DNA of 64,000 nt, taken from the NCBI RefSeq assembly GCF_000373965.1, contig NZ_KB892846.1, positions 1 to 64,000 on the forward strand, written 5' to 3'. The first letter of the stretch is position 1, and each line of letters begins with the position of its first letter. The DNA is from Uliginosibacterium gangwonense DSM 18521. Its GTDB lineage: Bacteria; Pseudomonadota; Gammaproteobacteria; Burkholderiales; Rhodocyclaceae. The translations under genes were made by a program, and so were the position numbers. The notes under the pieces were generated by a model that worked only from the letters and a program-made list of their open reading frames with translations, had not been told where the DNA came from and did not search any database. Below, piece by piece: positions 1 to 64,000 of the stretch.

Positions 1-225
1 CCCTTTGCCAAGGCCGTTGAAGAACTTCTGGGCGCCAAGGTTCAAATCGCCAAACGCAACCAGTTGCATACCTTTGCTGTCCTACCCCAGCGCTGGGTGG
101 TTGAGCGGTCATTTGCCTGGATCGAAAAATGTAGGCGTTTGTGGAAGAACTGCGAGCGCAAACTCAACACAAGCTTGCAGTTCATACATCTTGCATTCCT
201 GGCGCTTTTGCTCAAAAGATCGTGA
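1..225 (+). CDS. IS5-family transposase, C-terminal part (cut by window start)
   Basis: The frame is open from the first base and stops at 223-225, giving 74 residues of the C-terminal end of an IS5-family (IS427/IS1031-like) DDE transposase. The stretch RWVVERSFAWIEKCRRLWKN is the typical block around the last catalytic glutamate (the E of VVER). The protein would cut and join the ends of its insertion sequence. The N-terminal DD part lies outside the window, so it cannot be said whether the copy is intact. A 12-base motif just after the stop (223-234) probably belongs to the element's right end. Family assignment is firm; subgroup is inferred. Confidence 0.85.
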   Translation, partial: PFAKAVEELLGAKVQIAKRNQLHTFAVLPQRWVVERSFAWIEKCRRLWKNCERKLNTSLQFIHLAFLALLLKRS

Positions 226-325
226 ACAGGTTCTCAACATCTAGACAAGATAAATAGCCCGGATATTGACAATATAAAATACCCAGAGTATTATTCAGTC
301 TTCGCAATCACAACACGGGGGCGCC

Positions 326-646
326 ATGAGTACTGTTATTGATGCCGGGCTGAACGCCATTCTGGGCAACCTAAACGCCGCGCGTCTGGAGCTGGCACGC
401 TACGAGGCCACCCAGGCGCAACGCGATGCAGACAGAATCCTGGCCCGGCGTCAGAAGTGGCATCAACATGACCTTCTAGGAAGCGATCAAGGCATCTTCT
501 TCGAGGCGGTTACCGAAACACTTGCAGCCAATCAGGCAGAATTTTACGTCTTGATGCTGATAGACCCCGCCCAATTCGGTGTGCGGCTGGCATCAATGGT
601 CTCGGATTATGCAGATGACGTAGCACGGCACCAACTCGGCCTGTAG
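326..646 (+). CDS. Hypothetical protein, 106 aa
   Basis: I do not recognise this protein. It is a small, probably helical, soluble protein with an Ala/Arg/Gln-rich first half (residues 15-50, possibly amphipathic helix) and no signal peptide or membrane segment. The ATG is preceded by a purine run with GGGGGCGCC, a modest ribosome binding site. It stands alone between the transposase end and a small membrane protein gene. A GC-rich hairpin (666-672 with 684-690) follows the stop but has no T-tract. Codon use matches the G+C-rich neighbours, so it is probably a real gene. Confidence 0.55.
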   Translation: MSTVIDAGLNAILGNLNAARLELARYEATQAQRDADRILARRQKWHQHDLLGSDQGIFFEAVTETLAANQAEFYVLMLIDPAQFGVRLASMVSDYADDVARHQLGL

Positions 647-786
647 CCCACGAATACTACGCCTTGCCGGGCGGGCAGAAAAAGCCCGGCACCAATTCAG
701 TTCCCGCATGATTCGGGGCTAGCAAACATTCCGCAAATGTTCAAGCTGGCATATAGTAGTGCATAGCCCATTTGTTCGAACACGCC

Positions 787-1062
787 ATGCTGAAATTAAA
801 AGAAAACAAGCGCCTGTGGAGAGTCCTGGCAATTTTATATTTTGCATCCTTCGCATACAGGCAGGGCATTCTGGGTACAGCTTTCATCCTCCTGATTCTA
901 GCTGGTGGCGCAATCATGGTGCCGACGGCAAATCGCCTGGAAAAAATATTCAAACCCAAAATTGGCAATTTTTCAGGTGTCGCCGCCATCATGCTCACGG
1001 TTGCCCCCGCCGCCTTTGTTGGAGGCTACCTTGGCATCAAGCTGATTCGCGCCTTCTCTTAG
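787..1062 (+). CDS. Small membrane protein, 91 aa
   Basis: No family is recognised. From the ATG at 787 the protein has a basic N-terminus (LKLKENKRLWR), then two or three hydrophobic segments: about residues 10-40 (with a short break at AYRQG) and about 65-88 (VAAIMLTVAPAAFVGGYLGI). It would sit in the inner membrane. The frame also opens at a TTG at 772, giving 96 residues; neither start has a clear ribosome binding site, and the ATG is preferred for its codon. A convergent gene ends about 100 bases downstream. Confidence 0.5.
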   Translation: MLKLKENKRLWRVLAILYFASFAYRQGILGTAFILLILAGGAIMVPTANRLEKIFKPKIGNFSGVAAIMLTVAPAAFVGGYLGIKLIRAFS

Positions 1063-1162
1063 CCCCTATCCATGCTCTGAGATTATGACGGCCCACATTG
1101 AGTTTGACGAACTCACTCCGCCATCCTTCGCATACGGCTGCATCAGCTTGTTCAGGAGCCCA

Positions 1163-2125
1163 TCAAGGCTCCACCCGTTTGATGAATGGAGCCAGTTCCT
1201 CGGCAAAATCAGGGGTATTCAGGTTTTGTAACGTAACGAAAAAGCTGCCAGTATCCACGCTATATTGGATGGGCATGCGCCCCAGTGCAGCCTGATAGGC
1301 GGTCATTACTCCCTGATAACCCATCTGGATTGGGCGTTGCACCATTACGCCGTAAAGTATCTCGTCGTGCATCGCGTCAACAAATAGCCTGTTGATATCC
1401 ACGCCGATCAGTTTCGTTTTCCCAGCGGCATCCATCTGACGCAGCACATAGATCGTCGCCAGCGTAGTCGATTCATTCGGGGTAAATATGCCATCTGGCA
1501 ATACCTTGAAAGCAGGCAGGATTCCCTGTATGTTGGCTCGGGCCTCCCCCACCCCACTGCCCACCCACGCCTCCTGAACAATTGAAAGCCCCGCAGCAGT
1601 TGCTCCAGCCACAAATCCACGCTCACGCTCGTCGGTAGAGGGAACACCGCGTTTCATGTGGAATACGGCCACAGTACCATGACCATGTAACGCCAATGCC
1701 ATATAGTGAGCAGCCATTTCGCCCATATGGTAATTATTGGTGGCAATCACCGCCAGGGCATCATGGTTACCAAAATCACGATCAATGTAGACTGTCGGGA
1801 TGTCCTTGGCCGCCAAATGTGCCACTTCCTGCCTGCGTTCAGACACATTGGGTGCCAACACCAAGGCTTTGCAGCGCATTTTTTCGACCACGCTGATCAG
1901 ATCTTTTTGTACATAGGGCGAGTTCTCGTCGTTGGGCCCGCGAAAATAGATATCCAGCCCCAGTTCGGTACCCGCCAAACGAGCGCCGCGCTCAACCTCC
2001 CCCCAAAAGGCATAGCCTCCGCCGGCCGAGATCACTCCAACGCAATCCCTGGCCGCCACCGCACCTGAACACATCGCAGCGCAGGCGAACACGACCGCCA
2101 TCGCCCTGCCACGGATGCCACACAT
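1163..2125 (-). CDS. Periplasmic sugar-type substrate-binding protein
   Basis: A 320-residue protein of the periplasmic binding protein family 4 type (ribose/LacI-like fold). It has a Sec signal peptide ending around AVAARDC, then the N-terminal lobe starting VGVISAGGGYAFWGEVERGA. Typical elements are the IPTVYIDRDF strand, the DERERGF helix and the late LIGVDINRLFVDAM segment. Such proteins bind a sugar or related ligand for an ABC importer or signal it to a membrane sensor. No permease or ATPase gene is adjacent, so a sensory partner or a distant transporter is possible. The start at 2125 is chosen because a strong AGGAGGGG lies just upstream; a GTG at 2140 is the alternative. It diverges from the GH28 gene, so a pectin-derived ligand is conceivable but unproven. 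Confidence 0.75.
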   Translation of the reverse strand: MCGIRGRAMAVVFACAAMCSGAVAARDCVGVISAGGGYAFWGEVERGARLAGTELGLDIYFRGPNDENSPYVQKDLISVVEKMRCKALVLAPNVSERRQEVAHLAAKDIPTVYIDRDFGNHDALAVIATNNYHMGEMAAHYMALALHGHGTVAVFHMKRGVPSTDERERGFVAGATAAGLSIVQEAWVGSGVGEARANIQGILPAFKVLPDGIFTPNESTTLATIYVLRQMDAAGKTKLIGVDINRLFVDAMHDEILYGVMVQRPIQMGYQGVMTAYQAALGRMPIQYSVDTGSFFVTLQNLNTPDFAEELAPFIKRVEP

Positions 2126-2382
2126 AACCCCTCCTGCCACTCACGGCTATCATGACAAGAATATGATTGCCCAGCCCTGTATGCTGACAAGGCTGCACTA
2201 TCGGGCATGCCCCTCGCCCCTATAAACCAGCTACGCCCCTGCCCTGATACCGTCTCCCAACATTCATACGCTTGACATACAACCAACGATAAACCACCCC
2301 CCGTTGACAGCCATACCATGGCCCCCTAGGATGATGAGCGTCCTCGCAGGCCGCTGCATCACATGACTCACCTGAGGCCGAC

Positions 2383-3765
2383 ATGTCCGCAACATCCTTA
2401 TCAGATACCTGCAAGTCCTCGTTTGCTACCCTGAACGTCTCCACCGAAGGGCCGCAATTGCCCGAGTTAGCATTCCCGCCTCGCGTGCTTGAGATCACCG
2501 AGTATGGGGCCGATGGCAGCCGTTTACAGATCGCACTCAACACAGAAGCCATCCAGCAGACAATTGACGCTTGCGCCGCAGCAGGCGGTGGCACCGTATG
2601 GGTTCCCGCTGGCAACTTTCTCACCGCCCCGCTGACGCTTCGTAGCAACATCTGCCTGCATCTGGAAAAGGGGGCCACGCTGGTCGCTTCCAGCACAGAG
2701 GCGCAATTCCGCTCTACCGAAGCGAATAGGCATATTGCGGCAGAAAATGGCTGGCTGCCCTTCCTCTCGATTGCAGATGCGCAAAATGTTGCCATCACGG
2801 GTGAGGGCACCATTGATGGCCAGGGTGCCGTGTGGTGGGAGCGCTGGCGTGAACACATCCGTGCCACCGGAAAGAAGGGCGGCACCGACCGCCCGCGTCT
2901 GATCTACATTGTCCGCTCAAAAGACGTGCTGATCGAAGGGCTCACCCTTACCCATTCGCCCAGCTTCAACATTGTGATGCGCCATGCTGAAAACATAGAG
3001 GTAAGGCACACACACATTGTTTCGCCCTTCCATGCGCCCAATACAGATGCTATCGACCCGATCGACAGCCGCAATATCCGCATTACCCATAATGTTATCG
3101 ACTGTAATGACGATCACATTGCCATCAAGGCAGAGCAGGCTGACCCACGCTTCCCGCAAGGCGTAGTCAGCAACATCTACATTGCCCATAATACCCTGCT
3201 GCAAGGGCGAGGCATCTCAATCGGCGGGGAGACCTCGGGCGGCGTGAATAATGTACTGGTCGCGCACAACCACTTTGAAGGCTCAATGTACGGGCTTCGC
3301 ATCAAAAGCTCCCGTGGCAAGGGTGGGCAGGTGCGTAACATTCGGTATGTTGATACCACGATGGTCGACGTAGCCGTCCCGCTGGTGCTCTCCGGCTACT
3401 ATGAAGCGGCTCCCATTGCCAGATCTGAAGTGGACGCCATTCTTGCCAAAGGCGGCTTCATGGTGGGTGAGCAACTTTATCCGCCAGACACCGACCCCGC
3501 CCAGATCTATGACATCAACAAGACCCCGGATTTTGCACAGATCGTGATTGATGGCCTCACCGCCACCGGGAAAATCAACGCTGCGGGCTATATCGTTGGG
3601 GTACCCGAAGCCCCATTGCGCGATTTGCACTTTCACAATGTACACATTGAAGCCTGCCACGGCCTTGTGGTGCGCAATGCAAAGATCCATGCCAACCGGT
3701 TGCAGATCAAGGCAACCCTCGGCCCGGCCTGGACGCTGGAGAAAGATGGTGTCATCAACCCATAA
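2383..3765 (+). CDS. Glycoside hydrolase family 28 (polygalacturonase-like)
   Basis: A 460-residue right-handed beta-helix protein of family GH28, which hydrolyses galacturonic-acid linkages in pectin. The catalytic pattern is visible: NTD at 220-222, the DD pair at 243-244 (21 residues later, as in the family) and RIKS at 306-309. The N-terminal EYGADG and GGGTVWVPAG motifs are typical of exo-acting bacterial members. Two oddities stand out. The third motif, usually GHG, reads GRG at 275-277, so the conserved histidine is arginine. There is also no signal peptide, so the enzyme should be cytoplasmic, perhaps acting on imported oligogalacturonides or a related substrate. The end overlaps the next gene by 20 bases. 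Confidence 0.85.
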   Translation: MSATSLSDTCKSSFATLNVSTEGPQLPELAFPPRVLEITEYGADGSRLQIALNTEAIQQTIDACAAAGGGTVWVPAGNFLTAPLTLRSNICLHLEKGATLVASSTEAQFRSTEANRHIAAENGWLPFLSIADAQNVAITGEGTIDGQGAVWWERWREHIRATGKKGGTDRPRLIYIVRSKDVLIEGLTLTHSPSFNIVMRHAENIEVRHTHIVSPFHAPNTDAIDPIDSRNIRITHNVIDCNDDHIAIKAEQADPRFPQGVVSNIYIAHNTLLQGRGISIGGETSGGVNNVLVAHNHFEGSMYGLRIKSSRGKGGQVRNIRYVDTTMVDVAVPLVLSGYYEAAPIARSEVDAILAKGGFMVGEQLYPPDTDPAQIYDINKTPDFAQIVIDGLTATGKINAAGYIVGVPEAPLRDLHFHNVHIEACHGLVVRNAKIHANRLQIKATLGPAWTLEKDGVINP

Positions 3766-4393
3766 CCGCCTCCTCCCCCTTCTGCGCCGCAGTACCAACA
3801 CCGCGTTGGAAGCACTGCGTCGCGCAATTCATGCAGGCGAAGCCCCAGCGCTGGCTGTGGCCGAATTGCAGACGGCACTTGCCTACCTCACGCGGCATGA
3901 TACATCACGCCAGCATGCTGCCTCATTATGGCTGCTGGCCTGCCAATGCACAGGCCAAGTTGCCCTGCAAACACTGGCGCGCACGCTATTAGGCACAGCC
4001 GATCCGGCAGACATTGCTTCGCACTACCATCAAGGCCTGCAGCACCCACTGACGTATCTTTTGCACACCTTGCCTGAGGCAGAGTCAGCCCATCTCATTG
4101 AGCATTATCGCAATCACCCTGCCCCGGTGTTGCGCATGGCAGTCGCGGAATACCTGATGGCCCGGCAGAATGCTGAAGCGGGCCTGCTGCTTATGGTCGA
4201 CATTGCAGCCCATTGCGGTTACGACCACGCCACATTCGATGCCATTGCCATTTGGCTCGGCGAATCCGGCACCCCCGCGTTGCGACACCACCTGCTCGCC
4301 CAAGCCGACGCAGCCCATGCACGGGACGACACGCCCCGCGCCCAGCATCTGAAATGGGCGGCTGAACAAATCCCGGTACAAAGGCAATCCTGA
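3746..4393 (+). CDS. Hypothetical helical protein overlapping the GH28 gene
   Basis: A 215-residue protein I do not recognise. It is rich in Ala, Leu and His and looks like a stack of helices (HEAT- or sel1-like, unproven), with no signal peptide. The ATG lies inside the last codons of the GH28 gene and is preceded by GGAGAAAG, so the two genes are very likely translationally coupled and cotranscribed. This suggests a helper or regulatory role for the pectinase, or shared control only. The frame is open further upstream within the GH28 gene, but that part is a shadow of it. Confidence 0.6.
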   Translation: MVSSTHNRLLPLLRRSTNTALEALRRAIHAGEAPALAVAELQTALAYLTRHDTSRQHAASLWLLACQCTGQVALQTLARTLLGTADPADIASHYHQGLQHPLTYLLHTLPEAESAHLIEHYRNHPAPVLRMAVAEYLMARQNAEAGLLLMVDIAAHCGYDHATFDAIAIWLGESGTPALRHHLLAQADAAHARDDTPRAQHLKWAAEQIPVQRQS

Positions 4394-4662
4394 TACGCGG
4401 CACAAGCACAACCCAGACGTCCTCGAACCTCCCAGTAAGGTTATGAACAGGTTCTTACAGATGAGGACAGCTACATCCCCCTGCCACGCATACCGGAAAA
4501 ACAGATCTTCGCAATCCTTTACAAGAACACACATCATGCAGGAAGGGCTCCTAAATTCCCTCATCCACGCAGGGCTTAATTCAGTCTTAACCAGCCCTTA
4601 CCCGCACTCTCCTATACTATGCAGCGCCAAACATGGCTGGCATAGCCCTGGAAAGGAACTGC

Positions 4663-5481
4663 ATGCACCACACTATTCAAACGTCATTCCCCCGCCCTGC
4701 ACTCAAGCTTCACGTCGCAGCGCTACTCCTGAGCGCAGCCTGCGCAGCCCACGCCCAACAGGCCCCCGAAGACGCCACATGGACGCTTTCACTCGGCGCG
4801 GGCGTGGCGGACATCCCTCGCTACGAAGGCAGCGATGAACACAAAGTACGCGCCATTCCACTGATACGCGGCAGCTACCGCAGCAGCATCGGCAAATTCA
4901 GCCTCGGCAGCGAAAACGGCGCCCCTGGGCTGGCGTGGTCGATCATCGATACGCCACAACTTGAAGCGGGCCTGAGCCTGGGCATGGATCGTGGCCGCAA
5001 GGAAAGCGACAGCAGCCATCTGCAAGGCCTGGGCAACGTCAATCGCAGCCCCGAGGCAGGCATCTTCGGCGTCTACAAAATTGGCGCAGCCAGCCTGCGT
5101 CTGTCGGCCCGCACAGCCCTCAACGACAACGGCCATGGTGGCTCCCTCATCAACGCCGGGGCGGGCTACCGCTGGCAGCTTGCCGATCACCTGGGTCTGA
5201 GCACCAACGCAGGTTTCACCTGGGCCAGCACCGATTACATGCAAAGCTATTTTGGCGTGAGCGCCAGCCAATCTGCCCAATCCGGGCTTGCCCGGTATGA
5301 TGCAAAATCCGGCATCAAAGATATCAATGCAGGTCTCGGCTTGGACTACATGCTCAACCTCCACTGGATGCTCGTTGGCGGCTACCGCTTCGCCCGCCTC
5401 CAGGGCGACGCAGCAGACAGCCCCATCGTGCAACGACGCAACCAACACAGCGTCTTCGCAGGCGCCAGCTACCGCTGGTAA
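4663..5481 (+). CDS. MipA/OmpV family outer membrane protein
   Basis: A 272-residue outer membrane beta-barrel of the MipA/OmpV family. The Sec signal peptide ends near AAHAQQ. Family landmarks are GAGVADIPRYEGSDEHKVRAI at the mature N-terminus, alternating hydrophobic strands, and a final strand ending in aromatic residues (SYRW), the usual barrel-assembly signal. Members are scaffolds for the murein transglycosylase MltA or act as small outer membrane pores; the exact role here is unknown. The start at 4663 follows AAAGGAA; an ATG at 4633 is less likely. A TATACT box at about 4612-4617 could be the -10 element. Confidence 0.8.
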   Translation: MHHTIQTSFPRPALKLHVAALLLSAACAAHAQQAPEDATWTLSLGAGVADIPRYEGSDEHKVRAIPLIRGSYRSSIGKFSLGSENGAPGLAWSIIDTPQLEAGLSLGMDRGRKESDSSHLQGLGNVNRSPEAGIFGVYKIGAASLRLSARTALNDNGHGGSLINAGAGYRWQLADHLGLSTNAGFTWASTDYMQSYFGVSASQSAQSGLARYDAKSGIKDINAGLGLDYMLNLHWMLVGGYRFARLQGDAADSPIVQRRNQHSVFAGASYRW

Positions 5482-5705
5482 GCCCCTAGCCCAGCCGATC
5501 TCTTCAGGTCGGCTGGTGCTGTATTGACGAACGTCACATCCCAGTCGTGCCCACCTGGGCAAAGCGACTGCCGATAAATTCGGCACGCCTGATATTACAG
5601 TTTTTTGCATATAATCCAGGTTTGCAGCGCCGCACCCTGAGACTGAATCACATCCCCAGCGCGACGCATCCTCATGCCCCCTCTTCAAATCGTCAGGAAC
5701 ATTCA

Positions 5706-6395
5706 ATGATCTCACATCCCAGAAAGGCGCTTTCCTTCGCATTTTCCGTCATTGCAGCCCTTGTGCTCAGTGCCTGCGGTGGTGGGAGCGGCAGTTCGAT
5801 CTCGCTGGACTCCGGTACAACAACACTGGCCTCATGCATGACGGCCACAACCGGCAAGAGCTTCACCTATACATCCACTGATGCCAGCGGCAACTCCACC
5901 TCCTACACCCACTTGGTCGCCACGGGCACTTACAACGGTAATACGGTCACGGCTGAAACGGACACCCCCGCATCCGGCACCTACTTCACCACGTACACGA
6001 GCTACACCAGTAGCGCGTTCACTCAACTGGCCTACACCAATTCAACCGGCACCATCAGCAACGTCTATTCCAACCGGATTGTTGATCTGAGCAAAGCATC
6101 AGGGGCTTCCCAGACCTTTACTTGGACTTCGACTTCCACCCTCGACAGTAGCTCCTTTTCAGCAGCCACCACCTTGAAGTTTGATGGTGTGGAAGCCGTC
6201 ACGCTGGCAGGCGCCAGCTATAATGCCTGCAAGGTTTCCACCTCAGGAACGTATTCGGATGGCGGTACCTTCTCCAACGTCGCATGGTACTTGCCTGGCT
6301 ATGGTGCAGCAGTGCCAGTCAAAGGCAACTACACTACCACGCGTAGCGGCACAGTCTATACCGCCAGCGTCCTGGTAACGGCCTTCAATAACTGA
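5706..6395 (+). CDS. Hypothetical lipoprotein, 229 aa
   Basis: An exported lipoprotein with the lipobox LSAC at about residues 22-25 (LVLSACGGGSG) followed by a Gly/Ser linker. The mature part is very rich in Thr and Ser, with short beta-strand-like repeats and no recognised domain. It is likely anchored in the outer membrane facing the periplasm or surface. AGGAAC lies six bases before the ATG. It is followed by a 12-bp perfect hairpin (6406-6439) that probably ends the transcript. Function unknown. Confidence 0.65.
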   Translation: MISHPRKALSFAFSVIAALVLSACGGGSGSSISLDSGTTTLASCMTATTGKSFTYTSTDASGNSTSYTHLVATGTYNGNTVTAETDTPASGTYFTTYTSYTSSAFTQLAYTNSTGTISNVYSNRIVDLSKASGASQTFTWTSTSTLDSSSFSAATTLKFDGVEAVTLAGASYNACKVSTSGTYSDGGTFSNVAWYLPGYGAAVPVKGNYTTTRSGTVYTASVLVTAFNN

Positions 6396-6405
6396 TCCGT
6401 ATCGG

Positions 6406-6439
6406 CGTTGCGGAAAGAACCTAACCCCTTTCCGCAACG
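6406..6439 (+). terminator. Perfect 12-bp hairpin after lipoprotein gene
   Basis: Arms 6406-6417 and 6428-6439 pair perfectly around a 10-base loop, 10 bases after the lipoprotein stop codon. There is no long T-tract, so it may be a weak intrinsic terminator or an mRNA-stabilising 3' hairpin. Confidence 0.5.
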
Positions 6440-6592
6440 ACTTATCGCCCGAACAAATAGTTTCTTACATATCCCTCCGGCCATTTACACATCTAAGCCC
6501 GATAGAAGCTGACGCCGGGCGCATTTTCGATTAGGGTAGCCGCAATGCCTGCCCCCGCGACTGCATCTACAGCTCTTGGAGATCATCGAACC

Positions 6593-7180
6593 ATGTTCCG
6601 CTCCGCCTTTGCCCTGCTTGCGCTGATGTGCCTGATTCAAAGCGCCCAGGCACTTGAGGCCTGCCCTGCGCCAGACCTCAATAACCAAAGCTCCAGTCAG
6701 ATTGCTGCTGCGCTCAAAGCCCTGAAGCCGCAAGAGCTGAAAACACCACCCGAGCTGGAATGCCAAGGGGGTTTCAACGTGAATGCCGTTGCGGCCAAAT
6801 CCCGCCAACTGTGCATGTTTGAAGGCAAGTTTCCTCTCACAACTGCGGGGCTGCTGAGCATTGCTGAACATGACGAGGCAACAACACTAGTCTATGCACA
6901 GAAATACTCTGCCAAACAACACACACAGATTGCCCAGACCCTGGCAAAGAAATATCCACGTATTTCCGCCGAGCAATATCCGGGGAAGATTGATGCAGAC
7001 TTGCCTGTGCAAGCCACCGATTATTTCAGTGCTGATGGTATCTACATCACTCTGCTACGCCCAGACAAAAAAATGTCTCCTGCAACAGAAGGATACCTTT
7101 CTGTCATCATTTATGAAAAATCAGCCCACGTAGGCATGCTTGCCCGGGTTGACAAGGAATGTACCGCCACGACCCCATAA
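6593..7180 (+). CDS. Hypothetical exported protein, 195 aa
   Basis: A secreted protein with a clear Sec signal peptide (FRSAFALLALMCLIQSAQA, cleavage near residue 20). The mature part has four or more cysteines (EACPAPD, ELECQGG, RQLCMFEG, DKECTAT) that could form disulphides in the periplasm. I do not recognise the family. An upstream ATG at 6545 would add 16 residues ahead of the signal and is unlikely. The gene converges on the NhaD-type antiporter gene, with a short hairpin between them. Confidence 0.6.
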   Translation: MFRSAFALLALMCLIQSAQALEACPAPDLNNQSSSQIAAALKALKPQELKTPPELECQGGFNVNAVAAKSRQLCMFEGKFPLTTAGLLSIAEHDEATTLVYAQKYSAKQHTQIAQTLAKKYPRISAEQYPGKIDADLPVQATDYFSADGIYITLLRPDKKMSPATEGYLSVIIYEKSAHVGMLARVDKECTATTP

Positions 7181-7182
7181 CC

Positions 7183-7205
7183 CCCAGCAGACATCACACG
7201 CTGGG
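7183..7205. terminator. Short hairpin between convergent genes
   Basis: CCCAGC at 7183-7188 pairs with GCTGGG at 7200-7205 in the 33-base gap between two convergent stops. It is flanked by AA and TT runs, so it may serve both directions. The stem is short. Confidence 0.35.
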
Positions 7206-7213
7206 TTAAGATT

Positions 7214-8497
7214 TCAATGCAGCAGGCGATACTGCACAAGGTGGGCAGCAGCCCCTGCCAGATAGCCCAGCAAAGCCACCCAGCCTATTTTTTTGACATA
7301 CCAGAGGAAGTTGATTTTCTCGATACCCATTGCTGCCACGCCAGCGGCTGAACCTATGATGAGTATCGAACCACCTGTTCCCGCGCAATAGGCGAGAAAC
7401 TCCCACAGGAAATGGTCCGTGGGATACTGGGCGAGGCTATACATCCCCATCGCGGCGGCAACCAAAGGCACGTTGTCGACAACAGCACTGACCAAACCGA
7501 TGAGCATGACGATTACATCCTGACGCCCTACTGCGTGGTCCAGCCATGCTGCCAAATCCGATAGTACATGGGTATGTTCCAAGGTGGCCACCGAGAGCAG
7601 AATGCCGGTGAAAAACACCAGCGAACTCATGTCGATCCGCGCCAGCGCATGCGTCAGGCTCAATGGCTGGCGCGATACGACATCCTTGTTACGATGGAGC
7701 AGATCACCTGCTAGCCATAACAGGCCCAGACCAAACAATATCCCCATGAATGGCGGTAGATGCGTCAGCATCTTGAAGGCTGGCACCGCCAGCAGCACCC
7801 CCACGCCCAATATGAAGATGAGATTGCGCTCCCAGGCATCAACCTGTGGGCCAACCTCACCTTCAGAAGACACTGCCCAATTCAGCTTTCGCCCACGCAT
7901 GCCCCAGGCTAGTATCGACACAGGCACAAGCATGCATACCAGAGCCGGGAGCAACACAGCCTGCACCACCGCCAGAGCACTGATCTGGCCGCCAATCCAA
8001 AGCATGGTCGTGGTGACATCCCCCATGGGCGACCACGCGCCACCCGCATTGGCGGCAATGACAATGACACCGGCAAACACCAGCCTATCCCCCTGCCGGG
8101 CCAGCAACTTGCGCATCAAAGACACCATGACAATCGCTGTCGTCAGATTATCCAGAATAGCGCTCAATACAAAGCTGATCCCACCTACCCACCACATCAG
8201 GCGTGCCAGCGTGGAGGTGCGGATACGTGTAGTCACAACGCCAAAGCCATCATGCGCATCAATCAGCTCAACAATCGTCATCGCCCCCATCAGGAAAAAA
8301 ACGATCTGCGCTGCGCCCACCAGGCTCCCATTCAACTGCTCGGCTACACGCTGGGGATCTCCGGCGAAAACAGCATAAATCGTCCACAACACGCCTGCGC
8401 CAATCAAGGCTGAAGCGGATTTATCAACGCGTAGCGGATGCTCCAAAGCGATGGCCACGTAGGCCATGACGAAGACAACAACCAATCCGATCAGCAT
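7214..8497 (-). CDS. nhaD: NhaD-type Na+/H+ antiporter
   Basis: A 427-residue inner membrane protein with about 12 hydrophobic segments, of the NhaD branch of the ion-transporter superfamily. It would exchange Na+ (or Li+) for H+ and keep cytoplasmic sodium and pH in range. Family motifs visible are the LDNLTTAIVMVSLMRKLL block, GGAWSPMGDVTTTMLWI, and the mirrored second-half motif VVDNVPLVAAAMGM with GTGGSILIIGSAAGV. The start at 8497 is set by GGGAGGTG upstream; an open extension to 8662 shows no membrane-protein character and is rejected. Single gene; no regulator adjacent. Confidence 0.88.
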   Translation of the reverse strand: MLIGLVVVFVMAYVAIALEHPLRVDKSASALIGAGVLWTIYAVFAGDPQRVAEQLNGSLVGAAQIVFFLMGAMTIVELIDAHDGFGVVTTRIRTSTLARLMWWVGGISFVLSAILDNLTTAIVMVSLMRKLLARQGDRLVFAGVIVIAANAGGAWSPMGDVTTTMLWIGGQISALAVVQAVLLPALVCMLVPVSILAWGMRGRKLNWAVSSEGEVGPQVDAWERNLIFILGVGVLLAVPAFKMLTHLPPFMGILFGLGLLWLAGDLLHRNKDVVSRQPLSLTHALARIDMSSLVFFTGILLSVATLEHTHVLSDLAAWLDHAVGRQDVIVMLIGLVSAVVDNVPLVAAAMGMYSLAQYPTDHFLWEFLAYCAGTGGSILIIGSAAGVAAMGIEKINFLWYVKKIGWVALLGYLAGAAAHLVQYRLLH

Positions 8498-8938
8498 AAA
8501 AACACCTCCCGGTGAAGGGATTTGCCTAAGCAGATTCCGTGAAAGGAAGAAAAGAGTGACGCATGGTGCCATATCAGGCACCCGCAAAGAACAGGCACTA
8601 GCGCATTCATGGGAGTTCCAACGCGCGGCGGCCCGACCAGCGCAAAACCTGCCTGACACCAAAAGTTCGGCGCAGACACCCCTTGAAAAAAGAAAAAATC
8701 TATTGAGCTATCCTACCCGAACAGATATCCGCTTGCCAAGCCTTGGGAATGTATCCCATGGCAAATCCTAGGGTGAAGTTAAAACTCCCCACCCAGGAGT
8801 GATCAGGCATCACCTTTGCCGCCATCCGCCTTATGAGCAGCCCGACATGCAAAATGAGCAAACCGGTCTGCCTTGATGCTGCGATCCACAAACCGATCAA
8901 GCAGCAGCCGACCCTGGCTGCTTCGAGCAAATCAATCG
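8498..8938. other. Intergenic region without a recognised gene
   Basis: The 480-base gap between the antiporter start and the end of the next minus-strand gene. Apart from the terminator hairpin at its far end (8939-8965), I see only short shadow frames. It should hold the antiporter promoter on the minus strand, but no convincing -35/-10 pair was picked out. Confidence 0.4.
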
Positions 8939-8965
8939 CCCTACAGGTGCAGCACACCTGTAGGG
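8939..8965 (-). terminator. 11-bp hairpin terminator
   Basis: CCCTACAGGTG (8939-8949) pairs perfectly with CACCTGTAGGG (8955-8965) around a 5-base loop, 11 bases past the stop of the minus-strand gene ending at 8977. The downstream side on the minus strand is only moderately T-rich. Confidence 0.65.
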
Positions 8966-8976
8966 TTGCAGCACTT

Positions 8977-10293
8977 TCAGCCGTGCAGCGCAGCCAGTTG
9001 CTTGGCGATCACGTCGTGGTTGAGCCAGAGCACAGGGGCGCTGGGCGCAGCGGCTTCGTTGAACATGAGCGGGCCGGTGGCTTCGATCACCAGCGCACTG
9101 AGCAGATCGGTAATCAGCGCGGTACGCTCCTTGTGCATGGCAGTGATGTCTTCGGAGGTGCCGATCATCAGCTCGGCCAGTTCCGGGGTGTTGTTCATCG
9201 GCCATGCGTCAAAGTTGCGGAACCCGGCCATAGTAGGCTGAACATTGTAGCGATGGATGTTGCCCAGCAGGGTTTCCAACGAGGCATCTTCACGCAGCAG
9301 GGCCGCACAGGCCTTGTATTGGGCTTCACCCCAGGCGCCGCAGCCTTCGCGGGATAGCGCCGTGATCAGCGGGAACAGCGACAACTCAACGCCAACGAAG
9401 ATGTCTGAAGAGTTGGTGCGGATTTCCGGGCAGTTGAAAACGGTGGCGCGCACGCCCTTTTCCCAGGCGGCACGGGCAATGTCTTCCAGACGCTTCTTGG
9501 CGTAGCCCTGGGTGTAGTTGGTGTAGGTCTGCCACTGGTACTGGCCGTCAATCAGGATCTCAGTGCCGTGGTAGCCGTAGGCCGTATAGCGGGCAGCACC
9601 GCCGGTCTTCTCCAGGCGGGCACGGATGGCTGCGCTGCCTTCGATAAGGTGACCAAAGGTGTTGGCGGTGACTTCATCAAAGTTCATCAGGTTGAGCTTG
9701 CCCAGATCCGACTCCAGCAGCGCCTGGGAGGACATGAAGCGATCCCCTCTGCCCTTGTAGATGCGGTTGGCGATTGCCAGGAAGACCTTGGCCTTGACCA
9801 GCCCGCCTGCCATGGTGTGGGCGAAGAAAGCATTGGCCCCATCGGGGATCAGCGCATCCAGTTGCGCCATGGCTTGGGCCACCGCAGCCTTGAAACGGGC
9901 CACGCCGACTTGGCGACAGGCTTCGATATGAGCCCAGTCGAGCTTGTCCTCCTGCCAGGATTTGAGGGTCATCTCATTGACCATTGCGGTCGGAGTAGGC
10001 GTGCCAGCGGGGCTATCCATGTCGAACCCCGCCATCAGGGGTACATTGATGATTTTGCCACCAAAGTTGGCCTCCGCCGTGGCCAGCTCCTCAGCGTTAA
10101 GCGGGCGCAGGCTACCATCGGCCTCGCGGCGCCCCACGGTCATGCCGATCAGGGTCAGGCCGGCAGCTCGGGCTTCATTGACCAGACCGTTGGCGTAGCC
10201 ACGCCCGAACAGTTCGCCAAACAGGACGAACACATCGCCCTTCTTGAACAGGGTCTGCTTCGACAGGTTTCTCAATGCGGTGGGTTTGCTCAC
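8977..10293 (-). CDS. Conserved SDR-like protein, possibly FabMG-type enoyl-ACP reductase
   Basis: A 438-residue soluble protein without signal peptide. The N-terminus (KGDVFVLFGELFGRGYANGLVNEARAAGLTLIG) looks like a modified nucleotide-binding beta-alpha-beta unit. From memory, proteins with this start are annotated as a FabMG-type enoyl-ACP reductase family, whose members would reduce the enoyl intermediate in fatty acid synthesis; I could not verify this. Other visible features are HTMAGGLVKAKVFLAIANRIYKG and AAYGYHGTEILIDG. The start is a GTG at 10293 with AAGGAAT upstream. It is a single gene ending in a hairpin terminator. Conservation and coding quality are clear; function is uncertain. 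Confidence 0.5.
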   Translation of the reverse strand: MSKPTALRNLSKQTLFKKGDVFVLFGELFGRGYANGLVNEARAAGLTLIGMTVGRREADGSLRPLNAEELATAEANFGGKIINVPLMAGFDMDSPAGTPTPTAMVNEMTLKSWQEDKLDWAHIEACRQVGVARFKAAVAQAMAQLDALIPDGANAFFAHTMAGGLVKAKVFLAIANRIYKGRGDRFMSSQALLESDLGKLNLMNFDEVTANTFGHLIEGSAAIRARLEKTGGAARYTAYGYHGTEILIDGQYQWQTYTNYTQGYAKKRLEDIARAAWEKGVRATVFNCPEIRTNSSDIFVGVELSLFPLITALSREGCGAWGEAQYKACAALLREDASLETLLGNIHRYNVQPTMAGFRNFDAWPMNNTPELAELMIGTSEDITAMHKERTALITDLLSALVIEATGPLMFNEAAAPSAPVLWLNHDVIAKQLAALHG

Positions 10294-10994
10294 TTTACAG
10301 ATTCCTTATAGCCCCCTGACCGCGCTGCACAGCAGCCGTCTATTTGACAAGCCCAGGGTGGCAATGAATGGGTGACAAGATGGTCAAGCCGTGGATTCTA
10401 CCCCAAACTGACCCAATTTCCGCTATCGGGCTGCGCAAAGGCACGCAGCCCCATTCTATGCCAACGCACTAAAATGCATGAAATGTGATAGATATTGCGG
10501 CCATCGACAGCAGTCATCCGCCAAACAGGGCGCTTTTCGGTATTCCGTAAGGCCCAGGAACAGATAAACAGAATAGCAGCCAGACATATCGGAAGAGCGC
10601 GATACTGATTTTATGCATAAAGCATTCATCCATTGGGTAATCGCCTGTACGTCATCACCGCGTTGGAAATAATATGCCCACCCAAGCTGCGGAAATATCC
10701 GCGATAAGCATGCTCATCAATTTGCAGACGCAAGTTCAAGTCATGAAACACGGCACCACTCTCCACACGGGTTCTCCAAGAAGTCCGTAGCGCTAGCCGC
10801 CAGATCGATATTGCAGCCCGCCTCACTGCAGGGCGGGTACGGCAGAAGAAGGCCTCCCACCTCTCGGTAAAACGCTCCGCCCAGACCCAGCCCCTTCGAG
10901 CACGGGGCTGGCGCCGTTCGGGCAGGCCAACGCCAAAGATCGGCCAACAAACACCTATACTGTAAGATGGGTCTGTAGGGCACGGAACGACACT
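10294..10994. other. Long intergenic region, no gene recognised
   Basis: About 700 bases between two divergent genes. I see a 10-bp palindrome TTATGCATAA at 10611-10620 and a GC-rich hairpin (10887-10894 with 10904-10911). A TATACT box near 10957 could be the -10 element of the diguanylate cyclase gene. Short open frames on the minus strand (e.g. 10626-10826) have no ribosome binding site and are not called. Confidence 0.4.
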
Positions 10995-12452
10995 ATGGTA
11001 AGGCGAACAGCAAGTCTGGCGATATGCATCACATTCTGTACCCTGGTGGTGGGCGGTAGCGCATTTGACTTGCGCTCAAGTTACCAGCGCGAATACGAAC
11101 ATGAAACATTCAAACTGGAAGGCATCGCCTATCTAGTCAGCGAATGGATCAAGGGTCATTTCCTCGCTTTCGATTACGTCCTGCGCGACATCGCCACCGA
11201 AGTTTCACCCGACGAATTACGCCTACCCCATGCTGACGACCCGCGCGCCCAGGCACGGCTGAGCTGGCTACAGGCCAAGCAAAGCACCATTCAGTACGCA
11301 GAGTCCATCAGCCTGCTCGATGCAGATTGCCACCCCACGCACCAAGTGCCGCCCCACTCCACGGTCACGGCTGATCCCCATGAATACTGCCAGGCACTCA
11401 AACGCAACCCGGCCCTGGAATCCATCGTCACACCCTCGCCACAACCCGATGCCACACACTACACCGTGGTACAAGCGCGCAAAATCGTGGATGCAAGCGG
11501 AAATTTCCGAGGGGTCGTTGCCATCGGCATCAGTAGCAAATTGTTCGCCAATCTGCTGACGAAAATCACTTTCAGCACGCAAAGCGTGGTGACTATCACA
11601 GATAACCACTTGGTCTTGCTTGCACGCATGCCAGCGCGCGAAAGCGACGTGGGCCGTGTGGTTGGTAGCCATAAATCACAAGCCTTTGTCACATCTGACA
11701 AGATTTCGGCAATCTTTCACAATACCTCCCCGCTTGATCACGTTACCCGCCTGACCGGCGCACAAAAGGTACAAGGCCTCCCCTTCCTCGTATACGTGGG
11801 GGAACCCGACCGTCAGTGGCTCGCCAACTGGTATCGCCAGATCGTGCAATACAGCGTCATCTCCTTGCTGCTTGTCGGCGCCGCGCTCATGGCATTTCGC
11901 CACCACCTCAAGCTCATCAAACACAACAGCGAACTCAAGAAATTCGCCATCACCGATGAATTAAGCAACACCTACAACCGCCGCTATTTCCAAGAACGTG
12001 CAGCACTGGAAATCCAGCGCGCCCGGCTCAACAAGACCCATCTCATGCTTATGCTGATGGATATCGACAACTTCAAACGCATTAACGACGAATTCGGCCA
12101 CTCGGTCGGCGACCGCGCCATCATCGCCTTCACGCGCGCCTGCCGTAACTACTTGCGTGACGCAGACCTGCTGGGGCGGCTGGGGGGTGACGAATTTGTC
12201 GCCCTCATGCCCGGCATTGAACCGAACCGTGCCGATGAAATAGCCGAAAGAGTGCGCGCCGCCATTGCATCCGCGCCACTGCATACCGATGATGATCAAC
12301 TGATTCCCCTTACAACCAGCATCGGCGCCGTCATCATCGCACCAGGCGACCACGCCATCGAGCAAATCATTATCAAGGCAGATGAACTGCTCTATTCAGC
12401 CAAGCGAGAGGGGCGTAATCAGGTCTGCCTGGGGACTTTCCCTAGCGCCTGA
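10995..12452 (+). CDS. Membrane-bound diguanylate cyclase (GGDEF)
   Basis: A 485-residue inner membrane sensor that should make cyclic di-GMP from two GTP. An N-terminal membrane anchor (about residues 6-26) is followed by a periplasmic sensor region (about 30-285, Cache-like by layout), a second membrane helix (about 290-310) and a GGDEF domain. The catalytic motif GGDEF is intact at 397-401. The inhibitory I-site RxxD is present at 388-391, five residues before it, so product inhibition is expected. There is no EAL domain. The gene stands alone and is convergent with the short-chain dehydrogenase gene. The ligand of the periplasmic part is unknown. Confidence 0.9.
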   Translation: MVRRTASLAICITFCTLVVGGSAFDLRSSYQREYEHETFKLEGIAYLVSEWIKGHFLAFDYVLRDIATEVSPDELRLPHADDPRAQARLSWLQAKQSTIQYAESISLLDADCHPTHQVPPHSTVTADPHEYCQALKRNPALESIVTPSPQPDATHYTVVQARKIVDASGNFRGVVAIGISSKLFANLLTKITFSTQSVVTITDNHLVLLARMPARESDVGRVVGSHKSQAFVTSDKISAIFHNTSPLDHVTRLTGAQKVQGLPFLVYVGEPDRQWLANWYRQIVQYSVISLLLVGAALMAFRHHLKLIKHNSELKKFAITDELSNTYNRRYFQERAALEIQRARLNKTHLMLMLMDIDNFKRINDEFGHSVGDRAIIAFTRACRNYLRDADLLGRLGGDEFVALMPGIEPNRADEIAERVRAAIASAPLHTDDDQLIPLTTSIGAVIIAPGDHAIEQIIIKADELLYSAKREGRNQVCLGTFPSA

Positions 12453-12516
12453 ATGGCTCCGACGCGCCCTCTGAATAAATCCATTCTGCCCGGAATTCGC
12501 GTCCGGGCCTCTTGTC

Positions 12517-13287
12517 TCAAGCCTTCCTGCTCACATGCAAGGGAGAGAAAGATTGCGCAGTTGGCATAATCTCAATTGCATTGACATTGAAGTGTGGTGG
12601 CAAGCCTGCAATCCAGCTTACCGTTTCGGCAATGTCTTCCGATGTAATGGCATCAACCCCGGCATACAGCGAAGCCGCCCTATCCGTATCGCCATGAAAA
12701 CGGACGGACGAAAATTCCGTGCCGCCACACAGCCCCGGCTGGATGTCCGTAACACGAACTCCTGTTCCGGCCAGATCAGCGCGCAGATTAAGGCTGAATT
12801 GCGCCACAAAGGCTTTAGTGGCCCCGTAAACATTGCCTCCCGGATAGGGATAAGTCCCTGCAATCGAGCCCATGTTGATCACAAGGCCGCGCCCTCTTTT
12901 CACCATATCCGGCAAAAAACAGTGGGTAACACGTGCCAGACCCGTCACGTTCGTGTCGATCATGGTCTGCCAATCATTGAAATCAGCCTTGAAGGCAGGC
13001 TCCAGGCCAAGCGCCAAACCCGCATTGTTGACCAGCACGTCAATGGCACAAAACGCTTCGGGAAGCGAATCATGAAGCTGCAAGACGGACTCTGCCACGC
13101 GCACGTCCAGTTCAGCCACAAACACCATCGCGCCATATTCACGCTGCAAGGGCTCCAGCCGATCAGTACGGCGGGCGGCAGCAATCACGCGATAACCCTC
13201 CTTGAGCAAGCGTGCGCAAATGGCATAGCCAAAGCCCGAAGAAGCACCTGTCACCAGGGCCGTTTTTCCACAAAATTCATTTACCAT
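12517..13287 (-). CDS. Short-chain dehydrogenase/reductase (YdfG-like)
   Basis: A 256-residue classical SDR oxidoreductase. The cofactor loop TGASSGFG is at 13-20, NNAG at 87-90, and the catalytic Ser141, Tyr154 and Lys158 are all in place. The basic AARRTDRL after the second strand favours NADP(H). The overall pattern (TNVTGLARVTHCFLPDMVKRGRG) resembles YdfG-type enzymes acting on 3-hydroxy acids or serine, but the substrate cannot be read from sequence. The start at 13287 has GGAGGTG upstream; an open extension to 13332 is rejected. It is cytoplasmic. Confidence 0.85.
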   Translation of the reverse strand: MVNEFCGKTALVTGASSGFGYAICARLLKEGYRVIAAARRTDRLEPLQREYGAMVFVAELDVRVAESVLQLHDSLPEAFCAIDVLVNNAGLALGLEPAFKADFNDWQTMIDTNVTGLARVTHCFLPDMVKRGRGLVINMGSIAGTYPYPGGNVYGATKAFVAQFSLNLRADLAGTGVRVTDIQPGLCGGTEFSSVRFHGDTDRAASLYAGVDAITSEDIAETVSWIAGLPPHFNVNAIEIMPTAQSFSPLHVSRKA

Positions 13288-13342
13288 ACATAACACCTCC
13301 ATGCAATCCATCCAACAACACCAGGCACTCATCCCGCGCCAT

Positions 13343-13672
13343 CTACATTGCGCTTTTCAGCACCTGGACACATTCATCCATCACCGTTGCCCCGATCTCG
13401 GAGACATAACGCGGGTCAAGCGACTCCATCAACTCGTGCGCCATATACAGCCCTGCTTGCCGCGTCAAAGTGGTCTTGATCTGTGTGGCCACCTGATCAC
13501 TCACCTCGGAGAGAAACTTGCGCTCTGCCTGCGAAACATGGTGCCCAGCATCCAGCAACCATTCACTGCAGAGCGTAGCCCCTTGTGCCGAGGTCATCCA
13601 ATACCCATTGTCGTAGAACATGGATAGGCGATGGGCCACCAGCGCATACACAACCGCAGCCCGCACGCCCAT
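13343..13672 (-). CDS. Hypothetical protein, about 109 aa
   Basis: I do not recognise this protein. It is helical and soluble, with a plausible coding stretch (VSDQVATQIKTTLTRQAGLYMAHELMESL). The frame is open upstream to 13852, but the added part looks non-coding, so I place the start at the ATG at 13672; its ribosome binding site is poor and the start is uncertain. It lies 55 bases upstream of the dehydrogenase gene on the same strand and could share its transcript. Confidence 0.4.
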   Translation of the reverse strand: MGVRAAVVYALVAHRLSMFYDNGYWMTSAQGATLCSEWLLDAGHHVSQAERKFLSEVSDQVATQIKTTLTRQAGLYMAHELMESLDPRYVSEIGATVMDECVQVLKSAM

Positions 13673-13826
13673 ACCAGGTGCCGTTTGGCCGGACTTTGCG
13701 CCGATAAAGCCTGAACTCAAGGATTTCCCCTGCGGTTTGGAATTTGCGCACTCTACCACCCTGAAGTACAAAGTAAAACGACTGTGCCTGCAGCCTCCTC
13801 TCAAGAGCCACAGATCACAGTCGCTT

Positions 13827-14033
13827 CTACCCCTCATTTCGGGGGGTGCCATTTTTCAGCACTACAATGGTTTGCCCCGGCTTGGTCACCGCCACGATCA
13901 GCGCATCCTGATTGCCACGCAGCTGGATACCATGGCTCTCCAGGTCATCGTAAGCCTTGACGCGCCAGTTGCCGAGACCGGGGTTAACCGCCGGGTAATC
14001 GCTCTGGCCACGCACCCCGGTACGCGGAGTCAA
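13827..14033 (-). CDS. Possible small protein, 68 aa, after the DUF2325 gene
   Basis: A short frame starting at a TTG 20 bases after the DUF2325 stop. The sequence is balanced and protein-like (GNQDALIVAVTKPGQTIVV) with no signal or membrane segment. No family is recognised. The unusual start codon and lack of a clear ribosome binding site keep confidence low; the close spacing suggests translation in one operon with the DUF2325 gene. Confidence 0.35.
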   Translation of the reverse strand: MTPRTGVRGQSDYPAVNPGLGNWRVKAYDDLESHGIQLRGNQDALIVAVTKPGQTIVVLKNGTPRNEG

Positions 14034-14053
14034 ACCGCCCTGATCGCCGATAT

Positions 14054-14353
14054 TTATGCCGATGCAAAACTCATACCGCTGAGTTTCGCACGGATCTCAG
14101 TCAGTGAATGGTGGGCATACAGTAGCGGCACATCCTGCCGCTGCGCCTGCTCTCGCACGTTGCGCAACAGCTTGTGATTGACGCGATCACAGATCACCAC
14201 CACCAGCGAGGTATCACTGGGAATCTTGCGTCGCTCATCGCCCACCTTGCGCCCGCTCCAATGTTCGGTACGGGTGAATCCACCGGAAAAGCTCATTTCC
14301 AATTCGCGCCGGATTGGTTCAATATGATCGGCACCCACAATCAATGCTTTCAT
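14054..14353 (-). CDS. DUF2325 domain protein
   Basis: A 99-residue protein made of a single DUF2325 domain: KALIVGADHIEPIRREL at the start, the HWSGRK motif in the middle, and VVICDRVNHKLLRNVREQA with VPLLYAHHSL near the end. The domain is conserved in bacteria but its biochemical role is unknown to me. AGGAGGGATC directly precedes the ATG, a strong start signal. It is small, soluble and cytoplasmic. Confidence 0.75.
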   Translation of the reverse strand: MKALIVGADHIEPIRRELEMSFSGGFTRTEHWSGRKVGDERRKIPSDTSLVVVICDRVNHKLLRNVREQAQRQDVPLLYAHHSLTEIRAKLSGMSFASA

Positions 14354-14513
14354 GATCCCTCCTGTCTGCAAATGGAAATGGCTTGGTAAGAGCTTGCAGA
14401 CTAGACGGATTTCATTGACTACAGAACGACAAGGTTTTTCGCTGCTTATCAATCTGGAAGGGTATAAGTACAGCATCGGCAAGTATATGCGGCCTGGAAT
14501 GCCATTATCCTGC

Positions 14514-15719
14514 TCACCACAGCACATACCCCAAGGCACCACAAACGAGTACAACCAGCCAAGGCGGCTGCTTCCACACAAGCAGCGTCATAAATGCCAG
14601 CAAAGCAAGTACCACATCCTGCGGCTGATGAATCGCGCTGACCCATACTGGCTGATAGAACGCAGCCAGCAGCAGGCCGACCACTGCCGCGTTAATGCCG
14701 GATAGTGCCGCCTGCACCCCCGGCAGCGCACGCAAACTCTGCCAGAACGGCAAAACCCCCAGTACAAGCAGAAAGGCGGGCAAAAAGATCGCCACCAGAC
14801 ACAACAAACCACCCAGATAGCGCCAGGGTGCAGCCGTCATCGCCGTGCCCAGAAACGCGGCAAACGTAAATAGCGGACCCGGCACGGCCTGTGCCGCCCC
14901 ATACCCGGCCAGGAAAGTTTCATTATCCACCCAGCCCGCAGGCACCACGGCCGCCTGCAGCAGGGGCAACACCACATGCCCGCCGCCAAAGACCAAAGCC
15001 CCCGCGCGATAGAACACATCGATCATCGCCAGCACCGGCCCTGGCATCCAGTGCACCAAAACGGGCAGCGCCAGCAACAAGGCGAAAAACAGCCCCAGGC
15101 AGATGACCCCACTGCGACGGCTGGACGCTAGAGGCAAAGCTTCATGCATGGCAACACTCTCACGCCTGAAAAGCCGCGTCCCAAGCAAACCCGCCAAAAA
15201 GATCACACCGACCTGCACCCATGCATATGGCATCAGCAACACAATCGAGGCGGCCACCACCATGATGGTCATACGTAATGCATCTGTGCAAAGATTTTTC
15301 GCCATGGCCCACACTGCCTGCGCCACAATGGCGACGGCCACAAGCTTCAGGCCATGCAAAACCCCTGCAGACACACCACCGGCATAACGGGCAAGCCCTC
15401 CCGCAAACGCCATCATCAACAGCGCAGACGGCAGCGTAAAACCCAGCCACGCGGCAAATGCCCCTGGAAAACCCGCACGCGAATACCCAAGTGCAATACC
15501 AACCTGACTGCTCGCGGGGCCGGGCAAAAACTGGCACAAAGCCACCACCTCAGCATAGGCACGCTCAGTCAGCCATGCCCGACGAGTGACAAACTCATCC
15601 CGGAAATACCCCAGATGCGCCACAGGCCCACCGAAGGAAGTCAGCCCTAATTGCAGAAAGATGAGGAAGATCGCCCAGGGATAGCTGTCGCGCGATACAG
15701 GCTGAACTTCTTGAGGCAC
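14514..15719 (-). CDS. chrA: Chromate transporter (ChrA/CHR family)
   Basis: A 401-residue membrane protein with the two mirrored CHR domains of long-chain chromate transporters. The first half has TSFGGPVAHLGYF and LPGPASSQVGIALGY; the second repeats this as VFGGGHVVLPLLQ and AVPGPLFTFAAFLG. Family members export chromate, or move related oxyanions, across the inner membrane. The GTG at 15719 is chosen because CGGGAG lies just upstream; the frame is open to a second GTG at 15764. No chrB-type regulator is nearby, so induction by chromate is not evident. Confidence 0.88.
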   Translation of the reverse strand: MPQEVQPVSRDSYPWAIFLIFLQLGLTSFGGPVAHLGYFRDEFVTRRAWLTERAYAEVVALCQFLPGPASSQVGIALGYSRAGFPGAFAAWLGFTLPSALLMMAFAGGLARYAGGVSAGVLHGLKLVAVAIVAQAVWAMAKNLCTDALRMTIMVVAASIVLLMPYAWVQVGVIFLAGLLGTRLFRRESVAMHEALPLASSRRSGVICLGLFFALLLALPVLVHWMPGPVLAMIDVFYRAGALVFGGGHVVLPLLQAAVVPAGWVDNETFLAGYGAAQAVPGPLFTFAAFLGTAMTAAPWRYLGGLLCLVAIFLPAFLLVLGVLPFWQSLRALPGVQAALSGINAAVVGLLLAAFYQPVWVSAIHQPQDVVLALLAFMTLLVWKQPPWLVVLVCGALGYVLW

Positions 15720-15885
15720 GCTTTTCTCCCGATCAATTGACACCGTACAAGGCCCGCAGATCACAATACTGTGCCAAATCCAATCACATGGTGCAATTAT
15801 CCGGATATGAATGATTGTTTCGCCAAATTAGTTTGAACCCAAACAGCCTGTTACCGTAATACGCCTACACATTCAGTGCAAATAA

Positions 15886-17265
15886 TCATTGCTTGGATTT
15901 TGACTTGTGCTTGGCCGAATGGGGCGAGGCAAGCGGCGGCTCGCCGGCTGCTTGGGCTACGGGTACAGCAGGGGTTGCCACAGGTGATGGCCTGTTGATC
16001 GTGGGGCGACCAGAGGCATCCAGACCATATCCATTTTCAATGGCATACGCTTCCGCCCACATTGCAGGAGGGTACAGCACAAACAGCATCGCCCCCAAAC
16101 ATAACAAAGGAGTTACCAACCCGTCGTAGCGGATCATGGACACAATCCAGCCGCGCGTGGGAGGGGGATTTCCTGGCTGATAGGCATCCACCTTGGCGGC
16201 ATATGACTTCATCTTTTTATCGTAGGTACGCAGCGCATAGCGTCTCAGCACCCAATAAGGAATGGTGCAACACACGATAAACACCACCGGTTGTGGTGGC
16301 AACAAGGGGAAGGACACCACCATCATCCAGAGCACCCATGCTGCAATGGCACATAGCGCCGGTAACACCGCCATGCAAACATTCCAGCCGGGGTTCGCAC
16401 TTGGCAGCAAGGGCGGAATCGCATACAGCCCACCTTGGGCGCCATCAATCAGGAAATCATAGCGCTTACCACGATAGCTCAGTTGTATCACCCCGACAGG
16501 CACAAGACCATCAGCCACGTTCAAGCTGTAGTGGCTTCTGCAGGCCCATTGATCATGAAGATCACCTGGGGCTTCGCGGGCCAGTTCATTGATGATGGCA
16601 GCGTTGATATTGTCCCGGCCCCGGTTTCGATAAGCAGAATCGGTAGACGCTGCATACTCCTCGACCTCAAACCCCTTGATCAGCAAATCGGCATGGGTTT
16701 TGAACAGGGACGTATCCACCTTTTGCTCCACTGCCGCAGCCAATTCCGCAGGCAGGTGATCACCAGCATAGACGATTGCTGCATAGCTCCCCTCGCCTTC
16801 ACCACTGGCAGGCATCCATTCCGCAGCATTCAAACCACGCTGATAGGCAATCGAGGCGCTCCACTTTGCCTCAAAACGACCACTGAACACATAGACAGGA
16901 AGAAACATCTGCTCCACAGGCGCCTGCATCGCAGCCTCAACCATGCGCATGGGTGCACCTTGCTGCGCCAGATATCGGAGTACCACATGGCGCATGTCCT
17001 CTTCAGAGAGCGTCATGGCAATCAGCAAATCCCCTTCAGGCACCTTATCCCCTGGTGCATTGCCATACACCACGTCCGGGTCCAGCATCCCATGCCTGTC
17101 ATCATCTGTCGCAATATCACTGCTGCATTGTGGGCAGCGCATCACCTTGGCGCCAAAGGTATGGCGCAGACGAGTCCCACACTTGGCGCACACCAGTGGC
17201 GCATTCTGCCCAGTGCCAGCATTCCCGAACGGACTTTTTCCGCCTAACCTGCCCAATACACTCAT
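15886..17265 (-). CDS. Zinc-ribbon membrane protein of unknown function
   Basis: A 459-residue protein with an N-terminal zinc ribbon (CAKCG at about 27-31 and CPQCS about 14 residues later). A large soluble middle part (about 60-290) follows. Two hydrophobic segments then come close together (about 300-345), then a basic helix and a further membrane helix near 400 (PLLCLGAMLFVLYPPAM). The C-terminus is rich in Pro/Ala and ends in a Lys/Ser tail. No family is recognised beyond the zinc ribbon. The start at 17265 is preceded by a G-rich stretch; an extension to 17355 is not supported. It diverges from the chorismate mutase fusion gene. Confidence 0.65.
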   Translation of the reverse strand: MSVLGRLGGKSPFGNAGTGQNAPLVCAKCGTRLRHTFGAKVMRCPQCSSDIATDDDRHGMLDPDVVYGNAPGDKVPEGDLLIAMTLSEEDMRHVVLRYLAQQGAPMRMVEAAMQAPVEQMFLPVYVFSGRFEAKWSASIAYQRGLNAAEWMPASGEGEGSYAAIVYAGDHLPAELAAAVEQKVDTSLFKTHADLLIKGFEVEEYAASTDSAYRNRGRDNINAAIINELAREAPGDLHDQWACRSHYSLNVADGLVPVGVIQLSYRGKRYDFLIDGAQGGLYAIPPLLPSANPGWNVCMAVLPALCAIAAWVLWMMVVSFPLLPPQPVVFIVCCTIPYWVLRRYALRTYDKKMKSYAAKVDAYQPGNPPPTRGWIVSMIRYDGLVTPLLCLGAMLFVLYPPAMWAEAYAIENGYGLDASGRPTINRPSPVATPAVPVAQAAGEPPLASPHSAKHKSKSKQ

Positions 17266-17475
17266 CAAACCCCCGGTGTAAGTCTTGTCTATGCATCTAT
17301 GCCTTGTGCCGTAGCTTAACCGAGGGGCAATAGAGGCCACAAGGCAAAATAGCATGGTCTATGGATAGCAAAGGAATGCCCAGCATAGCGCCTGCCGGTC
17401 ATGTCGCCGACGCAAAAATAGCATAGACTTTCGCCAGCGCTTCGTGCCACCCGTTCTTTTCACAGAGGGAAAACA

Positions 17476-18738
17476 ATGAATTCAATGAAGAAAATGCTGA
17501 CCTGCTGCACCATGCTGTGTGCGCTCATCTACAGCACGGCCAGCCATGCGGAAATCCCCAAGGCTGTCGGTAACCTGCTCACGCTGACGGCGGAACGCCT
17601 CGCGATTGCAACCGAGGTGGCGCAGTCCAAATGGAATAGCCACGGCGCCATTGAAGATCTGGGCCGCGAAAAACAGGTGATTGGCGACACGACTGCCCTG
17701 GCCACCAAACAAGGGGTAACCGAGCAACTGGCCCGGGATTTCATCAGCGCCCAGATCGAAGCCAACAAGACGGTGCAATGGACCCTGCACCGCCAATGGA
17801 CACAGGCTCAGGCCCCCGCCTTTGAGCAGGCACCTGATCTAGCCCGCGATATCCGCCCGCATCTGGACAAACTCACCCCTCTGCTGGTTGAAGCATTGGC
17901 CAAGGCCGCGCCACAGTTGACCATTGCCGATGCCCAAGAGCTGATCGCTGCACGCCCGGAAGGCGCCGATCCGCTGGCCTGGAAGGTTGCTATCGCCCCG
18001 CTCACGGCACGCGCCCAGGCGAAAGCGGGAGAATCACGCCTGGATATCGTGCAACGCAGTGGCCTTTTGCGCATCTGCATGACAGGCGACTACAAACCCT
18101 TCACACTATGGCGCAAGGATCTCTTTGCCTTTGAGGGGGTGGATGCCGAAATAGGCCGCCAACTTGCTGCCAGCCTGCATGCAGATGTGCAATTCGTTGC
18201 CACCACCTGGGCCACCCTGATGCCCGACCTGCTTGCCAATCGCTGTGATCTCGTGAGTGGCGGGGTCTCTATCACGACCGACCGTGCGCGACTGGCAGCC
18301 TTCTCGGTGCCCGTGCAAACCGATGGCAAGACGCCGATTGTGCGCTGTGCAGACAAGGTGCGCTTCCAGACGCTTGAGCAGATTGACCAGCCGAATGTGC
18401 GTGTGATCGTCAATCCCGGTGGTACCAACGAACGCTTTGCCCGTAGCGAAATCAAACGCGCCATGATCACGGTGTTCCCGGACAACGTCACCATCTTCGA
18501 CGAAATCCTGCAAAACCGTGCTGACGTGATGATGACGGACGCCATCGAAACCCAACTCCAGCAAAAGCAACACCCCGGTCTATGCGCAGTGCATCCAGAA
18601 GCCCCCTTCACTGTGTCGGAAAAAGCCTACCTGCTACCGCGTGGTGATGTGGTGTTCAAGGAATATGTTGACCACTTCCTGCACATTGCGCTCATCGAAG
18701 GCCAGTACCGCAATCTACTTGATGGCTGGCTGAAATAG
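17476..18738 (+). CDS. Secreted chorismate mutase (AroQ-gamma)/cyclohexadienyl dehydratase (PheC) fusion
   Basis: A 420-residue two-domain periplasmic enzyme with a signal peptide ending at ASHAE (about residue 25). Residues about 30-180 form a gamma-class AroQ chorismate mutase (LTAERLAIATEVAQSKW, and the FISAQIEANKTVQ helix). Residues about 190-420 are a binding-protein-fold cyclohexadienyl dehydratase (GDYKPFTLW, VDAEIG, VNPGGTNERFARSEI, PDNVTIFDEIL, MMTDAIETQL). Together they would turn chorismate into prephenate and then phenylpyruvate (or arogenate into phenylalanine) outside the cytoplasm. GAGGGAAA precedes the ATG. Both halves appear intact. Single gene. Confidence 0.88.
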   Translation: MNSMKKMLTCCTMLCALIYSTASHAEIPKAVGNLLTLTAERLAIATEVAQSKWNSHGAIEDLGREKQVIGDTTALATKQGVTEQLARDFISAQIEANKTVQWTLHRQWTQAQAPAFEQAPDLARDIRPHLDKLTPLLVEALAKAAPQLTIADAQELIAARPEGADPLAWKVAIAPLTARAQAKAGESRLDIVQRSGLLRICMTGDYKPFTLWRKDLFAFEGVDAEIGRQLAASLHADVQFVATTWATLMPDLLANRCDLVSGGVSITTDRARLAAFSVPVQTDGKTPIVRCADKVRFQTLEQIDQPNVRVIVNPGGTNERFARSEIKRAMITVFPDNVTIFDEILQNRADVMMTDAIETQLQQKQHPGLCAVHPEAPFTVSEKAYLLPRGDVVFKEYVDHFLHIALIEGQYRNLLDGWLK

Positions 18739-18788
18739 GCCAGTCTCCGGGAAACAGGGGCTGCGGCGCGGCCCCTATCCGACAAGCA

Positions 18789-19940
18789 TCATCTTGCTAG
18801 ACGACGCGCCCGCAAACGCAGCCCCACCCAGGCGATCAGCGCGTAGAAGATGATAAGAAGGTTCATATGCTGGACCTCGGCGCTGATTTCATTCCACTGT
18901 GCCGCCATCTGGTTGAGCTTGATGAAACCATTCATGCCCGGTGTGGTGGGGATCAGCGCCGCCAGCGCCTGAAGTGGTGCGGGAATGGCTTCGCGCGGAT
19001 ACATGGTGCCAGAAAGGAAGAGCATAGGGATCGATGTCACCAGCATGGCTTGCAGCGTGCGCTCACGGTTGCCGAACAGCGCCCCCAACGCAAGCCCCAT
19101 TGCCACAATGGCAAATGACATCAGCACAGCGAAGGCCGCCATCGCACCCACATTGCCGCCACGCGGATAATCCTGATACCAGTAGGCAAAACCGAACATA
19201 TAGAGGAAGGATGGCAACACGAGCGCAGCAAGGATAAACCACATGCCCACAAAGCGTGACGTGGCAAAGCCCTCGGCTGCAAAGAGCGGCGCTGCCCGGT
19301 TCTCATACAGTGTACCGATGAGTGCAGCAATGCCGATGAGCAACACTTGCTGCACAATCAATACCGCCACGGCTGCTACCACGTAGCTGCCATACCCACG
19401 CGTAATATTGAATAGATTCTGCTCAACAAACGCAGGCACCGGATCACGGCCGATGCGGGCATTAGCGGCAGGGGCACCTTGCCGCACCATGCGCACCACA
19501 GCCGCCTGCCGGGCGACATTCTGCACCACGGCACCAACGGCTTCGAGCACAGCCTTGTTCTGCACGGGGAAAGCACCACTGCCCCAGGCCTCCACCGTAG
19601 TAGGGGTGTTACGCAACACATCGCGGTAGAAATCAGCGGGGATGATGGTCACCCCCGCGCAACGCCCATCGGCCATATCACGGCGGGCGGCCTCAACAGA
19701 AGGTGCATTGCCAATCAAACGTACCCCCGGGCTGGCTGCCAGATCCCGCACGATCTGGCGGGACATGACACTGCCATCCAGATCAACCACTTCAAGAGTG
19801 ATGCCCCGCACCGCCTCGGTAGAATATGCGGCCGGGTAAAAAAGCGAATAGATCGGCACGGCCAGCAGAAAAAACGGCAACAGCCCCTGGTCGCGCAGAA
19901 TGGCGCGTAGCGTTTCACGGATGGCCTGCCACATGCTCAT
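18789..19940 (-). CDS. ABC-2 type transporter permease (second)
   Basis: A 383-residue inner membrane permease of the ABC-2/YhhJ type. One N-terminal helix (LLPFFLLAVPIYSLFYP) is followed by a long periplasmic part (about 45-180) and five or six helices in the C-terminal half, with the PREAIPAPLQALAALIPTTPGMNGF signature. It should form, with the preceding permease, the inner membrane channel of an exporter joined to the HlyD-like and TolC-like partners. Its ATG overlaps the stop of the upstream permease (ATGA), giving tight coupling. It is the last gene of the four-gene operon. Confidence 0.82.
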   Translation of the reverse strand: MSMWQAIRETLRAILRDQGLLPFFLLAVPIYSLFYPAAYSTEAVRGITLEVVDLDGSVMSRQIVRDLAASPGVRLIGNAPSVEAARRDMADGRCAGVTIIPADFYRDVLRNTPTTVEAWGSGAFPVQNKAVLEAVGAVVQNVARQAAVVRMVRQGAPAANARIGRDPVPAFVEQNLFNITRGYGSYVVAAVAVLIVQQVLLIGIAALIGTLYENRAAPLFAAEGFATSRFVGMWFILAALVLPSFLYMFGFAYWYQDYPRGGNVGAMAAFAVLMSFAIVAMGLALGALFGNRERTLQAMLVTSIPMLFLSGTMYPREAIPAPLQALAALIPTTPGMNGFIKLNQMAAQWNEISAEVQHMNLLIIFYALIAWVGLRLRARRLAR

Positions 19941-21112
19941 CGCCGCCCCCAGCGCGCCGGGTTCGCTATCTGGCGGCGTAACATGATCCATCCCACGAGC
20001 ATGAAGAACATACCAAACCCAGCCAGACGCAAAATGCCCTGCCCCCACGCCTGCAAGCTGGCACCAGACATCCACTGACCTTGCTGCAGCTTGAGATAAT
20101 AAGTCAATGGCATCAGTTCACCCCAATGACGAGCGCCGTTGCTCATGGCATCAAGCGGAAAAGTGAAACCGCTGAAGGCAGGGGCGGTTGCCACCAGCAA
20201 GCCTGCCAGACTCAAGCCGATGCGCAGATTGCCCGTGAGGCTGATGAGGAAGACCCCCAACGCAGTTGACACCAGCACAAAACCAGCCATCGCCAGCAAC
20301 CACAACACAAGGCTGCCCGCAACATGCCCTCCTGTAAATCCCATCAGCATTCCCATCAGCACGCCCCCTACGCACAGATGCAGGCACACAGCGGGCAGAC
20401 ACTTACCAACCAGCGCAGACAGCAGGCATCCCTTTGCGCTCGCCAGCCATTGCTCAACCGTGCGGTCGCGGAACTCACGCCCCACGGCACTGACTACCAT
20501 GACAACCAGATAGATATGGAGCAGGATCGGGGTGAGCATGCCACCCAGATACAATTCATAGGAAATCTGCGGATCGAACAGGGTACGCAGTTCCGCGCGC
20601 ACAGCCCCCATGCGTTGCCCGGCAGCCACAAGCCCACCGCCAAAGCGGGCCTCACGCAGCACCGCCTGCTCCCCCGCAAGGCTTGCCACCGAATCACGCA
20701 CGGCGGCGGTGATCAAACCGGCAGGCAGGTAATACTGGGCATTGTTGTAGAGCACTACGGGCTTTTGCCCACCACGCAGGCGTTCCGCCTCCCAACCCTG
20801 GGGAATCTGCACAATGGCATAGGCTTCGCGGCTACGTGCCTGCCCGAGTGCTTCGGGCAGCGATTCGGCCAGCACGCCTACCCGCAAACTACGTGTGGCG
20901 CCCAGGCGGCGGATCAACTCCCGCGAACTGGCACTGTGGTCCTGGTCAAGCACGCTGATGGGCAAGCCCTCGGGCAAACCAGCGGAAAACAGCCAAAGGA
21001 TCAGAGCCACCGCCATCAGCGGGCTCCAGATCCAGAGAGCCTGTTCAACGGGGGACGCCCACAGGAATGCCAGCTCCCGCCCTACCACTGCGCGAAACGC
21101 TGCAAAGCTCAT
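19937..21112 (-). CDS. ABC-2 type transporter permease (first)
   Basis: A 391-residue ABC-2 family permease with the same plan as its downstream neighbour: N-terminal helix (about 25-45), large periplasmic region (about 50-200) and six C-terminal helices. Family features are VGREFRDRTVEQWLASA before the helix bundle and FSGFTFPLDAMSNGARHWGELMPLTYYL. It starts 3 bases after the HlyD-like gene stop and ends overlapping the second permease. The two probably form a heterodimer. No ATP-binding subunit is encoded in the operon, so the ATPase must come from elsewhere. Confidence 0.82.
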   Translation of the reverse strand: MSFAAFRAVVGRELAFLWASPVEQALWIWSPLMAVALILWLFSAGLPEGLPISVLDQDHSASSRELIRRLGATRSLRVGVLAESLPEALGQARSREAYAIVQIPQGWEAERLRGGQKPVVLYNNAQYYLPAGLITAAVRDSVASLAGEQAVLREARFGGGLVAAGQRMGAVRAELRTLFDPQISYELYLGGMLTPILLHIYLVVMVVSAVGREFRDRTVEQWLASAKGCLLSALVGKCLPAVCLHLCVGGVLMGMLMGFTGGHVAGSLVLWLLAMAGFVLVSTALGVFLISLTGNLRIGLSLAGLLVATAPAFSGFTFPLDAMSNGARHWGELMPLTYYLKLQQGQWMSGASLQAWGQGILRLAGFGMFFMLVGWIMLRRQIANPARWGRR

Positions 21113-21115
21113 GAT

Positions 21116-22099
21116 CTACTCACGCGTCACCAGAATCGACATCCCCGGTCGCAGCCCCTCCACCGGGGCCACCGGACGGGCGCGCACCTCGAAAGTCTTC
21201 ACGTCATATCCGGCAGAGAGCCGTGTAGGCCGCCATGTGGCAAAATCCCCCTTGGGGCTGATGTAGTAGATTTTCACCTCCACTTTACGCCCCCCCAACG
21301 CTGGCACGGTGCCCGTGAGTGTGGCACCGATGCGGATACCAGCAAAATCATCTTCGCGGATATTAAAGGTGGCCCATACATCCTTCATATCCACCATCGT
21401 CATAATTGGGAAACCTGCCGGAGCCAACTCACCGGGGTGGAGCACAAGTTTGTCAATCTCTCCCGCCAAGGGGGCGACAAGCCGGGTATCGACACTGGCA
21501 GCAGCCACTTCGGCTACGGCGCCTGCTGCCTGATTGGCCAGCGCCCCGGCTGCATCCTTCTCCTGGATGCGGGCGCCATGCAGGGCGCTGTCATACTGGG
21601 CGCGGGCCGCACGTTCAGCCGCCTGCGTAGCATGCAGATTGGTTTCTGCCTCATCATTGCGTTGCTGGGAAATCAGCTTTTCCTGATACAACGCATGCAG
21701 GCGACGATAGGTTTTATCGGCCAATTCGGTTGCCGCTGCAGCGCGGCGCCACATGGCCTCGGCTGCATTGATATCTTCGCTGCGCGCCCCGGCATTGACC
21801 AAGGCAAGCTTGGCCTTGGCTACAGAACTGGCAGCTTCGGCCTGAGTCTGCTTGGCACGCAGTTCCGGGCTATCCAGCGTAACCAGTTCCGCCCCCTGGG
21901 CTACGGCATCGCCTTCACGCACAGCTTGGGCAGCGATACGGGCGGTGATCTTGGCAGTAATATTGATCGTGTTGGCTTCGAACTGCCCCTGCAGAGGCAC
22001 CTTGATCGGCTTGTTGGCCAACCACAGGCCAACGCCTATGAAGGTGGCAAGTGCCGCAAGGGAGAGTGTGACAGAGAGGATTTTGACGGACTTGTTCAT
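21116..22099 (-). CDS. HlyD/EmrA-type membrane fusion protein
   Basis: A 327-residue periplasmic adaptor anchored by one N-terminal helix (ILSVTLSLAALATFIGVGLWLA). A split lipoyl-like domain (AQAVREGDAVAQGAELVTLDSPELRAKQ, returning at VDTRLVAPLAGEIDKLVLHPGE) surrounds a long helical hairpin (about 80-185). A beta-barrel part ends in GLRPGMSILV. It would bridge the inner membrane permeases to the TolC-like channel. Its ATG overlaps the stop of the TolC-like gene (ATGA). Resembles YhiI-type adaptors. Confidence 0.87.
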   Translation of the reverse strand: MNKSVKILSVTLSLAALATFIGVGLWLANKPIKVPLQGQFEANTINITAKITARIAAQAVREGDAVAQGAELVTLDSPELRAKQTQAEAASSVAKAKLALVNAGARSEDINAAEAMWRRAAAATELADKTYRRLHALYQEKLISQQRNDEAETNLHATQAAERAARAQYDSALHGARIQEKDAAGALANQAAGAVAEVAAASVDTRLVAPLAGEIDKLVLHPGELAPAGFPIMTMVDMKDVWATFNIREDDFAGIRIGATLTGTVPALGGRKVEVKIYYISPKGDFATWRPTRLSAGYDVKTFEVRARPVAPVEGLRPGMSILVTRE

Positions 22100-23424
22100 G
22101 GCTGCAAGCTCACATCGGCAGTTTTGATGTAATTGACATATTGCCCACCTTGCCCGCACACTTCCAGCAGGGCAATCAGGGCGATATCGAATTCGTAGGC
22201 AATCTGAGCCTGCCCGGTCTGGGCACGCAGCAAAGCGTTACGGGCCTCGTTGATTTCGAGCACGGTAGTCTGCCCTTCATCAAAGGCACGTTCGCGCAGG
22301 CGCAGGTTTTCCCGGGCCAGATCCAAGCTGCTGGCATAGAGCGCAAATTGCCGTTGCGCCTGCTCGGCACGCAGCCAAGCGGCCTCCACGCCGGTTTCAA
22401 TCTGGTTGCGCGCCTCGGCACGCAAGGCATCGACGCGATCCACCTGGGCACGGGCCGAACCCACTGCGCTGGCGCGATCTTCGCGGGCAAAGAGCTTGAT
22501 CCGAACCCCCAGCCCGGCAATCCAGTTCGGTTCAGTCAGGCTAAGGTTGCGCTTGATGAGATTGTATTCGCCATAGGCGAATACCTCTGGCATATACGCT
22601 GCTTTGGCCGCTACGATGCCCTGCTCGGCCGCCTGCTGCTTGGCACGCAGCATCGCCAAGGCCGGGTTGGCATCCTGTGCCATCTGCATCCATTCACTCA
22701 AGGGCGCCAAGGGGCGGGTCTGCATGAAGAGTGGCGAACTGGCTTGCACCGGGGTATTGCTGCGTAGCAGACGAGCCAGAGCAGCCTCCGCCGTGGCGCG
22801 GGTGTGGCCCGCCTTGATGAACTCGCGCTCGGCCTCATCGCGGGAGACCTGGGCACTCAAGCGTTCCAGCGCGCTGAACTGTCCCTGCTTTTCAAACTCG
22901 CGGGCACGGGCGAGGTCACGCTCGGTCTGCTCAAATTGCGCCTGGCGCAGGTGCTCCACATCGTTGGCCAGACGCAGGCTAAAGTAGCGCCGCGCCAGCT
23001 CGCCATCAAGTTGCTCCTGCGTCCCACGCTGTTCAGCCTGCGCAGCTTCCACGTCTGCCGCCTTGGCCTGTTGTGCTGCGGTAATCTTGCCGCCGGTATA
23101 GATCGGCCAGTTCATCGACACGGCACTGCGCGGCCCACCCAGATCAGCCTCTTTGACAATATGCCCCAAGAAGGGGAAGGTGCCCAGGTCCAGGCTTTTG
23201 TGCCCTTGTATCTCCACGTAATTGACCGAGACTTCCGGATAGCCCATCGTCTCGGCGGCCTTCACGTCATATTCGCGGCGGCGCGTTTCTGCATCTGCCG
23301 CGTGCAGCGCATCGGAACGCTCCTGCACCAATGCACGCGCAGCCTCAAAGCTCAACACCTCGGCATGCCCGACTGAGCTGACCAGCGCGCCCCAGCCCAG
23401 CATCATCAACAGTAAGCGTCTCAT
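22096..23424 (-). CDS. TolC-family outer membrane efflux protein
   Basis: A 442-residue outer membrane channel with a Sec signal peptide ending VGHAEV. The two repeated halves of the TolC fold are visible: the first from LSFEAARALVQERSDALHAAD, the second from NPALAMLRAKQQAAEQGIVAAKAAYMPEV, each with long coiled-coil helices. It is the first gene of the tolC-hlyD-permease-permease operon and is divergent from the LysR gene. The substrate of the exporter is not evident from sequence. Confidence 0.87.
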   Translation of the reverse strand: MRRLLLMMLGWGALVSSVGHAEVLSFEAARALVQERSDALHAADAETRRREYDVKAAETMGYPEVSVNYVEIQGHKSLDLGTFPFLGHIVKEADLGGPRSAVSMNWPIYTGGKITAAQQAKAADVEAAQAEQRGTQEQLDGELARRYFSLRLANDVEHLRQAQFEQTERDLARAREFEKQGQFSALERLSAQVSRDEAEREFIKAGHTRATAEAALARLLRSNTPVQASSPLFMQTRPLAPLSEWMQMAQDANPALAMLRAKQQAAEQGIVAAKAAYMPEVFAYGEYNLIKRNLSLTEPNWIAGLGVRIKLFAREDRASAVGSARAQVDRVDALRAEARNQIETGVEAAWLRAEQAQRQFALYASSLDLARENLRLRERAFDEGQTTVLEINEARNALLRAQTGQAQIAYEFDIALIALLEVCGQGGQYVNYIKTADVSLQP

Positions 23425-23573
23425 TTATTCCGAATCCATCGGTTTATTCTTGTTGTCATGAATGCTACCACCTTCGGTATGCACAACAGCCTGCCTACGC
23501 ATGCGGATGCCCTTCTCGTACAAGGGCTTGCCCATGAGTAGCTTGCCCGGGCAATGGAATGAGTGTAATAGGG

Positions 23574-23583
23574 TGATATATCA
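23574..23583. promoter_or_regulatory. Palindrome in the divergent LysR/efflux intergenic region
   Basis: TGATATATCA is a perfect 10-bp palindrome 21 bases before the LysR-type gene and within the 179-base region it shares with the efflux operon. LysR regulators usually bind such T-N11-A-like dyads between divergent genes. Role inferred from position only. Confidence 0.35.
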
Positions 23584-23603
23584 ATCAAAAATCGATAATA
23601 AGC

Positions 23604-24578
23604 ATGCCAGACATTATCCTCAGTAATATCAATGTACGGGCGCTACGCAAGTTTGATCTGAATACCCTGCTCGCCCTGCACACCCTGTTGGAAACCCAGA
23701 GCGTGAGCCAGACTGCGCAACGCCTGCACCTGGGGCAACCGGCGATCAGCCACATCCTCAAACGCCTGCGCGAGCACACCCAAGACCCTCTGCTCATCCG
23801 CCAGGGGCGACGCTACCTGCTCAGTGCCTATGCCGAATCCCTGCGCCAACCGCTGGCCGATTGCCTCGCACTGGCGCAAGACCTGATCAACCCCAGTACG
23901 CAGTTCGACCCCGCCGCTGCCAATGGCGAAATCCACATTTCAATGCCAGATCTGGTGGAAGTGGCACTACTGCCCGAACTCGTTGAACAACTCCGCCACG
24001 AAGCCCCGAATCTGCTGCTACGCATCGAATCCACCGCACCAGACGACCTGGAGGACGCCATCAGCAATGGCCGTATCGACGCCACCATCGGCTACTTCCC
24101 CCGCCCACGCAGCAGCCTGATGCGCGAACACCTCTTCAGCGCAGGCATCTGCTGCTTCTACCACCCCACGCAATTGCAGCTCACCGCCCCACTCCTGGCA
24201 ACCGACCTTGCCGCCCTGCCCCATATCACAGCCCACTACGCAGGCACGGGCAACAGCATTGTGGATGGCTGGTTTCGCAGGCAAGGCTTGGCCCGCCGCA
24301 TACAGGTATCAACGGGCAGTTTCCAGCCCATCACCCCGTTGCTCGCCCGTACCCCGGCCATCGCCCTGCTGCCCGAAGTCATGGGCCGCCTGCTAGGCGA
24401 CGAACTCTGCGTCATCCCGATTCAGGACCCGGAACTCACGCTCCCGATTGATCTGGCCTGGCACCCACGCAACAAGCTCGACCCACTCCACACCTACCTG
24501 CGCCAAAAACTGCGCGAAATTGCCCGCAAACTCGCCCCTGCCAGCGTTGAAAACCCCGTTTCTCCCCAGAATCTTTGA
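23604..24578 (+). CDS. LysR-family transcriptional regulator
   Basis: A 324-residue LysR regulator. The winged helix-turn-helix lies at about 17-75 (LNTLLALHTLLETQSVSQTA, then GQPAISHILKRLREHTQDPLLIR). The effector-binding half (about 100-310) contains NGEIHISMPDLVEVALLPEL and DATIGYFPRPRSS. The pattern belongs to the NodD/LeuO-like branch. It is transcribed away from the TolC-type efflux operon and is its probable regulator, likely responding to a transported or related aromatic compound (inference). The ATG at 23604 has a weak ribosome binding site. Confidence 0.87.
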   Translation: MPDIILSNINVRALRKFDLNTLLALHTLLETQSVSQTAQRLHLGQPAISHILKRLREHTQDPLLIRQGRRYLLSAYAESLRQPLADCLALAQDLINPSTQFDPAAANGEIHISMPDLVEVALLPELVEQLRHEAPNLLLRIESTAPDDLEDAISNGRIDATIGYFPRPRSSLMREHLFSAGICCFYHPTQLQLTAPLLATDLAALPHITAHYAGTGNSIVDGWFRRQGLARRIQVSTGSFQPITPLLARTPAIALLPEVMGRLLGDELCVIPIQDPELTLPIDLAWHPRNKLDPLHTYLRQKLREIARKLAPASVENPVSPQNL

Positions 24579-24684
24579 CACAAATCCCGCCCAACATGTG
24601 ACATCGCCGACGCAATCAGTCAAAATGGTAGGTTTCTGGCAAGTTTTTCTTGATTAAGCCACTCTACAAGCTTGGGAATTGACC

Positions 24685-26199
<1,515 letters not shown>

Positions 26200-26231
26200 C
26201 ATTTTAGACCGTTCAAGCGGTTCGCCCCCTC

Positions 26232-26268
26232 AAAACCCGCACAGCACAACGCTGTGCGGGTTTTTTTT
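26232..26268 (+). terminator. Strong intrinsic terminator of lysS
   Basis: AAAACCCGCACAGC (26232-26245) pairs with GCTGTGCGGGTTTT (26251-26264) around a 5-base loop, followed by a T-run. It closes the lysS transcript before the AT-rich island. Confidence 0.93.
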
Positions 26269-26632
26269 GCCCCATCTTCTTCGTTTGTTTCCATCCGCAT
26301 CGTCATAGGATATTTTGAAGGCTATCGAAACAAATAACGTGACACCTACCCGACTTTCCCCTTGACGATTGACTAAATATTAATGCAGCATGAATGGTGG
26401 GAAACTGATCAAAGCCGACGCACAGCAATGCGAGCCAAAAGCAATCATTCGACGGCGGCAAAGGAAGCGATGAGCAAAGCGAATTGTTCTAAATGGATTA
26501 GGTTCATCTTCGTAATTGAGGACTTGGGCTTGCCGTTACGCGTGACGTTCGGCGCAGTTTGCTACGAACATGGGATGAAAAAACATATAAGAAGTTGTAG
26601 GCTATAAGAAAATTCTCAAATGGGAGGGGAAT
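26269..26632. other. Left flank of AT-rich island, promoter region
   Basis: No gene is called here. Base composition falls toward AT. A frame at 26383-26607 (74 codons) has no ribosome binding site and no protein-like pattern. A TATAAG box at about 26604-26609 may be the -10 element for the following gene pair. Confidence 0.4.
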
Positions 26633-27583
26633 ATGAAAAAAACTGAGCGCTTAGTGTTGTTTTACGATCTTATCATTGATGCTGAATCTCGAACCTTTAA
26701 AGCACCCAAACCAATTTCAGTTAGAAAGGCATTTCAACTGATAGAACTAGTTCCAATTGAACAGCGCATCAAAGAAATGTCTAAAGGGCGGGAACAGCTC
26801 TATGTATCTGACTGGAAGCAGGACGGTAATATTATTAGTATTTTAGTAAATAAGTCAGACAAAGGAATGTCTGATCCCGTTTTCACTATCCCAACGGAAC
26901 ATAAACGCCGTACAGCAGAAAAGCAGGAAAAAGAAGGACAAGATTTTTCTGTTCATATAATTGTGCAAATTCCTCAAAATGATTTGGAACCTGCTTTGGT
27001 GTTGATTGAATATTGCACTGGACTTGGTATATTTGTTGTCCAACGGTTATTCAATCAAATTCTTTATGACGCCAAAGCGATTGCTCCGCAACAATTTGAA
27101 CAGAATCATCCCGACGGCTCTGTTGACAATGAAGGCAAACCGAAAAAATATAACGTTAATTTCAAATTCGGGTTTGAAGGTCATATTTCGGACGATCTAA
27201 AATACGATTTAGATAATGGAAAAATTCAATCCATTGAACTTATTACTGAAAAAGAGAAATACACCAGTATTGATGAAGATGGATATATTCAAGAAAAATG
27301 CAAAATATTAGCATTGACTTTAAAGGATGAAGATCGGCCGATAAAAGATAAATGCAGTCGAATAACAAAGGTACTTACTGGAAAGAAAGATGACTATAGT
27401 CGTGCGCGTATCAAGTTCAAAACGCCGACTGGTGTAGATAGAACCGTAGAATTCGATACTGATGACGCTTCTGCACAGGGATATGTTAAAAAAGAAAAGC
27501 TAGATAGCTTTGGATTTGATTTGAAATCATCCTATGATTGTTTTTGCGATGCAATTCTTGAAAAGATGAAAGAACTTTTGTAG
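26633..27583 (+). CDS. Unrecognised cytosolic protein of AT-rich two-gene module
   Basis: A 316-residue soluble protein with no signal peptide or membrane segment; I do not recognise its family. It is rich in Lys, Glu and Ile, unlike the Ala/Leu/Arg-rich neighbours, and its codons are AT-rich, indicating recent transfer. It looks alpha/beta, opening with a strand (RLVLFYDLIID) and carrying a helix around 125-150 (ALVLIEYCTGLGIFVVQRLFNQIL). The C-terminal half has many charged strands (RIKFKTPTGVDRTVEFDTDD). GGGAGGGG precedes the ATG. Eleven bases separate it from a four-helix membrane protein gene. The soluble-sensor plus membrane-effector layout recalls RexA/RexB- or Kiwa-like phage defence pairs, but no homology is claimed. 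Confidence 0.7.
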   Translation: MKKTERLVLFYDLIIDAESRTFKAPKPISVRKAFQLIELVPIEQRIKEMSKGREQLYVSDWKQDGNIISILVNKSDKGMSDPVFTIPTEHKRRTAEKQEKEGQDFSVHIIVQIPQNDLEPALVLIEYCTGLGIFVVQRLFNQILYDAKAIAPQQFEQNHPDGSVDNEGKPKKYNVNFKFGFEGHISDDLKYDLDNGKIQSIELITEKEKYTSIDEDGYIQEKCKILALTLKDEDRPIKDKCSRITKVLTGKKDDYSRARIKFKTPTGVDRTVEFDTDDASAQGYVKKEKLDSFGFDLKSSYDCFCDAILEKMKELL

Positions 27584-27594
27584 CTGGAGGCATA

Positions 27595-28167
27595 ATGTTT
27601 AAACATTTGCTTAGTCCTCTATCTTATCTATACATTGAACATAAACAAAAATGGATAGTAGACTGGGGTTATCCGCTAGTTGTCGCTGCACTATCAACTG
27701 GTCTATTGTTTTGGCTAAAAGAGTACGGCAATATTCCACTTTATACTGATGGCGCCGTAATCTCTAAGATTCTTGGCTTTGTTCAGGGATTACCTGGTTT
27801 TTATATAGCTGCGCTCGCTGCTATAGCTACGTTCAATAAAACTGACATTGATAAAACCATGCCTGCACCTGCACCAAAGATCGATATCGTGGTACAAGGC
27901 CAAAAAGTTCCAATTGAACTCACCAGAAGAAGGTTTCTTTGTTCAATGTTTGCTTTCCTGACAGCAGAAAGTATTATCTTGATAATGCTGGCTATCCTTG
28001 GTCAGGCAATCTACCTCCCAGTAAAGAACATCATTTCCACAAAGTTTCATGTATTATTTTCTATTTCTTACATGATGTTTTTCTTTTTTGTTTTTTGGCA
28101 GATGTTGATTACTAGTTTTTGGGGGCTATTCTACCTTGGGGATAGGCTGCATCAACCTGATCAATAA
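27595..28167 (+). CDS. Four-helix membrane protein of AT-rich two-gene module
   Basis: A 190-residue inner membrane protein with four predicted helices: about 24-41, 57-81, 112-138 and 149-178. A short cytosolic loop lies between the second and third (KTDIDKTMPAPAPKIDIVVQ, then ELTRRRF). No family is recognised. CTGGAGG lies just before the ATG, 11 bases after the previous stop, so the two are one operon. Composition is AT-rich like its partner. A small multi-helix protein next to a larger cytosolic partner fits a membrane-disrupting or channel effector controlled by a sensor; this is inference. Confidence 0.7.
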   Translation: MFKHLLSPLSYLYIEHKQKWIVDWGYPLVVAALSTGLLFWLKEYGNIPLYTDGAVISKILGFVQGLPGFYIAALAAIATFNKTDIDKTMPAPAPKIDIVVQGQKVPIELTRRRFLCSMFAFLTAESIILIMLAILGQAIYLPVKNIISTKFHVLFSISYMMFFFFVFWQMLITSFWGLFYLGDRLHQPDQ

Positions 28168-28179
28168 ATTTTAAAATAA

Positions 28180-28367
28180 CCATGTAGGAGGGTTAGGCGA
28201 AGCCGTAACCTGCGTGTGACAGGACACAACGATCAGCCCAATCGAAGCCACAGGCGTAGGTATCAAAACAATACGATACAGCGCAAAAAAAACCATCAAA
28301 CAAATCATAAATGCCAAGTCAACCGTTATCCCGCGCGGGTTTGGGTGCCAACCCTCGCCCTACATGG
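28180..28367. repeat. MITE-like element with inverted ends and internal hairpin
   Basis: The left end (28180-28194, CCATGTAGG then AGGGTT) recurs inverted at 28350-28367 with a 3-base insertion. Immediately inside the left end, 28191-28210 forms the hairpin GGTTAGGC-GAA-GCCGTAACC with one bulge. The total of about 190 bases has no coding capacity. It directly follows the two-gene module. It looks like a small non-autonomous mobile or palindromic intergenic repeat; no target duplication was identified. Confidence 0.5.
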
Positions 28368-28481
28368 CTAACCCCCACGTAATAGCAAGTACCGGTCTGC
28401 CAACAGGGGTTCTTGACATGAAATTTTGGGAATGCAGAAACTAAAAATATTTTCCCAATGGCTTAACACGTCTACATTTTT

Positions 28482-28724
28482 GTGAGCATTTTTGTTTTTG
28501 CTGTTAGTCATGAAAAGTATGATGGCTATTTGTGGATGGCTTTTGTCATACTGCTTCCCGTTGTTCTGTTGTTGGCTATTATTCCTGCTTTTGCCTATGT
28601 GTTTATAGGGAGGCGAGTAGGGGAGGATTCAAAATTGTTCTGGCTATTTTCATTTTTGCCATATTTGTTTTGTTGTTACTGGCGGATACAAAAACGGGGT
28701 TTATGTCTTTGTGAACTTGCTTAG
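28482..28724 (+). CDS. Possible small membrane protein, perhaps frameshifted
   Basis: An 80-residue frame starting at GTG with one long hydrophobic segment (about 17-43) and a second weaker one. An overlapping frame to 28714 encodes a convincing hydrophobic end (VLAIFIFAIFVLLLLAD), so a single frameshift near 28640 may have split a two-helix protein. AT-rich composition continues from the island. Low confidence that it is expressed. Confidence 0.3.
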   Translation: MSIFVFAVSHEKYDGYLWMAFVILLPVVLLLAIIPAFAYVFIGRRVGEDSKLFWLFSFLPYLFCCYWRIQKRGLCLCELA

Positions 28725-28845
28725 CAAACTTAGCTTTTGATCTGACGCGTAAGGTGGATTCGAAGCAGCGCGACAGTCCGCCTTAGCGGTTCGGGAATCA
28801 AGCCCTTTTGCCGCTGTTACGTAGGTCTCACTAGCGCAACGGTTA

Positions 28846-29769
28846 CTACTTGGCAGACATTGCCTGCTCCGGGTTGATGAAATATTTCCGGTAGTCAAAA
28901 TCAATCCTGTCGATATTCGGAGTGGAGAGGTTGAAGATGCGGCGGTTTTTCAGCTTTACGAAGCTGACGCTTTCTGCATAAAATCTGCGCCACTCTTTTT
29001 GCAGGGAGCCATCTTGATGGGCCAGATGCAGGCCTTTGGAGATGCGTTCAAGCAATGCGGAGTTTTTCTGGTTGCTGATATAGAAGCGTGGCAGGGGGTA
29101 GCGCAAGGCCATTGAACTATCTATGGTGAGCCCTGTGACATTGGCATGATCTTGCCATTCTTCCATCGCTTCATTGATGCCTCGACAGTACAAATCAATG
29201 CGATTGCTGGCCACCATCAGATAGCCGCTTTCGTGGTTGCTCAATTCTTCCACCTTGAAGCCACTGTGGCGCAAAACTGCAACATCTGCCCACCCGGAGC
29301 CCTGACCGATAGTGAATTTTTGCAGGTCAGCCAGTTTTTTCGCCCGGCGCACCGCTTCTTTGGCATTTGGGGAGACAAAACAGACGCGATATCCGGTTAC
29401 GCCGTATTCGATTGGAAAATTGGCGTAGCGCAAGCCATCGTCAAGCATCTTGTTTTGGAATGAGGTGACGATCAGCTGGTTGGCAATCCGGTTGGCCTTG
29501 ATTTCCAGCAGCGCACGGGCGGTATTCATCACTGGCGTATTCTGGATGCGGAAGTCGCCATATTCTGATCGGGTTTTCTCCAGCGCCAGGGCCAGAACAG
29601 CCCCTGCATAGCTTGTGCGCGGATCTTTGACGACCTGGGTTGCCGTCAGCATCACTGTCGTCACTTCTGCCTGACATATCTGCCCGGGCCCCATCAGCAG
29701 AATGAGCACCCAGATCCGGGAGGCATGGCGTAAACCGCATGTCAAGCTGGCAGTGCAGGTCAGAAACAT
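28846..29769 (-). CDS. Periplasmic solute-binding protein family 3-like
   Basis: A 307-residue exported protein with signal peptide (residues about 15-36, ending GQICQAE). The mature part resembles the amino-acid-type solute-binding fold: an N-terminal lobe from TVMLTATQVVKD, a switch near FPIEYGVTGYRVCFV and a DLQKFTIGQGSGWADVAVL segment. No transporter genes are adjacent, so it may be an orphan sensor or a degenerate copy; the motif densities are lower than in classical members. The ATG at 29769 is preferred over 29802. Confidence 0.6.
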   Translation of the reverse strand: MFLTCTASLTCGLRHASRIWVLILLMGPGQICQAEVTTVMLTATQVVKDPRTSYAGAVLALALEKTRSEYGDFRIQNTPVMNTARALLEIKANRIANQLIVTSFQNKMLDDGLRYANFPIEYGVTGYRVCFVSPNAKEAVRRAKKLADLQKFTIGQGSGWADVAVLRHSGFKVEELSNHESGYLMVASNRIDLYCRGINEAMEEWQDHANVTGLTIDSSMALRYPLPRFYISNQKNSALLERISKGLHLAHQDGSLQKEWRRFYAESVSFVKLKNRRIFNLSTPNIDRIDFDYRKYFINPEQAMSAK

Positions 29770-30403
29770 GGGTGGCTCTTTGCAATTTACGGTTTTACAC
29801 AATCTTAGGGCATACGAGGACCAAATGTCCTGCCTTTTTGGGCAAGTTTATACTAGGGATGCCCCTTATGTGGAAAGCGCTTTGCGGGAGGTACTTAGCT
29901 TAAAATATAGAACATGAGCGCTTACGAAGCGCTACTCCCATTCTTCATCAATCAGATATTTGAGTCGTGCGGGGGGTGCATGAACGCTACCTGCCCACCC
30001 GAGAAGAAAGCCCGGAGCCGCTGTGCGGCGCTTAACAGCCGGGGGTTAATACTATGAAAATCATATTAAAAGCCAAGAACGGTTTAACTCAGTGAATATC
30101 TATCAAATCCGTCATACACACCAAAATCAATATTAGAATTGATGTTTTTGGCATAATAAATATCCTGACCGATTGCGTTTGGTCAGACACCCGCTATCCC
30201 CGGTATCCACATCGGAAACATTGGCCTCAATCCATACCTTTTTCAGGGTTTGGAATGCTTTGCTATGTAGCCCTGTTCTGGAGAAGAGGCATCAGCCTAC
30301 CCGCGCCGCGCCGATCCACCCACGCACCTTGTTCTTGGTGAGGGGGTTCGGGATTTCATCGCCGGGGCGCGGTCAAGCGGCTCCTTCGAGCCACTTGGCG
30401 GGA
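29770..30403. other. Intergenic region without recognised gene
   Basis: About 630 bases. Weak dyads occur (AGCGCTT/AAGCGCT near 29912-29930 and a GC-rich pair around 30010-30045) but no T-tracts, no tRNA-like fold and no convincing frame on either strand. Confidence 0.35.
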
Positions 30404-30838
30404 CTATTTGCGGGAGAATTTTTCCTGGAGCTTGCTGAGTTTTTCTGCACGCTGCTGTTCGGCCGCTTCGGCGGCCTTTTTGGCGGCTTCGGCGGCAGCC
30501 TCCGCCTTGTGTTGCTCAGCACGGCGCTTGAAGTATTCGCGCAACAAGTTGGCAGCCAGCTCACGCTGCTCCTCGCTCACGGCGTCGGCATTGCTGCCGT
30601 CTAGATTGAAGCGCACAGTAGCCGATTGCAGCGTCTTGAGGTAACGCACCGATTTGGTGTGCATGCCCAGGGCAGAACGAAGCAGCTTGCGGTTGATGTC
30701 CGGTTGCTGCGCAAGCAGTTGCTTGTCGATGCCAATGGCCAGCGGGGCATAATCGCGGAGCACCTGGAATTGTTGCTGGAGCGCCTTGAGCAGGTCCCGT
30801 GCTGTCTGGGCGGGGGCTTGTGCGGTAGATTCGGACAT
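30404..30838 (-). CDS. ProQ/FinO-domain RNA-binding protein
   Basis: A 144-residue cytoplasmic RNA chaperone of the ProQ/FinO family. The domain spans about 13-105: YAPLAIGIDKQLLAQQPDINRKLLRSALGMHTKSVRYLK, with the characteristic LR-x-AL and H-x-S-x-RYL elements, and ends near RFNLDG. The C-terminal tail is a highly charged Ala/Glu/Lys helix (about 100-144), typical of the linker without the extra C-terminal domain of enterobacterial ProQ. Such proteins bind structured RNA 3' ends and help small RNAs act. This is relevant to the putative small RNA near 59.6 kb, although no link is shown. Confidence 0.85.
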   Translation of the reverse strand: MSESTAQAPAQTARDLLKALQQQFQVLRDYAPLAIGIDKQLLAQQPDINRKLLRSALGMHTKSVRYLKTLQSATVRFNLDGSNADAVSEEQRELAANLLREYFKRRAEQHKAEAAAEAAKKAAEAAEQQRAEKLSKLQEKFSRK

Positions 30839-31228
30839 TATTTATATCGTTCAAAAAGTGCAGAAAATGTTTTGCTTTCGCTGTGCCAGCACGCTTACGG
30901 CCCATTCCAGGCCCGCAGGCGACACAAACGAGCAGCGATTTTACCCCAATGGCAAATAATGTGAGAATTTTGCGGCAAACCCCCACTGTACACTACCAAC
31001 AGCGCCTCCCCTGTCAGCTGGCGCTCTGCGCTGTTCCTGCTGATAGAAGGAGGTTTCAGGCGTTCCTGCATCTACCGTGCCTGCCCCTTCTGCCCGGTTT
31101 TCCGATATAGCCGGAAAACGCTTTTGAGAGGCCCGATCGCGTGGTCGCTGGATTTGGTGGCAGGATCAGAACCCGTATCACCGCAATCAGGATTCGCTTG
31201 ACTCATTGATATCCGCCACGCATGGCCG
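30839..31228. other. Intergenic region, hairpin only
   Basis: About 390 bases between two minus-strand genes. A dyad at 31096-31104 with 31112-31119 (GGTTTTCCG/CGGAAAAC) lies downstream of the lipoprotein gene but lacks a T-tract on the minus strand. No gene is seen. Confidence 0.35.
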
Positions 31229-31699
31229 CTATTTGTTGAGCTTGACGCCTTTTTCCTGAGCCAGCTTCATGAAGTCTTCCATTCCCTGGCGCAGTAGCGT
31301 CTGCCCGTTCGTGATCTTGCGGGTGGCGCTGCCCAGTTCATCCTGACTATTATGCAGCATGGCTGCCTGGGCTTCCGCCGCGCCTTCCGCTGCACTCTTG
31401 AACCCACCGGTGATGGCTTCGCTGATCTTGCCTACTTCTGGTGTCTTGGCTTTGAAGTCACCCAGCATTTTGCTTTTGTCATTCATCAGGGTGACCAGTT
31501 CGCCCAAAATGGCAGCTTTCTCTTCATTGGTTTTGGCAACAGCGGTGCGTTCGTTGAGCGATGCCATGGTTGGGGCAACATCCTTGAAAGCATGATTGCC
31601 TACGGTATTAAAGGCCTCAATATCAGCCACAACAGGGTCTTTGCCACAACCCACCAGGGCAAAAACCGCGACAAACAGTGCGAAAAGAAAACGTTTCAT
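31229..31699 (-). CDS. Hypothetical lipoprotein, 156 aa
   Basis: A small lipoprotein with the lipobox ALVGC at about residues 14-18. The mature part is almost entirely helical and rich in Lys, Glu and Ala (KTNEEKAAILGELVTLMNDK), probably a periplasmic helical hairpin. No family is recognised. The start at 31699 follows AGGGGCG; the open extension to 31777 is not supported. Single gene. Confidence 0.65.
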   Translation of the reverse strand: MKRFLFALFVAVFALVGCGKDPVVADIEAFNTVGNHAFKDVAPTMASLNERTAVAKTNEEKAAILGELVTLMNDKSKMLGDFKAKTPEVGKISEAITGGFKSAAEGAAEAQAAMLHNSQDELGSATRKITNGQTLLRQGMEDFMKLAQEKGVKLNK

Positions 31700-31895
31700 T
31701 GATACGCCCCTGACAATGATGCTTGGATGATGTGGGATGAATGCCTTTAACCACAGCTGCGACGCATTGTAGGGCAAAACATGGGGCTCGCCGCAAACGG
31801 CTGTCGGCCTTTACGGTGGCCCTCCTCCGGCTGCCATGTGTTTAGCGATGTGGGTCATCCTCCTTGAAGTGGTGGACGCGTGGAGTGCCAGACAT

Positions 31896-31931
31896 GAAAA
31901 AACCGCGTCTCCCTGATCTGGGTAGACGCGG
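31896..31931 (-). terminator. Intrinsic terminator of flavodoxin-like gene
   Basis: CCGCGTCT (31903-31910) pairs with AGACGCGG (31924-31931). On the minus strand the stem is followed by six T residues, about 20 bases past the stop of the gene ending at 31953. Confidence 0.85.
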
Positions 31932-31952
31932 CCTGGGCAAGACAATGAGCGA

Positions 31953-32507
31953 TCAGGGGCGCAGGCGGGCCGTCACCGCAGCAATGCGGGCACCATATTG
32001 CTTGGCCGTTTCCAGGTCTCCTGCCGAAATTTCATCCACGCTGGCATCCGCAGGCGACTGCACCAGCAGCCCGACCGAACCGCCCATGTTGTTGACGTCA
32101 TTGCGTGTAGCCGCCTTGGAGTTGGCGGGCAGCAAGCCGAGGCTGACCCAGATACCACCGTGCTGGGAAGCCAGCGTTTGCAAGGAGATCAGCGTGACCG
32201 CCTTGTCACCATTGAAGCTTGCGCTGTTGGTAAAGCCGCCGAACACCTTGTCTTGCCAGGCGCGGGTAAACCAAGCCTTGGAGGTGGCATCAGCAAATTT
32301 CTTAAACTGCCAGGGAGCAGAGCCCATGTAGGTAGGGGCGCCGAAAACGATGGCGTCGGCAGCGGCCAGTTCATCCCAGGCGGAATCGGGCACATTGCCT
32401 TCGGCATCAATGGTGATCAAAGAGGCACCTGCGCCCTGGGCAACGTGCTCCGCAACACGGCGGGTATGACCATAACCGGAGAAGTAGACAACAACAATCT
32501 TGCTCAT
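31953..32507 (-). CDS. Flavodoxin-fold NAD(P)H:quinone oxidoreductase-like protein
   Basis: A 184-residue FMN-binding reductase of the flavodoxin-like/WrbA-related type. The FMN-phosphate loop is YFSGYGHTRRVAE at about 8-20, and the second flavin-binding segment is FGAPTYMGSAPWQFKKF. Such enzymes reduce quinones by two electrons and protect against oxidative or electrophile stress. It is divergent from an HxlR regulator gene of the kind known to sense quinones or redox state through cysteine. The pairing strongly suggests HxlR control. A strong terminator follows. Confidence 0.85.
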   Translation of the reverse strand: MSKIVVVYFSGYGHTRRVAEHVAQGAGASLITIDAEGNVPDSAWDELAAADAIVFGAPTYMGSAPWQFKKFADATSKAWFTRAWQDKVFGGFTNSASFNGDKAVTLISLQTLASQHGGIWVSLGLLPANSKAATRNDVNNMGGSVGLLVQSPADASVDEISAGDLETAKQYGARIAAVTARLRP

Positions 32508-32582
32508 TGAGGGTTTCCTTTTTGTTGATTGATAGTGAGAAGCGGCGTCTAGACACCCACTGGAGGTTTCCTGCGGAAAGAT

Positions 32583-32602
32583 GGTATCTTTTGCATACTA
32601 CC
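32583..32602. promoter_or_regulatory. Candidate HxlR operator
   Basis: GGTATCTTTTGCATACTACC contains the inverted halves GTAT and ATAC seven bases apart, framed by GG(T)A/TACC. It lies between the divergent quinone reductase and HxlR genes, where HxlR-type dimers usually bind. Assignment rests on symmetry and position. Confidence 0.45.
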
Positions 32603-32649
32603 CGCCGCAAGAAGGCACTTTCAGCCCACTAGATTACCTATAGGAAACC

Positions 32650-33087
32650 ATGCACGCATCGCCCCTTCCCCCTTCAGCCCACCAAGCGCCTCAGCCGACC
32701 TATAACGTCTACGCCAGTAACTGCCCCGCCCGCATGGTTCTGGACCGGCTGGCAGACAAATGGGCATTGCTGGTCATCGGACGATTGCGGGATGGCCCCG
32801 TGCGCTTCAACCAGCTACGACGCAATGTGGAGGGTGTCTCGCAAAAGGTGCTCTCGCAAACCTTGAAGAAACTGGAGCGCGATGGCTTGGTTCTGCGCTG
32901 CGTGATCGGCTCGACCCCCGTCACGGTTGAATACTCCCTCACCCCATTGGGTTGGACGCTGGCGGAGCTGATCGAATCGCTTTCCGCCTGGGCCGAATCG
33001 AACATTGAAGCCGTATTGCACGCGCAGCAAGCCTACGATGCGCAGCACCACAATCCACTCTCGGAGCAAGGAAGCACCCCATCATGA
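32650..33087 (+). CDS. HxlR-family transcriptional regulator
   Basis: A 145-residue winged-helix regulator. The HxlR core runs from CPARMVLDRLADKWALLVIGRL through RFNQLRRNVEGVSQKVLSQTLKKLERDGLV to YSLTPLG. Cys25 immediately precedes the DNA-binding domain, the position of the redox- or quinone-sensing cysteine in characterised members. It is transcribed away from the flavodoxin-like reductase and is its likely repressor, reacting to quinones or aldehydes. Its stop overlaps the next gene's ATG (ATGA). Confidence 0.87.
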   Translation: MHASPLPPSAHQAPQPTYNVYASNCPARMVLDRLADKWALLVIGRLRDGPVRFNQLRRNVEGVSQKVLSQTLKKLERDGLVLRCVIGSTPVTVEYSLTPLGWTLAELIESLSAWAESNIEAVLHAQQAYDAQHHNPLSEQGSTPS

Positions 33088-33590
33088 ACACCCACCTGCT
33101 CCTGATGATCTGCATCGCCGCACTGGTCATCTGGGTCGGCATACGTCTCTTCAGGCCACGGACCGACTATCAACCCCTGCTCACCGAGCCCGACGACCCG
33201 CTGATGCAGGATGCCTTCGCTCAGGCCCGGGCCACGCTGGAGCAATTCCGGACCCTGCTTGGCGCCCCGCACAAGCACGCACTGGTCAAGCTACGTTTCT
33301 CCAGCGACAGCGAACAGGTCGAACACATCTGGGCCGACGTGTTGGCGCAACCCGTGGCGGATGAACTGGAAATCAGTATCGCCACGGCCCCCGTCAGCCA
33401 CAAGGGCAGATTTGAACGCCGGTGCACATGCCGTCTGGATGAAATCGAAGACTGGCAGCTCACCGACATGCAAGACAAAATCCACGGCGGCTTCAGCCAG
33501 CGTGCCATGTTCGCCATCGCCCGCCGTGACGGCCTCACCCTCCCGAGAAGCCTGCAAGCCTTGGAAAAGCACTACGCCAGCCAAGGCTGA
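33084..33590 (+). CDS. DUF2314 domain membrane-anchored protein
   Basis: A 168-residue protein with one N-terminal membrane helix (LLLMICIAALVIWVGIRLF) and a DUF2314-like domain (about 55-160). Domain landmarks are HALVKLRFSSDSEQVEHIWADV, IEDWQLTDMQDKIHGGFSQRAMF. The domain is widespread but of unknown function; some members act in immunity or regulation of neighbours. The ATG overlaps the HxlR stop, so the two are coupled. The cytoplasmic or periplasmic side of the domain is not resolved. Confidence 0.7.
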   Translation: MNTHLLLMICIAALVIWVGIRLFRPRTDYQPLLTEPDDPLMQDAFAQARATLEQFRTLLGAPHKHALVKLRFSSDSEQVEHIWADVLAQPVADELEISIATAPVSHKGRFERRCTCRLDEIEDWQLTDMQDKIHGGFSQRAMFAIARRDGLTLPRSLQALEKHYASQG

Positions 33591-33712
33591 ATGATCCTGT
33601 CGACTCAAACTTTCCAAACGTCTTTGCCCTCCATCAATTGAAAAACCGTTCCACTCAACAACTTGGACTATCATTCCGCCACGCTGCCGCTGGCGGATTT
33701 TGAGATGGATTT

Positions 33713-34999
33713 ATGAGCAAGCAATATCAGGGATTTTGGCTTCTGGGGGTTTTGGGGATACTCACTGGCTGCGCCACCACTACACCTGCCCCCGTCGTGG
33801 AGCGCACGCCGGGGCAGAGCAGCGTCGCAACAAACCTACCCCCGGCTACGGCATCAGGCCCAAGCGCAGCGTCAGAAGCCAGCACCCAGAACCTGCTGGT
33901 ACAAACACCGCCAGCCATCACCAGCACGGTGCTCCCCCCCCCCACAACGGTTTCCGCGCCACCGCCGAGCGTTACCCCTGCAAAACCGGTGGACAACCGC
34001 GCCTTGCTCAACCACCTGCTTCCTCCGCGCATTCCAGAGCGCAATGGCTGGGCAGACGATATCCAGAAAGCATTCCTCACCCTCAAGCTTGAGCAAAGCA
34101 CCGAAAACTACTGCGCTGCGATGGCCGTGATCGAACAACTCTCCAGTTGGCAATCCGACCCGGTCGTGCCTGACCTGGGCGATAAAGTGTGGATGGAAGT
34201 TGGCGCCAGAGCTGCCAAGTACCACATCCCGCTTTTCACCGTCAAAGCCGCGCTCTCTGTTCCCCTGCTCGACGGCAGCAGTTTCAAGGCCCGCATTGAT
34301 GCGCTGCGCACCGAGCGCCAGATGAACGACCTGTTTGAAGCCATCGTGGGCGAGGCCCCGCAGTTAGCCAAGCGCTTTGGCATCACCAACCCCATCCGCA
34401 CAGGCGGGCCCATGCAGGTCAGCGTGGAGTTTGCCAATGAGCATGTCCACAGCCAGCCCTACCCTTACCCCATCAAAGGCAGTTTGCGTAAGGAGGTATT
34501 CACTCGGCATGGCGGAGTCTATTTTGGTATCGCCCATCTGCTGCAATACCCCGCCCCCTATACCAACATGATATACAGATTCGCCGACTACAACGGCGGG
34601 CGCTACAGCAGCCGCAATGCGGCCTTCCAAACCGCCTTGGCGAAAGTGAGCGGCGCACGCGTCGACCCCGATGGCGACCTGCTCATCTACCAGAACGGAC
34701 AGCCTGCCCGCTCCCAAAGCAGCACTACGCGAGCGCTATTGAAACTCGCCCCTAAACTAGGGCTCACCAAACAACAGATCATGGCCGATATCCGCCAGGA
34801 AAAAACAAGCACCCTGGGCCAGACGCCCACCTACCAACGCGTCTTTGCACTGGCCGACAAGGCCACCGGGCACCCCGTACCTCGTGAAGCCTTGCCACAG
34901 ATCCACCTGCAAAGCGTGAAAATCAGCCACAATCTCACCACACAATGGTTTGCTGAAAAGGTCAATGGGCATTACCAGCAATGCCTGGCACGGCAATAA
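33713..34999 (+). CDS. DUF1615 (YaiW-like) lipoprotein
   Basis: A 428-residue lipoprotein with the lipobox LTGC near residue 19-20 and a Pro/Thr/Ser-rich linker to about residue 100. The DUF1615 domain follows: NGWADDIQKAFLTLKLEQS, ENYCAAMAVIEQLSSWQSDP, RTGGPMQVSVEFANEH, FTRHGGVYFGIAHLLQYPAPY and YRFADYNGGRYSSRNAAFQ. The enterobacterial member YaiW is an outer membrane lipoprotein involved in uptake of an antimicrobial peptide; a similar envelope location is expected. The linker is longer than I expect for YaiW. Ribosome binding site weak. Confidence 0.8.
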   Translation: MSKQYQGFWLLGVLGILTGCATTTPAPVVERTPGQSSVATNLPPATASGPSAASEASTQNLLVQTPPAITSTVLPPPTTVSAPPPSVTPAKPVDNRALLNHLLPPRIPERNGWADDIQKAFLTLKLEQSTENYCAAMAVIEQLSSWQSDPVVPDLGDKVWMEVGARAAKYHIPLFTVKAALSVPLLDGSSFKARIDALRTERQMNDLFEAIVGEAPQLAKRFGITNPIRTGGPMQVSVEFANEHVHSQPYPYPIKGSLRKEVFTRHGGVYFGIAHLLQYPAPYTNMIYRFADYNGGRYSSRNAAFQTALAKVSGARVDPDGDLLIYQNGQPARSQSSTTRALLKLAPKLGLTKQQIMADIRQEKTSTLGQTPTYQRVFALADKATGHPVPREALPQIHLQSVKISHNLTTQWFAEKVNGHYQQCLARQ

Positions 35000-35071
35000 C
35001 GTTTTGTTCAATACACCATAATGAAAATGGTGAAATAGGCGAAGACATGAATGCTATAGCAATAACTCATT

Positions 35072-35290
35072 CTACATAAGCCCAAACAAGGCCTCATTGC
35101 TTGCACTACGCGAGGACATCCGCCAAGGGGCTATCCGGCAACTTGCGCCACTGGCTTGGGCATGGCATTCGACCCGAATGCCTCTCTTCTTCGCCCGTGG
35201 AATACTCTTGCGCGGAGCCTTGTCGTTCTCCCCATCAACATTGCGACGGCCTTTCGCATAGCTGTAGCACTTCTGATCCTGGGGTGTCAT
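35072..35290 (-). CDS. Small basic hypothetical protein, 72 aa
   Basis: A 72-residue Arg/Lys-rich protein starting at an ATG with a strong GGAGGAAA upstream. The core YSYAKGRRNVDGENDKAPRK followed by SIPRAKKR resembles short conserved hypothetical proteins of other proteobacteria that I recall only by pattern. No signal or membrane segment. The second half looks less constrained, so the frame may be truncated or degraded. Function unknown. Confidence 0.45.
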   Translation of the reverse strand: MTPQDQKCYSYAKGRRNVDGENDKAPRKSIPRAKKRGIRVECHAQASGASCRIAPWRMSSRSASNEALFGLM

Positions 35291-35564
35291 TCCAGATTTC
35301 CTCCATACAGAAATGGGTAGGCAAGGCTGAGCCGATCCATCCAATCTTGCCACACCAACCGTTCGTCGGCTCGTTCATAGGGGAGACTGCGCGTCTGGCA
35401 CATGCCTCCTGCGCCCTCCCATCTGCCAGGCAAGCTTCTCTATCTGACATCTTCCCGATTTTCAAAATTGATGTTACCGTTGCCACCACTTGCTCGGTCT
35501 CAGCAATTCAGGCATGGATATACCGTCCTGCCTATATCTAAAGAACTATATGGAGGAGGTACAG

Positions 35565-37232
35565 ATGATACATGCGGCAAAAAAGTGGAGCAGCCTTGCA
35601 GCCATCGCAATGCTCGCCAGCTTGGCAGCCTGTGGTGGTGGAGGCGGCAGTTCCTCGGATTCCTCATCCAGTGCAGGGACTTCATCGACGTCATCTTCCA
35701 GCACCTCTTCAGGTTCTTCCGGTTCTTCTTCAAGCTCCTCCGGCTCTTCATCCAGCAGCACAATTTCGTCGCTGGGCGCAGATGGCTGGGCGGGTTACGG
35801 CAGCAATAACCTCAGCACGACCGGCACCACGGGTGGTGACGGGGCCATAACAGCCAAAACCTATACGGTGGCCTCCCGTGCCGACCTCATCCAAGCGTTG
35901 TATGGCGGCACCGCCACCTTCAACACCAATGGCAGCATTGCCAGCGGCACCTTGGATGCAAGCAAGAAGATCATTTACGTTTCCGGCACCATCGACTTGA
36001 ACCAGGATGCCAGCGGCAATGAACTGACGGCGGACAGCTACATCACCTATGCCAACGCAGGCAGCACCACCTGCAAAGGCTACGGCTACACCACGGCAGA
36101 TGCAATGTGGACAGCCTACTACGCAGCTTACAAACCCAGCGTATGGGGCACCGCCGCAACGGGTGCAGGGGTGGTGAGCGGCACGCCTGAATCGGCACGC
36201 GCCTGCGCGGCCAATATCCAAAAGAAGGTGGTGGCAATCAATGTGCCATCAAACACTTCGATTATCGGCGCAGGCAGCACCGCCAAGATCATCCACGGCA
36301 ACCTGATTCTGGGTTCAAGCAGTGCAGCGGTCGACAACATCGTGATTCGCAATGTCGCCTTTGAGGACGCCTTCGATTTCTTCCCGCAATGGGACCCAAC
36401 CGATTCGACTACCGGACGCTGGAATTCGAACTACGATCTGATCTCTGTGCTCTATGCCACACACGTATGGATCGACCACAACGAGTTCTCCGATGGCACC
36501 ACGCGGGTCGACCACAACTATCCTTCTGTGTGGAATGAAACATATAGCGGCACCGATTACACGGCCAGCGAGTTCAAGGTACAGCACCACGACGGTCTGG
36601 TAGATGTGACCAAGGTAGGCAACTATGTGACGATGTCGTACAACAAGTTCCATGATCACGACAAGTCCTTCAACCTGGGCGGTACCGATACGGCAAGCCT
36701 CACCGCCGAACACCCCGGCGTGCTCAACGTGACCTTCCACCACAACTACTTCCAGAATCTGCGCCAACGGCAAGCCCGCGTACGTTATGGCATGGTGCAC
36801 CTGTTCAACAACTATTACGAAGCCACGCTGGACACCAGTGTCAATTACCCCTGGCTGGTGGGTTGGACGGTGGGCCAAGGCGGCAAGATCCATGCAGAAA
36901 ATAATGCTTTCGCAATTTCTGCCGGAACTTCCAGTGCAAGCGTCGCTAACCTGTACGGCACATCAATCAGCAGCAGCAAGATTACCAGCTGCGCCAGCCT
37001 GAGCGGGATGAGTACCGCACTGTGTTCAGCCTATTTCTATGACAGTGGCACCTTGCTCAACGGCAGCGCCGTCGATGTGGCCTCGGCGCTGGTGGCCTCT
37101 TCCAACCTCGTCACCACGGGCAGCAGCAGTGCTAGCTATTGGACGCCCGGCACCTACTACAGCTATACCCCAAGTGCAGCCTCAGGGCTGGCCAGCAGCA
37201 TCCCCAGCGCAGCAGGGGTTGGCAAGCTGTAA
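35565..37232 (+). CDS. Pectate lyase, polysaccharide lyase family 1, lipoprotein
   Basis: A 555-residue PL1 pectate lyase that cleaves polygalacturonate by beta-elimination, normally with Ca2+. The lipobox LAAC is at about residues 21-24, then a Ser-rich linker to about 75 displays the enzyme from the outer membrane. The beta-helix carries WIDHNEFSD (Asp304), DGLVD (Asp343 and Asp347, calcium ligands) and HHNYFQNLRQRQARVRYG with the catalytic arginine in the R400-R407 cluster. An upstream in-frame start at 35490 is rejected because GGAGGAGGT precedes 35565. A strong terminator follows. Single gene. Confidence 0.9.
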   Translation: MIHAAKKWSSLAAIAMLASLAACGGGGGSSSDSSSSAGTSSTSSSSTSSGSSGSSSSSSGSSSSSTISSLGADGWAGYGSNNLSTTGTTGGDGAITAKTYTVASRADLIQALYGGTATFNTNGSIASGTLDASKKIIYVSGTIDLNQDASGNELTADSYITYANAGSTTCKGYGYTTADAMWTAYYAAYKPSVWGTAATGAGVVSGTPESARACAANIQKKVVAINVPSNTSIIGAGSTAKIIHGNLILGSSSAAVDNIVIRNVAFEDAFDFFPQWDPTDSTTGRWNSNYDLISVLYATHVWIDHNEFSDGTTRVDHNYPSVWNETYSGTDYTASEFKVQHHDGLVDVTKVGNYVTMSYNKFHDHDKSFNLGGTDTASLTAEHPGVLNVTFHHNYFQNLRQRQARVRYGMVHLFNNYYEATLDTSVNYPWLVGWTVGQGGKIHAENNAFAISAGTSSASVANLYGTSISSSKITSCASLSGMSTALCSAYFYDSGTLLNGSAVDVASALVASSNLVTTGSSSASYWTPGTYYSYTPSAASGLASSIPSAAGVGKL

Positions 37233-37254
37233 AACGGAGTTTTGCCTGACACTC

Positions 37255-37282
37255 AGCCCACGCCACGGCGTGGGCTTTTTTT
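37255..37282 (+). terminator. Intrinsic terminator of pectate lyase gene
   Basis: AGCCCACGCC (37255-37264) pairs with GGCGTGGGCT (37267-37276), followed by TTTTTTT. It lies 22 bases past the stop codon. Confidence 0.92.
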
Positions 37283-37360
37283 ATGGGCAATCCCCTGTTG
37301 AGTCCTCCAGCCCCTGAGCGCACAATACAGCCCCCCCTTCACATGCTGGAGCATGGCCCG

Positions 37361-37972
37361 ATGAAGCAAGCACTCTTGGTGATCGATGTACAACAAGGCT
37401 TGTTCGATGCCACACCCCGCCCCTTTGAGGCCGATGCAGTGGTCAGCCGGATCAACATGCTCAGTGGCCAGGCACGCGCGGCACATGTGCCAGTCATCTT
37501 CATCCATCATGAAAGCCCGGGCAGCCCGCTCGAATTCGACACGCCTGCCTGGCAATTGGAACGTGGGCTCATCGCCCAGGAAGGAGATCTGCATGTGCGC
37601 AAGCGCACGCCAGACTCTTTCCTGCGCACCGAACTCGAATCCACTTTACGTACCCTTGAAATCCAGGAACTCGTTATCTGCGGATATGCCACGGAATTCT
37701 GCGTGGATACCACCACCCGGCGAGCACTCGCGCTAGGCTACCCCGTCATACTGGTGTCCGACGCCCATACCACGCACGACAAACCGCATGCGGGAGGTGG
37801 GCAGATTCGCGCCCACCACAACGCCACGCTATCCAACATCGCCAGCTTCGGCCCTCGCGCCCGAACCATCCCCACGGCGGAATTGATCTTCACGTCCCGA
37901 CGTCCCGACACCCATAAGCCGCCTCACCTCGCCATCACCCCAACACATCAAGCATCTGGCGCATGCGGTTAG
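37361..37972 (+). CDS. Isochorismatase-like cysteine hydrolase
   Basis: A 203-residue cytoplasmic cysteine hydrolase of the isochorismatase/nicotinamidase superfamily. The catalytic Asp is in ALLVIDVQQGLFD (about residue 9), the Lys in the LHVRKRTPDSF loop, and the nucleophilic Cys in LVICGYATEFCVDTTTRRALALGY. Members hydrolyse amides or vinyl ethers; the substrate here cannot be named. The C-terminus (last 25 residues) is Pro/His-rich and looks like an extension. Start 37361 chosen; 37343 is possible. Confidence 0.82.
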   Translation: MKQALLVIDVQQGLFDATPRPFEADAVVSRINMLSGQARAAHVPVIFIHHESPGSPLEFDTPAWQLERGLIAQEGDLHVRKRTPDSFLRTELESTLRTLEIQELVICGYATEFCVDTTTRRALALGYPVILVSDAHTTHDKPHAGGGQIRAHHNATLSNIASFGPRARTIPTAELIFTSRRPDTHKPPHLAITPTHQASGACG

Positions 37973-38086
37973 GTGCCCGGACTGAAATCCGGTGGTCGAA
38001 TTCAGCACAGATGCAGCCATCCGCACGCTGCAGCTAAAGTAAAATCCTGCAACGCCAATATTGAGAATTTGACTAGAAACCGCATC

Positions 38087-38599
38087 ATGCCAAGAGCCTA
38101 CAACATTTCACGCTGCCTCTGCCTTGCGCTAGCCCTGTCCCCCCATGTCGCACTGGCGGCCACACCAGAAGTCTGGCCGACCCGGATTGATTGCGGGGGC
38201 ATCCGTTTTGAACTCACCAGCTACTGCACGCCATCCCACGCGGAAGACAGTCTGAACGAATGCACGCGCCAAACACTGTCGATTCCTGCCCGGCAACAAA
38301 ACATTGCACTCCCCAATCCCGACAAAAAGGGAGCGCGTACCTTCAAAGCAGCTCATGCTCATGGCGTTGCGTTATTTGTTACCTCCGCCCAATGCGCCTT
38401 GCTTGAAGGCAAACCCTACCTGGAACTGAATTACTCTACCGGGGGTGGTCACAACGCTTATGACGAGTTCGTGGAGTTCTATGACGCATCTCTCAAACCC
38501 ATACACGATGAAGGCAACAGCGCACTGATCAATGCCATCATCAAGAGTGCAGACCGAAGCAAGAGCATTGAAGTCAAATCAATCATGCCCTCACCATAG
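38087..38599 (+). CDS. Hypothetical secreted protein, 170 aa
   Basis: An exported protein with a Sec signal peptide ending VALAATPE (about residue 24). The mature part has four cysteines (IDCGG, SYCTPS, NECTRQ, AQCALL) that may form two disulphides. No family is recognised. It lacks a strong ribosome binding site, and the region before it carries only a short hairpin (37977-37992). Single gene converging on serS. Confidence 0.55.
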   Translation: MPRAYNISRCLCLALALSPHVALAATPEVWPTRIDCGGIRFELTSYCTPSHAEDSLNECTRQTLSIPARQQNIALPNPDKKGARTFKAAHAHGVALFVTSAQCALLEGKPYLELNYSTGGGHNAYDEFVEFYDASLKPIHDEGNSALINAIIKSADRSKSIEVKSIMPSP

Positions 38600-38812
38600 A
38601 TTGGAACACATCAAGCGCGATCTTCTTGTTTGCTGCGCTTCGATAAACTGCTCATACGCACCAACAAAACCATCTGCCATGTGCCAACCACCACCAGGAA
38701 GGCGCTGCACATCAAAACTGGCAGGGGCACACTGACAAAAATGATAAACGTATGATCAGGAAATATTCAGTGCATCATTGGCCTCAGACAAGCAAGCCTT
38801 CAAACACAGAGA

Positions 38813-38844
38813 CAAAAAAATCGGCCCCTGGTCAGGGGCCGATT
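38813..38844 (-). terminator. Intrinsic terminator of serS
   Basis: AATCGGCCCCTG (38819-38830) pairs perfectly with CAGGGGCCGATT (38833-38844) around a 2-base loop. On the minus strand the stem is followed by seven T residues, 36 bases past the serS stop. Confidence 0.92.
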
Positions 38845-38879
38845 GCATGGGGCGATGCCCCCTATTCCATTGTTCCAAC

Positions 38880-40196
<1,317 letters not shown>

Positions 40197-40423
40197 TCAA
40201 TAAACACCGAACAAATTGTGCAATGCGAAGATTACCACGTTGGCAGCCCCTGCGAATTGATGCTGCATCATGGATTGACTCAAACTATTGGCTGCTGCAA
40301 TGGCACATCAAACAATGTATAGGCAAAGACCACTGGCAATCTGCCGCCTGTCCGCTAGCCTGAGAACAAAGGGGCCGCACATAGGCTCCATACCAAAACC
40401 CCCAGACAGAGGCCAAGCGCACC

Positions 40424-40684
40424 ATGTTGACATTGAAAGACTGCATGGACTATTGCGACATCACCGACGAGGAGGTGGAACTGTTCGCCGAGCATGAACA
40501 TATCCCTTCCGAGATTGCGGGCCAGCTTGTCTGTGGCTTGGTGCAGACAGAGGAAGGGGTCACTGTCGTCTCCCGCTGCCTCTCGGATATCGTCTCGGAC
40601 GCCATGACGCGTGGCCGCCTGGACAAAGCAGAACACGTGTTACACGTGTACGCGCAGTTTCGTTCTGCGCACCCGCTCGCATAG
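40424..40684 (+). CDS. Conserved small hypothetical protein, 86 aa
   Basis: A small acidic helical protein (LTLKDCMDYCDITDEEVELFAEHEHIP) with no signal peptide or membrane helix. The pattern of a Cys-x3-Cys start and an Asp/Glu-rich second helix looks like a conserved small proteobacterial protein, but I cannot name its family. Ribosome binding site weak (AGGCCAAGCG). It is followed by a long hairpin at 40760-40795. Confidence 0.6.
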   Translation: MLTLKDCMDYCDITDEEVELFAEHEHIPSEIAGQLVCGLVQTEEGVTVVSRCLSDIVSDAMTRGRLDKAEHVLHVYAQFRSAHPLA

Positions 40685-40759
40685 CGATCCCGCGACTCTC
40701 GTGCGCGACGATCCGGCCTAACATTGGCAAGTGAGCATCAGGGCAACTCAAAGCGCCCA

Positions 40760-40795
40760 CCCACGATCAGTTGGCCCACACCAACTGATCGTGGG
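40760..40795. terminator. 15-bp perfect hairpin
   Basis: CCCACGATCAGTTGG (40760-40774) pairs perfectly with CCAACTGATCGTGGG (40781-40795) around a 6-base loop. There is no T-tract on the plus side. It may terminate the small gene ending at 40684 or act as an mRNA 3' structure. Confidence 0.55.
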
Positions 40796-40940
40796 TCCCC
40801 CATCCTGCCTTCACCACGGCCATGCCATGGCAGTACCATAAAATTCTATCGACATGCACCTCATCACCCATATTTTCATATAAAAATGGCGCATGCATCT
40901 GCTGCAAAATCTCAATTCATTGATTCCCATGCGAGCAGCC

Positions 40941-40970
40941 TTGACACACCGCCGTACCCACCTCTAGACT
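40941..40970 (+). promoter_or_regulatory. Sigma-70 promoter for rsgA-like leader
   Basis: TTGACA (40941-40946) and TAGACT (40965-40970) are separated by 18 bases. A transcript would start near 40977, leaving a leader of about 205 bases before the GTPase gene. Confidence 0.6.
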
Positions 40971-41005
40971 AATTAACTATTCCACAACAACCACAGGAGC
41001 TTGCC

Positions 41006-41047
41006 ATGTCTAAATCTGATCAAGTCTTCCTGTCGGCAGCTGCCTGA
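41006..41047 (+). CDS. Leader ORF, 13 codons
   Basis: An ATG with AGGAG seven bases upstream opens a 13-codon frame (MSKSDQVFLSAAA) ended by TGA. It lies within the leader ahead of the RsgA-type gene. A short ORF with a good ribosome binding site followed by hairpins is the layout of translation attenuators. The peptide itself shows no repeated codons. Confidence 0.45.
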   Translation: MSKSDQVFLSAAA

Positions 41048-41123
41048 CCAACAGACAGGCAATCCCCGTCCGTTCTATCACTGGCAGTTAGCCGACTTCC
41101 ATCATTCAAAACCGGTAGGACAC

Positions 41124-41169
41124 ATGGGCTGATGCCCATGGCCTTGTATTGCCCGCATTTTGTGCGGGC
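41124..41169 (+). promoter_or_regulatory. Tandem leader hairpins before rsgA-like gene
   Basis: ATGGGC-TGAT-GCCCAT (41124-41139) and GCCCGCA-TTTTG-TGCGGGC (41151-41169) form two compact hairpins directly before the start codon at 41183. They could mask the ribosome binding site or regulate access to it. Confidence 0.5.
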
Positions 41170-41182
41170 GAATGATTCTGGA

Positions 41183-42268
41183 ATGAAACCCGCCATGATT
41201 GAAATGGATTACCCGGCATTACAGGCAATCGGCCTGACCCCGTCATTGATCAACGCAGCATTTTCCTTACCCGAAGCAACACTACCAAGCGTGCATATGG
41301 CACGCATTATTGAAATAGCCCGCAATCGCTTCACCGTTCATAACGGCGCACGTAGTTTCCCACTTCAGGCCCAAACGCGTTTAATGATTGAGTTGGACAG
41401 TAGCGAACACACTCTGGCAGTAGGCGACTGGGTACTGGTCGCCCCCAAAGACCCGGATGAAGACTGGATCGTGGCTCAAGTTCCGCCCCTCAACCACATT
41501 GCCCGCCGTACTTCTGATGGACAACGCCAAGCGCTGGTGAGCAATATCGACACTGCCTTACTGGTTATGGGATTGGATCACGACTTCAACCCACGCCGAC
41601 TGGAACGTTGCCTGAGTATGACTCATGCAGCGGGCGTAGAAGCGGTAGTCGTATTGAGTAAGATGGATATCGGCATTGAGGTTGAGGCACGCATTGCTAA
41701 TCTCCACTCACGGCTACCAAAAAACATCAACGTCATTTCCATCAATGGGCTATCTGAAGCAACATGTACCCAACTTGAACCCTGGCTGACGCCTGGACAC
41801 ACGTTGGTCATGTTGGGCTCCAGCGGCGCGGGAAAATCCACCCTGACCAACACGCTGCTTGGAAATCAGACCCAACAAACAGGCTTGGTACGCCAGAACG
41901 ATAGCCGTGGCAGGCACACCACCACAGCACGCTCGTTGTATCGCATCCCCGGTGGCGCCTGCATCATCGACACACCAGGGCTACGCACTTGGAACATTGA
42001 CGCGGATATGGAAGACATCAGCGGATGTTTCAGTGACATTGAAACGCTGGCTGCACAATGTCACTTCCGGGACTGCCAGCACCTGAACGAACCGGGCTGC
42101 GCCGTGCGTGACGCCATAGACCCGGATCGCCTGCGCAACTATCATAAACTTCTGCGCGAAGCGAGCCGGACTCAGCAAAGTGTGCTGGAACGCAAAGCCG
42201 AACTCCAGCGCTGGAAAGCCACCATGAAAGCAGGACACGCCCGCTTGAAGGAAAAACGGGGGGAATAG
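41183..42268 (+). CDS. rsgA: RsgA-type circularly permuted GTPase
   Basis: A 361-residue GTPase of the RsgA/YjeQ family that matures the 30S ribosomal subunit. An N-terminal OB fold (about 40-100) precedes the permuted GTPase with LSKMD as the NKxD-equivalent (Ser in place of Asn), P-loop GSSGAGKSTLTN, and DTPGLRTW. The C-terminal zinc site CHFRDCQHLNEPGC supplies three Cys and one His. Sequence details and the S in SKMD fit the second, YloQ-like/paralogous group rather than the classical one. It lies behind a structured leader with its own small ORF. Starts at 41195 or 41204 are also possible. Confidence 0.85.
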   Translation: MKPAMIEMDYPALQAIGLTPSLINAAFSLPEATLPSVHMARIIEIARNRFTVHNGARSFPLQAQTRLMIELDSSEHTLAVGDWVLVAPKDPDEDWIVAQVPPLNHIARRTSDGQRQALVSNIDTALLVMGLDHDFNPRRLERCLSMTHAAGVEAVVVLSKMDIGIEVEARIANLHSRLPKNINVISINGLSEATCTQLEPWLTPGHTLVMLGSSGAGKSTLTNTLLGNQTQQTGLVRQNDSRGRHTTTARSLYRIPGGACIIDTPGLRTWNIDADMEDISGCFSDIETLAAQCHFRDCQHLNEPGCAVRDAIDPDRLRNYHKLLREASRTQQSVLERKAELQRWKATMKAGHARLKEKRGE

Positions 42269-42286
42269 CCGGAGCACCAGAAAAGC

Positions 42287-42316
42287 GCCACCTCGCATGG
42301 TTAGCGGCGAGGTGGC
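42287..42316. terminator. Bidirectional terminator between rsgA-like and yidD-like genes
   Basis: GCCACCTCGC (42287-42296) pairs perfectly with GCGAGGTGGC (42307-42316). AAAA precedes it on the plus strand, giving a short T-run for the minus strand. It lies between two convergent stops. Confidence 0.7.
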
Positions 42317-42329
42317 TGCACTCTGGAAT

Positions 42330-42650
42330 TCAAAACGGCCAAGTGCAGCACTCGCCCCCCACCGGCGCACAATCACACATGAGAGCGTTACAGACTGGCG
42401 GGATGTTGTCCCCTCCCTTCTCTACAGCCAACTTCTCCTTTAGCGCCATTGCGGCCTGTTTGCATTTCGCAAAACGTGCGGGCAGCACAAACAAAAGCTT
42501 CAACACGCCATGGCGCAACACATACTTTCTGGCAAATTCTGAACAGGAACAACGCTGTGTATGCAAACGAAAGGCACAGACATAGCCTTTGTGCGGCGAG
42601 AGATATTTCTGGTAACCGACGATTGCACCTGCTGCGACGTAGCGAAACAT
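42330..42650 (-). CDS. YidD-like membrane protein insertion factor, Cys-rich
   Basis: A 106-residue protein with a YidD-like core: GYQKYLSPHKGYVCAFRLHT, CSCSEFARKYVLRHGVLKLL and ARFAKC, matching the family pattern YQ-SP-G-C-CS-A-HG-C. It has a Cys-rich C-terminal extension (CNALMCDCAPVGGECC) that typical YidD proteins (about 70-85 residues) lack, which may bind metal. YidD helps YidC insert proteins in the inner membrane and is usually encoded with rnpA and yidC; here it follows rarA by 21 bases. AGGCCC precedes the start at 42650. Confidence 0.65.
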   Translation of the reverse strand: MFRYVAAGAIVGYQKYLSPHKGYVCAFRLHTQRCSCSEFARKYVLRHGVLKLLFVLPARFAKCKQAAMALKEKLAVEKGGDNIPPVCNALMCDCAPVGGECCTWPF

Positions 42651-42671
42651 AGGGCCTCCGTGCATGCAGTG

Positions 42672-43979
42672 TTATTTATCCTTGGCCTCTTCATCCCACC
42701 GGCGTAGTGTCGCCAACTTCTCGGCAATCTTACCTTCCAGACCACGTGGGGTGGGCTGATACCATCCTGGCTCCTCCATATCCTCGGGCAGATAGGTTTC
42801 GCCAGCGGCATAGGCATTCGGTTCGTCGTGGGCGTATCGGTAGTTATGGCCGTAGCCCAGTTCCTTCATCAGCTTGGTGGGGGCATTGCGCAAGTGGACG
42901 GGGACTTCGCGGCTCTTGTCCTGCTTGATAAAGGCATTGGCTTCGTTAAAAGCCATGTAACCTGCATTGCTCTTGGCCGCCACGGCCAGATAGATCACCG
43001 CCTGCCCCAAGGCGAGTTCGCCCTCGGGCGAGCCCAGGCGTTCATAAGTCAGCGCTGCATCATTGGCAATCTGCATGCCACGGGGGTCGGCCAGACCAAT
43101 ATCTTCCCATGCCATACGGATGATACGCCGGGCCAGATAACGCGGATCAGCCCCACCGTCGAGCATGCGACACAACCAATACAGCGCCGCATCCGGGTGA
43201 GAACCCCGCACCGATTTATGCAAGGCGGAGATCTGGTCGTAAAAATTCTCGCCGCCCTTGTCAAAACGGCGGTTATTGAGCGTAAGCGCGTTTTCGACAA
43301 ACTTGGCATCTACCCGATTGGTGCCGGATGCCCCTGCCGCCGTATTGCATTGCTCCAACAGATTGAGAAAACGCCGAGCATCCCCATCGGCATAACCGAT
43401 CAGCGTATCCACTGCTGCGTCTTCAAACTCCAGTTTATCCAGCACCTTGGTCTGGGCGCGTTGCAAAAGCAGACGCAGTTCGGCCTCGGTGAGCGACTTG
43501 AGGACGTAGACCTGGGCACGCGAAAGCAACGCAGAGTTGACCTCGAACGAAGGGTTTTCCGTCGTCGCACCAATAAACGTGACCAAACCCGACTCAGCGT
43601 AGGGCAGCAGCGCGTCCTGTTGGGATTTGTTGAAGCGGTGGATTTCATCCACAAACAGGATGGTGTGCTTGCCCTGCGAGAGATTCTGCTGGGCCTGCTC
43701 CATCGCAGCGCGGATATCCTTGACGCCGGAGAACACCGCCGAGAGCGCAATGAACTCACACTTGAAAGCCTGTGCAGTCAGCCGTGCCAACGTGGTCTTG
43801 CCCACGCCCGGCGGCCCCCACAGAATCATGGAATGCGGCTTGCCCGACATGAAGGCCAGACGCAAGGGCTTACCCTCGCCCAACAAGTGCGATTGGCCGA
43901 TGACTTCATCGAGCGTGGCCGGACGCAAGGCCTCAGCCAGCGGTGGGGTGGGTTTGACGGCAAAGAGGTCGGCTGTCAT
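42672..43979 (-). CDS. rarA: Replication-associated recombination protein A
   Basis: A 435-residue AAA+ ATPase (RarA/MgsA) that acts at stalled replication forks. Walker A is GPPGVGKTTLAR, Walker B is ILFVDEIHRFNKSQQDALL, and sensor 1 is FIGATTENPSFEVNSALLSR. The C-terminal MgsA tetramerisation region has NRRFDKGGENFYDQISALHKSVRGS. It is the third gene of the ftsK-lolA-rarA operon, 20 bases after lolA, and is followed closely by the YidD-like gene. Full-length and intact. Confidence 0.95.
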   Translation of the reverse strand: MTADLFAVKPTPPLAEALRPATLDEVIGQSHLLGEGKPLRLAFMSGKPHSMILWGPPGVGKTTLARLTAQAFKCEFIALSAVFSGVKDIRAAMEQAQQNLSQGKHTILFVDEIHRFNKSQQDALLPYAESGLVTFIGATTENPSFEVNSALLSRAQVYVLKSLTEAELRLLLQRAQTKVLDKLEFEDAAVDTLIGYADGDARRFLNLLEQCNTAAGASGTNRVDAKFVENALTLNNRRFDKGGENFYDQISALHKSVRGSHPDAALYWLCRMLDGGADPRYLARRIIRMAWEDIGLADPRGMQIANDAALTYERLGSPEGELALGQAVIYLAVAAKSNAGYMAFNEANAFIKQDKSREVPVHLRNAPTKLMKELGYGHNYRYAHDEPNAYAAGETYLPEDMEEPGWYQPTPRGLEGKIAEKLATLRRWDEEAKDK

Positions 43980-43999
43980 TGATAAGCCTTGCAGTGAAC

Positions 44000-44611
44000 T
44001 TATTCCTCGCCCACCACATCCGCGCCCTTGGGTGGGGTGAAGTGGAAGCTGTCGGCGGGCAGCGTAGGGTTGCGCTCGAAACTGGCAAAGAACAAGACGG
44101 TTGTCTGGCCGAAGTTGTCGCGCACTTCCATCGCTTGCGGCAGGTTGTTCTTGAAGGCAATGCGCATAGACTCAAAACCGGCTTCCTTGGTCTTGGGCTC
44201 GGCGGCCAGCCATTCCATGCCATCCTGCTCGCCTGCTTCGGCGAGCTTGAAATTCTTGTCCATGTCATTGCTGCCTGCGAGCAATGCGGCAGGCGTAGCG
44301 CCCAATGCCTGGCTCATGGGTTTGATGACGACCTGATTGAGTTCCTTGTCATAGGTCCACAGCTTGCTGCCATCGCCCACGATCAGTTGGTTATACGGTT
44401 TCTGATATTCCCAGCGAAATTTGCCGGGACGGGCGAAAACCATGGTGCCGCTGGCCTGTTGGCCGGGCTTGCCAGATTTGTTGATCACCTTCTGGTTGAA
44501 AGTGGCCTTGGCGGTTTTGGTGTTGGTGAGGAACTGATGTAACTGGTCAATAGCGCTGGCCGATGCCAGCATGGGGGTGCTGCAAAGCAAAGCAAAAAGG
44601 ATGCGGCGCAT
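44000..44611 (-). CDS. lolA: Outer membrane lipoprotein carrier LolA
   Basis: A 203-residue periplasmic chaperone that takes lipoproteins from LolCDE to LolB at the outer membrane. The signal peptide ends SASAID. Mature features include ATFNQKVINKSGK, GTMVFARPGKFRWEYQKPYNQLIVGDGSKLWTYD split as typical, and VDFxxFERNP-like FASFERNPTLPADSFHF. It lies between ftsK and rarA on the same strand, an order well conserved in betaproteobacteria. Confidence 0.94.
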   Translation of the reverse strand: MRRILFALLCSTPMLASASAIDQLHQFLTNTKTAKATFNQKVINKSGKPGQQASGTMVFARPGKFRWEYQKPYNQLIVGDGSKLWTYDKELNQVVIKPMSQALGATPAALLAGSNDMDKNFKLAEAGEQDGMEWLAAEPKTKEAGFESMRIAFKNNLPQAMEVRDNFGQTTVLFFASFERNPTLPADSFHFTPPKGADVVGEE

Positions 44612-44646
44612 GGGGGAGCCTCGGTTATTCGGTTCGGGTAAAAACG

Positions 44647-46965
44647 CTACTTCTCGCGGGCGGGAGCCAATACTTCACGGGAGCCGGTCGCACTGGCAGC
44701 AGAGACCAGCCCAGCCTTTTCCATCTGTTCAATCAGGCGGGCAGCACGGTTGTAGCCGATGCGCAGGTGGCGCTGCACCAGCGAAATGGAGGGGCGGCGA
44801 GTTTGCAGCACGACTTCCACGGCCTTGTCGTACATCTCGTCCGATTCGCCACCGCCGTTACCACCCTCGCCGCCCAGGATATCTCCCAGGCCATCGCCGC
44901 CTTCTTCGCCACCGGTGCCGTTAAGGATGCCCTCTACATAATCCGGCTCGCCCACGGTTTTGAGGAAGCTGACGACCTTGTGCACTTCCTTGTCATCAAC
45001 GAAGGCGCCGTGCACGCGCACTGGCATGCCCGTACCTGGGGGCATGTAGAGCATGTCCCCCATGCCCAGCAGGGATTCGGCACCCATCTGGTCGAGAATG
45101 GTACGTGAGTCAATCTTGCTGGAAACCTGGAAGGCCATCCGCGTGGGGATATTGGCCTTGATCAGGCCGGTAATCACGTCCACCGAAGGGCGTTGCGTGG
45201 CGAGCACAAGGTGGATACCCGCCGCCCGTGCCTTTTGCGCCAGACGGGCGATGAGTTCTTCAATCTTCTTGCCCACCACCATCATCAGGTCGGCCAGCTC
45301 GTCGATGATCACGACAATGGTTGGCATGGTGTTGAGGGGTTCGGGGTTTTCTGGAGTCAGAGAGAATGGGTTCTTGATTGGTGAGCCGGATTTCAAACCG
45401 TCGGACACCTGCTTGTTAAACCCTGCAAGGTTACGCACGCCGAGTGCGGCCATCAGCTTGTAGCGGCGTTCCATCTCCCCCACGCACCAGTTGAGCGCAT
45501 GGGCGGCGTGCTTCATGTCGGTCACGACCGGAGCGAGCAGATGCGGGATGCCTTCGTACACCGAGAGTTCCAGCATCTTCGGGTCGATCAGGATCAGGCG
45601 CACCTTGTCTGCTTCGGCTTTGTAGAGCAACGAGAGGATCATGGCATTGATCCCCACGGATTTACCGGAGCCGGTTGTACCGGCCACCAGAAGGTGAGGC
45701 ATCTTTGCCAGATCAGCCACCACCGGGTTGCCGCCAATATCCTTGCCCAGCACCACGGTGAGCGGCGAGGCCATATCGTGATAGACCTTGGAGCCGACGA
45801 TTTCCGAGAGACGCACGGTCTGCCGCTTCGGGTTCGGGATCTCCAGCCCCATGCAGGTCTTGCCGGGGATGGTTTCGACCACACGGATGCTCATGACTGA
45901 CAGCGCCCGGGCCAGATCCTTGACCAGATTGACGATCTGCGCGCCCTTCACACCCACCGCCGGTTCGATTTCGAAGCGGGTGATCACCGGGCCGGGATAG
46001 GCCGCCAGCACCTTGACCTCCACGCCAAAGTCCGCCAGCTTGCGCTCAATCAGCCGCGAGGTGAATTCGAGCGACTCGACCGAAGGCGGCTCCACATCAT
46101 GCGAAGGCTGGTCAAGCAGCATCAGGCCCGGCAGTGCGCCACCGGGCAGGTCGGCAAACAGTGCAGGCTGACGCTCCTTGTCCGGACGTTCAACAGGCTT
46201 GACGATGGTGACCTTGGAGGCAGGCGGCTCCACGTGGATTTCCACTGGCGGTGCGTCTTCACGTTTCTTGCGTTCGCGCTTGACCTTTTCCTCGCGCTTC
46301 TCGGCAATCTGCTTGCCTGCTCGACGGTCACGCCAGGATTGGATTTTGGCCTGCGAGAAGAACCATGCACGCTCAAGCCCATGACCAGTCTTCTCGAAAG
46401 CATCAAACCACGAGAAGCCAACAAAGATACTCAGCCCCCCTGCCCCGGCTGCCAACATCAACAGGGTGCCACCGGTAAAGCCGAAGTAACGCACCACCTG
46501 CCGGCCGATTTCTGTGCCGATCACCCCACCCGGCACACCGGGAAGCATGGCGTGACTGGAGTAGAAGCGGATGGCCTCCAGCCCGCAACTGGTGGCCAGC
46601 ACAATGACAAAGCCAGCCAGGATGATGAAAAGTGAGCGGCGGTCGCCATTGAGTTCATCGCGGAAACGCCGCCCACCGATGAACAGCGCCCAGTACATCA
46701 AGACGACGAGCAACCAGGCCGATGAGCCGAAGAGCTGCAAGAGCATGTCTGATACCCAGGCACCAAACCGACCACCCGGATTGGCCACGACCTGGGTATT
46801 GACCGCATGGGACCAGGAGGGATCAGACTTGCTGTAGCCGAACAGCACTACCGTAAGGTAGATGCCCAGCACCCCGACGAGCAGCAGGCGCACCTCACGG
46901 ATAAGCACCGCAACCTTTTCAGGCAGCGGTTGTGAAGGGGTGCGCGGTGAGGAGCGAAACAGCAT
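44647..46965 (-). CDS. ftsK: DNA translocase FtsK
   Basis: A 772-residue membrane-anchored DNA pump that moves and unlinks chromosomes at the division septum. The N-terminus has four membrane helices (about 25-190), followed by a short charged linker (about 205-265). The motor has Walker [17 protein letters not shown] and Walker [14 protein letters not shown]. The C-terminal gamma winged helix ([22 protein letters not shown]) reads the polar KOPS signals. It is the first gene of the ftsK-lolA-rarA operon. The linker is short compared with the E. coli protein. Confidence 0.95.
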
Positions 46966-47058
46966 GGGTAGGCAGCTTGGGCAGAGTCAGGCAGAAAACT
47001 GGCAGATTATAGCCTGCTCCAGCCTGGAGCATCTTAACGGCGGAAGGGCAGCCGACGA

Positions 47059-47730
47059 TCAGTCGGTTTCGCCCAATCCGGCTTCGAGTACCACACCCGC
47101 CGGGGTGTCCTGGATCAAGCCACGCGTGGCCAGATCCTTCATCACCCGCGAGACCATCTCTCGGGAGGCGCCGATCATCTTGGCAATGTCGTTTTTCGAC
47201 AGCCGTTTGCGAATCACCTTGCGGCCATCCACGGTCTCCGCCATTTCCAGCAGCAGGCGGGCGACACGGCCATACACGTCCAGCAGGGCGAGGCTTTCGA
47301 TCTTGCGGTCGGCATCCCGCAGGCGATTGGCAAGCTTGCCCATCAGGCGCAGGCAGACATCGAAATCCTCTTGCAGAATGCGGCGGAAATCGGCTTGCGA
47401 GAACACCACCAAGTCGGTGGAGCCCGCTGCGGTCACGGTAGCCGAGCGCGGCGAATCATCCACCACCCCCATCTCGCCAAATACATCCCCCTGCCCAAGC
47501 AGGGTGAGGATGACCTCTCGCCCGTCTTCGTCCCCCACCAGCACCTTGAGGCTGCCGTTGAGGACGAAATAGACGAAGTCCGTGCTGTCTCCAGCCAAAA
47601 CGACTGTCGTCCCCCTTGGAACCCGGCGCATGCTCGCAAAGCGGCAGATCACCTCCAGGCGCTCCATGGGCAGACCGGCGAAGATTGGAATTGTTCTCAG
47701 TGCCGTAGCAGATACGTTGTGCGATCTCAT
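47059..47730 (-). CDS. Crp/Fnr-family transcriptional regulator
   Basis: A 223-residue regulator with an N-terminal cyclic-nucleotide-binding fold (about 15-120, DGREVILTLLGQGDVFGEMGVVDDSPRSATVTA) and a C-terminal HTH (about 165-210, LSKNDIAKMIGASREMVSRVMKDL). The PRSATVTA stretch resembles the cAMP-pocket PR-S/T-ATV motif, so cyclic nucleotide binding is plausible. There is no N-terminal Fnr-type cysteine cluster. It is divergent from trxB. An alternative TTG start at 47742 exists; neither has a strong ribosome binding site. Confidence 0.87.
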   Translation of the reverse strand: MRSHNVSATALRTIPIFAGLPMERLEVICRFASMRRVPRGTTVVLAGDSTDFVYFVLNGSLKVLVGDEDGREVILTLLGQGDVFGEMGVVDDSPRSATVTAAGSTDLVVFSQADFRRILQEDFDVCLRLMGKLANRLRDADRKIESLALLDVYGRVARLLLEMAETVDGRKVIRKRLSKNDIAKMIGASREMVSRVMKDLATRGLIQDTPAGVVLEAGLGETD

Positions 47731-47814
47731 TCTTTCTACCAACGAGGCCTTGTGGAACCCCTTGCATACGCCAAGATTACCAAGGAACTAGGATCTTGAC
47801 ATCTATAGCGTTGA

Positions 47815-48966
<1,152 letters not shown>

Positions 48967-49055
48967 ACACAGAAGGCGGAGAAGGCAAGGCAAATCCACC
49001 CGCCTTGCCTTATGATTGGGGGCATGTCCCAAAGCACTACCGGAAGCATTGCCCC

Positions 49056-49919
49056 GTGAGCAACAATCGTCAAATCCTCTCCGAACTCAAACGCCGCCTG
49101 CGTGAACAGCCCGCCAAACGCCCCGCTGCAAAAACCAAAGCCAGTGCGGGGGAAGCTGTTCAAGCGGCAGACGATACCGAACTTTTCCGCAAAACCGTAA
49201 CCGGCGTCAAACGCCTTGCGCCAAGTCGACAGGCAGACATCCAGCGGCCACAACCCAAGCCCATCCCCCGCCCCAAAACGCAGGAAGCGGAAGCCAAGCT
49301 GGAGCGCCCAAAGGACAATTGGCTCCCCGCAAGTTGGCTGAATGACAGTGACACCCCCGCACTCCTGACGGGCGAGGCAGGGGCCTTGGCTGAAGCCCTG
49401 CGCGGCGCCCGCCCTATTGTCACCGACCGCGTCCACGCCGAAGCCCCCAAGCCACTGCCCATTCCCCTGCAGCGGGAACGCGACGAAAAGGCCGCCCTGG
49501 TCGAATCCATCTACGCCCCCACCTCGCTTGACCTGCACCTGGAAGGCGGCGATGAACTTACCCACCTCTGTAACGGCGTCCCCCGCAGTGTGCTGCGCGA
49601 CCTACGCCGGGGCCGCTGGGTGGTGCAGGATGAAGTCGACCTGCATGGCTGCAACCGAGACGAAGCCCGCGAACTGCTCGCTGCCTGCATGGCCCAGTGG
49701 CGCAAGAAAGGCGCACGCTGCGTTCGCGTGGTACACGGCAAAGGCAAAGGCTCCCCCGGCCGCGACCCCGTACTCAAGAAACTCGTCGCGGGCTGGCTCA
49801 TGAATTACGAAGATGTCATCGCCTACTGTCAGGCACGCCTTGCCGAAGGCGGCGCAGGCGCGCTGATCGTGCTGCTCAAAGCACAACGGCCCACACCCCA
49901 GAACAGGGATTCGGAATAG
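49056..49919 (+). CDS. Smr-domain protein (possible endonuclease)
   Basis: A 287-residue cytoplasmic protein with a C-terminal Smr domain (about 190-270): DEVDLHGCNRDEARELLAACM, the RVVHGKGKGSPGRDPVLKK loop and LVAGWLMNYEDVIAYC. Smr domains nick or cut nucleic acids, and stand-alone bacterial versions are linked to rescue of collided ribosomes or recombination. The first 120 residues are Lys/Pro-rich and disordered, then a helical linker. The start is a GTG at 49056. The trxB-smr order is common in betaproteobacteria. Confidence 0.85.
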   Translation: MSNNRQILSELKRRLREQPAKRPAAKTKASAGEAVQAADDTELFRKTVTGVKRLAPSRQADIQRPQPKPIPRPKTQEAEAKLERPKDNWLPASWLNDSDTPALLTGEAGALAEALRGARPIVTDRVHAEAPKPLPIPLQRERDEKAALVESIYAPTSLDLHLEGGDELTHLCNGVPRSVLRDLRRGRWVVQDEVDLHGCNRDEARELLAACMAQWRKKGARCVRVVHGKGKGSPGRDPVLKKLVAGWLMNYEDVIAYCQARLAEGGAGALIVLLKAQRPTPQNRDSE

Positions 49920-50453
49920 AGGGCCCTCTTCCTCGCAAAAGTGGCTGGGCGGGAACGGCAATATTATCGTTGCATCCCACCCCACAAATTCCCCTTGCGT
50001 TCACATCTTTTCCGCCATCCATTCGAATGTGGGCGCCGAAGAAAATCTCATGCATCACTTCGGCATGATAAATAATTACAAGGGGATACGTCATTTCGTC
50101 AAGTGAGAACCATTCTCTCCAGCACCCGCCCAAAAGGGCAGATCACCCAAACTCCGCTCCAAATCGGTGCAGCTAATGCATTGAATATATTTTAAATGCA
50201 TCAAAAAAGATCATTAGCATCAAGCGAAGATCGCCAATTGGCTTGCTTGCCCACAAAACACACCCCCATTCTGGGGCAGATCATTCACAAAAACCCTACC
50301 CATCTAATTTAGAATATACTTAAGCCATATTACCTATTTGCATATTTATTTACATGCATGCTAGTCTGACTCCGCCAAACAAAACAGATAACCGCAACCC
50401 GGCCCAACCTGTCTTGCCTGGCTAAACCCTATACAATGGAGGTTCACCTGACT
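49920..50453. other. AT-rich upstream region of the subtilase gene
   Basis: About 530 bases. The first part holds a 12-bp palindrome AGAGGGCCCTCT (49918-49929) overlapping the Smr stop. From about 50160 the sequence is distinctly AT-rich with A/T runs, suggesting curved DNA, and probably holds the protease promoter; no clear -35/-10 pair was fixed. No gene is seen. Confidence 0.4.
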
Positions 50454-51875
50454 ATGCATCATAGATTCCCATCTTCCATAACACATCTAGCATTGTGCTG
50501 CTCCATGCTTGCCATCTCTACCAGCGCATTTGCGGGAGGGAATACCAAGATCACAGCGAAACCCACGCCACAATACATTGAGCAGACCAACAGTCTGATC
50601 GTCAAATACGCGACACCACAGAACGCCACCATCCAATCCGAACAAATCTCAACCCTGCGCGCCCAAGCTCTTACGTCAACTGGGCAGCACTTTGGTTTGT
50701 CGCTGCGTACAGCCCGTACAACGGCAACAGGCGCACAGGTCATGAAGCTCGACAAAAAGGTCTCGCTGAGTGAGGCAGCTTCGATTGCCGCCGAGCTGAA
50801 AAAAGCCGACCCCAGCATCGAATATGCCGAGCCAGACCAATTCCTGCATATTCTCGCTACGCCCAACGATACCTACTACAGCCGCCAATGGGATCTGTAT
50901 GAAAGTACCGGTGGCCTGCGTGCGGATACAGCCTGGGCAAGCAGCACAGGCACCGGGGTCGTAGTGGCCGTCATTGACACAGGCTACCGCCCTCACGCAG
51001 ATCTGGCCGCCAATATTGTGGCGGGATATGACTTCATTTCGGACACCACCGTCGCCAATGATGGTGGCGGCCGAGATTCCTCACCACTCGACCCAGGCGA
51101 CTGGACAGCAGCCAATGAGTGCTATTCCGGCTCACCCGCGAGCAATTCATCTTGGCACGGCACTCATGTGGCAGGCACAATCGCTGCAATCACCAATAAT
51201 GCCAAAGGAGTGGCTGGCATCGCCTACGGTGCCAAAGTGCAGCCTGTCCGGGCATTGGGTAAATGCGGCGGCTTGACCTCCGACATCGCCGACGCCATCA
51301 CTTGGGCCTCCGGTGGCACAGTAACTGGCGTTCCTGCCAACGCGACCCCGGCAAGGGTTATCAATATGTCACTTGGCGGCAGCGGTACTTGCAGCACCAC
51401 GCTGCAACGGGCGATTACCTCCGCCCGTTCGCGCAACACAGTCGTTGTCGTGGCGGCGGGGAATGAAAACACCAACGCATCCAGCTCCAACCCGGCCAAC
51501 TGCAGCGGCGTCGTTACTGTTGCGGCAACTGATCGCTACGGCTCCCGTGCACCGTATTCAAACTATGGCAGCATCGTAACCGTAGCGGCTCCGGGCGGTG
51601 ATATGAGTTCGGCCGCAACGGATGGCATTCTGTCCACACTCAACTCCGGCACGACCACCCCCGGCACCGACAACTACGCCTATTACCAGGGTACCTCAAT
51701 GGCCACGCCCCATGTGGCTGCCGCAGTAGCACTGATACTGGCAAAGGCGCCTACACTGACACCCGATCAGGTCAAGAGCATCCTGACCTCAACCGCCCGC
51801 AGCTTCCCCGGCACCTGCAGCGGGTGCGGCGCAGGGATTGTGGATGCAACCGCCGCAGTCGCCGCAGCGAAGTAA
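50454..51875 (+). CDS. Secreted subtilisin-family (S8) serine protease
   Basis: A 473-residue secreted protease. The signal peptide ends SAFAGG (about residue 28), followed by an I9-like propeptide (about 30-135) ending in SIEYAEPDQFLHIL. The catalytic triad is in place: Asp175 (VIDTGYRPH), His235 (HGTHVAGT) and Ser415 (GTSMATPHV). The oxyanion Asn is within AAGNENTNAS. Extra cysteines (CSGVV, CSGCGAG) suggest disulphides, as in many proteobacterial S8A enzymes. GGAGG precedes the ATG at 50454; an earlier ATG at 50436 is possible. A terminator follows. Confidence 0.92.
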   Translation: MHHRFPSSITHLALCCSMLAISTSAFAGGNTKITAKPTPQYIEQTNSLIVKYATPQNATIQSEQISTLRAQALTSTGQHFGLSLRTARTTATGAQVMKLDKKVSLSEAASIAAELKKADPSIEYAEPDQFLHILATPNDTYYSRQWDLYESTGGLRADTAWASSTGTGVVVAVIDTGYRPHADLAANIVAGYDFISDTTVANDGGGRDSSPLDPGDWTAANECYSGSPASNSSWHGTHVAGTIAAITNNAKGVAGIAYGAKVQPVRALGKCGGLTSDIADAITWASGGTVTGVPANATPARVINMSLGGSGTCSTTLQRAITSARSRNTVVVVAAGNENTNASSSNPANCSGVVTVAATDRYGSRAPYSNYGSIVTVAAPGGDMSSAATDGILSTLNSGTTTPGTDNYAYYQGTSMATPHVAAAVALILAKAPTLTPDQVKSILTSTARSFPGTCSGCGAGIVDATAAVAAAK

Positions 51876-51891
51876 GATTCTGACGTAACAG

Positions 51892-51924
51892 AAAAGCCAC
51901 CCACCATCATGGCGGGTGGCTTTT
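51892..51924 (+). terminator. Intrinsic terminator of subtilase gene
   Basis: AAAAGCCACCCACC pairs with GGCGGGTGGCTTTT (one mismatch) across 51892-51924, ending in TTTT, 17 bases past the stop codon. Confidence 0.85.
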
Positions 51925-52435
51925 GTACTTTACGCCCTTGAAAAAACCCATTGATCACTTCCGCACTCCGAGGCACGATCAATTCCGGCATCAGTCGGGA
52001 TGAACAGGTACGCAGCAGGAAGGTAGCCAGTTTCGAGATGCATGGCATGCAGAAAAACCCTACCAACTATAGTGGCATCCCCCTGACAACTCAGGCGTCG
52101 CATGCGTTAAGACATGATTTTGTAAGAACTTATTGCCAAAATCATGCCGAACAACTATTTATACCACACCAAAAGCATTTCAATAAAATAATAAAACCAC
52201 AAAAACACAACAATATCAATAAATTAATAAACACATAAAGCATAAAATCTCTCTTTCATCCCCAAGCTGACAAATAGCTTTCAAGCCTTTTTCCGGCAGA
52301 TATCCGGTCATCCTGCATTGTTCAGATTCGTTACTATCCGTGAAGTCAGGTACGGAAAGCGGTCTTCCTCTCTTGAAACATACAAAAGAGGTCAGGGCCA
52401 ATCAAATAATCGAATTGCATGAATGAAAGGGCGTC
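51925..52435. other. AT-rich intergenic region, no gene seen
   Basis: About 510 bases. A very AT-rich tract runs from about 52130 to 52250 (many A-runs). Short plus-strand frames here have no coding character. It likely carries the promoter of the following lipoprotein gene. Confidence 0.35.
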
Positions 52436-53809
52436 ATGGCCAAGAAATCGGTGGCAAAGAAGATTGCTGTGCTGGGGATGATTTTGATGACCGGATGTAC
52501 TGTCGAAAGAACACGGACAGTCTACGTTGAGCGGCCAGCCCCTCCTCCCCCTGTACGCCATGTTGAGCCTGCCCCTGCGCCAGTGGTGAGCGTGTATGTT
52601 GATCCTCCACTTGTGCAACCGGAGCCGGTGGCAATCAGTTGGGCACCGCCGCCTCTGCTGGTGGAGTCTCCTCCTCCGCCACCCTTTGATGATGCTGTGT
52701 GGATCGGTGGCTACTGGGTTTGGCATGGCAACTGGGTATGGGCGCATGGGCGCTGGGTTGCACCTCCACGCTCTGGCTATACCTGGGTCCATCCGTATTA
52801 TGAAAACAGGGATGGCATGGTCATTTTCGTGGATGGATTCTGGGCTGCGCCAGGCATCCGTTTTGAGCCGCCTCCACCACACCTGAGTATTTCCATTTCC
52901 GTTGCCGCTGTTGGTGTAGTGCCAGGGCCACGGCCTGTTGGCCCCTCAGGTGTATTCATTCCGCCCCCTCCAGGGTCACGGGTGGGCCTGATCGTTCCGG
53001 CCCCCATTGGTACGCCTCCTGCGGTGGTGACCAGTGCCCCGCCTGTAGTCAATGTCGGGATGCGCATTACCAACAACAATAATGTAACGAACAATGTCAC
53101 CAACAACGTCACAAATAACAAAACCACAAATGTTACCAATGTAACCAACATCACAAACGTCACCATTGTGGCCCCACCTAGTGCAACGGCAAACGGACAG
53201 GCTGTCAATTCGTCGGTGCCCGCCCAGGCCCATTTGGCTGCTGCGATGAAACCCGTGCTAAGGGTCGCCGCACCTGCGGTGAATTCTGCCAAGCCGATTC
53301 CTTCATACGTGCCAGGGCGTCCCCCGGCTGCCTTGCCTCCCGCACAGATGGTGCGTCAAGAGCCCATGGCTCAAGGAGGCAATCATGCTCAAGCCCCACA
53401 AAGCATGCAGCAGAATATGCCGACGCAACCCGTCACACAAAACGCCCAACGTCCATCGCCGCACGCAACGGTAGAGGGCGTTGCGCACCCGGATATGGCT
53501 CAGCAGGGCAATCACCCTCAAAATGCCCAAGGCATACAGCCGAACGCTCCTCGTCCGATGCCCCAGCAGACTGCCCCGAATCAGCCGGAACCCGCTTCTG
53601 CTCACGACCAAACCAACCACGGCAACAATGGTACCCATCAACAGGACCAGGAGCGGCGCGCGCAACAGGCCCGGCAGAAGGAAGACAATCGCCATCATGA
53701 AGAACAGTCACGCGCAGAAGAACGCAGCAAGGAAGAGCGCGAAAAAGAGGAACAGCGCAAGAAAAAAGAAGGACATCATCATGAACAGGATCAACAACAG
53801 CCTAGATAA
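52436..53809 (+). CDS. Proline- and asparagine-rich lipoprotein with YXWGxW-like repeats
   Basis: A 457-residue probable lipoprotein with lipobox LMTGC at about residues 17-21. After a Pro-rich stretch, two aromatic repeats of the WxxGxW type occur (VWIGGYWVWHGNWVWAHGRW, then WVHPYYENRDG and FVDGFWAAPG). A tract of short TNNVTNN/TNVTN units (about 215-245) follows, then a long Gln/Pro/His-rich disordered tail ending in a charged Glu/Lys/Arg helix. It resembles BcpO-type WXXGXW proteins of betaproteobacteria only at the front. Surface or envelope structural role is likely; the tail is unusual. Confidence 0.65.
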   Translation: MAKKSVAKKIAVLGMILMTGCTVERTRTVYVERPAPPPPVRHVEPAPAPVVSVYVDPPLVQPEPVAISWAPPPLLVESPPPPPFDDAVWIGGYWVWHGNWVWAHGRWVAPPRSGYTWVHPYYENRDGMVIFVDGFWAAPGIRFEPPPPHLSISISVAAVGVVPGPRPVGPSGVFIPPPPGSRVGLIVPAPIGTPPAVVTSAPPVVNVGMRITNNNNVTNNVTNNVTNNKTTNVTNVTNITNVTIVAPPSATANGQAVNSSVPAQAHLAAAMKPVLRVAAPAVNSAKPIPSYVPGRPPAALPPAQMVRQEPMAQGGNHAQAPQSMQQNMPTQPVTQNAQRPSPHATVEGVAHPDMAQQGNHPQNAQGIQPNAPRPMPQQTAPNQPEPASAHDQTNHGNNGTHQQDQERRAQQARQKEDNRHHEEQSRAEERSKEEREKEEQRKKKEGHHHEQDQQQPR

Positions 53810-53829
53810 CGCAATTTAGCATGTATACA

Positions 53830-53877
53830 CCCGGCGCCCCAGCAGGGCGTCGGGGCTTATCTTGATATCCGGATATC
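53830..53877. terminator. GC-rich hairpin and 14-bp palindrome between convergent genes
   Basis: CCCGGCGCCC and GGGCGTCGGG (53830-53855) pair with one G-T wobble, without a clear T-tract. Ten bases further lies the perfect palindrome GATATCCGGATATC (53864-53877). They sit between the convergent lipoprotein and REC-PAS genes and may serve as terminators for both. Confidence 0.4.
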
Positions 53878-53921
53878 GCCTGTGGCCGACCAGGAAGGGC
53901 TCTTTTATAAACCCACAGACC

Positions 53922-55442
53922 TCAGCAAGAAGCACATACGTGCGAACTGTCACGGAGAGATTCCTCGGAAATTTTCAACTCCGTCACATCCGCCACCAGC
54001 GCAAAAAAACCATGAACCTGCCCATTTTTCAGATTGGGCAGGTAATGTACCCAGGTATAGGTGATACTGCCATCCGGCTTGGTAAGGATGCGTTCAAAGC
54101 GTTGCGATTCACCCCGTAGTGCGGCCTGAATATAGGATTCGTTTTGCCTGTACAACTCTGGGCCTAACAGGGCGGTAATATGAATGTTCTGCATTTCATC
54201 GCTCGTTTTTCCAAACCATTCCACATAGGCATGGTTGGCAAAAGTGCAGTGCAGGTCACGGGTCCAATAGCACACCATGCCGGGGAACACATCAATCAAG
54301 GACTTCAGGAAATGCTCACTTTCAGCCAGCACCCGGCTCTGTTCCCGTTGCTCGGTCACATCGCGTGCAGCAGCATATAGCAGGCGTTTTTCGTAGGGCA
54401 CGATATGCCATTCAATATATCGATAGCTACCATCCTTGGCTCGATATCGGTTGGTAAAACTCTCCACGGTGTGGCTTGCCAGCAACTTTCTCACCGCTTC
54501 ACGCGTCAGCTCCCGATCCTCGGGATGAACCAGATCCATAAAGGCAGTGCCTTCCAATTCACGCAAGGCATAACCGAGCACATGTGTCCAGGTCGGGTTC
54601 AGTTTGCGGAAATGCCCGCTGGTTTCGGCAATACAAAGTAAATCGGGAGACACGCTGAAAAAGCGTTCCATCTCGGCATTCTTTTCCAACAACTGAGTCT
54701 GTAGGCCACGCTCCACCGTCATATCACGTACCAGACCAACAAAAAGCGTTCCGTCTGGTGTATTCGCTTCCGAGATCCCCAGGTGCATCGGGAATATATC
54801 CCCGTTCTTGCGCAACCCCGATACATCCATCTGCACATTCATCGCCCCAAAGGCATGGTTCTGCACACGATTGGCAAGAAATTCATCATGGTGCTCACTA
54901 AACGGTGCAGGCATCAGCATCTTGACATTCTTGCCGCGCACCTCCTCTTCTGCATAACCGAAGATGACCTCGGCTGCCTTGTTGAAGCGGCAGATGCGGC
55001 CCACGCGGTCAATCTGGACAATCCCTTCGCTCACGCTATCGACCACCATGGCGGTAGAGCGCTGAATGGATGCAATCCGCATCATGGAGCGAATACGGAT
55101 ATCCAGCGTGACGGGGCGCAGTGGTTTGAGCAGGTAATCATCTGCCCCGGCCAGAAAGCCATTGAGGATTTCATCCTCTTCATCCAGCGCGGTAATGATG
55201 ATGATTGGCACCCATGCCGCAGTGGGGATGGCCTTGATCTGGCGGACGGCCTCCAGCCCGCCGATGCCGGGCATCACCACGTCCATCAACACCAAGTCAA
55301 AAGCTTGGCGCCGGAATGCCTCCACGGCCGCCTCGCCACTTTCCACGTAGGTGATCAGATGCCCTGCGGCCCGGACATAATCCGACACGAAGGCGCCCAC
55401 CGACTGCATGTCGTCGGCCAGCAAGATATTCAATGGTTTCAA
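53922..55442 (-). CDS. Response regulator with three PAS domains, no output domain
   Basis: A 506-residue protein starting with a REC domain (about 5-120): phosphoacceptor Asp54 in LVLMDVVMPG, acidic pair Asp10-Asp11, and Lys in YLLKPLRP. Three PAS domains follow (about 130-250, 262-375 and 385-495), with no GGDEF, EAL, kinase or DNA-binding output. The end at SEESLRDSSHVCASC stops just where a kinase or cyclase would usually continue, so it may be truncated. It starts at TTG with GAGGTAATT upstream. It is divergent from a multi-PAS histidine kinase and probably works with it. Confidence 0.82.
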   Translation of the reverse strand: MKPLNILLADDMQSVGAFVSDYVRAAGHLITYVESGEAAVEAFRRQAFDLVLMDVVMPGIGGLEAVRQIKAIPTAAWVPIIIITALDEEDEILNGFLAGADDYLLKPLRPVTLDIRIRSMMRIASIQRSTAMVVDSVSEGIVQIDRVGRICRFNKAAEVIFGYAEEEVRGKNVKMLMPAPFSEHHDEFLANRVQNHAFGAMNVQMDVSGLRKNGDIFPMHLGISEANTPDGTLFVGLVRDMTVERGLQTQLLEKNAEMERFFSVSPDLLCIAETSGHFRKLNPTWTHVLGYALRELEGTAFMDLVHPEDRELTREAVRKLLASHTVESFTNRYRAKDGSYRYIEWHIVPYEKRLLYAAARDVTEQREQSRVLAESEHFLKSLIDVFPGMVCYWTRDLHCTFANHAYVEWFGKTSDEMQNIHITALLGPELYRQNESYIQAALRGESQRFERILTKPDGSITYTWVHYLPNLKNGQVHGFFALVADVTELKISEESLRDSSHVCASC

Positions 55443-55638
55443 GGCGCAATTACCTCATTCATGGCTTCGATCCGATAAAACAGACCGCTGTCAAGTCATG
55501 GTAATCAGGATCACCAAGCCCTTTGCATACGCTTCCCACTCGGGCAGAACCACTCGTCGCCTGTGCTGTATTCGTCAAAAATAGGTCAGGCATCGCCTTT
55601 GAGCGCACTTGCGTAAAACCTGACAACATTTCACACGC

Positions 55639-57876
55639 ATGGCACCCAAGCGCTTGCCCCATTTGCGCAAGAAGCGCGCTATGCTTGACGGTGTGAGCGA
55701 TTCCTTCGATCACCTACTCATGCGCGCCAAACCTGCCGCCCTTACCTGCTGGCTTCACCGATGTGCACTCTGTGCCATCGTTGCTGAACTGATGCTGCTC
55801 CCCAGCATGCTGGGCCTGCCGCCCTGGGGCGCGGTATTGCTGGCGCTGTCGAGTGCGGCAACACTCGTGGCCTATTACGAATGGCAGCAGAATCGACAGA
55901 TTCACGATAACGTGGAGCGCACCCACACCCAATGCTTGCAAAGGGTGCTGGACGTCATCCCGGAGCCGGTCTACATCAAGGATGCTGCTGGGCGCTACAT
56001 CCTGATCAATGACGCCTTTGCCCGCCAACGTGGGCAAGAAGCCAGCTTCATCGTCGGTAAAACAGCGCACGATCTGGCCGCCACCCCCGAAATTGCCGCC
56101 CGCGTCATGGCCGAGGATCAGCGCGTGTTGGTCGGGGAATCGGTGCTGCGCGAGGAGGTTTTCCACAACCCTGTCACCAGACGCGAAGTGTACCGCATCG
56201 TCTCCAAGGCACCGGGGCGTAACGCCTGGGATGAACCCATCATCGTCGGCTCCAGCTTCGACATCACTAACCTGCGGCTGGCGGAATTGGGCTTACGCAA
56301 TGCGCTGGATCGGCAGGTGCAGATGCGCGAATATCTCCAGCACGTGCTGGATGCCTTACCTACGGCAGTATTCGTCAAGGATGCCCAACACCGGTTCATG
56401 CTCACCAACAAGGCGCTTGCGCTGCTCTTCGGGCGTAACCCGGAAGAAATCCTGGGGCGCCGGGCCAGCAATATCTCATCACCCGAATTTGCCGAGCTGA
56501 TCGAAGCGGATGAGGATACGCTGCTCATGCAGCCTGGCAGCGAAATGAAAACGCGCGAGGAAACCCTCACCGACACCCAGGGCAGGCTACGCCAGATCAT
56601 CATCCATATGGTACCGGGCCAAGATCCCGATGCCCACCCGGTGGTGATCGGTACAATGACCGATATCACCTCGCTGCGCCGTGCCGAGACCCGCTGGCAA
56701 TTTGCCCTGGAAGGTGCAGGCGATGGTCTGTGGGATTGGAACCTCATCAGCCACCGCTCTTATTACTCGCCACGCTGGAAAGCCATGCTGGGCTATGCTG
56801 ACGACGACATCGGCGACTGCCCTGAAGAACGCACCCAACGCATCCACCCTGATGACCTGCTGGCGGCGGGGGCCGCCCTGCAGGCCCACCTTGTGGGCCA
56901 GGAACCACTCTATCTGGCCGAATACAGATTGCGCCACCACGACGGCCACTATGTATGGGTTTTGGACCGTGGCCAAGTCATGGAACGCGATATCAATGGC
57001 AAACCACTGCGGCTGATTGCCACCTACAGCGATATCACCCAGCGCAAGCAATTTGAGGAGGAGCTGCACCGCCATCGGCACCAGTTGCAAGAATTGGTGA
57101 AGAGCCGCACCGCCGAATTGCTTCAGGCCAAGAGCCGTGCAGAAAACGCCAGCGCGGCAAAAAGCAGCTTCGTCAGCAGCATGAGTCATGAATTGCGCAC
57201 CCCTCTGCACGCCATCCTCAGCTTTGCCCGCCTGGGTGCAGATCGTGTGACGGAAGCCCCACCCGAGCGCCTGCGCGATTACTTCAACCGCATCAACCAG
57301 AGCGGCGAGCGCCTGCTCCTGTTACTCAACGACTTGCTGGACCTCTCCAAACTCGAAGCCGGGCGCATGGATCTGGCCCTGCAACACGTCCAACTTCATC
57401 AGGTGGTGCGAGAAGCCTTATTGGAATTTGAAGCCGCCATCGCCACCAAGCATCTCCAAATTGAAAGCAGCCTGGATTTGCACGGTACCGTACTGGGCGA
57501 CCCGATGCGCCTGGGCCAGGTAGTGCGCAACCTGCTCTCCAACGCCATCAAGCACTCTCCAGAGAACGGCCAGCTACGCCTGCACATCAGTGCCACCACA
57601 TTGCATGCCCACCCCGGCAGCGACAATCTGCCCAATCTGCCCGCGATACAATTACGGATTGCCGATCAAGGCATCGGCATCCCCCCGGAAGAGCTCGAAC
57701 GCATCTTTGAGACTTTCGTCCAGGCCAGTCACACCACCCACAGCAGCGGTAGCTCTGGGCTGGGGCTGGCAATCTGCCGTGAGATCATCCAGGCCCACGG
57801 CGGTCTGATCTACGCACGTAACCGTAGCGAGGGCGGAGCCGAATTCATCGTCTGCATCCCCTGCCCATTAAATTGA
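55639..57876 (+). CDS. Multi-PAS sensor histidine kinase
   Basis: A 745-residue sensor kinase. Two hydrophobic segments (about 38-80) anchor it, then three PAS domains (about 100-215, 235-350 and 360-470). The dimerisation domain carries the phosphoacceptor His517 in SSMSHELRTPLHAI. The ATPase domain has NLLSNAIKHS, DQGIGIPPEELERIFE and GLGLAICREI. No REC domain is attached, so the divergent REC-PAS protein is the natural partner. Starts at 55681 or 55720 are possible; the ribosome binding sites are weak. A terminator for the convergent gene lies downstream. Confidence 0.9.
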   Translation: MAPKRLPHLRKKRAMLDGVSDSFDHLLMRAKPAALTCWLHRCALCAIVAELMLLPSMLGLPPWGAVLLALSSAATLVAYYEWQQNRQIHDNVERTHTQCLQRVLDVIPEPVYIKDAAGRYILINDAFARQRGQEASFIVGKTAHDLAATPEIAARVMAEDQRVLVGESVLREEVFHNPVTRREVYRIVSKAPGRNAWDEPIIVGSSFDITNLRLAELGLRNALDRQVQMREYLQHVLDALPTAVFVKDAQHRFMLTNKALALLFGRNPEEILGRRASNISSPEFAELIEADEDTLLMQPGSEMKTREETLTDTQGRLRQIIIHMVPGQDPDAHPVVIGTMTDITSLRRAETRWQFALEGAGDGLWDWNLISHRSYYSPRWKAMLGYADDDIGDCPEERTQRIHPDDLLAAGAALQAHLVGQEPLYLAEYRLRHHDGHYVWVLDRGQVMERDINGKPLRLIATYSDITQRKQFEEELHRHRHQLQELVKSRTAELLQAKSRAENASAAKSSFVSSMSHELRTPLHAILSFARLGADRVTEAPPERLRDYFNRINQSGERLLLLLNDLLDLSKLEAGRMDLALQHVQLHQVVREALLEFEAAIATKHLQIESSLDLHGTVLGDPMRLGQVVRNLLSNAIKHSPENGQLRLHISATTLHAHPGSDNLPNLPAIQLRIADQGIGIPPEELERIFETFVQASHTTHSSGSSGLGLAICREIIQAHGGLIYARNRSEGGAEFIVCIPCPLN

Positions 57877-57907
57877 GGCATGCAGCAAACACAGCGCGAC
57901 ACAGCAT

Positions 57908-57935
57908 AAAAAAGCCAGCCTGTAAAAAGGCTGGC
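57908..57935 (-). terminator. Intrinsic terminator of second pectate lyase
   Basis: GCCAGCCT (57914-57921) pairs with AGGCTGGC (57928-57935); on the minus strand the stem is followed by six T residues. It lies about 70 bases past the lyase stop. Confidence 0.85.
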
Positions 57936-58006
57936 CTGTGCGGACCCAAGGCGATCCTCTTGGCATATCAATCAACCAGCGGATCGCCCTGCTCCAAAGA
58001 TCAATT

Positions 58007-59110
58007 TCACTTGCAAGTCAGCGTCTTCAAACCCTTGCCTTGACCGGCAACGGCTGGCAGGTTGTTCTTGACGCATGTGGCGGTGTCAGGCGTATAGGTA
58101 TAGGTCATTTCCGCGCTGGGGAAAGCCTTGGTAGTCGTCCAATCCGTCGCATCCTTACAGGTGCCGGAACATGCCGTCCACTTGATGCCATATGTGCCGA
58201 AATCGCTTGCACTGGCCACGTTGTTGTTGCGCAGATCCCAGTAACCGATCTTCGAACTGTCACGCGAGGTCACGATATTCTTGGTGTTGACGAACCAGTT
58301 CCCTTCGATCAGCGCCTGCCCACCCATACGCACATTGATGCCCGAGGTGGTCACACCGCTATAGATGTTGTTGTACTCATGCGTAAAACCGCCACGTTGC
58401 AGCGGAATACGGGCCCCAACGTTAGAGTAGTAGTTATGGTGGAAAGTGATATGCCGCTTCGATAGATCGGTATCGCTGGAGCCATCCAGACCCACCTTGT
58501 GGTGATCATGGATGTAGTTGTACGAAATGGTGATGTTGTCGATGTTGCTCTTCATGTCCATCACGCCGTCAAAGGCCGTGTCGTTACCCGGAGTGCCTGC
58601 ACACCAGATCTCGCCGCCCTCTTCCACGTTACGGCTGAACATTTCGTTATGGTCAATCCAGATGTTCTTGGCAGAACCTTCGACGCCAAAAATGTCACCG
58701 TTGCTGCTCCCGCCGGGCAGCATACCGATCTTCATATTGCGAACGATGACATTGCTTGAAGCACCCTTGATGCGGATGCCAAAATTAGCGGAAGAACCAT
58801 CGGCACCAATAATGGTGACGTCACTCTTACCATCGATCACCACCTCACGGGCAGCCTTCTTCCATTGGCCGCAAACATCGGCTTGAGCTGCCTTGATGTC
58901 AGCGTCCTGATTACCCGTATAGCGGATCACCACAGGCCCAGTGGCCTTGTCAATGATGCTCTGAATGGCTGCCATCGTGCTGGCGGTCTGTTCCGCAGCA
59001 CTTCCGCCCCCTGTTGCGGTGGCATATCCGCCTGTATTACTAGCAAAAGCCATGCTTGCGCTCAGCGCAAGCACAACAGACAAAAAAGCGGTTTTGGTTT
59101 TGAACTGCAT
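58007..59110 (-). CDS. Secreted pectate lyase, polysaccharide lyase family 1
   Basis: A 367-residue PL1 pectate lyase with a Sec signal peptide ending SMAFASN (about residue 25), so it is secreted rather than anchored. Key elements are IWIDHNEMFS, DGVMDMKSNIDNITISYNYIHDHHK (calcium ligands), and HHNYYSNVGARIPLQRGG with the catalytic Arg in the RIPLQRGG motif. The end contains cysteines (ACSGTC, ATCVKN, LTCK) likely disulphide-bonded. GGAGAC precedes the ATG at 59110; a GTG at 59116 is less likely. It shares substrate with the lipoprotein lyase at 35.6-37.2 kb. Confidence 0.92.
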   Translation of the reverse strand: MQFKTKTAFLSVVLALSASMAFASNTGGYATATGGGSAAEQTASTMAAIQSIIDKATGPVVIRYTGNQDADIKAAQADVCGQWKKAAREVVIDGKSDVTIIGADGSSANFGIRIKGASSNVIVRNMKIGMLPGGSSNGDIFGVEGSAKNIWIDHNEMFSRNVEEGGEIWCAGTPGNDTAFDGVMDMKSNIDNITISYNYIHDHHKVGLDGSSDTDLSKRHITFHHNYYSNVGARIPLQRGGFTHEYNNIYSGVTTSGINVRMGGQALIEGNWFVNTKNIVTSRDSSKIGYWDLRNNNVASASDFGTYGIKWTACSGTCKDATDWTTTKAFPSAEMTYTYTPDTATCVKNNLPAVAGQGKGLKTLTCK

Positions 59111-59448
59111 AATCACAAAGTCTCCAAACTAGGGTTAAACAAACAATCTCTGCGTTGGGGATAAGGCACCAATGCCCATACTTTTCGGCTATTTCGTCAG
59201 CAAGGCACTAGATGACATTGTTTTTGTCATTTTTTGTTACCGGTATCATCATAACGCCCACCCTTACAATCTGAAGCGCCGCTTGTCGGTCTTTCACTCA
59301 AATTTCATATAGATCAATAAAAACCGATCACAACAACTAAAATCCTGATCGAATATCCTACAACATTCCAAGTGGGTGACGAATTTCGGCACCACAGACC
59401 GTAAGTCAGCACTACGCCGCTCCAATGTGTAACGGCTATTTGACGATC
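59111..59448. other. Upstream region of pectate lyase and NtrC-like site
   Basis: A 340-base stretch holding the minus-strand pectate lyase promoter (not fixed). No gene is supported; a minus-strand frame (59314-59625) crosses the regulatory sites and has no ribosome binding site of its own. Confidence 0.4.
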
Positions 59449-59465
59449 TGCACCAGAAAAGTGCA
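59449..59465 (+). promoter_or_regulatory. NtrC-like enhancer site
   Basis: TGCACCAGAAAAGTGCA has the TGCAC-N7-GTGCA dyad of NtrC sites and matches the enterobacterial consensus at 14 of 17 positions. It lies about 80 bases upstream of the sigma-54 promoter, a typical enhancer distance. Confidence 0.6.
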
Positions 59466-59528
59466 GTGCCATCCGCAGCGAACGCACCAAGCCCACACGC
59501 AGAACCGCCCCGCCAAGATTTTTACATC

Positions 59529-59545
59529 TGGCACGCAGTTTGCTT
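59529..59545 (+). promoter_or_regulatory. Sigma-54 promoter
   Basis: TGGCACGCAGTTTGCTT carries the invariant GG (59530-59531) and GC (59542-59543) ten bases apart in the consensus TGGCACG-N4-TTGCT. Transcription would start near 59554. Confidence 0.75.
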
Positions 59546-59553
59546 AATACAAA

Positions 59554-59660
59554 GCGATGCTTACGTCGAATGTCGTAACTGCATTCTCCTCCTGCCGCCA
59601 GTTTGAAGGCGTGCTTTGGCCGCACGGTGCCTGGAACAGATACCGTGCGGTTAATTTTTT
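59554..59660 (+). ncRNA. Putative NtrC/sigma-54-dependent small RNA
   Basis: A sigma-54 promoter starts about 105 bases before a strong terminator with no ORF between them, which is the signature of a small RNA. Folding by eye gives a first hairpin (ATGCTTACG at 59557-59565 with CGTAA-CT-GCAT at 59574-59584). A single-stranded stretch with CTCCTCC (59586-59592), an anti-Shine-Dalgarno motif, follows, then a weak GC hairpin and the terminator stem. It could base-pair with GGAGG start sites of many genes here. Expression under nitrogen limitation is expected if the NtrC-like site is real. The alternative is a leader or attenuator for the downstream gene. Confidence 0.55.
59620..59660 (+). terminator. 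Strong orphan intrinsic terminator
   Basis: CCGCACGGT (59620-59628) pairs with ACCGTGCGG (59642-59650), followed by TTAATTTTTT. It lies 98 bases before the next gene and downstream of no annotated gene, consistent with ending a small RNA. Confidence 0.85.
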
Positions 59661-59757
59661 CCAGTCTCCGCCCACAAGGGAACTCCAGTCTGCGTTTTAA
59701 GGATGGCGCCTGCTACAATGCCAGGAAAATATCCATACCAGCCTTGGAGCTGCCCTG

Positions 59758-61227
59758 ATGAAAAATCGCCTTGCCCCACTGGCCTTCGGCCTACTGTTGG
59801 CCCTGCCCCTATGCACCAGCCAAGCCGCCACAGCGGCTGGATCGCGTAATGAACGCCTTGCACGCGACTATTACAGCCGCCTGATTGCCACACCCACACC
59901 ACAAACAGCCGAGCTGACCCTCTTTGCTAACCTGCTGCCCAAGGGGGGCGATCTGCATAACCACTATTCCGGCGCGCAGTATGCCGAAACCTATCTAGCG
60001 TGGATCGACCAACAGCATTACTGCATCAATCCGCAGAGTTCCCAAATCCAGACCACATCACCCACAGGGCCGGACTGCGTGAGCGCCGCCGACCTCGTCA
60101 ATAACGAGAATGCCTACCGCACCCTGCTGCAACGCTGGTCTGACAAGGACTTCTCCAACCACACCCAGCTCCAGCCTCCGCCCGATCAACAGTTCTTCGA
60201 CACCTTCGGCTACTTCGGTGCCATTTCCGGTTATGACACACCAGCCGGGCTACGCCTCTTGAAAGAGCGGGCCAAGGCAGAAAATGTGCAGTATCTGGAA
60301 ACCATGCTGCAAAGCGCCCCGGCCACCATCAACCCACAGCTTGCCCCGGCGATTGATGCCTTGTCGCCGGACGCCACCCGGGCCCAATTTAATGCGGCTA
60401 TCGTGCCCTATGCCGATTTCCTTGCTAACGACCCCGGCGCACAGAAATCCATTGCCGACTACCGCGAACGGCTTGCCGGATACGCCAAAGGCATTGATGA
60501 GGCAGACTTCACACTGCGCTTCCAGACCTATGTGGGCCGCACCAGCGCAGCCTCCAAGGTTTTCGCTGGCTTATTCGCCGCTTTTGCCGCTGCGCAGAAC
60601 AACCCGCTGATCGTCGGCGTCAACATCGTCGCGCCTGAGAACAACACCGTCTCAATGCGGGACTATGCGCTGCACATGCGCATGTTCCAATATCTGCGCC
60701 AACGTTTCCCCGGCGTACACATCTCCACCCATGCAGGGGAACTCGCGCTGGGTATGGTGCCCCCTGAAGGGCTGCGCAATCACATCCGGCAAGCGGTAGA
60801 AATTGCCGGGGCCGAACGCATTGGCCACGGCGTGGATATCGCCCATGAAGACAATGCCGATCAACTACTGGCAGAGCTTGCCACCAAGAACATTGCCATT
60901 GAAGTCAATCTCACCAGCAACGCCTTTATCCTGGGCGTAGCCAACGACGCTCACCCGGTCACGCTCTATGCCCGCCAGGGCGTCCCCTTCGTGCTCTCCA
61001 CTGATGACCCCGGCGTATCGCGCAACAACCTCAGCGGCGAATACCTGCTCTACATCACGCGCTACAAGCCTAGTTACGAAGCGCTCAAACGCGTGGTCTA
61101 CAACAGCATCCGCTACGCCTTCCTCACCCCAGAAGAAAAGCAACAGCAATTGCGCAAGCTGGATGAGCGATTTGCAAGCTTTGAAGCACGCATGGCGAAA
61201 TTGGCAAAACCCATCCAGACCCGATAA
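59758..61227 (+). CDS. Secreted adenosine deaminase-like enzyme
   Basis: A 489-residue metal-dependent hydrolase of the adenosine deaminase superfamily with a signal peptide ending SQAATA (about residue 24), so it acts in the periplasm or outside the cell. Metal and catalytic motifs are complete: GGDLHNHYSG (His67 and His69), HISTHAGE, RIGHGVDI and LSTDDPGV. It would deaminate adenosine (or a related nucleoside) to inosine, possibly for nucleoside salvage. Length and secretion recall the ADGF-type branch. A TGCTACAAT extended -10 (59711-59719) lies upstream. Confidence 0.87.
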   Translation: MKNRLAPLAFGLLLALPLCTSQAATAAGSRNERLARDYYSRLIATPTPQTAELTLFANLLPKGGDLHNHYSGAQYAETYLAWIDQQHYCINPQSSQIQTTSPTGPDCVSAADLVNNENAYRTLLQRWSDKDFSNHTQLQPPPDQQFFDTFGYFGAISGYDTPAGLRLLKERAKAENVQYLETMLQSAPATINPQLAPAIDALSPDATRAQFNAAIVPYADFLANDPGAQKSIADYRERLAGYAKGIDEADFTLRFQTYVGRTSAASKVFAGLFAAFAAAQNNPLIVGVNIVAPENNTVSMRDYALHMRMFQYLRQRFPGVHISTHAGELALGMVPPEGLRNHIRQAVEIAGAERIGHGVDIAHEDNADQLLAELATKNIAIEVNLTSNAFILGVANDAHPVTLYARQGVPFVLSTDDPGVSRNNLSGEYLLYITRYKPSYEALKRVVYNSIRYAFLTPEEKQQQLRKLDERFASFEARMAKLAKPIQTR

Positions 61228-61403
61228 AACAGACGCACAAGGAGCACATGGGCGCAGAAACGGTTTCTGTCTGCCTTGCATGATGAAGATGGACGGATGG
61301 AATCCAAACAGTTTCTTACAAATTACAGTCAGCAAGTCCCCAGACACCTCCGTTAACATGAGCCATTAGTGGAGGTTTTGCCCACCTCGTAGCGGAGGTC
61401 GTC

Positions 61404-62984
61404 ATGCATTGCATTGCGCCAGATCTGGGACGCACGGTGATACGCCGTATCTGTGGGATTGGCACCGCCGCATTCCTGTTGGCCGCGTGCGCCCAACAGC
61501 CTGCACGCCAAACTATACAGCAAGCGGACGCTACCGCCTTGCAGGGCAGCGATATCGTCAAACTCACCAACCGGCTGAGTTGGGGCGTCACGCCCTCGCT
61601 AGTGCAACATGCCCAGACCGTGGGGGCAGTTCGTTTCGTTGAGGAGCAGTTGCACCCGGCTGCACATCCGGCATTGCCTGCTGAGATCCAGTCGCGGATC
61701 GATGCCATGCGCATCAGCAAGACGCCCTTACCTGAACTGATGCAGCAGATGGAACGCCAGCGGCGGGATGCCGATGCGCTCACCGACGACGAAGCCAAGA
61801 AAACCGCCCAACGCACCTACCAGCAGGATATGACAGCGCTGGCCCGCGAGGCGGCCACCCGTTCCTTACTGCGCGATGTGTATTCGCCCGACCAGTTGCA
61901 GGAACAGATGGTCTGGTTCTGGATGAACCATTTCAACGTCTTCCAATACAAGGCCAATCTACGAATCACCGTGGGGGATTTTGAAGAGAATGCGATCCGC
62001 CCACATGTGCTGGGCCATTTCCGCGACCTGTTGCGGGCCACGGCCCTGCACCCGGCCATGCTCACCTATCTAGATAACGAGCGTAACGCCGCCAAGCAAA
62101 TCAACGAAAACTACGCCCGCGAGATCATGGAGCTTCATTCCCTGGGTGTGAGCGGAGGTTATAGCCAAGCAGACGTGCAAGAGCTGGCCCGCGTACTCAC
62201 TGGCATAGGGGTGAATTACAGCGAAAACACCCCAAAAGTTCGCCCCAAACTTCAGGATCAATACCAACAGCATGGATTGTTTGAATTCAACCCCGAACGC
62301 CATGACTATGGCAACAAACAATTCCTCGGCCAAACCATTCAGGGCAAAGGCTTGGCCGAGCTTGATGAAGTCATCGACCGCCTTGCCCGCCACCCAGCCA
62401 CTGCACGTTTCCTGAGCACCAAGCTTGCCACTTATTTCCTGGGTGCGCCGCCCTCCGCCGCCCTGGTGGCACGCATGGCCGACACCTATACACGCAGTGA
62501 TGGGGATATCGGCGCAGTATTGCGCACCTTGTTCTACGCGCCGGAATTCATCCGGTCACTCGACCGTGGTTTCAAAGACCCCGTGCATTACGTGGTTTCC
62601 GCTGTGCGACTGGCCTATGACCGCAAGCCCATTCTCAACGCCAGCCCCATGCTCAACTGGCTGGATCGCATGGGCGAGCCGTTTTATGGGCACCTCACAC
62701 CGGACGGTTACCCCCTTGGCATGGGCGCCTGGACCTCTTCCGGGCAGATGACCACCCGTTTTGAAATTGCCAAAGCCATCGGCAGTGGCAGCGCAGGGCT
62801 GTTCCGCAGCGATACCACGCCGCCTGTGGAACGCCCCGCCTTCCCACAATTGGCTAATGCCCTATATTACCAGCAACTGGAAAAACGGCTGGCGCCCGCC
62901 ACGCACCAAGCATTGGAGCAGGCCAGCAGCCCACAGGAATGGAACATGCTCTATCTGGCATCCCCCGAAATGATGCGTCGGTAA
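61404..62984 (+). CDS. DUF1800 lipoprotein
   Basis: A 526-residue exported protein with a lipobox-like LLAAC near residue 29. The DUF1800 pattern runs from LTNRLSWGVTPSLV to the end, with LQEQMVWFWMNHFNVFQ, YLDNERNAAKQINENYAREIMELHSLGVSGGYSQADVQELARVLTG split across helices, and YFLGAPPSAALVARMA. The family is almost always encoded with DUF1501 and is thought to be exported, but its biochemical role is unknown. GGAGG precedes the ATG. The partner follows 67 bases later. Confidence 0.85.
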   Translation: MHCIAPDLGRTVIRRICGIGTAAFLLAACAQQPARQTIQQADATALQGSDIVKLTNRLSWGVTPSLVQHAQTVGAVRFVEEQLHPAAHPALPAEIQSRIDAMRISKTPLPELMQQMERQRRDADALTDDEAKKTAQRTYQQDMTALAREAATRSLLRDVYSPDQLQEQMVWFWMNHFNVFQYKANLRITVGDFEENAIRPHVLGHFRDLLRATALHPAMLTYLDNERNAAKQINENYAREIMELHSLGVSGGYSQADVQELARVLTGIGVNYSENTPKVRPKLQDQYQQHGLFEFNPERHDYGNKQFLGQTIQGKGLAELDEVIDRLARHPATARFLSTKLATYFLGAPPSAALVARMADTYTRSDGDIGAVLRTLFYAPEFIRSLDRGFKDPVHYVVSAVRLAYDRKPILNASPMLNWLDRMGEPFYGHLTPDGYPLGMGAWTSSGQMTTRFEIAKAIGSGSAGLFRSDTTPPVERPAFPQLANALYYQQLEKRLAPATHQALEQASSPQEWNMLYLASPEMMRR

Positions 62985-63051
62985 ATTGCCCCCATCGCCG
63001 CACCACACATGCCATATAGATTTACAGATCCTCTACCCCAGGAGGTCAGCC

Positions 63052-64000
63052 ATGAATCGTAGAACCTTGCTCAAGACTTTTGCTGCAGGTGCGCTCGCCA
63101 CCGCGGCGGGTCGTCTTTTCGCCGCGCCTGCCAACACACCGCGCTTCCTGCTGGTGTTTTTGCGCGGGGGCTATGATGCAGCAAATCTGCTGATCCCCAT
63201 TTCCAGCAATTTCTACTACGCCGCGCGCCCCAACATCGCGATTGCCAAGCCGGGCAATGATCTGGCCAGCGCCCTGCCACTGAACACGGATTGGGGGCTG
63301 CACCCTGCGTTGCGCGACAGCCTTTATCCACTCTACCAAAACGGCCAGCTTGCCTTCATCCCCTTCGCCGGGACCGACGACACCACCCGCAGCCACTTTG
63401 AGACGCAAGACAGCATCGAACTTGGCCAAGGCCCTGGCTTCCTGCATAGCGATCATTCGGGCTTCCTCAACCGACTGGCACAGGAGCTACAGGGCACCAC
63501 ACCCATCGCCTTCACCGAGCAACTTCCGCTCATCATGCAAGGCAGGCAGGAGGTTCCCAACATCGCCCTGCGCAACGCCAGCAAACCCGGCGTAGACGCA
63601 CGTCAGAGCAGCCTGATCGCCAGCATGTACCACGGCAGCCCCTTGGCGGAAAGTGTTGAGCAGGGCTTTGCCGTACGTGACGAAGCGCTGCACACGTTGG
63701 AAACCGAGATGAATCAGGCCAGTCGCAACGCCATCACTGCAAAGGGGTTTGAGCTGGAAGCACGACGCATCGCCCGCCTTATGCTGGATAAATACACCCT
63801 GGGTTTCGTAGATGTTGGCGGCTGGGATACCCACGTCGGCCAAGGCGGCGCAACAGGAGCGCTGGCGGGACGATTCGACGAACTTGGACGCGGCTTGGCC
63901 GCCTATGCCGATGAAATGGGCAGCGCGTGGCACAATACCGTGGTGATGGTCATCAGCGAATTCGGGCGCACCTTCCGTGAGAATGGCAATCGTGGCACTG
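63052..64000 (+). CDS. DUF1501 protein, N-terminal part (cut by window end)
   Basis: At least 316 residues of an exported DUF1501 protein; the frame remains open at the last base. It begins with a twin-arginine-like signal (MNRRTLLKTFAAGALATAAG), then FLLVFLRGGYDAANLLIP and VDVGGWDTHVGQGGATG...EFGRTFREN, the sulfatase/alkaline-phosphatase-superfamily-like core of the family. It probably works with the upstream DUF1800 protein in the periplasm. AGGAGG precedes the ATG. The C-terminus is outside the window. Confidence 0.87.
   Translation, partial: MNRRTLLKTFAAGALATAAGRLFAAPANTPRFLLVFLRGGYDAANLLIPISSNFYYAARPNIAIAKPGNDLASALPLNTDWGLHPALRDSLYPLYQNGQLAFIPFAGTDDTTRSHFETQDSIELGQGPGFLHSDHSGFLNRLAQELQGTTPIAFTEQLPLIMQGRQEVPNIALRNASKPGVDARQSSLIASMYHGSPLAESVEQGFAVRDEALHTLETEMNQASRNAITAKGFELEARRIARLMLDKYTLGFVDVGGWDTHVGQGGATGALAGRFDELGRGLAAYADEMGSAWHNTVVMVISEFGRTFRENGNRGT

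Follow-up and report, generated by a model that had tools for sequence, protein, structure and literature searches.

A candidate NtrC/sigma-54-controlled small RNA with an exposed CUCCUCC linker in Uliginosibacterium gangwonense

Within the 64,000-nucleotide stretch of Uliginosibacterium gangwonense DNA analysed here (the window), one intergenic region carries a unit that we read, from its sequence, as a free-standing small-RNA gene that NtrC and sigma-54 turn on when nitrogen is short, and the RNA of which would probably block ribosome-binding sites. We place the probability of this reading at about 0.55. Nitrogen control of the unit is very probable and a free-standing RNA rather than a leader is probable, and the chances that CUCCUCC pairs with ribosome-binding sites are about even. 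The unit is ordinary in its parts and unusual in its absence of relatives, and it is presented here as a candidate NtrC-controlled sRNA.

An NtrC-type dyad and a sigma-54 promoter in a divergent intergenic region

The start of the divergent pectate lyase gene at 59110 is separated from the adenosine deaminase-like gene by 647 bases, and all of the signals in this gap lie on the + strand. The features are as follows.

58007-59110, - strand: pectate lyase (PF00544), divergent flanking gene; secretion signal judged by eye
59449-59465, + strand: NtrC-type binding dyad TGCACC-N5-AGTGCA (TGCACCAGAAAAGTGCA), from sequence and consensus scan
59529-59544, + strand: sigma-54 promoter TGGCACG-N4-TTGCT (TGGCACGCAGTTTGCT), -24/-12, from sequence and consensus scan
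about 59555-59660, + strand: predicted RNA of about 106 nt; start from promoter geometry, end at the last terminator T
59556-59585, + strand: hairpin 1 of the RNA, from the fold
59586-59593, + strand: unpaired linker CUCCUCCU, candidate anti-Shine-Dalgarno seed, unpaired probability 0.79-1.0
59594-59614, + strand: hairpin 2 of the RNA with an 8-nt loop, from the fold
59616-59660, + strand: intrinsic terminator, stem 59616-59654 and T6 59655-59660, from sequence and fold
59711-59719, + strand: extended -10 box TGCTACAAT, 3' of the terminator and 47 nt 5' of the deaminase ATG; poor -35
59758-61227, + strand: adenosine deaminase-like gene (PF00962), below the NCBIfam adenosine deaminase cut-off; secretion signal judged by eye

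The dyad differs at one position from TGCACCN5GGTGCA and is the best of six matches with up to two mismatches in the window; since shuffled sequences contain 6.3 such matches, loose dyad matches are not enriched. The promoter is the single exact match to TGGCACN5TTGCW in the window, compared with an average of 0.22 in simulated windows, and at one mismatch the motif is again not enriched (3 matches, against 4.7 in shuffles). With the C at 59543 taken as -12, the +1 position is predicted to lie near 59555, about 98 nt 3' of the dyad centre. The two elements were also scored together: a dyad followed by a promoter after a spacer of 45-75 was seen in none of 300 simulated windows, and the strict dyad followed by the promoter after a spacer of 40-70 occurs only once in the 5.02-Mb genome. 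The earlier note had described an NtrC-like dyad, a sigma-54 promoter and a terminator in this region. All three are confirmed as real signals, each within a few bases of where it had been placed, and all three are intact and correctly spaced.

The genome encodes NtrC (C24:96452-97846, 683 bits against a curated cut-off of 558.6) and a single RpoN (C24:128021-129478, 484 bits against a cut-off of 277), so that the marks of an NtrC/sigma-54 unit, namely a -24/-12 promoter, an upstream NtrC dyad and genes for both proteins, are all present. The genome has eleven further NtrC-model matches above 290 bits, indicating that other enhancer-binding proteins exist. One of these could drive the sigma-54 transcript in place of NtrC, in which case nitrogen would not be the signal and the product would still be a terminated small RNA; a look-alike unit described below, which has a sigma-54 site without an NtrC dyad, is also in keeping with this. 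We regard it as improbable, given that the dyad lies at the usual distance and fits the NtrC consensus, and that 9 of the 15 other family sites with this pattern are found before GlnA or NirB.

The same promoter arrangement in family genomes

Those sites come from a search of 249 family genomes for the dyad, a spacer of 45-75 and the promoter, which found the pattern in 16 genomes, at 16 sites including that of the window, whereas the reversed-pattern control found it in 0 of 249. All loci were read and the proteins of 14 were scanned. The distance from dyad start to promoter start is 80 nt in the window and 68-91 nt at the other 15 sites. Three of these precede GlnA (L076, L083 and L085, above the TIGR00653 cut-off) and six precede a protein with NirB as its best match (L072 and L077-L081), where the proteins end at the locus edge and score just below the cut-off. 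A further three precede an NMT1-like binding protein of PF13379 (L075, L082 and L086), a group that we take to hold nitrate-binding proteins. The remaining loci have a molybdopterin oxidoreductase that comes closest to formate dehydrogenase and NasA/NasC models without reaching any of their cut-offs (L074), RnfA/RsxA (L073), and a sequence that stops 114 nt past +1 (L084).

Several of these transcripts have structured leaders. Hexaloop hairpins with A1 and G4 were found in the sigma-54 leaders of L075, L082 and L086, and also in L114, a locus of the same genus (genome G003) that was brought in by the covariance model described below. Terminators are also present in these leaders, by scan in L075, L086 and L114 and by eye in L082. 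In L114, the sequence from 1501 comprises a variant sigma-54 site, an ANTAR-type hairpin GGACAACGGCGTCC, a terminator and then a twin-arginine-like gene start, an arrangement suggestive of a NasT-type leader in the genus. Among the 16, the window unit alone has a terminator yet lacks an ANTAR-type hexaloop. According to excerpts of PMC3369931, ANTAR proteins (NasR/NasT) recognise hexaloop hairpins with A1 and G4, and the leaders they act on carry hairpins upstream of an intrinsic terminator. The window unit shares with such leaders the small hairpins and the terminator, but it has no A1/G4 hexaloop and the gene that follows it is not nitrate-related.

Fold and coding capacity of the predicted RNA

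When folded, 59554-59660 gives -42.3 kcal/mol (z -3.79), and none of 200 shuffles was as stable. CTCCTCC at 59586-59592 was unpaired in the fold model with a probability of 0.79 at its first base and 0.99-1.0 at the others, in agreement with the earlier proposal that it is single-stranded between hairpins. The terminator is absent from the list produced by a simple consensus terminator scan of the window. There is no other + strand gene for this terminator to serve: the preceding one stops at 57876, with a minus-strand gene in between.

The earlier description of about 105 bases free of open reading frames also held, in that no plausible ORF was found. A 47-codon frame opens at ATG 59557, and its position 2 nt past the predicted start would allow it to be translated leaderless from +1, making the transcript a small mRNA. 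This is highly improbable: no ribosome-binding site for the frame is visible in the sequence, and the frame runs through the terminator hairpin to stop beyond it.

The 59555-59660 unit has no Rfam match at the gathering threshold, and at E <= 10 the region 59400-59760 gave three sub-threshold matches only, to WT1-AS_4, narK and mir-4703. The sole Rfam match in the window at gathering is a candidate nhaA-I riboswitch at 8624-8681 on the - strand (RF03057, 44.7 bits against a gathering value of 37).

If the unit works as we propose, phosphorylated NtrC would bind the dyad at 59449-59465 and activate sigma-54 polymerase at 59529-59544. Transcription from about 59555 to the terminator at about 59660 would then yield an RNA of about 106 nt consisting of a hairpin, the exposed CUCCUCC, a second hairpin and the terminator. 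This RNA would most likely act in trans, CUCCUCC pairing with purine-rich Shine-Dalgarno sequences, and under nitrogen scarcity genes that are costly to express would be translated less.

Leader of the deaminase gene or free-standing RNA

The main rival to a free-standing RNA is that the NtrC/sigma-54 promoter serves the deaminase gene, the terminator being a conditional attenuator or a partial stop within its leader. The deaminase gene lies on the same strand, its ATG 203 nt past the predicted +1, a distance that is not decisive against a leader since the corresponding distance to the NirB gene of L072 is 192 nt. The deaminase product would free ammonia from adenosine, which fits nitrogen scavenging, and the four family sigma-54 leaders with A1/G4 hexaloops described above have terminators too. 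However, no A1/G4 hexaloop hairpin is present in this stretch before the deaminase gene, so that a leader here would not be of the known NasR/NasT type, and a minimum free energy fold extended to 59757 retains the terminator hairpin. The deaminase gene also has its own extended -10 box 3' of the terminator. This box is likely to be a separate sigma-70 promoter for the gene; TGNTANAAT occurs nowhere else on either strand of the window, and the box is absent from a promoter list that required a -35 element.

Homologues of the deaminase were sought in 399 genomes of the order, giving 29 matching genomes including its own. The dyad and sigma-54 promoter were found within 700 nt upstream in 0 of the 28 others, which speaks against the leader. 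Individual elements were seen there: a loose sigma-54-like match in L060, a short dyad in L054 and L056, and a terminator-like hairpin in L054 and L057. We consider an attenuated deaminase leader unlikely and a free-standing RNA the probable product.

The unit has no detectable homologue

We looked for relatives of the unit in several ways. A blastn search with 59440-59680 against 60 relatives and its own genome returned the self match only, and nothing was found among 72,556 plasmid and 50,697 phage records. A covariance model built on the unit gave only its own site as a convincing match, both in 199 family genomes (own included; best elsewhere E 0.01) and, with looser filters, in 40 close genomes (own included; best elsewhere E 0.05). 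By blastn the unit is single-copy in its genome, the other covariance hits there (E >= 0.04) being rejected on reading. The weak covariance hits at E >= 0.01 (L032-L036, L112-L119 and L121-L124) were likewise rejected on reading, L114 and L116 being taken as leaders; L120, a 29-position match, was left out of this reading.

The comparison across related genomes that the earlier note had proposed as a check thus went against conservation, the unit being absent from 7 other species of the genus. In G003, of the same genus, the DUF1800 gene that follows the deaminase gene has a 72% match, and the deaminase gene and the intergenic region are unmatched. The locus with the best synteny in the genus is L088, where the match runs from DUF1800 onward and the 1500-nt flank has no DNA match to the deaminase or the intergenic region. 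The pectate lyase segment of the window (58007-59110) has DNA matches at several places in most genus genomes, and so seems to belong to a multicopy gene family there.

The unit therefore looks lineage-specific among the species compared, though very near genomes may be absent from the collection. As no homologue was found, there is neither covariation nor seed conservation to cite. Lineage-specific sRNAs are common, so absence from relatives lowers the sRNA claim without refuting it. The same absence, together with the state of L088, would also suit a functionless or decaying unit in which a promoter and a terminator are relics of a rearrangement and CUCCUCC is coincidental. The promoter, dyad and terminator are nevertheless intact and correctly spaced, and such a relic seems to us a poor prospect. 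The earlier claim of an NtrC/sigma-54 small RNA is partly supported: for NtrC/sigma-54 control and a terminated unit, good support comes from the sequence itself, from the pattern occurring once in the genome and from the comparison across the family.

A search of the 249 family genomes for the promoter followed by N25-55 and CTCCTCC found 17 sites in 15 genomes (reversed control 0). All 17 were read by eye and, apart from the window's own, they resemble mRNA leaders or coding sequence. Four loci of genus g26 (L003-L006, about 1501-1640) have a sigma-54 site, a leader with CTCTCCTCC and then a GGGAGA start region, the protein beginning MPKPK; with CTCTCCTCC placed before GGGAGA, the leader might mask its own ribosome-binding site. 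In the window's own genome, a second sigma-54 site followed by CTCCTCC was noted at C1:228593-228649 (L016), in a leader with GAAGGAGAG a short way 5' of a possible start codon, and is perhaps the same cis arrangement.

Seed pairing and candidate targets

The argument is weakest where it relies on CTCCTCC being present in the linker. The motif is not rare, occurring 8 times on the + strand and twice on the - strand of the window, and an arithmetic estimate puts the chance of one copy per about 105 nt near 1%, for a motif that was noticed after the fact. Of the earlier claim of an anti-Shine-Dalgarno loop, the exposure of the seed is borne out by the fold model, and no homologue was found in which its conservation could be followed.

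For 201 genes in 284 kb of the same genome, start regions were estimated and the pairing of the 26-nt seed region with them was scored. The mean was -17.1, compared with -15.6 for shuffles of the seed region (3 of 100 as good) and -14.9 inside genes; as the gene starts had been selected for their pairing with a 16S-like tail, and some bases of the seed region belong to a hairpin, these values make a weak and partly circular test, which singles out no target. The earlier note had suggested the flanking genes as possible targets. Both pair below the 201-gene mean (adenosine deaminase -12.2, pectate lyase -15.6) and they are not favoured. The DUF1800 gene, next after the deaminase, scored -19.9. 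The gene directly 5' of ntrC is presumably ntrB, judging from its position; with its rank of 74 among the 201, feedback of the NfeR1 kind (see below) is not indicated.

An NtrC-class response regulator gene at 16058-17479 (-) of locus L133 scores 392 bits to the NtrC model, and its estimated start region ranks 5 of 201 for seed pairing. The ProQ/FinO gene to which the earlier note had pointed as RNA-chaperone machinery is indeed present (PF04352, 30404-30838, - strand), and is uninformative on the 59555-59660 RNA.

A look-alike unit in Nitrosomonadales

A scan for the CTCCTCC-linker pattern in the genome_contigs collection, which by its description holds 84,980 species, returned 8 records, all of which were examined. 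Six lie within open frames of at least 150 codons, and L039 was judged by eye to be the start of a coding frame. The eighth, L037, comes from a metagenome bin of Nitrosomonadales and is an orphan unit. It has a sigma-54 site at 4893-4908, between a GGDEF/EAL gene that ends at 4792 and an ABC transporter gene that starts at 5056, and no NtrC dyad was found in it. The predicted RNA of 85 nt (4919-5003) comprises a hairpin, a CUCCUCC linker (unpaired 0.60-1.0) and a terminator, and folds at -27.1 kcal/mol (z -3.7 against mononucleotide shuffles). The terminator could serve the preceding gene too. A TATAAT lies at 5022, 3' of the terminator and before the ABC transporter gene.

The search pattern itself included the linker, which is why L037 shares it, and we do not treat L037 as a homologue. 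Outside the pattern, 593 of 1000 shuffles were as good as the real similarity 5' of the linker and 426 of 1000 in the upstream region; 3' of the linker the similarity is weakly above shuffles (32 of 1000 as good), helped by the shared T-run of the terminators. Covariance model R1 gave no match on L037 at E <= 10, and its sub-threshold Rfam matches were to sbrA (E 0.26) and suhB/mmgR (E 0.32).

It is possible that L037 is a second case of the same plan without being a homologue. On a broader view, which we hold to be doubtful, Betaproteobacteria would contain scattered, fast-changing free-standing RNAs made up of a sigma-54 promoter, a hairpin, a bare CUCCUCC and a terminator, each followed by a gene that has a promoter of its own; the RNA of the window would be tied to NtrC and that of L037 to another activator. 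If there were such a class, different stress signals would act through one and the same brake on translation. Its novelty would lie in the -24/-12 promoter plan and in repeated independent assembly, since an NtrC-activated anti-SD sRNA, MmgR, is already known.

Comparison with known systems

The known RNAs are compared here as excerpts of the cited papers describe them. MmgR of Sinorhizobium meliloti (alpha-r8, RF00519) is trans-acting, is induced by NtrC on nitrogen depletion and has a predicted anti-SD motif, and a review table gives both RpoD and RpoN for it (PMC8401924, PMC7143759, PMC9170634). It is 77 nt long and conserved in alphaproteobacteria, with the anti-SD motif in its first loop and a dyad between -35 and -10, whereas in the window unit the motif lies in the linker between hairpins, and the promoter is of the -24/-12 type with the dyad far upstream. 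RF00519 had no match at E <= 10 in 59400-59760.

NrsZ of Pseudomonas aeruginosa is transcribed under nitrogen limitation by NtrB/C and RpoN (PMC9308961, PMC8395346). It is processed, about 226 nt long and conserved in Pseudomonas, adjoins ntrC, activates rhlA and bears the motif ACAGGCAG. This motif is absent from the window unit, its only hits in the window being at 857 and 49229, and unlike NrsZ the unit does not adjoin ntrC, which is on contig C24 while the unit is on C13.

A similar arrangement of the motif is that of NmsRA and NmsRB of Neisseria meningitidis, in which a UC-rich anti-SD sequence lies in the single strand between stem-loops 1 and 2, of three predicted (PMC5362039). These are two siblings with -35/-10 boxes, whereas the window unit is single-copy with a sigma-54 promoter. 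The rhizobial anti-SD sRNA NfeR1 (alpha-r14) is repressed by NtrC and silences ntrBC (PMC10746234); each of its three hairpins carries CCUCCUCCC, in contrast to the one CUCCUCC and the predicted NtrC activation of the window unit. The S17/bdhR1 sRNAs, conserved in Betaproteobacteria, have a CU-rich unpaired stretch and a terminator and act on ribosome-binding sites (PMC11722255, RF02278), and RF02278 gave no match at E <= 10. In E. coli O157, NtrC exerts negative control over EsrF (PMC8092317). The window unit thus resembles known sRNAs in parts, and lacks at least one tested defining feature of each of MmgR, NrsZ, NmsR and NfeR1.

In the literature searched on Rhodocyclaceae, judged by title and abstract beginning among the papers listed (12 of 52), no free-standing sRNA activated by NtrC/sigma-54 was found described. 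If our reading of the unit is true, it would add such an RNA to this group, and it would clearly exemplify how a single lineage can put together an sRNA gene out of standard parts. The unit also points to an easy screen for orphan RNAs, namely a sigma-54 site followed by a terminator with no ORF.
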